The notes beneath the pieces were generated by a model. It was not told where the DNA came from, made no database searches, and saw only the letters and a program-made list of their open reading frames with translations. Position numbers and translations under genes: made by a program. This document shows, one piece after another, positions 1-40,605 of a DNA stretch of 40,605 bases. This DNA is from an uncultured Methanobrevibacter sp. (GTDB lineage Archaea > Methanobacteriota > Methanobacteria > Methanobacteriales > Methanobacteriaceae). The stretch is from positions 1 to 40,605 of the forward strand of contig NZ_CAMJCX010000013.1 of NCBI RefSeq assembly GCF_946404245.1, in the 5' to 3' direction. Position 1 is the stretch's first letter. Each line of letters starts with the position of its first letter.

Positions 1-221
1 GTTTGGCTTCAAATAAAATATGAATATGATCAACCTCCCAATTCGCTTCTTTAACTACAATACCATATTTAAAACCAATATTATCAAAAATAACAATTAA
101 TGAATCAAAAAATATCCTCATCAATAACCTTTCTACGATATTTAATAACCAATACCAAATGATAAATTAACATATATACTGAATGCTGATTCCTATTCAA
201 ATTACTGCTCAAAATAAGCAT
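1..221 (-). pseudogene. tnpA: IS200/IS605-family TnpA (Y1 transposase) N-terminal fragment, frameshifted and cut by the window edge
   Basis: Minus-strand translation from ATG at 219-221 gives MLILSSNLNRNQHSVYMLIYHLVLVIKYRRKVIDEDIF, then after a shift in the A6 run at 107-112 (T6 on minus) ...DSLIVIFDNIGFKYGIVVKEANWEVDHIHILFEAK. This matches the TnpA_IS200 pattern, including the HUH motif HIHILFEA. Confidence 0.8.
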
Positions 222-284
222 TATAAGAAAATAACAATTTAAAAGTTAAAAAAAATAATAGTATACCCAACTTGCAATTCATCC

Positions 285-325
285 ACAACTTTACAGAAGT
301 TGCGGTATTCTTGCATCATTTAGAT
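285..325 (-). mobile_element. Candidate IS200/IS605 left-end subterminal hairpin
   Basis: Minus strand CCGCAACTT-CTGTAA-AGTTGTGG, an imperfect hairpin about 90 bp upstream of the tnpA remnant, consistent with the TnpA recognition hairpins of this family. Confidence 0.45.
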
Positions 326-371
326 AAATGGCATGTTCAAAAGTGGACTAATCTCAAAAATATAAGTTATC

Positions 372-636
372 TAAAAATCCAACTCCACCCCGGGATTCTG
401 CAAGCATTGAAATGTTAATAGTAAAGCTGCTCCCTTCCGGGCCTGACCCGTTCCTATACCGAAGATGACTGATTTTTACCCTCCAGTAAAAATTTCACCA
501 CCACCAATCCTGCAGGACGAGGTTTCTATGTTGTTTTTTTAGGCTCATACTTTCTTAAAAAGCCGCCTCTTGAACTTCAACTGCACCAAAGGGGGTGTGT
601 GCTTACAGAGGACCCCTAACCCTCCAGTCTAGCCAC
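372..636 (-). ncRNA. ffs: Signal recognition particle RNA (archaeal 7S RNA)
   Basis: Minus strand contains the SRP domain IV signature GGGTCAGGCCCGGAAGGGAGCAGC, a GTAAGCAC-type Alu-domain segment near the 5' end, and a length of about 265 nt. TATA-like TTTATATA at 658-665 lies about 26 bp upstream of the predicted 5' end. Exact ends are approximate. Confidence 0.9.
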
Positions 637-657
637 TAATATATATGACAGTAATAT

Positions 658-665
658 TATATAAA
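658..665 (-). promoter_or_regulatory. TATA box of the SRP RNA gene
   Basis: TTTATATA on the minus strand, spaced about 26 nt from the expected RNA 5' end. Confidence 0.55.
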
Positions 666-811
666 TGTTATCAAAAAAGGATTACTAGAAAACAAAAAAT
701 TACAATAAAAAGAAAATATTTGAAAAAATATTATTTCTAGAAAAAAATTTTATTATAGTAACTGCTTAAAAAAGAATAAAAAATAAAAATAAAAAAAATT
801 AATTGGTAAAA

Positions 812-1210
812 TTAAAAAATAACTTGAATTATATCTCCATCAGAAATAATACCAACTAATTTTTCATCTTCAACAACAGGAAGTTGATTCAAAATACCTG
901 AAGAAGAAGTGCCATTTTTCATGATGTTAATTGCATCTTCAAGAGTATCTTCAGGAGAAACTGTAATTACTGATTTTATCATAATTTCTTCAACAGAAGT
1001 TCCCAGTTCATATTTATCCAGAATCAAATTATGACCAACATCAGTTGCAGTTATAATCCCTATTAGTTTTTCATCTTCAACTACCGGAAGAGAACTAATT
1101 TTATGTTTCATTAACTTCTCAAATGCATATACAACATCAATGTCAGGAGTTGTTGTAATAACATCAGCAGTCATTATCTCTTTAACCTTTTTATTCATCA
1201 TTGTCTTCAC
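812..1210 (-). CDS. CBS-domain protein (two CBS motifs)
   Basis: 132 aa; VKEIMTADVITTTPDIDVVYAFEKLMKHKISSLPVVEDEKLIGIITATD and a second copy ending LPVVEDEKLVGIISDGDIIQVIF. Confidence 0.88.
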   Translation of the reverse strand: MKTMMNKKVKEIMTADVITTTPDIDVVYAFEKLMKHKISSLPVVEDEKLIGIITATDVGHNLILDKYELGTSVEEIMIKSVITVSPEDTLEDAINIMKNGTSSSGILNQLPVVEDEKLVGIISDGDIIQVIF

Positions 1211-2093
1211 CTCCGAACTTTTCTAGAATATCATTCACCATAATATCTATGGTTTGATTAATTTCAACATTGTTTATTATACGGGAATCATGTATTTTAG
1301 CCTGTTCCATTAAAAACTTTTGAGTTTTCCTTATGGTGTCAAAATTATCCATATATCGCTCAAGTGACCTTTTTACCCAAGGCTGTCTGCATCTGGAGTA
1401 AAATCTTTGTTTGTGAGATTCCTCATCATCTACAGTTAATGTGAAAATAATGATGTTATTATTTTCCATCAGATCATCTCTAATAAATCCTGGAACTACA
1501 TGAACGCCCTCAATAATAGTACTGATACCCTCTTTAACGGAACGTTCGATAATAGCTTCAATACCTACATTAACAACATCAACATGACTAATAAATCCTT
1601 CAATAACATTATCTATACGAATTGATGGAGTTCTGATACTTTCATATGCATCAAAACTTGATTTGTGAATAACGGGACTTAATTCCTTGGAAACAATCTT
1701 ACGCATTACTTCACGAATCATGTCGGTACTTATAAGGTTTTTTAATCTAAGTCTATTCGCAAGTTCGAATGCCATTGAAGAAGTACCTACACCTGATGCC
1801 CCACCTATTAATATAATAAGAGGCTTTTTAGAATTTCTAAGAGACCTCCAATTCTTATATTTTTTTGCTGAAAGGGAATCTATACTTTCAAGGTGTTTTA
1901 AAATTACGTCAGCCAAATCATAACTAGCTATTTCAGTAATATTATCCTTAATCAAATCCATTTCGATATCACTAGCTATTTCATGAGCTCTTTGAGAACC
2001 TAAATCGGCAATATTAAGTGAACGTGCCAAAATTCCTTTTGAAAACGGTTCCTTATATATTTTACCGTCTACTTCACTTGTAATCCAAATCAT
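1191..2093 (-). CDS. 2-phosphoglycerate kinase-like protein with N-terminal ATP-cone
   Basis: 300 aa; ATP-cone-like N-terminus, P-loop LIILIGGASGVGTSSMAFELANRL, LISTDMIREVMRK, and IIEGVHVVPGF. Confidence 0.8.
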   Translation of the reverse strand: MIWITSEVDGKIYKEPFSKGILARSLNIADLGSQRAHEIASDIEMDLIKDNITEIASYDLADVILKHLESIDSLSAKKYKNWRSLRNSKKPLIILIGGASGVGTSSMAFELANRLRLKNLISTDMIREVMRKIVSKELSPVIHKSSFDAYESIRTPSIRIDNVIEGFISHVDVVNVGIEAIIERSVKEGISTIIEGVHVVPGFIRDDLMENNNIIIFTLTVDDEESHKQRFYSRCRQPWVKRSLERYMDNFDTIRKTQKFLMEQAKIHDSRIINNVEINQTIDIMVNDILEKFGGEDNDE

Positions 2094-2363
2094 GATAACA
2101 CCTATAAATATGATAAAATATTTTAAAATAATATTAAATAAAATTTGTTATTTAATTTTTAAAAAATTCCTTTTTTTTAAAAATTTAGACATAAAACAGT
2201 ATCTATTCAGTATTAAACATTTATGCATAAGGCCATTTATCCAATTCAAAAAAACAATAAATTAATTCCAGATTAAACTTTAGAATTAATTAAAAAAAAA
2301 GAAAAGGAAAACAGATAAAAACAAGGAATATCAATCTTCAAGAGATTCTGTATCCAGATTGAA

Positions 2364-3083
2364 TCAATATGCCTGTAATTTATCGATTGTCCTAACCAAA
2401 TCTATTGCAGTCAATGTTTTATTCTGCTGAGTGTCCGCCTGAGCTGTCTCAAATAAAATCACGTTATATCCCTTTTTAGCAAGAGGTTTTGTTACCCAGT
2501 CAGGTGAGGTACCTCCCCTAATCGGATATATCGGATAAGTTGAATTGACACTTATCTCATTTGCATACTCCATTGTCACTGTTGATTTATTATCAACAAC
2601 ACCGACATATCTCTGTATATCCCAATAGCTTTCCATTTCATGAACATCAACGATAATATACGGATCATACTTTTCAATATCCGGAAGAACATAATCATTG
2701 GCCAATAGTTCGCCCATATGTCTGTTAGTATTATAATCACTGATATTCATTCCGCTGTCCTTAAAATTAAGTTTAATGAAATATACAATGAATTTTTTAT
2801 TAAGAGTATTGTCTTTAGTGAAATTCATTATCGATTCATTTGTAGCATTATGAATTCCGCTTTCAAGGCTGTGAACTCCCAATATTACTATTGCAGTATC
2901 AGTGGACGAATTATTACCGCATACTATTTTATAAACAGTACCATTAGAGTTATTTCCAATAATGGTAGTATATTCATCTAAAACAGGACCATCAGGGACT
3001 CCCAGATTAAAGAAAGTTGCTGTTCCTGCAAAAATAATAAGCAAAACTAATATTATAATTAAAATTTTTAATATTTTCCTCAT
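2364..3083 (-). CDS. Membrane-anchored or secreted protein with an M14-like zinc peptidase pattern
   Basis: 239 aa; N-terminal hydrophobic anchor; GVHSLESGIHNA (HxxE), VDVHEM (downstream His), FETAQAD (possible catalytic Glu). Confidence 0.5.
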   Translation of the reverse strand: MRKILKILIIILVLLIIFAGTATFFNLGVPDGPVLDEYTTIIGNNSNGTVYKIVCGNNSSTDTAIVILGVHSLESGIHNATNESIMNFTKDNTLNKKFIVYFIKLNFKDSGMNISDYNTNRHMGELLANDYVLPDIEKYDPYIIVDVHEMESYWDIQRYVGVVDNKSTVTMEYANEISVNSTYPIYPIRGGTSPDWVTKPLAKKGYNVILFETAQADTQQNKTLTAIDLVRTIDKLQAY

Positions 3084-3205
3084 TGTAATCTATTTTATAT
3101 ATTTGTCATCATAACATATAAATATAAAAGAGATTTGATATACTGTCCACATAATGAGTTATGATTTGAGAGTTTATTAAAAAAAATAAAAAGAGAGATG
3201 AATAT

Positions 3206-3895
3206 TTATTCATCTAAAGATATAATGCTTATGTCATAATTAGATCCGTCTTTAATATCTATTAAAACAGCGCCATTATCCTTAAGCATTCCAGGATTTG
3301 CTACATCTGTAGTTATTCCTATTTTACTAAGTGATTTTGCTTCGTGAATATGACCACAAACATTAATTTCAGGTTCAAATTCATGAATTGATTTTAATAT
3401 TCCTTGACTACCTACATGCTCACCATTTTCCATTTTATCTGCTTCAGTATTGAATGGCGGTGCATGAGTAACCAATATTTTCACTTTAGGGACTTTATCA
3501 TTATATACATAATCATAATTAGCTAATAATTCATAAACATCCCCATAGATTTTATTATCTTGGATTTCACCAGGAGTATTGAATGGAGTTTCGTTAGATC
3601 CGCCGTATCCAAATAGAATAGCATCCCCATAAGCAATAATGTTATTGTGGAGACAGAATGAAACTTCATTAATAGCATTGCAGATACCTTTAGGGTCACA
3701 GTTTCCAGGTATAGCAATAACGTCCACATCACATTCTGCTATTTTTTCAATGAAAGTGCCGACAAAATCTAAAGGACCAAAATCAGTGATATCTCCAAGA
3801 ATTAATACTAAATCAATATCATTATTATTCAAATAAGTGTATAAATTTTCGTTTTCTTCACCGTGAACATCACTTATTGCTAAAATTTTTGTCAT
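3206..3895 (-). CDS. Calcineurin-like metallophosphoesterase
   Basis: 229 aa; ISDVHGEE, LILGDITDFG, IPGNCDPKG, VTHAPPF, CGHIHEA motifs. Confidence 0.9.
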   Translation of the reverse strand: MTKILAISDVHGEENENLYTYLNNNDIDLVLILGDITDFGPLDFVGTFIEKIAECDVDVIAIPGNCDPKGICNAINEVSFCLHNNIIAYGDAILFGYGGSNETPFNTPGEIQDNKIYGDVYELLANYDYVYNDKVPKVKILVTHAPPFNTEADKMENGEHVGSQGILKSIHEFEPEINVCGHIHEAKSLSKIGITTDVANPGMLKDNGAVLIDIKDGSNYDISIISLDE

Positions 3896-4432
3896 CTAAT
3901 CACCTTGTTGTTCTAAAAAGAAAGATCCCATTTCTTTTAATCCTGCTTGAAGGTCAGGTTTATCACCATGTAACTCAATAGTAACATCATCATCAAATTC
4001 AATAATGAGACCATTCCATTCTGCAATTTCTTGTACTCTTTCTTCTGCTAAAGCTTGTTTTAAATTAATTCTACCAGTAGTTAAACCAGGAGGAGTGTTA
4101 ACTAGGAATTTTGACCTAGAATCAGCAAATTGAAATACTTCTTTTCCTTGCATGGCTTGTTTTAATAAGTCAAACCAATAGTCGACGTATTCATCTCCTT
4201 CTTCTTCAGCAATATTTATAAGAGTTACTTGAATATTATTTAAAGACATTTCCGCTTGAGCTAAACCATTAATCAAATCAGGATGGGATGGATCTCTTTT
4301 GTATGAACTAATGGAAGACCTAATTAGTCCCATCTCCGGGTTAATCCCATTTGGAATCTCATATCCTTTTTTAGTTAAATCAGAAATAAGATGTTGGAGT
4401 ATTAACCAATTTTGTTCAGAGGGTAAGCTCAT
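3896..4432 (-). CDS. Conserved methanogen protein (DUF2096-like)
   Basis: 178 aa; abuts the phosphoesterase and overlaps the next gene by 4 nt. Family recognised by appearance only. Confidence 0.6.
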   Translation of the reverse strand: MSLPSEQNWLILQHLISDLTKKGYEIPNGINPEMGLIRSSISSYKRDPSHPDLINGLAQAEMSLNNIQVTLINIAEEEGDEYVDYWFDLLKQAMQGKEVFQFADSRSKFLVNTPPGLTTGRINLKQALAEERVQEIAEWNGLIIEFDDDVTIELHGDKPDLQAGLKEMGSFFLEQQGD

Positions 4433-4695
4433 AAATGTCCACCTATAATTTTTAAAGTAGTATGGTTAATTTGAGCATCAGCTTCTTTTAATTCAGCTTC
4501 AATTTCACTAGTGCTGCTGTAAGCATCTAAAAATAAAACATGATGAGTGGAAGTACCAGCAATGTTTAAAATTGCAATTTCATCACTTTGTTTCAATTCT
4601 CTTTTATCAATAGTTGCTTTAAATTGTACATATGGTTCATATTCTTCAGGAAGGTCAGAATATTTAAAAATACCATCTAATGTTGCTACAAACAT
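4429..4695 (-). CDS. Conserved methanogen protein (DUF749-like)
   Basis: 88 aa; co-oriented and overlapping the following gene; preceded by GAGGTG ribosome-binding site and TATA-like sequence. Confidence 0.6.
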   Translation of the reverse strand: MFVATLDGIFKYSDLPEEYEPYVQFKATIDKRELKQSDEIAILNIAGTSTHHVLFLDAYSSTSEIEAELKEADAQINHTTLKIIGGHL

Positions 4696-4756
4696 AATTA
4701 CACCTCATAAAATATTTAATAGTTTATTTTATCTTATTAATCATATATAAAAGTAA

Positions 4757-4773
4757 TTACGAACTATTCGTAA
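4757..4773. promoter_or_regulatory. Palindromic operator candidate TTACGAA-CTA-TTCGTAA
   Basis: Perfect 7-bp arms with 3-bp spacer, just upstream of a TATA-like TTATATATGA for the DUF749 operon. Confidence 0.5.
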
Positions 4774-4805
4774 AAACTCAAACAAAAAAAATAATGATAA
4801 AAAAA

Positions 4806-4829
4806 AGTTATCATAAATATATGATAACT
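4806..4829 (-). terminator. Intrinsic-terminator-like hairpin
   Basis: AGTTATCATA-AATA-TATGATAACT (10-bp stem); the minus strand continues with a T-rich tract. Confidence 0.6.
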
Positions 4830-4869
4830 ATCCGAAATGTCTTTTCAACGTCTAAAAAATGAAAAAATA

Positions 4870-4890
4870 AAAGGATTAAGAAAATCCTTT
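4870..4890 (-). terminator. Terminator hairpin downstream of hdrB
   Basis: AAAGGATT-AAGAA-AATCCTTT followed on minus by TATTTTTTC. Confidence 0.55.
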
Positions 4891-4898
4891 ATTTAAAT

Positions 4899-5786
4899 CT
4901 ATTCACCTAATGCTTTTTTGATTGCAGGGGTTGCATCAATTTTTTGAGCATCGAAGGTTAATTCTTCTGGTGATAATCCCATAGCTAATCCGTATAATTG
5001 AGCTAAGTGGAATACAGGTAATGCAAAGTCAGTTCCGTATTTTTCGTTAACTTCAACTTGACCTTGGTCGAATTGTAAGTGGCAGAAAGGACATACGTTA
5101 ACAATTGCATCTACACCAGCTTCGGTCATGTGGTCAAGTTTTTCTTTAGTGAAACTAGTAGTTACATCTAAATCTCTGGATCTTAAACCTCCACCAGCAC
5201 CACAGCACATCATTTTGTCTTTGTAGTCAACTGATTTAGCACCAGTAATTTCTACAAGGTCATCTAAGATGGATGGGTTTTCTGCTTGATCTTCGATACC
5301 GATAGTTTCAGTAGGTTTTAAGAAGTGGCAACCATAGTGAACTGCAACATTTAAGTCTAAAGGTTTTTCGATTAAAGAAGCTAATTTTTCAAAACCAACG
5401 TCATCTCTTAAAATTTGAGCAAAGTGTTTTACGTTAATAGTACCTTTGTATTCTCTGCCGATTTCAGCTAAGTTAGCGTTGATTTTAGCTCTTTTTTCAT
5501 CGTCTTCTTTTAAGATGTGGTTACATTCGAATAATGAACCGAAACATCCGTTACATTCGGTCATGATGTCAGCACCCATGTCTTCAGCAAGAGTTAAGTT
5601 ACGAGCTGCAATAGTAGCCCAGGTTTCTTCATCAAAAGAACCAAATACACCAGGAGCAGGACAACAAGATGCTCCTTCCATATCTTTTAATTCAATATCT
5701 AAAGCTTCAAATAATTTTCTGGTAGCTTTTTCAACACCAGGATAACGGTTGTTCATGATACAACCTAAGAAGTATGCAATTTCCAT
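4899..5786 (-). CDS. hdrB: CoB-CoM heterodisulfide reductase subunit B
   Basis: 295 aa; two cysteine-rich CCG domains (CNGCFGSLFECN, CCGAGGGLRSRD, CPFCHLQFD); adjacent to hdrC. Confidence 0.95.
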   Translation of the reverse strand: MEIAYFLGCIMNNRYPGVEKATRKLFEALDIELKDMEGASCCPAPGVFGSFDEETWATIAARNLTLAEDMGADIMTECNGCFGSLFECNHILKEDDEKRAKINANLAEIGREYKGTINVKHFAQILRDDVGFEKLASLIEKPLDLNVAVHYGCHFLKPTETIGIEDQAENPSILDDLVEITGAKSVDYKDKMMCCGAGGGLRSRDLDVTTSFTKEKLDHMTEAGVDAIVNVCPFCHLQFDQGQVEVNEKYGTDFALPVFHLAQLYGLAMGLSPEELTFDAQKIDATPAIKKALGE

Positions 5787-5807
5787 ATTATAACTCTCCT
5801 AATAAAT

Positions 5808-6794
5808 TTATTCTTTTAATCCACCGGTTGCTTCGTCGTAACCGATTAATTCGTCAAAACCAGTGATTTTACATATTTTTTGCACTTCAGCTAATGCTTC
5901 TGGGTATGCATGGGTTGTTGGTGGAATTTCAGAAAGACCAATTTTTGCTCTTAATGCTTTGGTAGCATCGTTGATAGGTACACCGTGTCCGGTGTTCATT
6001 ACAAATACACCAGTCATTTTGTGAGCTTTTGCCATGTAACCAGCATGAGCAGCAATGTTACGTGCTTTTTTGATAATTTCTACGATTTTAACACTTCTGA
6101 GACATCTTTCTTGGCAAGTGTAACAAGTAGTACACATCCATAAAGCATCGTCAGTGATAACTTCTTCTTTTAATCCTAATAAACATTTTCTGACAATTTG
6201 TCTTACTTTGTACGGAGTTCTTCTTCCAGATGGGCAACTACCACTACAAGTACCACATTGGAAACAGTGTTTTACAGTTTCAATACCTGCGTCAATAAAT
6301 TCAGCAGTGAAATCTGGATCACGATTACTATCATTTAATAATTCTTTATCAGTCAATAAAGTCATAGTATCTCTCTTTGTTTCTTTTTTATTTAAATCTT
6401 CTTCAACTTCTTCGACATCTTCTTCAGCTGCTTCTTCTTCAACAGAAGTTTCTTCAACTTCTTCAATAGCTTCTTCAGCTTCCTCAGGAGCTTCAACTTC
6501 AACTACTTCAGGAGTTTCTTCAACTTCTTCCACAATTTCTTCAGCTTCAGCAGTTTCTTCTAAAGATTCGATGTCGCTTTTAAAAGTTAAATCTTTTTTA
6601 TCAGATTCTGGTTCTTTTTCAACTGGTTCTCTAGGAACAGTTGTTTTAGTACCAGAAACGATGTCATCATTTACAATTTGTGAAGATGTAACTTGGACAT
6701 CATCAGATGTGTTTGATACATCATTACTGATGTCTTTTTCTTCTTTATCTGTTTCTCCAGTAAATAGAGATTTTAATCGATTTATAATAGACAT
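5808..6794 (-). CDS. hdrC: CoB-CoM heterodisulfide reductase subunit C with acidic N-terminal extension
   Basis: C-terminal half has HCFQCGTCSGSCPSGRRTPYKVR and CTTCYTCQERCLRSVKI (two 4Fe-4S motifs). The likely start MSIINRLKSLF is preceded by GAGGTG. Residues of about 20-140 are Glu-rich. Confidence 0.92.
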   Translation of the reverse strand: MSIINRLKSLFTGETDKEEKDISNDVSNTSDDVQVTSSQIVNDDIVSGTKTTVPREPVEKEPESDKKDLTFKSDIESLEETAEAEEIVEEVEETPEVVEVEAPEEAEEAIEEVEETSVEEEAAEEDVEEVEEDLNKKETKRDTMTLLTDKELLNDSNRDPDFTAEFIDAGIETVKHCFQCGTCSGSCPSGRRTPYKVRQIVRKCLLGLKEEVITDDALWMCTTCYTCQERCLRSVKIVEIIKKARNIAAHAGYMAKAHKMTGVFVMNTGHGVPINDATKALRAKIGLSEIPPTTHAYPEALAEVQKICKITGFDELIGYDEATGGLKE

Positions 6795-6871
6795 TGAAAA
6801 CACACCTCGGATAATCATCGGAATTATTTCCTCAAATCCATACTAATATTCTTTAAAAGTTAATATATAAA

Positions 6872-6914
6872 GGTTACTAAAATTTTAGCTAGTGTAACCT
6901 AAATGATTACACTA
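6872..6914. promoter_or_regulatory. Overlapping inverted repeats in the hdrC / ArcS-like divergent promoter region
   Basis: GGTTAC(6872-6877)...GTAACC(6894-6899) and TAGTGTAA(6890-6897)...TTACACTA(6907-6914), between TATA-like elements facing both ways. Confidence 0.5.
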
Positions 6915-6980
6915 TTTAAAAAATTTTTATAAACCTTAAAATCAAATAGTAAAATAACAATCAAAATAGGAACGAAACAA

Positions 6981-7724
6981 ATGATTAAAAAATTCGAAAT
7001 CAAATCTCATGATGGACCTGGAAGAGTCGGAAAAGTTGATGGGGAAATTACTCCAAAATTATTCTTTAAAAAAGATTTAAAAATTGCACCTAACGAAGGA
7101 TCAGCATATAACATTGACCGTGAAATTGCTGAATTTAACGTTAAAGAGACACTTAGACTAGCAAAAGAAAATGTAGATTATTGCGATATTGCTGTAATCC
7201 AAGGGTCCAAATATATTGATTTAAGAGTAGAATGTTTAAAACAGCTGGAAGAAATCGGATACAACGGATTCATAATAGCTAATGGTGATGCACTTTTGAC
7301 AAACCCAAGAGACCTCGTCGAACTTGTGGTCACACTTAAAAAAGAAGCCAATAAAACCAGTTACTTTATTTTTTCATTTACAGAAATTTCATTCATGCCA
7401 ATATTAACTTACATGGGCATTGATGGATTTTTAGCTGATTCTGCAAATTATTATAGTCATTTGAATGTCCTGCAGACTCCAACAAAATCATATGATTTGA
7501 ATACTTATCATATTTATGAAGATATTTCCCAAGAAGAGCTTGAGACTAAAAATATTGAAAATATGGAATTTGTCTTAAAAGAAATCCATGCTCACATGAA
7601 AAATAGATCCTTGAGAAATCTTGTAGAAGAACGTTCAGGAACAACTCCACAAAATATCTCAACCTTAAAAATACTTGACAGAACCGCTATGGATTACCTG
7701 CTTGAGTTTACCCAGTTATTTTAA
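6981..7724 (+). CDS. TgtA/ArcS-related protein (archaeosine synthase N-terminal-like), no PUA domain visible
   Basis: 247 aa; FEIKSHDGPGRVGKVDGEITPKLFF and RNLVEERSGTTPQNISTLKILDR resemble parts of ArcS; the length is too short for a full multi-domain ArcS. Confidence 0.5.
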   Translation: MIKKFEIKSHDGPGRVGKVDGEITPKLFFKKDLKIAPNEGSAYNIDREIAEFNVKETLRLAKENVDYCDIAVIQGSKYIDLRVECLKQLEEIGYNGFIIANGDALLTNPRDLVELVVTLKKEANKTSYFIFSFTEISFMPILTYMGIDGFLADSANYYSHLNVLQTPTKSYDLNTYHIYEDISQEELETKNIENMEFVLKEIHAHMKNRSLRNLVEERSGTTPQNISTLKILDRTAMDYLLEFTQLF

Positions 7725-8130
7725 ATGACTCAATCATGTTTTTGAATTCTCGTTCTGATTCGCCGGAAACATCCAGTGTTCTCATTTCAAAAATATAGAT
7801 GTTTCCATATTCAATGAAAACATAAGTGTGAATATCAAAATTGATTTCAGGAGTATCCATATTTGCATGGAGTTTAATTGCATCTTTTCCGGCAATCATT
7901 GTAAAATCAGAGGATATGATTACCCCACCATCATCACTGATAGCATCCTCCATGAATATCTTATAGTCATCCAGGTTTGTAGCAGTTGGAAACATGACTG
8001 CATTAATCAGATTTTCTTCACCTTTGGACAATGTAGCAATGCAATCTGGATTGGACAATATATCCGCTTTTTCAACTTCCCATGAATCAGGATATTCGAA
8101 TGTGATTTTTCCACTATTAAATGTTCTCAT
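7708..8130 (-). CDS. PsbP-like small protein
   Basis: 140 aa; FEYPDSWEVE ... FKNMIESFKITG; converges with the preceding gene and overlaps it by 17 nt. Confidence 0.5.
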   Translation of the reverse strand: MRTFNSGKITFEYPDSWEVEKADILSNPDCIATLSKGEENLINAVMFPTATNLDDYKIFMEDAISDDGGVIISSDFTMIAGKDAIKLHANMDTPEINFDIHTYVFIEYGNIYIFEMRTLDVSGESEREFKNMIESFKITG

Positions 8131-8133
8131 AGA

Positions 8134-9051
8134 CTATTCCTCTTTTTTTGATGAAACATTAATGGTTTCAATCCCTTCCTCTTCGAGAGTGTCAATATAT
8201 TTGGAAAATGGTTCAGGAAGTTTAGGCATTACCTCTTTTAATATTTCAGATGCATCAAGCTCAAGAGCCTGTCCTGAAAGCAATTGTTCAACATCAAAGT
8301 CAAAGTCAAATGGTTTCAGCAAATCATCCACAGGCACTCTTAAATTGATTTTTCTTTTGTTGAGTACCATTTTAAGAGTACTGGTATTTCTTATTTGGTC
8401 ATTCATGTCCTCAACAGTCGCTTTTATATCATATGCTATAGCCTTGTTCTTCTCATTTACTTCGTGTTTGGATTTTTCTATGGATTTTTCCAAACCTTCA
8501 ACAAGTTCAGCATTACGCCTATTGATGTTTTCCCTTGCTTCATCAATCACAACATTAATAGCGTTCAAAATGGATTTGTTAAGCTCCACATTATAAGCTA
8601 AAATCATTTTGTTTTTATAGTCAAGTTCTTTAAAAATAGCTACACGTTCATCATCAATTTTAGTGATTTTTTTGTTTAACTCATGAATCTCGTCCTTAGC
8701 TTTTAAAAGCTCATCTTTATCGCTTAGCTGCTCTTTAAGTGAGTCAACATCGTCAAAAAATGATCCTTTAAGAGTTTGAATTTGATCTTTCAGGATTGCG
8801 ATTTCATCATCCTTATCCTTGATGATCTGGTCAAATTCGTTGAGTTTTTCATCAGAAAATTGATTTTCAACTAATTCTTCGTAATCTTTTTGCGCCAATA
8901 CTTTTACAAGTTCGTTGTCTTCAAAAGGGTCTTCTTTTTTAAGACTTACTTGCTTTTGTTTTGATTCCTTTTCAACAGGATTTCCGTCCTTGTCTTTACT
9001 GTTATACTTTTTAGTATAAACCCGGACAGTTCTAAATTCATCACTTTCCAT
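8134..9051 (-). CDS. Coiled-coil protein of unknown function
   Basis: Long heptad-rich Lys/Glu segment; start chosen at MESDEF after GGTG; co-oriented with the PsbP-like gene. Confidence 0.65.
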   Translation of the reverse strand: MESDEFRTVRVYTKKYNSKDKDGNPVEKESKQKQVSLKKEDPFEDNELVKVLAQKDYEELVENQFSDEKLNEFDQIIKDKDDEIAILKDQIQTLKGSFFDDVDSLKEQLSDKDELLKAKDEIHELNKKITKIDDERVAIFKELDYKNKMILAYNVELNKSILNAINVVIDEARENINRRNAELVEGLEKSIEKSKHEVNEKNKAIAYDIKATVEDMNDQIRNTSTLKMVLNKRKINLRVPVDDLLKPFDFDFDVEQLLSGQALELDASEILKEVMPKLPEPFSKYIDTLEEEGIETINVSSKKEE

Positions 9052-9134
9052 TTTTAACACCACTCTATATTAATAAATAGTTGAGTTTTATTTAAATAGT
9101 TAATGTTAAAAGAAGAAAAAAAAGAGAAAAAATA

Positions 9135-9290
9135 TTATTTGTTCTCATTTTCAATCCACAATAACATTGCCTCTTCAATAGCTTTTGAGTACCATCCAGA
9201 CTTAAATAACATCTTATTAGATGCTAATTTACGAAAATCCAAGTCAATGTCATTATTGATGCTAATTGTAACGCGTTTGTTTTTAGACAT
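9135..9290 (-). CDS. 51-aa ribbon-helix-helix-like small protein, absent from the supplied ORF track
   Basis: Minus-strand translation MSKNKRVTISINNDIDLDFRKLASNKMLFKSGWYSKAIEEAMLLWIENENK-stop; a short beta strand (RVTISI) followed by two helices is the RHH/CopG layout. Confidence 0.7.
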   Translation of the reverse strand: MSKNKRVTISINNDIDLDFRKLASNKMLFKSGWYSKAIEEAMLLWIENENK

Positions 9291-9474
9291 ACAATTAGAT
9301 AGTGCATACTAGTTAATAAATGTATTAGTGTTTTTTAACATCATTTTAGTGGATGTGAATGAATAATAACATGTAAAAATAAAAAAATAAGTAAAATGAA
9401 AACTTTTTAATGCATAAAAAGCAAATTTTATGCTGATTCAAAGTATTCATCTTATGTTTTTAACAGCAAAAATA

Positions 9475-10020
9475 TTAATCAATTTTCTCCCATTCATTAT
9501 AACCTAAATGTTTATACTTATGGCCGTCAGGAGCGTCATGAACCTCTCCAGTATAGATTATCCTACCTTCCTGAGCACTGTAAAATGCACCAGGATCATC
9601 GGAACTGCCGTCATCAGAACTGGAACTTTCCTCAACAACTTCCTCTACAACCTCCACTTCCTGAGTGGTGGTGTTTTCTGTAAAGTTATCATTTCCCTCA
9701 AAAGTACAGTTGACGGTATAGTTTCCAGGCTCTTCAATCTTTACTTTCGCAACACCATTCTCGTTTGTAACTGCTGTTTTATGGTCCACATCACCTTTGT
9801 CATCCTCTATTGTGACATTAACAGTTTCATTATCTATCGGAGTTCCGTTTACGTCAGTGAGTTCAATTTTAACTGATTCCCCCTGAGTAATTGTATCATT
9901 GCTTTTTATAGTCAGATTTGTATTTTCCTTACCAAAATTAGGCATTATCGCAATCATCCCTACAATAAGGGCTGCAATAATAATTATCAAAGCCACAATT
10001 ATAATCTTATTTTTATCCAT
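9475..10020 (-). CDS. Membrane-anchored extracellular protein with Ig-like domain
   Basis: MDKNKIIIVALIIIIAALIVGMIAI anchor, then ITQGESVKIELTDVNGTPIDNETVNVTIEDDKG...NENGVAKVKIEEPGNYTVNCTFEGNDNF, an Ig-like repeat typical of methanogen adhesin-like proteins, and an acidic/Ser linker. Confidence 0.7.
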   Translation of the reverse strand: MDKNKIIIVALIIIIAALIVGMIAIMPNFGKENTNLTIKSNDTITQGESVKIELTDVNGTPIDNETVNVTIEDDKGDVDHKTAVTNENGVAKVKIEEPGNYTVNCTFEGNDNFTENTTTQEVEVVEEVVEESSSSDDGSSDDPGAFYSAQEGRIIYTGEVHDAPDGHKYKHLGYNEWEKID

Positions 10021-10122
10021 AATTTCACCAAGACAGATATTGTGTTTTAAAATTTGACACTCCGCATATTTCAAGTTATCCTTTCAAGAATCATTTAACA
10101 ATATATAAATACTCCAACAACA

Positions 10123-10157
10123 AACTAGTATACATGTAAACTATTTCATGTAGTTTA
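10123..10157. promoter_or_regulatory. Operator candidate upstream of the 3-hydroxyacyl-CoA dehydrogenase gene
   Basis: TAAACTA-TTTCATG-TAGTTTA inverted repeat at 10137-10157, preceded by AACTAGTATACA at 10123-10134, downstream of TATA-like ATATATAAAT at about 10100. Confidence 0.45.
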
Positions 10158-10173
10158 TCTAGAGGTGTTAAAA

Positions 10174-11109
10174 ATGAGTATTAAAAAAGTTGTAGTTGCA
10201 GGAGGAGGAGTACTTGGAAGTCAAATTGCACTCCAATCTGCCTATTGCGGATTTGATGTTACAATATGGCTTAGAAGTGAAGGTTCAATTGAAAGAGCTA
10301 AACCAAAACTTGAAAGATTCAAAAATATCTACATTGACACACTTGAGGAAATGAAAACCGATGCAAGTGCATATTGTAGAGGCCTTTCCAAAAAAACCAA
10401 CCTAACCGAAGAAGAAATTGATGAGTTAAAAAAACAGGCACAGGATGCATATGACAGCTTAACATTAACAAACAGTTATGAAGAAGCTGCAGCAGATGCT
10501 GATTTGATTATCGAAGCGATTGCTGAAAATCCGGAACAGAAAATTGCATTCTATCAAGAACTTGCAAAATATATGGATGAAAAAACAATTCTGGTTACAA
10601 ATTCATCAACATTGCTGCCGTCAATGTTTGCAGAATATACCGGAAGACCTGAGAAATACCTTTCACTCCACTTTGCAAACACAATCTGGCAAAACAACAC
10701 TGCAGAAGTTATGGGACATCCTGGAACCGAGCAAAAATACTATGACGAAGTAGTTGAATTTGCAGAAGACATTAATATGATTCCTTTAAAACTTAAAAAA
10801 GAGCAGCCAGGATACATATTAAACTCACTTTTAGTTCCATTTTTAAATGCAGGCCAAGCGTTACTTGCAAATGATGTTGCAGACTTTGAAACAATTGATA
10901 AAACATGGATTTTGGCAACTGGAGCTCCAGCAGGACCATTCCACATATTGGATATCGTAGGTCTTGAAACCGCTTACAATATCGTCATCATGAATCCTGA
11001 GTCAAAAGACCCTGAAACCACACCCGGAAAAATTGCAAAGATGCTTAAGGAAAAAATCGACGCCGGAGAAACCGGTATTAATGCAGGAAAAGGATTTTAC
11101 ACATACTAA
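10174..11109 (+). CDS. 3-hydroxyacyl-CoA dehydrogenase family protein
   Basis: Rossmann motif VVVAGGGVLGSQIALQSAYCGFDVTIW, LIIEAIAENPEQKIAFYQEL, TNSSTLLPS, LHFANTIW, PGYILNSLLVPFLNAG. Confidence 0.88.
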   Translation: MSIKKVVVAGGGVLGSQIALQSAYCGFDVTIWLRSEGSIERAKPKLERFKNIYIDTLEEMKTDASAYCRGLSKKTNLTEEEIDELKKQAQDAYDSLTLTNSYEEAAADADLIIEAIAENPEQKIAFYQELAKYMDEKTILVTNSSTLLPSMFAEYTGRPEKYLSLHFANTIWQNNTAEVMGHPGTEQKYYDEVVEFAEDINMIPLKLKKEQPGYILNSLLVPFLNAGQALLANDVADFETIDKTWILATGAPAGPFHILDIVGLETAYNIVIMNPESKDPETTPGKIAKMLKEKIDAGETGINAGKGFYTY

Positions 11110-11117
11110 AATCCTTT
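11089..11117. terminator. Bidirectional terminator hairpin overlapping a stop codon
   Basis: AAAGGATTTT(11089-11098)...AAAATCCTTT(11108-11117) followed by ATTTTTCTTTTTTT; the TAA stop at 11107-11109 overlaps the right arm. Confidence 0.6.
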
Positions 11118-11574
11118 ATTTTTCTTTTTTTAAATTCAAATCTATAGATCTGGAAGTCAATTCATTGAAAATTTTCATAAAATCAATCGGCAGTTCATTT
11201 AAACCCATTTGAGACTCCCACCCCTTGTTTATTTCAAATAGCACAGGAATAAAATCTTCACCTTTTTTAGATAATTTCAAAATATACTTACGTTTATCCT
11301 TTTGGGATTTTTCACGAAGAATCCAACCCCCAGATTCTAATTTTTTAACGGCACGTGTTATTGCACCTTTAGTCAAGTATAACCCTTCAGCCAAATCTTT
11401 TTGGTTCAGTTCATCACTTTCGTCAATCATCAAAATACACAGTGCCTGAATCAAACTTAAGTCATACTTTGAAAGTTCATCATTCAAATATTTCTTGTGA
11501 TTCTTGTGAAAAATAAATAAAATATCCCCTAATCGATTGGAATCATAAAATCCCATTGTCTTTTCATATTTCAT
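11116..11574 (-). CDS. MarR-family transcriptional regulator
   Basis: 152 aa; winged-helix DELNQKDLAEGLYLTKGAITRAVKKLESGGWILREKSQKDKRKYILKLSKKG. Confidence 0.9.
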   Translation of the reverse strand: MKYEKTMGFYDSNRLGDILFIFHKNHKKYLNDELSKYDLSLIQALCILMIDESDELNQKDLAEGLYLTKGAITRAVKKLESGGWILREKSQKDKRKYILKLSKKGEDFIPVLFEINKGWESQMGLNELPIDFMKIFNELTSRSIDLNLKKEK

Positions 11575-11630
11575 TAGACTAAAGTTTATTGTAACATATA
11601 TTTAAAAATTTAGAGAATCAAATGAAAAGG

Positions 11631-11638
11631 TTTATATA
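11631..11638 (+). promoter_or_regulatory. TATA box of ncRNA copy 1
   Basis: TTTATATA, about 26 bp before the conserved CGATATG block at 11661. Confidence 0.5.
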
Positions 11639-11660
11639 ACATTAAAATATAAATATTATA

Positions 11661-11788
11661 CGATATGAATTGAATTTCATATTTGTACATGACACAATTC
11701 AACCATTTTATAATCTCCAAAATGATTAGAATATGTTTCATTTAGGAAGTAGATTTAAAAACTACTTCCAAAACTCCCCCTTTTTTTT
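11661..11788 (+). ncRNA. Putative structured small RNA, copy 1 of a tandem pair
   Basis: Shares ordered blocks with 11934-12060: CGATATGAA, TTTTATNATCTCC, a GGAAGTAG/CTACTTCC hairpin, and ACTCCCCC plus T8; no ORF fits it. Confidence 0.6.
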
Positions 11789-11903
11789 AAAACATTCATA
11801 AATATTAAAACTAATTTTAAAAACACATTCATTACATACTTATTTTATCGAATTTCATATTATAATTAAATTTTAATTAACTAAACCTGAAAAAATAGCA
11901 AAA

Positions 11904-11911
11904 TTTAAATA
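11904..11911 (+). promoter_or_regulatory. TATA box of ncRNA copy 2
   Basis: TTTAAATA with the same spacing to CGATATG as copy 1. Confidence 0.5.
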
Positions 11912-11933
11912 AGATTAAAATATAATTAATAAA

Positions 11934-12060
11934 CGATATGAAGTAATTTACATATCTAATTGAGAACATCAGTCAATAATTTTATTATCTCCGAATTGCT
12001 TAAAAAATGTTCTTATCACTGGAAGTAGAAAATTCTACTTCCCTACTCCCCCCTTTTTTT
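11934..12060 (+). ncRNA. Putative structured small RNA, copy 2 of a tandem pair
   Basis: Aligned with copy 1 along its length; GGAAGTAGAA/TTCTACTTCC hairpin followed by CTACTCCCCCCTTTTTTT; inner stem AGAACAT/ATGTTCT. Confidence 0.6.
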
Positions 12061-12062
12061 AA

Positions 12063-12854
12063 CTAAACATCATCTAGAATTTTTGGGTCCGCTCCAGCAA
12101 TCTCAACTAAATATTCTGCTTCGACAATGTGAAGTTTAGACGGAATAATTATACAGTGCAGGGGACCTCCAAAATCAAAGTCGATCAGTTCACCGATTTT
12201 ACCTGCACGAACACAGACATCTTTTGAACCTACACGGGCAATACCCATTGCCAGAGTATCCTCATCTATCAAACCTTCACGGTCAAGGTCATTTTTAATA
12301 TTCATAAGATATTCCAGACCCTGATTAACAGTCATGTAACGGTCTTTGTGGGCCTGAATGTCAAGCAAAACAAGAGTATGCAAATCCATTTTTAAATTTT
12401 CCTCAATAGCTTCATAAGGAGATTTCGGATAAAAATTATAGTCCGGAAAAGGAATAGTGGTTACTTTACCGAATTTGTACCCCTGAAGGCCGGAAATGGC
12501 AGGTGCTGAAGATAAGATTGATGATCCGTGAATAACTTCATAATCAATCCCCTTTTTTGAACACTGCACTAAAAAATCACTGTGTGTTGTCGCAATTAAC
12601 GGATCGCCACCAGTTACTAATGCAACATCATTAGTTTTAGCCTCTTCAATGAATTTATGTTCTTCTTCAACTTCATTTCTAACCAGTACTTCTATTTCTT
12701 TTCCTATCAGTTCTTCAATAGCTTCAAAACTAGAACCGAATAAGCGTGATGTGAAAAATTCAGCGTAAATTTTATCAACATTTTTCAGACATTCCAAACC
12801 TTTTAGAGAAATATCCTTTTCATCAAATAATCCTAAACCAACTAAATAAAACAT
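12063..12854 (-). CDS. dphB: Diphthine synthase
   Basis: 263 aa; MFYLVGLGLFDEKDISLKGLECLKNVDKIYAEFFTS, LVTGGDPLIATTHSDF, HGSSILSSAPAISGLQGYKFGKVTTIPF. Confidence 0.95.
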   Translation of the reverse strand: MFYLVGLGLFDEKDISLKGLECLKNVDKIYAEFFTSRLFGSSFEAIEELIGKEIEVLVRNEVEEEHKFIEEAKTNDVALVTGGDPLIATTHSDFLVQCSKKGIDYEVIHGSSILSSAPAISGLQGYKFGKVTTIPFPDYNFYPKSPYEAIEENLKMDLHTLVLLDIQAHKDRYMTVNQGLEYLMNIKNDLDREGLIDEDTLAMGIARVGSKDVCVRAGKIGELIDFDFGGPLHCIIIPSKLHIVEAEYLVEIAGADPKILDDV

Positions 12855-12889
12855 ACATATTATATATTAATTTAATTATAATAAATGTT

Positions 12890-13888
12890 ATGAAATGTGT
12901 AAAGGTTCCATTAAGACAATTGAATGATACTCGTATAGAACTAATGGAAAAAGGATTAATGAATATGGAATATAGAATAAAGGCTGAAGATGATTTCGGT
13001 TATATTCCAGTCAGCGAAGATATTGAAGGATATGAAATAGTATGCATGCACTTAGAGCCGCTGAAAAAAGTAGCTCATAATTTTTCAGAACTGCTTGAAG
13101 GCGAACTGACATCTGAAGAAATAGAAAACCTAAAAACATCCTTCGATACAATCGGAGACATCGTAATATTAGAAATTCCAGATGGGCTATACGAGAAAAG
13201 ACAAATAATTGGTGAAGCTGCACATGAATTTACAAAAAGAAAAGCAATTTACATGAAAAAAAGTGCAATTAAAGGAACAATACGCATTCGCGATTTGGAA
13301 TTTCTGGCAGGAGAGGACGATTCCGTAACAATACATAAGGAGCACGGAGCCAGATTGAAGCTGGATGTGCGTGAAGTCTATTTTTCACCAAGACTTGCAA
13401 CTGAAAGAAAACGTGTTATGGAAAGCGTTGAAGATGGTGAAAAAATATTAGACATGTTCTGCGGAATAGGCCCATTTCCAATTGTCATTGCACGAAACAA
13501 GAATGTTGAAATTACTGCAGTTGACATAAATGAATCTGCAATTAAATATCTGGATGAAAATATCCGGATGAACAAACTGAAAGGTTCTATTGAAACATAC
13601 TGTGGAGATGTGAGGGAAGTTTCAAAATCATTTAACTGCAAATTTGATAGAATAATTATGAACCTTCCAGGCCTTGCATACTCTTTCCTTGATGTTGCAG
13701 TTGATCTAATTAAAGATGGTGGAACAATCAATTATTATGAGTTTTCTGATTCATATGAACAGGGAATAAAACGCCTAGAAACTGCATGTCATGAAGCTGG
13801 AAAAACTGTTAAAATAACCAACACCCGTAAAGTAAAATCAATCTCACCCGATGAGTGGCATGTGGCAATTGACGGTAAAGTAAACTAA
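12890..13888 (+). CDS. trm5: tRNA (guanine(37)-N1)-methyltransferase Trm5
   Basis: 332 aa; EVYFSPRLATERKRVMESVEDGEKILDMFCGIGPFPIVIAR, IIMNLPGLAYSFLD (NLP motif). Confidence 0.92.
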   Translation: MKCVKVPLRQLNDTRIELMEKGLMNMEYRIKAEDDFGYIPVSEDIEGYEIVCMHLEPLKKVAHNFSELLEGELTSEEIENLKTSFDTIGDIVILEIPDGLYEKRQIIGEAAHEFTKRKAIYMKKSAIKGTIRIRDLEFLAGEDDSVTIHKEHGARLKLDVREVYFSPRLATERKRVMESVEDGEKILDMFCGIGPFPIVIARNKNVEITAVDINESAIKYLDENIRMNKLKGSIETYCGDVREVSKSFNCKFDRIIMNLPGLAYSFLDVAVDLIKDGGTINYYEFSDSYEQGIKRLETACHEAGKTVKITNTRKVKSISPDEWHVAIDGKVN

Positions 13889-14505
13889 ATCAATACCTTA
13901 AATGATTCCCAGAATAGATATATTGCACCTATAATTATTAAAATGGCAAAAATTTTGGGAACATATTTTGTTTTTGAAATTAACTTTTCCAAATCTATTT
14001 TTGAAATTAAAAAACTTAAAGCCACTAATGTTAACGTGAACCCCAAACAATACAATAAGATATTAAAAATTGCATCGAAACTTCCCTTGGAGCTGACAAG
14101 AAGAGATATAAGAGAAATTAGATATCCGCTATAACATGGAACCCATGAAATAGATGTGATAAAACCTAAAGAAAATGAACCCAATATTCCATCACTATTT
14201 TTTGGCAGTTTAACCGCAAAGCTAAACGAGTAATCAGCCAGCATTAAAATTCCAACAGCCAGCAATATCACTGCAGATAGAATCCTCAAATAGTATAAGT
14301 AACCATAAACTATTGATGTGAAAAATCCTGTTAAAAATATTATAATTAAAAAAATACTTCCAAAACCAAGTGCAAATGAAAATATTTCGCTTTTTGATTT
14401 GGTTTTTAAGCTGAAAGCTACGAATATAGGAATAATTGGCAAAATACACGGAGACAAAATTGAAATTATTCCGGTGAAAAATGAAATTAAGGGAAGTATT
14501 TCCAT
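13885..14505 (-). CDS. CcdA-like cytochrome c biogenesis / thiol-disulfide transmembrane protein
   Basis: 206 aa, six hydrophobic segments; SPCILPIIPIF and SWVPCYSGYLISLI, CcdA-type cysteine motifs. Confidence 0.85.
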   Translation of the reverse strand: MEILPLISFFTGIISILSPCILPIIPIFVAFSLKTKSKSEIFSFALGFGSIFLIIIFLTGFFTSIVYGYLYYLRILSAVILLAVGILMLADYSFSFAVKLPKNSDGILGSFSLGFITSISWVPCYSGYLISLISLLVSSKGSFDAIFNILLYCLGFTLTLVALSFLISKIDLEKLISKTKYVPKIFAILIIIGAIYLFWESFKVLI

Positions 14506-14949
14506 CTAAATCTCCTTAATGACATTTAAAAAATCATCTTTTTCCGGACATCCCTCAATCTTATCAACATCATTTCCATTGGAATCTAAAAACTGAATTG
14601 TAGGAGTTCCATAGACATTATATTTCTGTGCAATATCAGGATTCTTATTGATATCCACCATAAGTACAATGAAATTTTCATTTAACACTTTTTGAACATC
14701 ATTATCGCTTAAGACATTTTCTTTTAGAATATCGCAATATACACAACTATCCTGGTCAAAAATTATTGCAAGAGTTTTGTTTTCATTTTGTGAAGCATTA
14801 AAAGCCCCATCAATATCTGTTGTAACATTTAAACCGGATATTTGAGTATCATCAAAATCCAAACTGTAAACAGCAGATGTTAATGTCAGTAAGCTAATAA
14901 CTGCTACAATTAAAATATATTTTTTCATATTTGAAATTTTAAAAATCAA
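14506..14949 (-). CDS. Secreted thioredoxin-fold protein
   Basis: 147 aa; signal-like N-terminus, FDQDSCVYCDILKENVL (CxxC), YGTPTIQFLDSNG (cis-Pro); directly upstream of the CcdA-like gene. Confidence 0.88.
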   Translation of the reverse strand: MIFKISNMKKYILIVAVISLLTLTSAVYSLDFDDTQISGLNVTTDIDGAFNASQNENKTLAIIFDQDSCVYCDILKENVLSDNDVQKVLNENFIVLMVDINKNPDIAQKYNVYGTPTIQFLDSNGNDVDKIEGCPEKDDFLNVIKEI

Positions 14950-14980
14950 TACTATTAAATTTTACTAAAAAAAAGAAAAA

Positions 14981-15000
14981 AAATGAATGAACATTCATTT
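14981..15000 (-). terminator. Terminator hairpin overlapping the mtnA stop
   Basis: AAATGAATG-AA-CATTCATTT, followed on minus by TTTTTTCTTTTTTTT. Confidence 0.6.
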
Positions 15001-15928
15001 AAATTGGATCAATAATTCCTTTCTCAGTGATGATGCCGGTAATTAATTCTTTTGGAGTGATGTCAAATGCAGGATTAATTACTTCAGTTCCTTCCGGACA
15101 AATCCTTGCTCCACCATAATATCTTACCTCATCACCATCTCTTTCTTCAATAATTGTATCATAAATGTTGATTTCATTATCGAATGTTGAGTAAGGTGCA
15201 GCCACATAAAATGGAATGTCATGGTGTTTTGCGGCAAGCGCTACCATAAATGAACCTACCTTATTTACAACACCGCCTTTTGCAATCCTGTCAGCACCAA
15301 TAACAACCTTGTCAATTTTTCCCTGTGACATTAAAAATCCTGATGCAACATCAGGAATTAATTTTACGGGAATGTTTTCCTGCTGCATTTCCCAAACGCT
15401 TAAACTGGCACCCTGACCACGTGGACGGGTTTCATCACATATTACATTAATGTTTTTGCCAGCATCTCTTGCAGCCCTAAATACTCCTAAAGCAGTTCCA
15501 TAATCCACACATGCAAGTGCACCGGCATTACAATGAGTTAAAACAGTATCGCCATCATCTATGATTTCAGCACCATATTTTCCGATAGCCCTGTTAGTTG
15601 CCATGTCCTCTTCATACATTTTAAGGGCTTCAGTGAGTGCGTCTTCACTTTGCAATACCCTATCAACTGCCCAAAATAGATTGACAGCAGTTGGTCTTGC
15701 AGCTTTTATTTCCTCAGCAGCCTTATTTAAATCGACACCTTCAATATCTGCAAGAGCCATTCCAAATGCGGCTGACACTCCGATTGCTGGAGCTCCTCGA
15801 ACAGTCATATTTTTAATTGCAACAATAACGTCCTGATAATTTTCACAGTATTTGTAAGTCAGCTCATCAGGAAGTTTTCTTTGATCAATAAGTTTTAGTT
15901 TATTATCTTCCCATTCAAGTGTTTTCAT
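14999..15928 (-). CDS. mtnA: S-methyl-5-thioribose-1-phosphate isomerase family protein
   Basis: 309 aa; MTVRGAPAIGVSAAFGMALA, THCNAGALACVDYGTALGVFR, DETRPRGQGASLSVWE, VIGADRIAKGGVVNKVGSF. Confidence 0.92.
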   Translation of the reverse strand: MKTLEWEDNKLKLIDQRKLPDELTYKYCENYQDVIVAIKNMTVRGAPAIGVSAAFGMALADIEGVDLNKAAEEIKAARPTAVNLFWAVDRVLQSEDALTEALKMYEEDMATNRAIGKYGAEIIDDGDTVLTHCNAGALACVDYGTALGVFRAARDAGKNINVICDETRPRGQGASLSVWEMQQENIPVKLIPDVASGFLMSQGKIDKVVIGADRIAKGGVVNKVGSFMVALAAKHHDIPFYVAAPYSTFDNEINIYDTIIEERDGDEVRYYGGARICPEGTEVINPAFDITPKELITGIITEKGIIDPI

Positions 15929-15964
15929 CTTAACACCTTTTAAAAAAAATATTTAAAAATAGAT

Positions 15965-16038
15965 AAAAAAAGCATAATTAAATGTTAGTTTCTAATTTTG
16001 TTTAATGCATGAGCATTGTTTATAACTATGCTTTTTTT
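15965..16038. other. Long inverted-repeat RNA element in the mtnA leader / ppaC downstream region
   Basis: AAAAAAAGCATA(15965-15976)...TATGCTTTTTTT(16027-16038), a 12-bp stem enclosing TTAG/CTAA and AATGC/GCATT mini-hairpins; each strand ends in T7. Confidence 0.5.
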
Positions 16039-16164
16039 ATATTTAAATGCCCATAACGGGTCGATTAGAGACGTATTAAAAATACATCTTAATTATTATT
16101 TTATCAATTTATCATTTATAAATATTTATGCAAAATTGAAAATAACGCATATTTTTAGGAATGA

Positions 16165-17085
16165 CTAAGCATTTTCAGTCATTATTGGAACTACCTGTTT
16201 CTTACGTGAAACTACACCTTCAAGCAATACAGTATTGTCTTCCAATTTCACACCATATGCCTTTTCGACTAAAGATGCATCCTTACCTAATGCAATAACC
16301 TGGGAATTGCTGTTAACAATATCTGTGATTAAGAGCATGAACAAGTCTAAACCTTCATCATCAATTATTTTGTTAATTCCAGCTTCCAAATCATCTTTCA
16401 TAGCCATTACATCGGAAATATCAGCAGTGTTTACTTGATTTACAATTGATTTTACATCCTTAAAGTCAATCTGTTTTGCATCTAAAGCTAAGATTTCTTC
16501 AATTGAAAAACTGCTTAAGTCAGTTCCTGCTTTAAGCATTTCCAATCCGTATTCTTCAGCATCAACTTCAGCGATTTTAGCAAGTTTTTCAACAGCTGCC
16601 TTGTCATCTTCAGTTGTTGTTGGAGATTTTAAAAGTAAAGTGTCTGAAATAATAGCGGACAGCATTAATGTAGCTATTTCTTTTGTAATTTCAACACCAT
16701 TTTCTTCATATAATTTGCATAAGATTGTTTCAGTACATCCGACAGGTTCAAATCTTAAGAATAACGGATATGAGGTTTCCAATGCTAATTTATGATGGTC
16801 AACAACTTTTAAAATATTAGCATTTTCTAAATTATCTACTGATTCAGCAGGAGAGTTGTGATCTACCAAAATAACATTAGCGCCATCTTCAACATCATCT
16901 AAAAGTTCAGGCGCTTCCATATCCAAATAGTTTAAAATGAATTCAGTTTCTTTGTTAATATTTCCTAATCTGTAAGCTTGAGCTTCAGAATTTCCTAATT
17001 CTTTTTCTAAATTAGCCATTACTAAACTTGAAGTAATAGTGTCACTATCAGGACTTTTATGTCCAAAAACATAAGTTTTAACCAT
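16165..17085 (-). CDS. ppaC: Manganese-dependent inorganic pyrophosphatase
   Basis: 306 aa; VFGHKSPDSDTITSS, VDHNSPAES, VVDHHKLA, VGCTETILC, SRKKQVVP. Confidence 0.95.
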   Translation of the reverse strand: MVKTYVFGHKSPDSDTITSSLVMANLEKELGNSEAQAYRLGNINKETEFILNYLDMEAPELLDDVEDGANVILVDHNSPAESVDNLENANILKVVDHHKLALETSYPLFLRFEPVGCTETILCKLYEENGVEITKEIATLMLSAIISDTLLLKSPTTTEDDKAAVEKLAKIAEVDAEEYGLEMLKAGTDLSSFSIEEILALDAKQIDFKDVKSIVNQVNTADISDVMAMKDDLEAGINKIIDDEGLDLFMLLITDIVNSNSQVIALGKDASLVEKAYGVKLEDNTVLLEGVVSRKKQVVPIMTENA

Positions 17086-17280
17086 ATTATCTTTTCCTTT
17101 TTTAATAATTTATGAAACAATTATCAATATCAGTTATTAATATATCTTTTTTATCCATATTTAATATTGCTATTGAAACTGATTAAAACACACAATATTA
17201 TCATAAAAAATAGTACATCTGACCGTGAAGTAAAAAATACTGAGAAAAATTAAAAATTAAAAGAAAAAAAGTAAATTGAT

Positions 17281-18147
17281 TTAGTAATGACTTTGTGGAG
17301 TCATTCCTAAATGATGATCTTCGCTTTTCTTACCCGGTATTCCGTAAGCATCTGCTCTGCATTGAGTACATGCCCTGAATACAGGTATGATTTCTTCTAC
17401 TTGTTCTCTGACACTTTCCATCATTGAACAGTCAGGACGAGAATAATGTTTCATTTTAGCTAATGGAATTAACGGTAAAATGTTCATTAAAGAAGCGCCT
17501 CGTTTTTTAACTTCCTTAGCAATCTCAACAATATGCTCATCGTTTAATCCAGGAATCAATACTGAATTAACTTTAACCACCATACCATTTGCGGCTGCTT
17601 TTTCAACACCGTCCAACTGGTTTTGGATTAATATTTTTACTGCATCATAACCTTTGTAGATTTTTCCTTCATATTTAATAAATGAATAGATATCTACTGC
17701 AATATCAGGATCAATTGCATTGATTGTTACGGTAACAGAGTTTACTCCAAGCTCTGCAAGTCTGTCTGCATATTTTGGCAGTAAAAGTCCATTTGTACTC
17801 ATACATTTGATTAAGTCAGGATGTTCCTCTGCCATTTTTTCAAAGAATTTGAATGTTTCCTCATTAGCAAGAGAATCTCCCGGCCCTGCTACTCCTACAA
17901 CAGAAATCGGGCCTTCTGCAGTTACATCATTAACATGTTTAATTGCAGCATCTGCATCCATTACACAACTTGCGACACCAGGCCTGTCCTCTTCATTGTT
18001 AATATCCCTTGTACAGAAGTTACAGAAGATATTACATTTTGGTGCTACTGGTACATGTGCTCTACCTACTTTATCGTGCATTTTTTCATTGAAACATGGA
18101 TGTGCTTTTGTTATATGTGCAAATCTTGAACCTTTATGTTCAGCCAT
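17281..18147 (-). CDS. nifB: NifB-type radical SAM protein
   Basis: 288 aa; HPCFNEKMHDKVGRAHVPVAPKCNIFCNFCTRDINNEEDRPGV, GVAGPGDSLAN, CMSTNGLLLP, CTQCRADAYGIPGK. Confidence 0.93.
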   Translation of the reverse strand: MAEHKGSRFAHITKAHPCFNEKMHDKVGRAHVPVAPKCNIFCNFCTRDINNEEDRPGVASCVMDADAAIKHVNDVTAEGPISVVGVAGPGDSLANEETFKFFEKMAEEHPDLIKCMSTNGLLLPKYADRLAELGVNSVTVTINAIDPDIAVDIYSFIKYEGKIYKGYDAVKILIQNQLDGVEKAAANGMVVKVNSVLIPGLNDEHIVEIAKEVKKRGASLMNILPLIPLAKMKHYSRPDCSMMESVREQVEEIIPVFRACTQCRADAYGIPGKKSEDHHLGMTPQSHY

Positions 18148-18214
18148 ACTATCACCTCTCCGATTATATAACTCCCGTTATTTTGTATTGATACGAACAA
18201 ATATTTAAAGTTTT

Positions 18215-18772
18215 CTATTTACCACTCAACTCAGCAATATATTCATTAGCTTTTTCAATCCATGCATCTGCAATTAACTCGTCGGTAGCTACAACAGTAA
18301 TGATACCATCAGTGGACATGTCCTTGATAATCTTAAATCCTTCAGGCAATATCCTAAATATTGCATCATAGATTCTCCTTTGCAAATTGGAGTGAGGGTC
18401 ATCAATGACAATATTTTCCAAGTCCACATGATTACCTTCGATTTCAAGCTGATATCTATTAGGTTGATAAATTTCCTCACGGGAAAATCTTTTCCAAAGT
18501 TGTTTTAAAATGTTTGGAAGGTAATTCTCATTATCAATAAGGATTCTGGTAATATCATCCGCTTTAACATAACTGAGGTTAGCCACTTCACCAAAAGTGA
18601 TAGCGTTTGAAGTCTTTTTCATTTTTATAGCTAAGACAAATACCGGATCATCGGGATTGACATAAGCCCTTAAATCATCAACAGAAGCTCCAAGAACCAA
18701 ATCCTGAAAGATTTGTTTGATGATGATTTCATAAACTTCAGCTCCACGCTCATCATAGCATTCAACTAACAT
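18215..18772 (-). CDS. Methanogenesis marker protein 17
   Basis: 185 aa; identified by resemblance and by position next to the other marker genes. Confidence 0.75.
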   Translation of the reverse strand: MLVECYDERGAEVYEIIIKQIFQDLVLGASVDDLRAYVNPDDPVFVLAIKMKKTSNAITFGEVANLSYVKADDITRILIDNENYLPNILKQLWKRFSREEIYQPNRYQLEIEGNHVDLENIVIDDPHSNLQRRIYDAIFRILPEGFKIIKDMSTDGIITVVATDELIADAWIEKANEYIAELSGK

Positions 18773-18790
18773 TAAATCAACCCTTTAAAT

Positions 18791-20032
18791 TTATTTGTTA
18801 TCTTGTCTGTGTCCCATTCCAGATACTAAAAGAGCTGATCCGACAGCACCAATATGCTGGGAATATTCAGGGACAATAACTTCAATTCCACCTAAAGTCT
18901 CACTTACCGCTTCAACAAGACCGGAAATTAAACTTGTTCCCCCTACCTGGATTAAAGGTTCACGAATATCAATTTCCTGAAGTTGTTGTTCATAAACTTG
19001 TTCTGATACTGAGTGACATGCCGCAGCGGCCACATCAGCTTTGGAACCTCCTGCTGCAAGTGTAGTAACAAGGTCCTGAATACCGAATACAATACAGTAA
19101 GAGTTCAACATAGCTTTTCTCCAATCCCCTTGAACAGCCAGAGGACCTAATTCTGTAATATCAACATCTAACCTACGGGAAGTCATATCCAGGAATCTTC
19201 CGGATGCACCTGCACAGATACCACCCATAGTGAAGTTATCAGGAATACCGTTATTTACTGTAATTACCTTGTTGTCCATACCACCGATATCTAAAACAGT
19301 AGCTTCTCCTTTTTGACAGTCAGCAAGATATACTGCACCTTTTGCGTTAACGGACAATTCTTCTTGAACAAGTTCAGCGCCAAATTCCTGACCCATGGTA
19401 AACCTACCGTAACCTGTAGTTCCGATACCGTCCAAATCATCCCAGCCGTAATCAGTTTGGGAGAATGCTTCTGCAGCTGCGGTTTTTGCAGACTCGATAA
19501 TGTCTTTAGTGGATGTCCAACCGGTTCCGATTACCTTGTTGTTTTCCATAAGAACCGCTTTGGTTGTAGTTGAACCTGAATCTAAACCAAGAGTAAGTCC
19601 TTCTTGTTTTTCACGGGCAAGAATACTTCTACGAGTTACAGTAGTAGCTAATGCTTCCATACGGATAAACAATTCATCAGCTTTTGTTCTTTCAGTGAAT
19701 GAATATGTAACTACTGGGATACGAGTATTGTTTTGGATGAAACGTCTTACTTCATTTCTTACCAAAGCCGCTTCAGCACATCTAAAACAGGTTGCGATAA
19801 ATACCGCATCAGGTTTGGATCTGCCTTCAACAATAGCCATAGCTCTTGCAATCATTAATTTTAAACTTGAACTTTGAGCTGAAAATCCGAATTTTTCATA
19901 AGACTCATCAATGTAATCTAAATCAATTTCAGGAAGAACAATTTCTGCACCAAATTTGTTTGCTGCTTTTTCAATTTCCTTTTGAATTCCACTATATTCT
20001 GTTCCACATGAAACTAAAGCAATTTTAACCAT
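18791..20032 (-). CDS. Methanogenesis marker protein 15 (BadF/BcrA-type ATPase family)
   Basis: 413 aa; ASKHA-type [56 protein letters not shown]. Confidence 0.85.
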
Positions 20033-20036
20033 ATTA

Positions 20037-20492
20037 TTATTCCTCCTCAGCAGTTTCTTCTAGTGAATCCACAAACTCATTAATCTGATTCACCATAACA
20101 TATGTTTCATCTTGATTAGTAGGATATGTAAGTTCTAAAACAGGAATGCCCTTATTCCTAAGTAAAAATATTGATAATTCATTAGTTCTTGCACAACCGA
20201 TACAACCAAAACCATATGGAGCTCCGTCAACAACAATTGCAGCCTCTGCCTCGTCTATGAGAGGTCCTATAATTGACATTCTTCCACGAACACCTGAAGG
20301 AACCTCAATAGCAGCGTATTTAAGACCTTTAATAGGGTCTTCTTCAGAAATGTTCATTGGTGGAGAATCAATCTCCGGGTCTTTGATTTTTTGTCTAATT
20401 TGTTTTTGAAGAACTAAAGGAGTATGACCTTTTCTTTCCAATAAATCTGCCAAGATTAATGAATTTGGAGGATAAACAGCTATTTTAACCAT
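20037..20492 (-). CDS. Methanogenesis marker protein 5
   Basis: 151 aa; [46 protein letters not shown]. Confidence 0.8.
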
Positions 20493-20500
20493 ATTTTCAC

Positions 20501-20974
20501 CTATTCTTTATTTTCTAAACATTCATTCATGATTTTTTTAAATTCGTCAACGTCAACCGGTTTTTTATCTTCTATTTCAACATCATCTTTAGGGTTTTCT
20601 AAAGCTTCTGAAACAAAACCGAGTATTCTATATTCCTTTTCCATTTGGTGGAATCCTTCCCTAGGTCCAAACCTGTGACCTCTGCATCTTCTAGGATCCC
20701 CTGGAGCAAAACCTCTTTCTTTTGTGAAAATGTGATTAGGGTCAAGTTTTCTAATCTCCTTAATAGCTTTGTAAACATCTTCACTTTTTCCACTTATCAT
20801 AGATCCATAACAAGTATTCTTAATTGTAAGCGGCAAGCCTAGCATATGGAATGCAGTGACAACTTCCTGTTCACTTACATGAGCTCCAGGCCCAATAAAA
20901 ATCATACGAGTAATTACATCAGGGTCCCAATCTTCTTTACCCAAATCAGGACTCATTGTTAGATTCTGAGACAT
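20501..20974 (-). CDS. Methanogenesis marker protein 6
   Basis: 157 aa; [42 protein letters not shown]. Confidence 0.8.
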
Positions 20975-22493
20975 ATACTACAACTCCCTCTTTTAATTTT
21001 TCAAGACTGTCATAATCTGAAACAATATCACCAACAATGTTTGTTGCTCCAAATGTTTCTGCAGTTGGTCCGAATTCAGAGTTATCTTCGAATCTGATAC
21101 CGATTAAACCTGCACTTTTAGAAGACATGTTAGTAATACCGATTTGACCTCTTATTACTTTATCAACAGGATTATTTTCAGGAATTAAACCTTTAGCAGA
21201 TTTTTTATCCCCTTCAAACATGACTATATGCATTCCAGGCACTGCAAAGTGAACTTTAATCTGTCCAATAGGGTTTTCTAAAAGACCGGATAAAAGTTTG
21301 AAATATCTAACAGACCTTGGCGCATTATCAACAAATTTGATTTTGCATAAATCATCTTTATTTATGGCTTTAGTTATTACTTGACCTTCTCTTAGGATAT
21401 CGATAGTATGTTTAGGATTTTGCTCAACGATTATAGCATCATCATCAACAATTCCATCAATTAAATGTTCAACTCCAGCTTCAGACAATAGTTTTGTAGC
21501 TTCAGCCTGAGTTTTGTTTAATAACATCAATCTTTGCTGTTCTGATTTAACAGTAATAAAATCATTTTCCTTTGCAATATCAATAAGTTCCATACCTTGA
21601 ACAATATTACCTACAGTGGTGTGATTTGGAGTTAATACCCTATTTTCACGATAAATAAATAGTTTTCCAACACCTTTACCTTCATTTCTGATAGTCATTG
21701 TTCCTCTTGTTCTTTGAGTGGTATCCTCTTTAGGTTTTTCAAGTCCTTCCAACTCATAAACGCCTAAAAATGATTCACTGTCATAGGAAACTTTGATTCT
21801 ACCATCCTTAATTATGGAAAATAAGTGCTCTACACAGATTGGGGACTTATCATCAATATCAAATGAAATGTAGGTGTATAATTCATTGCCTTCTTCCAAT
21901 ACTGTTGACAAATCGGAAACGGAAGCACTGTCAGTGGTTGTGCTTCTCTCAATAATCGGTTCAATTCCGGTTACCCGATCATCATCTGTGAGATTTTCCA
22001 ATGTTTTTTTACCACCTATAACGCGAGCAAAAATACCCTTGTTGTATGGAGGCACACTATAAACATTGGTGGTATTCTCTTTAAGCATAATTAAATGAGT
22101 AGACTCATTACTAAAACTAGATAAACTTAAAACAACATCCCCTTCATAATATTTGAATTCATCATGGGTCGGTTCCAAATCAGTCACGATTGGTCCAATA
22201 GCCACTTCAGTAGGAGTGGACCAACGAATGTCCAAATCAATAAACTCTTCATATTGATTTTTCCATACATCAACGAGAGGTTTTGCTTCATCGATTTCAC
22301 TGAGTTGAATGATTATAGAACCTTGAGTTGTTTTAATTTTATATTTGCTTATATTCTTTTCAAGTTCCTTTTTACCTTTAATCAAACAAACAATACTACC
22401 AGGAGTATACGGGGCATTAGTTTCGTCAATTACCTCTTGGATTGAAGAACCTTCAGCCACGTCGATTTCTTCTCCATTAATTTTAATTAGCAT
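20946..22493 (-). CDS. Methanogenesis marker protein 3
   Basis: 515 aa; N-terminal MLIKINGEEIDVAEGSSIQEVIDE ubiquitin-like/ThiS-like start, cyclophilin-like repeats; overlaps mmp6 by 29 nt. Confidence 0.8.
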   Translation of the reverse strand: MLIKINGEEIDVAEGSSIQEVIDETNAPYTPGSIVCLIKGKKELEKNISKYKIKTTQGSIIIQLSEIDEAKPLVDVWKNQYEEFIDLDIRWSTPTEVAIGPIVTDLEPTHDEFKYYEGDVVLSLSSFSNESTHLIMLKENTTNVYSVPPYNKGIFARVIGGKKTLENLTDDDRVTGIEPIIERSTTTDSASVSDLSTVLEEGNELYTYISFDIDDKSPICVEHLFSIIKDGRIKVSYDSESFLGVYELEGLEKPKEDTTQRTRGTMTIRNEGKGVGKLFIYRENRVLTPNHTTVGNIVQGMELIDIAKENDFITVKSEQQRLMLLNKTQAEATKLLSEAGVEHLIDGIVDDDAIIVEQNPKHTIDILREGQVITKAINKDDLCKIKFVDNAPRSVRYFKLLSGLLENPIGQIKVHFAVPGMHIVMFEGDKKSAKGLIPENNPVDKVIRGQIGITNMSSKSAGLIGIRFEDNSEFGPTAETFGATNIVGDIVSDYDSLEKLKEGVVVYVSESNNES

Positions 22494-22616
22494 ACAATCT
22501 CCTAAGAATTTTTAATATTATATATTTATAATCTTATTATATATTAAAATTATTTATTTCATTTGCAAAAATTATATTTAACACATAATGCTAACAATAT
22601 ACTAGGAGAGATAAAT

Positions 22617-23372
22617 ATGGAAATCACACGCAAGCATATTTTTTCTTTATTAGTGATTATGATATTGGCTGTTGGAGCGGTTTCATTTGCAAGCGCATAC
22701 ACAGGAACAGGATTTTCCCACAGCGTTCCAAGTTCAAAATACTCAGACATGTCTGCTTCGGATATACTAAGCCAATACAGCGATACAGAGTGCCATGTTG
22801 AAGAAAGGGCAGTATGTACCCAGGTTGTCGATGGAGATACAATCTATTTGGACAATGGTGAAAAGGTCCGTTTTGTAGGAGTGAACACTCCAGAGAGAGG
22901 TGTTGAAGGATACATTGCATCAAAAAACTTTGTTCAAAAATTATGCTTAAATAAGGAAGTCGGATTGGACATTGACGATTCAAAACACAACGACAGATAC
23001 GGACGCACATTAGCAGTCGTCATTGTTGATGGAAAAAACGTTAATGAGATGCTTTTAAAAGAGGGCCTTGCTGAGATTATGTACATGCCTCCAAGCGAGT
23101 TTTACCCGTATAACTGGGCAAACAGCGACACTCATGTTGCTGATTCCCACAGCTCATCATCTTCATCATCAAGCTCCAGCTATTCAAGCGATAGCTCATC
23201 CTCAAGTTCTTCAGGATCCGGAAGCTATGTGGCTAATGCAAATACTGGAAAATTCCATGTTTCAAGTTGCAGCAGTGTGAACAAGATGTCTGAAGGAAAT
23301 AAAGTATATTTATCCAGCAGAGATGAAGCAATAAGCCAGGGATATGTTCCTTGCAAAAGGTGCAATCCTTAA
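22617..23372 (+). CDS. Secreted thermonuclease (SNase-like) with poly-Ser linker and Cys-rich Ada-like C-terminal domain
   Basis: Signal peptide; VDGDTIYLDNGEKVRFVGVNTPERG, DRYGRTLAVVIVDGKNVNEMLLKEGLA; SSSSSSSSSS linker; KFHVSSCSSVNKMSEGNKVYLSSRDEAISQGYVPCKRCNP. Start chosen at the SD-preceded ATG. Confidence 0.9.
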   Translation: MEITRKHIFSLLVIMILAVGAVSFASAYTGTGFSHSVPSSKYSDMSASDILSQYSDTECHVEERAVCTQVVDGDTIYLDNGEKVRFVGVNTPERGVEGYIASKNFVQKLCLNKEVGLDIDDSKHNDRYGRTLAVVIVDGKNVNEMLLKEGLAEIMYMPPSEFYPYNWANSDTHVADSHSSSSSSSSSSYSSDSSSSSSSGSGSYVANANTGKFHVSSCSSVNKMSEGNKVYLSSRDEAISQGYVPCKRCNP

Positions 23373-23409
23373 TTTTTTTATTTTTAAAAATAGTATTAAA
23401 AAATTAAAA

Positions 23410-23442
23410 ATGTAACTTAATGAAGTTACATCTGTTTTTTTT
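23410..23442 (+). terminator. Strong intrinsic-type terminator after the nuclease gene
   Basis: ATGTAACTT-AATG-AAGTTACAT followed by CTG and T8. Confidence 0.7.
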
Positions 23443-23481
23443 ACCGTCACACATATCGACAGCATCATTTTTATGAAGCGA

Positions 23482-24231
23482 TTATCGTACAGCCGGTTTC
23501 ATGGTAATATTTGAATATAGTAACCCCACGGAATAATTGCTGATACTTTCCAATATAGGGATAACGACTCCAATGTAGATTAAAAATCCGACATAAGGAA
23601 TTTCCATCACCCAGGCGGAAATAAATGTAAAGACAACCATCAGCACAGCCATGAATATTACCCATTTAACAATATTAATGACACCAATAGTTCTTATATC
23701 CTTTACAACTTCATTAACTTTTAATGCTTCTTTGAGACTGTTTAAATAAGCCAAACGGGCTTTTGCAAAAAACAGCAATATTTCAAACAGGATATAGATA
23801 ACGACCGCTGCAATTAAAAATACTCCCAATGTAAAGAAATATCTAAGAACACTCAGGTCAAATTTCAAATTGGCTCCTGATATGCTCAATATTGATAAGA
23901 AAATGAAAAGTACACATGCAGGCACAATCATATAAGCCATTCTCAACACCAATAAGCGAATGGAATCCCGTATGGTATCTCCAAAACTTAGTGATGGAAA
24001 CATTGTAGATTCATTCAAACCAATTTCAACCATGGAAAACAGATAGCCCGGCACAATTAGAATAAATAAAAACAATGAAAATAATCCGAATGCTAAAAGA
24101 TACCTGTTATCGGACACCCATGCGATTGGAATGGTGGATATTAAAATAAATAAAATAATCAGAATTGGCAGTTTCTTAATGTTCCTAAAAGGATATTTAA
24201 TAGAGTTAGATATGATCTTTCCGAAATCCAT
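23482..24231 (-). CDS. DUF4013-like multi-pass membrane protein
   Basis: 249 aa, several transmembrane helices, GKIISNSIKYPFRNIKKLPILIILFIL start and PGYLFSMVEIGLN. Confidence 0.65.
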   Translation of the reverse strand: MDFGKIISNSIKYPFRNIKKLPILIILFILISTIPIAWVSDNRYLLAFGLFSLFLFILIVPGYLFSMVEIGLNESTMFPSLSFGDTIRDSIRLLVLRMAYMIVPACVLFIFLSILSISGANLKFDLSVLRYFFTLGVFLIAAVVIYILFEILLFFAKARLAYLNSLKEALKVNEVVKDIRTIGVINIVKWVIFMAVLMVVFTFISAWVMEIPYVGFLIYIGVVIPILESISNYSVGLLYSNITMKPAVR

Positions 24232-24303
24232 ATTAACACCCTCAAAAATTACTTTTCATCTTATAATAGTCATCTATTTCTATCTCGTCAATGCGTAATC
24301 TAC

Positions 24304-25278
24304 TTACCTGAATATGAACACTGGATTTTTCTCCTGATTGAAAACTTCTGCCTGCTCATCCCCATAATTCAGTATAAGTGAATTGGAATCTGTAACTTCA
24401 CCAACCACATTTGCTTCAATGGAGAATCTTGACAGATATTCCTTAATGTATTCGCAGTAATCTTCATCTGCAGTGAAAACAAAACCGGAACCCGGATATG
24501 ACCTAAGCCAGTCTACCCATTCAACACTTTCATTTCTAGGAATATCTTCCAAATTGACAACTGCGCCTTTTTTAGAGGTTTCCAGAAGCATTTCCAAGGT
24601 TCCAAGAATTCCAGGATTTGAAATGTCCTTTCCGGATTTAATGTAATTGTTTTCAGCAAGATATTGGACTGCAGTGATTTGATCTTGAACCAGCTTTGCA
24701 TCCTTGTCATATGTGGTGTCCCAGTTTAAACTAAACATTTCATGAGGTTTTCCATCAAGGTCAATTGCGACAATTACCTTATCCCCAACTTCAGCTCCGA
24801 AACTTGTAATCATTTTATCCTTTTGGGCAATTCCAACGATAGCTACACCTAGAGAATCCACTTCACCGTCAGGGTGCAGATGTCCTCCGACCATCGGAAC
24901 TCCAAATTTTAAACAACCATCTTTGATTCCATTCAATAAATCCTCATAAATATCATCATTGCTTATTGACATTATGTTCACCATAGCCAGCGGTTTTCCA
25001 CCCATTGCAGCAATGTCATTTACATTTACGAGAACTGCACAGTATCCTGCCCAGTAAGGGTTTACATTCATAATGTCGCCCCATATTCCATCTGCCGCAA
25101 GCAATACCACCTGATTGTTTCCAATGTCAATAGCTGAAGCGTCATCGCCTATGTCAATGACAACATCACCTGAAACATTATACGCTTCATTTAAAAGTGA
25201 AATAACATTATCAATTGAACTTTTACGAGATACTCCTTTAAACTCTTGAATTTCCTTTACAAGATTTTTAAAATCCAA
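24304..25278 (-). CDS. Methanogenesis marker protein 2 (AIR synthase-related)
   Basis: 324 aa; GDDASAIDIGNNQVVLLAADGIWGD, VNVNDIAAMGGKPLAMVNI, PMVGGHLHPD. Confidence 0.85.
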   Translation of the reverse strand: MDFKNLVKEIQEFKGVSRKSSIDNVISLLNEAYNVSGDVVIDIGDDASAIDIGNNQVVLLAADGIWGDIMNVNPYWAGYCAVLVNVNDIAAMGGKPLAMVNIMSISNDDIYEDLLNGIKDGCLKFGVPMVGGHLHPDGEVDSLGVAIVGIAQKDKMITSFGAEVGDKVIVAIDLDGKPHEMFSLNWDTTYDKDAKLVQDQITAVQYLAENNYIKSGKDISNPGILGTLEMLLETSKKGAVVNLEDIPRNESVEWVDWLRSYPGSGFVFTADEDYCEYIKEYLSRFSIEANVVGEVTDSNSLILNYGDEQAEVFNQEKNPVFIFR

Positions 25279-25294
25279 AGATTACACTTCCTGT

Positions 25295-26410
25295 TTAGTT
25301 AATATAATTAATTTTGTATTTACAATTAATATTATTTATAATTTCGATAATTTTATCATGAACATCTTCAATGCTTGAATAATCATAAGTGACCTGTTTA
25401 TCGCCGAACATTATCCTCTTAATATCTTGACCGCAGATGTCATCAAAACCACTTTCAACTTCAAAGATGACAGAATTTTTAACCTTGAATCCATATTCGA
25501 CAACCTTGTCCAAATCCCCATCAGTTATTCCGACCACAGGTATATCAAATCTAAACAATATGTCAGAAGATATCAATGTTGTATCATCACCAACAGTAAT
25601 CACGAGAGATGAGTCCCTGAATTTGTATACGTCCTCACCTGCATGGTCCAAAAATGCAACCTTAAATTCATTAGGTTTTTCATGAGATATGACTCTTGGT
25701 GTGACTTCAGCATGCCTTAAAAGACCTGTCTTTATAATCGCAGAATCCAAATCAACCTCACCCAGCTTTTCAAGACCGTGCTGCTTTAACTCACCGCCAA
25801 CAATATCGACAATGTGGTTGTCCCTGGCAATCAGAGTGAGTTTGTCAGAATTGGTTTTACCGATGACAACACTGTTGACCATGATGTTTTCACCCGGACT
25901 GACTCCATGAACTATCCTCTGATTGATGCCAGCATCATCCTGCCTGATATGACAGTCATAAACCTCTTCCGGTGTCACGATAGCCAAATTTAGTCTTTGA
26001 GACAGTTCGTTGACAATTTCCAGATTATTATTCCATGCAATAATGCTTCCGTCCTCCTCACCGGGCCGTTCAATCTGGATTACTGGAATGTCATTGCTGG
26101 AAATTTTTTCCTTATAATGATTATAGACCTTATATCCGAATACCTGGCCTGTTACATTGGACTTTCCATAGTTTAACAAGAATATCACATCAACATTATC
26201 ATCATGAAATATCTTTAAGGAATCACTTGGAACCAGCTTTCGTGAAATGTCTATAACATTCTCCAAACTCGCATCAATTACAGCAGTCCTGCCCATAGTT
26301 CCGCCAAGTCTTGATGAGACTTCACCGTATTCCTTTAATAAATTAATTAACTTTAATGCATAACCAGAATCTATAACATTTGGTCCATGAACCACTACGC
26401 CTACCTTCAT
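25295..26410 (-). CDS. Conserved methanogen protein (DUF2117-like)
   Basis: 371 aa; MKVGVVVHGPNVIDSGYALKLINLLKEYGEVSSRLGGTMGRTAVIDA. Confidence 0.7.
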   Translation of the reverse strand: MKVGVVVHGPNVIDSGYALKLINLLKEYGEVSSRLGGTMGRTAVIDASLENVIDISRKLVPSDSLKIFHDDNVDVIFLLNYGKSNVTGQVFGYKVYNHYKEKISSNDIPVIQIERPGEEDGSIIAWNNNLEIVNELSQRLNLAIVTPEEVYDCHIRQDDAGINQRIVHGVSPGENIMVNSVVIGKTNSDKLTLIARDNHIVDIVGGELKQHGLEKLGEVDLDSAIIKTGLLRHAEVTPRVISHEKPNEFKVAFLDHAGEDVYKFRDSSLVITVGDDTTLISSDILFRFDIPVVGITDGDLDKVVEYGFKVKNSVIFEVESGFDDICGQDIKRIMFGDKQVTYDYSSIEDVHDKIIEIINNINCKYKINYIN

Positions 26411-26913
26411 CTGTTCACCTTAATTCTTTTCTTAAATATTTTAGATCCGCAAATTTCGCAGTCATCAAAGGGATAATCTTCAGGAAATTCCTTTTTACAG
26501 CCTTCACATACCTTCTTCCAATTGTAAATTCCTTTAATACCTTCAGTGATAATCCCCGAATAAGAAATATTCATAATCTTTAGAGTATTCTGTATTGTAT
26601 AATCATCAGTAATTACCTTTACATTTTCACCCTGTTGAGACATCATGTATGCAAGTGAAATTAATTTTTTATCAGGCAATGATAATCTTAAAATATCACC
26701 ACTTTCAGAAATAATAGTATTGACACAAGATAAATACTCTGATGGGACATCTTGTATAACTAATAAACCCTCATTGACTACTGAATCAAATTTTAATCGA
26801 GATTCAAAATCCTTTATTTCAGCAGTTATTTCAGGAACAGTGTAATTCCTTTTTGAAGTCAATTCAAAGCCGTTAATAAATGCTGATGCATCGAGCACAT
26901 AACAAATTTCCAT
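26407..26913 (-). CDS. nob1: Ribosome biogenesis endonuclease Nob1 (PIN plus zinc ribbon)
   Basis: MEICYVLDASAFINGFE (PIN domain), VITDDYTIQNTLKIMNI, CEGCKKEFPEDYPFDDCEICGSKIFKKRIK zinc ribbon. Confidence 0.9.
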   Translation of the reverse strand: MEICYVLDASAFINGFELTSKRNYTVPEITAEIKDFESRLKFDSVVNEGLLVIQDVPSEYLSCVNTIISESGDILRLSLPDKKLISLAYMMSQQGENVKVITDDYTIQNTLKIMNISYSGIITEGIKGIYNWKKVCEGCKKEFPEDYPFDDCEICGSKIFKKRIKVNR

Positions 26914-26991
26914 AATCATATTTTCTTGCACAAAATTAATAAATCTTAGCAAGAAAAATTAAGGAATTTGAAAAATGAGGTGAAATGGCAA

Positions 26992-27079
26992 TGGGGAGAA
27001 GATAGGAATAAGATTGGAAAAACTTTGGAATAAGATTAGAATAAGTTTTAAAGAAGTTTGGGACAAGTTTGGAAAAATC
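26992..27079 (+). repeat. Eight imperfect tandem 11-bp direct repeats, consensus about TTGGAATAAGT
   Basis: TGGGGAGAAGA / TAGGAATAAGA / TTGGAAAAACT / TTGGAATAAGA / TTAGAATAAGT / TTTAAAGAAGT / TTGGGACAAGT / TTGGAAAAATC, exact 11-nt register. Confidence 0.75.
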
Positions 27080-27081
27080 TA

Positions 27082-27132
27082 TTTAAATTTATAGGTTTAA
27101 ATGTGTTATTACCGAAAAATCATAGATTTTTC
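27082..27132 (+). promoter_or_regulatory. TATA box plus palindromic operator at the predicted start site
   Basis: TTTAAATTTA at 27082-27091; perfect palindrome GAAAAATC-ATA-GATTTTTC at 27114-27132, about 26 bp downstream. Confidence 0.6.
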
Positions 27133-27163
27133 AAAATTTCATGATTAAATAGGAGGAGAAAAA

Positions 27164-27955
27164 ATGAATGTTCACAATGAAATTAATGATGATATCAAAT
27201 TTCTAGCAAAGTCAGAAATTCGATTGAAAATATTAAGTGAATTAAATGAACGCCCAAACGATATTCGAGGACTTGTTAAAAAAACCAAAATCACATATAG
27301 TTCCGTTTCAAGCAACGTGAATAAACTAGCAGAGAACAATTACATTAAAAAAGTTGAAAAGAAATATTACTTAAACCCAATTGCTAAAATTTATTTCAAA
27401 ACATTAATGGACTTTAAAAAAAGTATTGAAATAATACAAGTATACAATTCATTCTGGGACAAGCACAATATTACTCAACTAAGCATCAATTCCATAAAAA
27501 ACATCACTGATTTAAAGAATGCTCAATTAATTGAAACCACACCCCTCGACATATACAAAACCCACAATACCACTAAAGATCAATTAATTAAAGCAGAAAA
27601 CGTAAAAGCTATTTTTCCTTACTTGCATCCGGAATATCCCGAATTAATTGAAGAAATTTTAATTAATGGAGGGAATGTGGAATTAATTGTTCCAAAAGAC
27701 ATATTTAAAGCCATTATCTCACCAATCGATGAATCATTGAAAAATAGGGCTGTTAAACAAAAAAGATTGAAAGTCTTTACAGTTACTAACTCATTGAATT
27801 TATATTTGACCATATGTGATGAAAAAATGAGCCTAGGATTATTTAAAAATGATGGAAGCTTTGATCAGAATAGAATCTTAATTTCAAATGATTTAAAAGC
27901 ATATGAATGGGCAGACGAACTATTTAAACACGTGAAACACATGGTGAGACAATGA
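27164..27955 (+). CDS. Winged-helix transcriptional regulator (FilR1/DUF1724-like), paralogue 1
   Basis: 263 aa; SEIRLKILSELNERPNDIRGLVKKTKITYSSVSSNVNKLAENNYIKK wHTH and a C-terminal effector-like domain; SD AGGAGG. Confidence 0.8.
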   Translation: MNVHNEINDDIKFLAKSEIRLKILSELNERPNDIRGLVKKTKITYSSVSSNVNKLAENNYIKKVEKKYYLNPIAKIYFKTLMDFKKSIEIIQVYNSFWDKHNITQLSINSIKNITDLKNAQLIETTPLDIYKTHNTTKDQLIKAENVKAIFPYLHPEYPELIEEILINGGNVELIVPKDIFKAIISPIDESLKNRAVKQKRLKVFTVTNSLNLYLTICDEKMSLGLFKNDGSFDQNRILISNDLKAYEWADELFKHVKHMVRQ

Positions 27956-28749
27956 CCAATATCCAAACAAAAAGAGAACTTAACAAAGAGTTTAAAGATG
28001 TTAAATACATATTGACATCAAGTATGCGTGCAAAATTACTTCTAGCACTGTACGAAATTCCAAAAAACCTAGATGAACTTAGACATGAATTAAAAAAACC
28101 ATCAGCTACCATATTACATGGGCTTAAAGAATTAGAGACGATTAATTTAGTGAGGAGAGCTCATAAATACTATGAACTAACTTCAAACGGTTACTTACTA
28201 ACCACAAATATGATTAAATTAATCGAAAATTGGTATTCTTTAAGTAAAAGTGAAACATTTTGGGACAATCATGACCTTTCAGATATTCCTGAAGACATAA
28301 TTAAGAATATTTATCTTTTAAAAGATGCAGAATACGTAAGTTCAACAACAAGCGATTTGTCAATTGCATTCAACAAATACATTCAGCTAATATCAGAAGC
28401 ATCAAAACTACAAATAATTCTTCCAATCTATTCTGAAAATCACTTTAAACATTTGATTGATCTATTAAACTCAAATAAATTACAAAAATTAGAATTAATC
28501 ATGAATAAAGAAATTTATGAATCAATACATAAAAACAGAAAGTTCCAAAAAGAGTTACTCAAACATGAAAATGTGAAAACAACAGTGATTGATAAAGATT
28601 TGAAAATATTTTTAACATACGGTGAAGAGTTTATGGCGCTTACCTTGTTTTTCAAAGACGGCCACTACGATGATTCGCAAATATTAATAGGGCATGACCA
28701 AAATTCACTTAACTGGGCTTACGAACTGATAAAATATTCACGGAGATGA
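27952..28749 (+). CDS. Winged-helix transcriptional regulator (FilR1/DUF1724-like), paralogue 2
   Basis: 265 aa; SMRAKLLLALYEIPKNLDELRHELKKPSATILHGLKELETINLVRR; ATGA overlap with the preceding gene. Confidence 0.8.
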   Translation: MTNIQTKRELNKEFKDVKYILTSSMRAKLLLALYEIPKNLDELRHELKKPSATILHGLKELETINLVRRAHKYYELTSNGYLLTTNMIKLIENWYSLSKSETFWDNHDLSDIPEDIIKNIYLLKDAEYVSSTTSDLSIAFNKYIQLISEASKLQIILPIYSENHFKHLIDLLNSNKLQKLELIMNKEIYESIHKNRKFQKELLKHENVKTTVIDKDLKIFLTYGEEFMALTLFFKDGHYDDSQILIGHDQNSLNWAYELIKYSRR

Positions 28750-28753
28750 ATTA

Positions 28754-29086
28754 ATGGTGAAAACAAATAATGTCCAAATATTCCACACAATTAGAGACAA
28801 AGAATTATACAATTTAATATTAGGAACTAACAGTGCAAAAACAAGAATTCGAATATTAGATGAACTATTGGCAAAACCATTCAATGCAAATCAACTTGCT
28901 AAATCACTCGAGATGGATTACAAAACCATTAGATATCACATGGAAATTATTTGTAAACATCAATATGCCACAAAAGAAAGATTTGAAAAATATACATTCT
29001 ATTTCCCAAGCGAAAAATTAATTAAACATATTGATGAATATATTCAAATTAAAGAATATTATAAAAGTCAAATGTTTGAAGGGTAA
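28754..29086 (+). CDS. Short ArsR-like winged-helix regulator
   Basis: 110 aa; SAKTRIRILDELLAKPFNANQLAKSLEMDYKTIRYHMEIICKHQYA; no effector domain. Confidence 0.8.
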   Translation: MVKTNNVQIFHTIRDKELYNLILGTNSAKTRIRILDELLAKPFNANQLAKSLEMDYKTIRYHMEIICKHQYATKERFEKYTFYFPSEKLIKHIDEYIQIKEYYKSQMFEG

Positions 29087-29089
29087 ATT

Positions 29090-29596
29090 ATGGAAAGTGA
29101 AACATCAAAACAACATCAAAAAGAATCTTCAAAAGAAATCACATGTGGAGTAATCACACTAAGTGACAGCCGAAAATCAAAAAAAGTTGATTTGTCAGGA
29201 AAATACATTTCTGAAGAAATTGAAAAACGTTACACCTTAAAAGAAAGGAGCATAATTCCTGATGAAAAAGAAGATTTGATCAATGTCATTGAAGAAATGA
29301 CCGAAGATGGAATTGATGTTATTTTAACAACAGGAGGAACAGGTCTTGATTCCCGAGACATAACTGTGGAAACTGTTGAATCACTTTTTGAAAAAAAACT
29401 TGATGGTTTTGGTGAAATATTTCGTATGAAATCATACGAAGAAATTGGTTCAGCAGCATTACTTTCAAGAGCCACAGCAGGAATCTATAAAAAAAGCATA
29501 ATATTTTCCATGCCTGGGTCACCTAATGCTGTAAAAACTGCATTGGAAATAATTATTGATGAACTTCCACATTTTGTTCATCATGTTAAAAAATAA
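29090..29596 (+). CDS. moaB: Molybdenum cofactor biosynthesis protein MoaB/MogA
   Basis: 168 aa; GVITLSDSRKSKKVDLSGKYI, VILTTGGTGLDSRDITVETVESL, SRATAGIYKKSIIFSMPGSPNAVKTAL. Confidence 0.93.
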   Translation: MESETSKQHQKESSKEITCGVITLSDSRKSKKVDLSGKYISEEIEKRYTLKERSIIPDEKEDLINVIEEMTEDGIDVILTTGGTGLDSRDITVETVESLFEKKLDGFGEIFRMKSYEEIGSAALLSRATAGIYKKSIIFSMPGSPNAVKTALEIIIDELPHFVHHVKK

Positions 29597-29632
29597 TGAT
29601 GAAATGAATTTTTCATCATTTTTCTTTTTTTT
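29594..29632. terminator. Bidirectional terminator overlapping the moaB stop
   Basis: AATGATGAAA(29594-29603)...TTTCATCATT(29610-29619) then TTTCTTTTTTTTT; moaB TAA lies at the stem base. Confidence 0.6.
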
Positions 29633-30159
29633 TAATCGAAAAATTCATCAACAATGATTAAAGGTTCTAATTTAATTCCTTCTTTTTCAAATTCTTCGAT
29701 GGCGCCTTCCTGCCTGTCAACTACAACAAATGCTCTAGTGACATTACCGCCGTTGTCCTGGATAGCCTTAATTGCTTTTAATAATGATCCTCCAGTAGTT
29801 GAAACATCCTCAACGACAATTACATTGTCCCCTTCGTTAAGTTCACCTTCAATGAGTTTGGAAGTACCATAACCTTTCTTTTCCTTACGAATCATCAATA
29901 ATGGAAGTTTTGATTCAAGGGAAACTGCAGTTGCTATTGGAACAGCACCTAAAGCAGGGCCTGCAACTTTATCAATTTCATCATTGGCTATTTTTTCTGT
30001 AATCAATTGAGAAATTGTGGATAAAATTTCAGGTTCTGTAATAGCCTTTTTCATGTTAATGTAATAATTACTTTTCTTACCGGAAGATAAAGTGAAATCT
30101 CCTTCAAGAAATACTTCATTTTCCTTTAATAAATCTATTAAATATTCTTTAGAAACCAT
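29632..30159 (-). CDS. pyrE: Orotate phosphoribosyltransferase
   Basis: 175 aa; [55 protein letters not shown]. Confidence 0.95.
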
Positions 30160-30167
30160 ATTATCAA

Positions 30168-30398
30168 TTAAATATCATCTTCGCCTTTAAGTAAAATTTT
30201 ATCTCCAATAACTTTTACAAGCTCCATTGGAATGATGTTTTCACTTGCTTTAATTTGTTCTGAAATACCTGTCTTTTTAAGAACAATATCGGTGATTTCG
30301 AATGAATCCTTATCAAAGATTACATCACTTACTTTACCGACGATTTGAATATCTGCATCGAGAACTTCTTTTCCAAATAATTCATCTTTAATTCTCAT
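30168..30398 (-). CDS. PRC-barrel domain protein
   Basis: 76 aa; [42 protein letters not shown]. Confidence 0.8.
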
Positions 30399-30532
30399 AT
30401 AGTGTCACCTATAATTAATTTTGTATGTTCAATTTAAAATAGATTTACTTCATATCTGCAAAATGATTAGAAAATGAAAAATTGTTTTAAATAAAAACAA
30501 CATACTAACAACATTAATTTAAAGGTGAATTT

Positions 30533-31786
30533 ATGGAAAATGAATACTTAACAGTATCTCAATTAAATGCCTACATTAATAAAAAGCTAAAATTTGACTC
30601 AAACTTGAAAAACATTTATGTTAAGGGAGAGATTTCAAATTTTAAAACATATCCTAGCGGACATAGCTATTTTACCTTAAAAGATAAAAATTCACAAATT
30701 CCGGCGGTGATGTTTAAAGGAAGAAGGCAATTCCTTAAATTTGAACCTAAGGACGGAATGAAAGTTATCATTAAAGGTAAGGTTGAAGTTTATGAAAGGG
30801 ATGGGAAATACCAATTATACGCCACAACAATAACTGAAGATGGAATTGGCGCATTGCACATTGCCTTTGAACAACTTAAAAAGAAGCTAGATAAAGAAGG
30901 ATTATTTGATGATACTCACAAAAAAGAAATTCCTAAATATCCTCAAAGAATCGGAGTTGTGACTGCAAGTACTGGAGCTGCTGTAAAGGACATTATCCAG
31001 ACAATTAATGGAAGATATCCCTATTGTGAGGTATTGATCTTTTCCACACTTGTTCAGGGAGACCTTGCCGCACCACAGATAGTGCGCCAGATTGTTCATG
31101 CACAACAATATGATCTGGACACCCTAATTGTCGGTCGTGGCGGTGGAAGTATTGAGGATTTATGGCCGTTCAATGAAGAGATAGTCGCAAGAGCAATATA
31201 CGATTGCAAAATACCTGTAATCAGTGCAGTTGGCCATGAGGTTGACTTTACAATATCCGATTTTGTTGCCGATGCAAGAGCACCAACACCAACCGGAGCT
31301 GCAGTGCTGGCTGTGCCCGACATTAATGAAGTACAATACAAACTGAAACAGATTACTGATAGGATAAATAAAAATATCAATGATAAAATTACGGAAAATA
31401 AAACTAAATTAAACAACATTGCGCAAAAACAGATATTGAAAAATCCGGAATCCATTTATGAAATTAAGGGAATGACATTGGACAATTTGATAAATAAGTT
31501 AGAGTTTGCTTCTAAAAATATAATCACTGAAAATAAAAATAAATTGTTCAAATTAGAAAACAAAAATATTTTAAAAAATCCTGAAGAAATTACAAAAATG
31601 AAAAAAGAGGTATTCTTAAGACATGTTGCAAAATTGGAAGTTTTGAATCCTCTGATTACATTGAAAAGAGGATACACATATGCTAAAATAGATGGAAAAG
31701 TTGTATCTTCAGCAAAAGATGTCAAATCTGGAGACAAACTTGATGTTGAATTTGATGACGGAGTAGTAAATACAAAGGTGATATAG
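30533..31786 (+). CDS. xseA: Exodeoxyribonuclease VII large subunit
   Basis: 417 aa; OB-fold YLTVSQLNAYINKKLKFDSNLKNIYVKGEISNFK, VTASTGAAVKDIIQTINGRYP, RGGGSIEDLWPFNEE, AVGHEVDFTISDFVADARAPTPTGAA. Confidence 0.95.
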   Translation: MENEYLTVSQLNAYINKKLKFDSNLKNIYVKGEISNFKTYPSGHSYFTLKDKNSQIPAVMFKGRRQFLKFEPKDGMKVIIKGKVEVYERDGKYQLYATTITEDGIGALHIAFEQLKKKLDKEGLFDDTHKKEIPKYPQRIGVVTASTGAAVKDIIQTINGRYPYCEVLIFSTLVQGDLAAPQIVRQIVHAQQYDLDTLIVGRGGGSIEDLWPFNEEIVARAIYDCKIPVISAVGHEVDFTISDFVADARAPTPTGAAVLAVPDINEVQYKLKQITDRINKNINDKITENKTKLNNIAQKQILKNPESIYEIKGMTLDNLINKLEFASKNIITENKNKLFKLENKNILKNPEEITKMKKEVFLRHVAKLEVLNPLITLKRGYTYAKIDGKVVSSAKDVKSGDKLDVEFDDGVVNTKVI

Positions 31787-32005
31787 ATGGAAAATTTAAG
31801 TTTTGAAGAAAGTTTGGAAAAATTGGAAGAAATCGTTACAAAATTAGAAAATGGAGATGTTCCATTAGATGATGCAATTGACGAATTTAACAAAGCAATG
31901 CAACTGGTTAAATTATGCAATAATAAGCTAACTGCTGCAGAAGAATCAATTGCAAAAATTGTTCAAGATAATGGAGAATTAGTTGATTTTAAACCTAATG
32001 AATAA
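31787..32005 (+). CDS. xseB: Exodeoxyribonuclease VII small subunit
   Basis: 72 aa; SFEESLEKLEEIVTKLENGDVPLDDAIDEFNKAMQLVKLCNNKL; starts directly after the xseA stop. Confidence 0.93.
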   Translation: MENLSFEESLEKLEEIVTKLENGDVPLDDAIDEFNKAMQLVKLCNNKLTAAEESIAKIVQDNGELVDFKPNE

Positions 32006-33002
32006 AATAGTTAATCCAATATTCCAATAATTTTCTTATTGGATAACTATTACAATTTTCTTTTATTATATTTTTGGCTAAAACTAACGCATCTTCTTTT
32101 TCAATTAAATTATCCTCAACTTCATCAATTAGATTTAGAACTGAACTTGTAATTGCAACATTGTCCTGTTTTTTCATTTCCTTTTGAAGTTCAATAATAA
32201 ATTCCGATTTATCGCAATCCAGTTCATCATAAAACTTATTGATATCTAAAGTATACCTATTCAGTCTAACCAAAACATTTGATTGGGATTTTGGAGTGAG
32301 CCAAACTTGTTTTCTAACAGCTTTTTTAACTGACTCTATTACAGCCTGGCCTATCAGTTCGCCAAGCTTGGAATGCTTGCCTGCATTTGTCAATATGTTA
32401 TCTGATTCCAAATTTGAAAATACTGCAAGACCATCAGTTCCAGTGCCTGTTGCATAATGATTAGAATATTGTGATGGGATTTTTAGGCTGTTCAATGCTA
32501 CTGTTTTTGCTTCTGTTGCAGTCATGAAAGCTTCAAGCAATGTTTCTTCAGCCAAACAAACATTTGTCAGCAATATAGTGTTTATGGTTCCAAATTTACC
32601 GTTCTCTTCATAGTATGATGAGGGATCTCCTGCTCTGGAAGCATTTGTCCTAACACCTGCAGTTGTTATTGCCATGACCTCTATGTTTTTGAATGTTTTA
32701 TAAACAACACTAACATTTTCCATCCTTGCCAGCGTTACCAAACCTGTAGTGTGGTCAGAATCAATATTTAATGACCAGCAATGCTGTATTAAATAATCCT
32801 CAACATCATGATTTTCCAAATAATCAATATTTTCCTGAGATAAATGATGGTTAAAAACACTTTGAATATTACGTGAAAATCCGCCATTCAGTTTAGAAGT
32901 TGAAAATCCATTACGTTTAACATTAAACTTAACAAAAATAGTGTCTTTTAAGTAATATAGCTCATCATTAACAGATGATACAAAAAATAGCCTGTCTTTC
33001 AT
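31995..33002 (-). CDS. cbiZ: Adenosylcobinamide amidohydrolase family protein
   Basis: 335 aa; AITTAGVRTNASRAGDPSSYYEENGKFGTINTILLTNVCL, YATGTGTDGLAVFS, KHSKLGELIG; convergent 11-nt overlap with xseB. Confidence 0.88.
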   Translation of the reverse strand: MKDRLFFVSSVNDELYYLKDTIFVKFNVKRNGFSTSKLNGGFSRNIQSVFNHHLSQENIDYLENHDVEDYLIQHCWSLNIDSDHTTGLVTLARMENVSVVYKTFKNIEVMAITTAGVRTNASRAGDPSSYYEENGKFGTINTILLTNVCLAEETLLEAFMTATEAKTVALNSLKIPSQYSNHYATGTGTDGLAVFSNLESDNILTNAGKHSKLGELIGQAVIESVKKAVRKQVWLTPKSQSNVLVRLNRYTLDINKFYDELDCDKSEFIIELQKEMKKQDNVAITSSVLNLIDEVEDNLIEKEDALVLAKNIIKENCNSYPIRKLLEYWINYFIH

Positions 33003-33044
33003 AAAAATAAAAAAAGAAAAGAAATTATAAAAATTTCTTTATGT

Positions 33045-34655
33045 TTACATCATTGGAGGCATTCCGCCAGCCATGGATGGGTCCATACCCATGTCTTCAG
33101 GGCCTTTTGTTGATGCAATTACGTCATCGATTCTTAAAATCATTTCAGCTGCTTCAGATGCAGATTGGATAGCTTGTTTTTTGACACGTTTTGGTTCAAT
33201 TACGCCAGCTTCTTTCATGTCTGCTACTTCACCAGTGAATACATCTAATCCCATGTAGAAGGAGTCTTCTTGTGCAGCTCTTAAATCTACTAAGGAGTCG
33301 ATGCTGTCTAAACCTGCGTTTTCAGCTAAGGTTTTTGGTACGATTTCTAAAGCTTCTGCAAATGCGTTTACAGCTAATTGTTCTCTACCGGAAATGGATT
33401 CTGCGTAGTCTTTGAGTTGTTTAGCCATTGCGATTTCAGGAGCTCCTCCACCAGCAACAACTTTGTCGTCTTCTACGGTAGCTGCTACTACACCGATTGC
33501 GTCTTCGATTGCTCTTACGATTTCGTCAACGATGTGTTTGGTGGATCCTCTTACGAATAAGGTTACGGATTTAGCTCCGCTGCATTCTTCAACAAAGATC
33601 ATGTCTTCGCCGGAGATTTTTCTTTCTTCTACAATACCAGCGTCACCTAAGTCTTCAGGAGCTAAGTCATCTAAGTTTGTAATTACGTTAGCACCGGTAG
33701 CTCTGGATAATTTTTCGATGTCAGATTTTTTAACTCTTCTTACAGCTAAAACGCCAGCTTTGGATAAGTAGTGTTGTGCTAAGTCATCGATACCTTTTTG
33801 TGCGAATAATACGTTTGCACCAGCTGCGACAACTTTGTCAACCATGTCTTTAACCATTTTTTCTTCTTGTTCAATGAAAGCTTGCATTTGAGCAGGATCG
33901 GTAATAGTGATTTCTGCGTCCATTTCAGTTTCTTTTACTTCTAATGGTGCGTTAACTAATGCGATTTTTGCGCCTTTGATTTCAGATGGCATACCTGGGT
34001 GTACTCTTTCTTTGTCGATGATTACTCCTTCAACTAAGTTGGATTCTTCAACAACAGCTCCATCTTTTTTCTCGATTTTAATATTGTCAATGTCAACTGC
34101 GCCGTCTTCTTCAACTGCTTCTACAGCGTCTACGATTAATTTTGCTAATGATTCACGTGCAGCTTCGGTTCCTTTACCGGTCATAGCAGTCATAGCTACT
34201 TTTAATAAGGTTTCGGAATCTACATCATCGATTGCGATTTCATCTAAGATTTCTTGTGCTTTTTCTGCTGCTTTTCTGTATCCCATAGCAATGATAGTTG
34301 GGTGAATGTCAGAATCAAGTAATCCTTCAGATTTTTTCAATAATTCTCCAGCAATGATAACTGCAGTAGTAGTACCGTCTCCAACTTCATCTTCTTGGGT
34401 TTTTGCTACTTCTACGAGCATTTTTGCTGCAGGGTGTTCAATATCCATTTCTTTTAAGATTGTTACACCGTCGTTGGTTACAACAATGTCACCAAGTCCG
34501 TCAACTAACATTTTGTCCATTCCTTTTGGACCTAAAGTAGTTCTTACAGTTTCAGCTAATACTTTACCAGCTAAAATGTTATTTCTTTGTGCATCTCTAC
34601 CGACAGACCTGTTAGTACCTTCAGGTAAAATAAAAATTGGTTGTCCTTGTGCCAT
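33045..34655 (-). CDS. thsA: Thermosome subunit (group II chaperonin)
   Basis: 536 aa; [65 protein letters not shown] tail. Confidence 0.97.
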
Positions 34656-34842
34656 TAATAATCACCTTTTTTTAATTTTATAAATAATTAGATCAGTTTA
34701 ATTATCAACATGAGAAAATAAGTTTATAGTGTTGACTAAACCTTTCTACATAATACATGAGTTTAAGGTTATATAAATACTTTATGGTATAAAGTAAATA
34801 AAAGTAAGAAAAAGAAATTAACCAAATATTGGGAAAAAATTA

Positions 34843-34943
34843 TTGTGCAAATACTTACAATAACGATTGATTATTTTAATATTTGATACAAACATTACCA
34901 TAATTATTGTAGTCCCCGACTATTAAATGGACAAGTTGCACAA
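34843..34943. other. Nested inverted-repeat element (candidate structured RNA)
   Basis: TTGTGCAA(34843-34850)/TTGCACAA(34936-34943), nested TACAATAA(34856-34863)/TTATTGTA(34904-34911), adjoining hairpin TAGTC-CCC-GACTA(34910-34922). Confidence 0.45.
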
Positions 34944-35082
34944 AATAATATTAAAATAAATGCAATATGTAGATAACCGTGAATAAAAATTAAAATTTAA
35001 AAAAATTAAAAAAAAGAAAGAGATATTAAATCCCTTTAAGACTCAGAAGCAACTCCAATTAAGGAATTTGAATCAGGTAAAA

Positions 35083-36414
35083 TTACCTGTGTTGTTTTTT
35101 CTCTAACCTGAAAGGAGGGGTCCTTTCAATAGTATCATAAGCTTCCTGTTCTTCTTGAAGCTCATTGAAGAAAGTATTAATCTCTTCCAATCTTTTGATT
35201 TTATCATTTTTCCTGTTCAACTCATTTTGAAGATTGAGATAATCTTCACGAGGGACAGTTTGCTGTTTTAGATACCTGAGTTCATTATCCTTATGGGCAA
35301 CCTCGGATTTGAGAGTGATAAACTCATCACGAGGAACAGTATTCTGTTTTAAATTCTCAAGTTCATTATTTTTAGAAGCAATTTGGTTTTCCAAATTAGA
35401 TTGAAGAGTAATGAATTCTTCACGAGGAACAGTATTCTGTTTTAAATTCTCAAGTTCATTATTTTTAGAAGCAATTTGGTTTTCCAAATTAGATTGAAGA
35501 GTAATGAATTCTTCACGAGGAACAGTTTTCTCTTTTAAATATTCAATTTGAGTATCTTTTGATGCCAATTCATTTTCAAATCTAGTTTGAAGAGAAATAT
35601 ACTCATCTTTAGGAATAGAATTTTGTTTAAGGGTACTAATCTGATTATCCAAACTAGAAATTTCATTTTCAAATTGGGATTGGAGATCAAAGTAATCTTT
35701 TTTAGGGATAGTTTCTTCTTTTAAATCGCTGATTTCATCAGCCATTTCATTAATTTTAGTCTGGAAAGAAGATTGAAGGTCATCATATTCTTCTTTAGGA
35801 ATATATTGCTCTTTTAAAATGTCAATCTGACTATTAGTTTGAGAAATTTCATTTTCTTTTAAAAGCAGTTCATTATTCTTAAGCTCAAGTTCTTTTTCAA
35901 GTTCCAAAATCTGGGTTTTAGACTCGACATTATTTTCGAGTTTGATAATTTTGATTTTGTATTCATCAATAGTTCTAGAAAGAGCGTTAATTTGAGCTTC
36001 TTTTTCAGCTACACTTTTAAATGACTCGTTTAATCTATCATTAACATCTGCCAACTCTTTTTTCTTATAATCTCTTAATTGTTCGGCAAAATATTCCTTG
36101 ATTTCATCAAGTGAATTGTTAACATAATCAAGTTCATAGATTCTATCTTCTTGATTTTTGATTAAACTGTCTTTTTCTTCAAGCTGTCTTTTCAAAAGAT
36201 TGATTTCGTCTTCAGCTTTGAATTTTATTACAGAAACTTCTTTTTCTTTCTCTACAATATCTTTTTCGAGTTCTTTTATCCTCAGTGGAGTGTTATCATT
36301 AGCTCGTTCAACTTCAAGTTCAGTTAAATCTAATTTTAACTTATTAAGTTCCAATAGGCAAGATCGAATTAAAGATTGTAAAGTATCTTTTTCAGCATCA
36401 ATTCCTATTTCCAT
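35083..36414 (-). CDS. Coiled-coil protein with 31-aa tandem repeats
   Basis: 443 aa; seven units of the form (I/V)P(K/R)(E/D)E(F/Y)xxLQSxxExxIxxxxxxLxxLKQxT. Confidence 0.85.
   Translation of the reverse strand: MEIGIDAEKDTLQSLIRSCLLELNKLKLDLTELEVERANDNTPLRIKELEKDIVEKEKEVSVIKFKAEDEINLLKRQLEEKDSLIKNQEDRIYELDYVNNSLDEIKEYFAEQLRDYKKKELADVNDRLNESFKSVAEKEAQINALSRTIDEYKIKIIKLENNVESKTQILELEKELELKNNELLLKENEISQTNSQIDILKEQYIPKEEYDDLQSSFQTKINEMADEISDLKEETIPKKDYFDLQSQFENEISSLDNQISTLKQNSIPKDEYISLQTRFENELASKDTQIEYLKEKTVPREEFITLQSNLENQIASKNNELENLKQNTVPREEFITLQSNLENQIASKNNELENLKQNTVPRDEFITLKSEVAHKDNELRYLKQQTVPREDYLNLQNELNRKNDKIKRLEEINTFFNELQEEQEAYDTIERTPPFRLEKKQHR
35341..35526 (-). repeat. Exact tandem duplication of a 93-bp unit within the coiled-coil gene
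   Basis: 35341-35433 and 35434-35526 read identically (ATTCTGTTTTAAATTCTCAAG...CACGAGGAACAGT). Confidence 0.9.
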
Positions 36415-36644
36415 TCTATCCCTTAGTTTAAATTTTATCCCAATATCGACTTCAAATTACTATCCTATTATGAATTCGAATATGTCGATAGATTGTACAA
36501 TATAATTCCTTGCTATTAAATATTTCTTTTATACTATTTAAATTAAACCCTTAAATTAATCTAAAAATGAAAATAAAAACAATAAGAAAAAAGATAGAAA
36601 AAATAAAAAAAATTAAAAAAAATAAGAAAAATAAATTGATAAAA

Positions 36645-37703
36645 TTAGAGTATTTTATCATTAATTAATTCAGCATTCAATATTGAAGCTCCAGCAGCTC
36701 CACGAATAGTATTATGTCCAACAAGAACATATTTAAAACTGTTATCAAATGCTTGGTCTTTTCTTAATCTGCCAACAGTAACAGCCATACCGTTACCGGC
36801 ATTTCTATCCATTCTTGGTTGTGGACGGTCATTTTCTTCTTTGACAATTACTGGATTTTCAGGAGCAGAATATAAATTTAGTTCTTGTGGCAATCCTTTG
36901 AAATTTGCCATACTATCTTTAACATCAGCAACATCAAAGTCATCATTCAACTCCACAAATACTGCCTCAGTATGACCATCGATAACAGGTACCCTATGAC
37001 AGGATGCACTTAATTTGAAATCTGCATTAACTACATCAGTTCCATCGAATGAACCCAACAGATAGAGGGATTCACTTTCCATTTTTTCTTCTTCCCCACC
37101 AATGTAAGGGACAAGATTATCAATAATAGCCATTGATGGTACGCCGTTATAACCTGCACCGGATACAGCTTGCATGGTTGAAACTCTAACAGATTTTACA
37201 TCGAAATTTTCAACAATTGGTTTTAATGTTAAAGCTAAAGCAATAGTTGAACAGTTAGGATTGGTTACAATGAATCCATCCCAATTATTTTCCTTTTGCT
37301 GAGCATCAATCATGTCTAAGCACTGCGGATTGACTTCAGGAATCACTAAAGGAATATTTTTTTTCATTCTGTGTGCACTTGCATTACTTGCAACAACGTA
37401 ATCTTTAGCGAATTCTTTTTCAACTTTTAACGCAAAATCAGCAGGAAGAGATGAAAATACTATATCAACATCATTATCCATAGCATCAGGACTGGTTTCT
37501 ACAACTTCAATGTCTTTAACGGATTCTGGCATTTCATTATTCATATACCAGGTTGTTGCATCCTCATATCTTTTACCAGCAGAACGAGAAGATGCTGCTA
37601 AAGCTGTAATTTCAAAATCCGGATGATTTTCAAGCAATTGAATAAATCTTTGACCAACCATCCCGGTTGCTCCGAGTACTCCCACATTTACCATATTACT
37701 CAC
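36645..37703 (-). CDS. asd: Aspartate-semialdehyde dehydrogenase
   Basis: 352 aa; VGVLGATGMVGQRFIQLLENHP, NPNCSTIALALTLKPI, SGAGYNGVPSMAI. Confidence 0.95.
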   Translation of the reverse strand: MSNMVNVGVLGATGMVGQRFIQLLENHPDFEITALAASSRSAGKRYEDATTWYMNNEMPESVKDIEVVETSPDAMDNDVDIVFSSLPADFALKVEKEFAKDYVVASNASAHRMKKNIPLVIPEVNPQCLDMIDAQQKENNWDGFIVTNPNCSTIALALTLKPIVENFDVKSVRVSTMQAVSGAGYNGVPSMAIIDNLVPYIGGEEEKMESESLYLLGSFDGTDVVNADFKLSASCHRVPVIDGHTEAVFVELNDDFDVADVKDSMANFKGLPQELNLYSAPENPVIVKEENDRPQPRMDRNAGNGMAVTVGRLRKDQAFDNSFKYVLVGHNTIRGAAGASILNAELINDKIL

Positions 37704-38525
37704 CTATTCCAATCCCAATACATCATTCATACTGCTTACAATACCTTTTTCAGCAGTAGGGACATATCTAATAGCTCTTATAACACCTGCAATAAATACT
37801 TCTCTAGTATGTGCTTGATGTTTAACTTCTAATCTTTCACCTTCACCAACAAACATTACAGTGTGATCTCCGACAATGTCTCCACCACGGATTGCATGAA
37901 CACCTATTTCCTCAGAAGTTCTTTTGCCGACTAAACCTTTTCTTCCGTAAACACCGACTTCATCAGGGTCACGGTCAAGCTCTTTAGCAATGACTTCAAA
38001 TGCAGTCATAGCAGTTCCGGAAGGAGCATCCTTTTTCTGGTTGTGGTGTGCTTCAATAATTTCAATATCATAATCATATAATAATGGAGCTAATTTTTTC
38101 AAAGTGTTAAAGAACACATTTACTCCAATAGCCATATTTGATGAAATGACAGCGCCTACATTATTTTCTTTAACGTTGTTGACGTTTTCAGCCATCTGTT
38201 CATCAGTGAAACCTGTTGTTCCGACAACAACATTAACGCCACATGAGGTAGCGGTTTTTATTGTTTCAACAGCAGCAGGAGCAATAGTAAAATCAACCAG
38301 TACTTCAGCACCTGATGCTTTTAAGGTTTCTTCCAATTTTTCAGAGCCTACAATTTCAACACCAAGTTCATCAATGCCAGCTTGAATACCTGCATCTTTG
38401 CCTGCTAAAGGAGTATTGGGCATTTCAATAGCTGCCACTACTTCCATATCATCTTGTTGTGTGATTCTTCTAATAATGCCGGAGCCCATTCTTCCTGCAG
38501 CTCCAGTTACAGCAACTTTAATCAT
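37704..38525 (-). CDS. dapB: 4-hydroxy-tetrahydrodipicolinate reductase
   Basis: 273 aa; VAVTGAAGRMGSGIIRRI, VVGTTGFTDEQM, IIEAHHNQKKDAPSGTAM. Confidence 0.96.
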   Translation of the reverse strand: MIKVAVTGAAGRMGSGIIRRITQQDDMEVVAAIEMPNTPLAGKDAGIQAGIDELGVEIVGSEKLEETLKASGAEVLVDFTIAPAAVETIKTATSCGVNVVVGTTGFTDEQMAENVNNVKENNVGAVISSNMAIGVNVFFNTLKKLAPLLYDYDIEIIEAHHNQKKDAPSGTAMTAFEVIAKELDRDPDEVGVYGRKGLVGKRTSEEIGVHAIRGGDIVGDHTVMFVGEGERLEVKHQAHTREVFIAGVIRAIRYVPTAEKGIVSSMNDVLGLE

Positions 38526-38537
38526 AATAATACCAAC

Positions 38538-39431
38538 TTAAATTAAATTAGATTCTTTTAATGCTTTTTTAAGAATTTCTAAGTTTTCATCTTTCATATC
38601 ACATAATGGTTGTCTGAAAGGTCCTGCCGGGAATCCCATTAATCTCATTGCAGTTTTAACAGGAACAGGATTAGTTTCAACGAAAAGAGCTCTGATTAAA
38701 TCAAGCATTTCATAGTGAAGCTCACATGCTCTTGTATAATCATCGTTTAAGATACTGTTAACCATTAAAACCATTCTTTTTACATCAACATTTGCAGATG
38801 CACTGATTACACCAGTTCCACCAACAGCCATTATTGGCAATGTTAATGAGTCTTCACCGGAAAGAATATTGAAATCATCTTCAAGTCCTTCACGTGAAAG
38901 TGCCCTATAGATATCAGATACTTTGTCAACACTGCCTGCAGCCTCTTTAATAGCTTCAATACCATCCACTTTTGCCAATTCAACTGCAGTTTCAACAGCA
39001 ATATCGCATCCGGTACGTGATGGCACATTATATGCGATAAGAGGAATGTCACATTTACTAGCAATAGTGCTGTAATGGTCTACTAAAGCATGTTGTTGCG
39101 GTTTGTTGTAGTAAGGAGTAATTAACAATGCGGCATCAGCACCAACATCTGCAGAGAACTTTGTAAGAGAAAGTGCTTCGGAAGTTGCATTACTTCCAGT
39201 TCCTGCGATTGTTTGCACTCTTCCATCAACTTCATCTACTAATATTTCAATGACTCTTTGATGTTCTTCGTGAGTGATTGTAGCAGATTCACCAGTGGTT
39301 CCTGCACCAACTAAACCGTCTACTCCTTGATCGATTAAATAATTAATGTTGGATCTGAATCCTTCCTCATCAATTTGTTTATCTTTATCAAAAGGAGTTA
39401 CCATTGCAACATATGTTCCTTCAAATCTCAT
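38538..39431 (-). CDS. dapA: 4-hydroxy-tetrahydrodipicolinate synthase
   Basis: 297 aa; [47 protein letters not shown]. Confidence 0.96.
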
Positions 39432-40605
39432 TCTAAAACCTCGTTAACTAATTTACATGCTTTTTCACCATCTTTCCAATCAACAAATAATACTACTGCT
39501 GTTTGAGATGATGTGATTTCAACAATATTAATGCCATTTTTTCTAAGTGGTTCTGTAATACCAGAAATGATTCCTGGGGTTTCAATAATATCTGGACTAA
39601 CTAAAGTAATCATTGCAGTGTCTCTGCCTAATGAAAGAGAACTCAATGCTTCAGTTTCTACAACTAAATTATGTAAAATATGATAAGCCTGTTCTGCATC
39701 CTTCTTATTTACAAATGTTGTAATAGAATTCTGTCCTGCAGAAATTCCGAAAATATTTATGTTATTTTTAGCCAGACATCCTGTTAAACCAGCAAGAAGT
39801 CCAACTTTTTTAAGCATAGCTTCTCCAACGAGAACTATAAGTGAAATAGGGTCCTTGTAAAGAGATACGGATTTTAATATATCTCCTTCAAAGGGTCCTG
39901 TGATACGTGTACCCTTTGAACTTAAATCGCCGTTAGCGAAATTAATAATTTTTGCACTTATTAATGGATCTTTATATTTTAATGCATGAGGATGTAAAAC
40001 TTGAGCACCATGAGTGGCTAAATCCCTCATTTCTTCAACAGTTATCTCCTCTAATAATTCAGCCTCTTCAATTTTATTAGGGTCTGTTGACATTACACCA
40101 TCAACGTCAGTGACAATGACCACTTCATTTGCATTCAAACAGTGACCTATTAAAAATGCAGAAATGTCACTTCCACCTCTACCTAAGGTTGTAATTTCAC
40201 CGCTTGGCCCTTTTCCTAAAAATCCGCAAATAACAGGAATAATTCCCTGATTTATAAGATTTTCAATACCGTTAATCTTTTTATTAGTGGAGCTGAAATC
40301 AATTTTAGCTTCAAGAGCATTGGAATCAGTCATAATTGGCCATAATTCATTATAAGGGTCAATAAACTCAGATTTCACACCTAAAGATTCAATAGTTGCT
40401 GAGAATACCCTAGCACTGGTTAATTCACCCATAGCCATAATTTCTGCCTTCTGCTTGTCTGTTAAACTTGAACCTATTGCCTCATTGGATAAACCAATTA
40501 AGTCATCAGTAGTCTTATTTACTGCAGAAACTACAACTACTACCTGATTGCCTTTCATATACTCATTTACTACGGACTGCGCCGCTTTTTTAATTCTGGA
40601 ACCAT
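39428..40605 (-). CDS. Aspartate kinase, N-terminus cut by the window edge
   Basis: Reading frame continues past the listed ATG to the edge ([35 protein letters not shown]); [36 protein letters not shown]; two ACT domains. Confidence 0.95.

Follow-up and report, generated by a model that had tools for sequence, protein, structure and literature searches.

Introduction

Tandem direct-repeat operators are known. The parC iterons of plasmid R1, recognised by the ribbon-helix-helix protein ParR in plasmid partition, are direct repeats of 11 bp located at a promoter that is autoregulated. OmpR/PhoB-type winged-helix proteins bind, head to tail, direct repeats in which a 7-bp motif and a 4-bp spacer together span 11 bp, as described for PhoP (PMC4832192). 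AspA (Sulfolobus pNOB8), which acts together with ParB and ParA, has a 23-bp palindrome as nucleation site and covers over 200 bp of the DNA that precedes its own gene (PMC5120986). FilR1 of Methanosaeta harundinacea, which carries a REC domain, binds its own promoter, and a term search of the paper that describes it returned no mention of a repeat array (PMC3991700). Operators are known for few archaeal regulons, and the literature searched contained none of the present design for Methanobrevibacter, nor any description of 11-bp repeat arrays in archaeal or Methanobrevibacter promoters.

The locus analysed here lies in a 40,605-nt stretch of DNA (the window) from an uncultured Methanobrevibacter sp., whose 1.83-Mb assembly comprises 105 contigs. 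Its repeat array precedes an operon that encodes two FilR1-like regulators (genes 1 and 2) and a small ArsR-like winged-helix protein (gene 3). The new element is the setting, which combines an archaeal TATA/BRE promoter with an ArsR-like candidate reader. With OmpR/PhoB-type operators, the array shares direct repeats of 11-bp pitch upstream of a promoter and a winged helix as candidate binding protein; it differs in its many more units and its archaeal promoter, and in that gene 3 is ArsR-like and lacks a receiver domain. Pfam searches of the operon regulators returned HTH_5/ArsR-type and FilR1_middle domains only, and no receiver or OmpR-type effector domain. Similarity to AspA consists of a small archaeal winged helix with a weak sequence match (E 0.0016) and a fold match, but the array is built of direct repeats and the operon lacks ParBA; the neighbouring genes are FilR1-like genes and moaB, with neither parB nor parA among them. 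Genes 1 and 2 resemble FilR1 in carrying FilR1_middle (above the curated Pfam cut-off) and differ from it in that domain searches found no C-terminal REC domain. The parC iterons have the 11-bp direct repeats in common with this locus, whereas neither a ribbon-helix-helix protein nor a partition function was seen here. Gene 3 has the fold of ArsR/SmtB metal sensors without their conserved cysteine metal-site motif, since no cysteine was invariant among 15 gene 3 proteins.

Results and Discussion

Repeat array and operon in the source window

A preliminary description of the window had reported about eight 11-nt repeats ahead of a TATA-like box. This was borne out: eight units stood in exact 11-nt register, and TTTAAATTTA, which lies within the TATA box TATTTAAATTTA, began 2 bp past the last unit, TTGGAAAAATC (Table 1). 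Self-match of the array at lags of 11, 22 and 33 nt was 0.69, compared with 0.32 ± 0.03 in 5000 dinucleotide shuffles (z = 11.6). Its lag-11 score of 0.71 was the highest of all 88-bp segments in the 40.6 kb (mean 0.28, sd 0.07); the runner-up (0.61) lay in a stretch that also scored high at many other lags. A scan for sigma-70 promoters, the wrong promoter type here, and for terminators gave nothing relevant. Elsewhere in the window, an archaeal SRP RNA was identified at 325-639 on the reverse strand (Rfam RF01857, 199.8 bits).

Table 1. Features of the locus (positions in the window) and related arrays at other genes (genome and contig).
Feature	Position	Strand	Remark
Divergent PIN-domain (Nob1-like) gene	26407..26952	-	array sits between its promoter and the operon promoter
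Array, eight imperfect 11-bp direct repeats, consensus TTGGAATAAGT	26992..27079	+	sequence, lag scores
Last array unit TTGGAAAAATC	27069..27079	+	occupies the expected BRE site (TFB recognition element); BRE by position only
TATA box TATTTAAATTTA	27080..27091	+	kept in orthologues
Start-site inverted repeat GAAAAATC-ATA-GATTTTTC	27114..27132	.	recurrent position, lineage-specific arms
Gene 1, FilR1-like regulator	27164..27955	+	HVO_A0261_N winged helix and FilR1_middle; first start codon of the operon
Gene 2, second FilR1-like regulator	27952..28749	+	recognition helix KPSATILHGLKEL
Gene 3, 110-aa ArsR-like winged helix	28754..29086	+	candidate array reader; recognition helix from D55
moaB-like gene, next after gene 3	29090..29596	+	possibly cotranscribed
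Arrays before ~50-aa genes (L142, L151-L159, L161, L171)	G104:C140; G106:C12 and C10; G005:C12 and C14; G113:C63; G026:C86; G023:C36; G025:C11; G122:C29; G125:C1; G002:C29
Arrays before DUF6932 gene pairs (L150, L143, L172)	G000:C90:996-1026; G117:C34; G017:C24

Conservation within Methanobrevibacter

Close relatives of the operon were all found in Methanobrevibacter, for the most part in rumen genomes. The proposal that the array upstream of the operon is regulatory was supported, and conservation of the 11-bp spacing in orthologous operons, which the preliminary description had named as a test, was indeed observed: arrays with z > 3 were present at 57 of 60 promoters (one per species of the genus; median z 7.6), a count restricted to Methanobrevibacter orthologues in which a TATA box could be recognised. 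Mean self-match over the first 30 loci was 0.61 (lag 11), 0.60 (lag 22) and 0.58 (lag 33), versus approximately 0.25 between these peaks, and the period was exactly 11. Units counted back from the TATA box shared the same register, at a fixed distance from it. An automatic count, which is generous at its high end and assigns a score even to an array-less locus (L022, see below), gave 3 to 17 units per locus. At one locus (L104) gene 3 was accompanied by just two to three units, and in G012 the array was bounded on either side by a contig end, one of which carried more than 20 units.

No array was found at orthologous operons in the other genera of the family that were examined, including Methanothermobacter-like genomes, or in another family of the same order. 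A sister genus (g17) contained gene 3 and, at best, a weak array. Arrays were likewise not found at paralogous FilR1-like genes of the source genome and other genomes, or at genes for small gene 3-like winged helices elsewhere in the family, in other genera.

The array unit was lineage-specific, with TTGG or TTGA in most genomes and TTCA in one clade as well as some early-branching lineages; variants included TTGGAATAAGT, TTGAACAAAT, TTCATGGAAT and TTTAAGGGAAG. Judged from this comparison, the unit sequence is quickly evolving. Of the TTC-class genomes, 10 of 11 had a four-unit TTCA pattern, compared with none of 22 TTG-class genomes, while the TTGG pattern was absent from all 12 TTC-class genomes searched. 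That the two classes were never mixed within a genome indicates one trans-acting reader per genome. A pattern search of 34 genomes, at the sensitivity used, found no arrays of the non-host type, which points to a change of specificity in that reader. Unit type changed approximately three times on the tree, and a formal independent-pairs test had two to three pairs to work with.

Arrays upstream of other genes

Pattern searches with the known unit types revealed further arrays; owing to this reliance on known patterns, the list of targets is incomplete. Those located outside coding sequence were of the host genome's type and lay directly upstream of TATA-like boxes. They preceded a gene for a protein of approximately 50 aa (12 copies, spread over 10 species), a gene pair made up of DUF6932 and a partner of approximately 215 aa, flanked by hemB-like and aroC-like genes (three species, including the source genome), and a gene for a 337-aa protein (three species, in two of which the gene was in pieces). 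The ~50-aa family (MAILNIEVLKKIIENVPEDYDVEF...) was apparently near-leaderless and had no Pfam or PHROGs match; its distant homologues lacked arrays. The DUF6932 protein matched the PADLOC candidate-defence family PDC-M63A. Arrays at these target genes comprised three to six units, with an array-TATA spacing of 11-13 bp, compared with the fixed spacing among operon orthologues. By these pattern matches, the array serves as operator for a small regulon and not for this operon alone, with targets that include uncharacterised accessory genes of the main gut and rumen methanogens. Three additional matches (L173, L176, L177) lay inside coding sequence and were dropped as chance. As a separate observation, TTGG 11-mer arrays of more than 400 bp, without a clear promoter role, occurred in intergenic DNA of two genomes (L174, G125:C24:215656-216092; L175, G124:C28), and the L174 array showed a higher-order repetition of 77 bp.

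Two explanations that dispense with a specific reader were considered. The variable number of units and the long array that runs up to a contig end in G012 could reflect slippage in a neutral minisatellite. The fixed TATA distance, genus-wide retention despite divergent units, and independent arrays at unrelated target genes speak against such an origin, which is hardly credible. Alternatively, the array might act as curved DNA or as a positioning track for archaeal histones, based on AA/TT phasing of approximately 11 bp. AA and TT indeed occurred once per turn in every unit variant, and AA/TT periodicity of 10-11 bp is common in genomes (PMC3372288). However, the core letters (GG, GA, CA) were kept within lineages and shared by distant loci within one genome, arrays occurred at few promoters only and disappeared together with gene 3, and their period was exactly 11. 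A purely structural element is therefore very unlikely.

Candidate reader of the array

The array is probably a multi-unit operator for a trans-acting regulator that the operon itself encodes, with the gene 3 winged helix as the foremost candidate. The sole locus without any array, L022 (genome G007, 95% complete), had also lost gene 3 from its operon. A 130-bp remnant occupied its place; the translation of this remnant gave a weak match to gene 3 at its C-terminal end (tblastn E 0.007, in a tiny database), and no gene 3 orthologue was found elsewhere in G007 (best E 9e-4). This joint loss of array and gene 3 is one case; genomes G016, G029 and G035, which lacked the operon, are incomplete and were not usable as further loss cases. 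At another locus (L119, G107:C47), genes 2 and 3 were fused in-frame in one natural open frame of 360 aa.

The unit sequence and gene 3 changed together between lineages, consistent with gene 3 being the likely reader. Position 55 of gene 3 was D or N in 42 of 42 TTG genomes and S, Y, H or G in 12 of 12 TTC genomes, an association that is suggestive and, with only approximately three class changes, cannot reach significance alone. Among 617 protein columns tested, two separated the classes perfectly: D55 in gene 3 (one of 93 columns) and Q105 in gene 1 (one of 261); gene 2 had none in 263. The gene 3 fold was modelled confidently (pLDDT 91), with a recognition helix at H56-68 and residue 55 at its start. 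The model matched ArsR/SmtB repressors and AspA; AspA and 5duk were also recovered by profile. ArsR-type dimers usually bind palindromes, which counts against gene 3 on direct repeats. Further points against gene 3 are the short array beside it at L104, the 11-13 bp spacing at target genes, the array-less gene 3-like paralogues of other genera, and g17, where gene 3 has a weak array at best.

If the array were instead read by gene 1, by gene 2 or by some unlinked factor, gene 3 would have an accessory role. Such a reader would agree with the binding of FilR1 to its own promoter in Methanosaeta (PMC3991700) and with two columns of gene 1: Q105, which separated the classes as well as D55 did, and S50, which is N in most of the TTC clade. 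Both Q105 and a near-miss column, Y69, lie outside the gene 1 recognition helix. This helix was nearly invariant despite the changed operator; its S50N replacement occurred neither in all TTC genomes nor in these alone. The recognition helix of gene 2, KPSATILHGLKEL, was practically invariant across the genus (entropy 0.01 bits), a degree of sequence conservation that suggests some conserved target of gene 2. With genes 1 and 2 also intact at L022, where the array is gone, a reader other than gene 3 appears rather unlikely. The preliminary description had tentatively linked the array to the encoded regulators in general. Autoregulation by an operon protein is indeed probable, and gene 3, not the FilR1-like genes 1 and 2, is its best candidate. 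With the operator written out in approximately 60 species, in two specificity classes and with one loss and one gene fusion provided by nature, the reader, its code and the evolution of its specificity are directly testable.

Proposed mechanism

With gene 3 as reader, gene 3 subunits would be bound head to tail, one on each 11-bp unit (TT[G/C][G/A]...AA). Because a unit recurs at each helical turn, the subunits, presumably cooperative, would form a row along one DNA face that ends against TBP/TFB at the BRE/TATA. On DNA of approximately 10.5 bp per turn, the row would wind slowly round the helix, which a filament could tolerate. The gene 3 protein would regulate, besides its own operon, a few accessory genes with arrays of three to six units. 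The FilR1-like proteins would probably act as partners or in ligand sensing, and may use the start-site inverted repeat. We tentatively propose a genus-specific regulator that assembles head to tail into a filament along 11-bp arrays, which differ widely in length and end at TFB. Its recognition helix and its operator would switch specificity jointly at all sites, and its accessory targets would include genes of a candidate phage-defence family.

Repression, including autorepression, is slightly favoured as the sign of control, as a guess from three features: the overlap of the last unit with the BRE, TATA boxes close to consensus, and a fold of the repressor type. The same features weigh against an activator array, on which the same reader would recruit TBP/TFB from upstream of the BRE. 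Known archaeal activators sit directly upstream of BRE/TATA, as does the array, at a distance fixed among orthologues, so that activation is a serious, if less probable, possibility.

Start-site inverted repeat

The preliminary description had placed a palindrome near the predicted start as a second element, and the comparison with orthologues upheld it. The perfect inverted repeat GAAAAATC-ATA-GATTTTTC was the single match in the window at up to three mismatches (0.11 expected by chance). A suggested GAAAAATC half-site common to this palindrome and the last array unit was not supported and looks coincidental, because many relatives keep TTGGAAAAATC while their start-site arms differ. At the same place, approximately 25 bp downstream of the TATA box, 22 of 55 orthologues had an inverted repeat (p ≤ 0.05; approximately three expected), with different arm sequences such as GAAAAATC/GATTTTTC, AGAAATTT/AAATTTCT and AATTCATGAA/TTCATGAATT. 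This element may serve a dimeric FilR1-like protein as operator or form a hairpin at the 5' end of the RNA.
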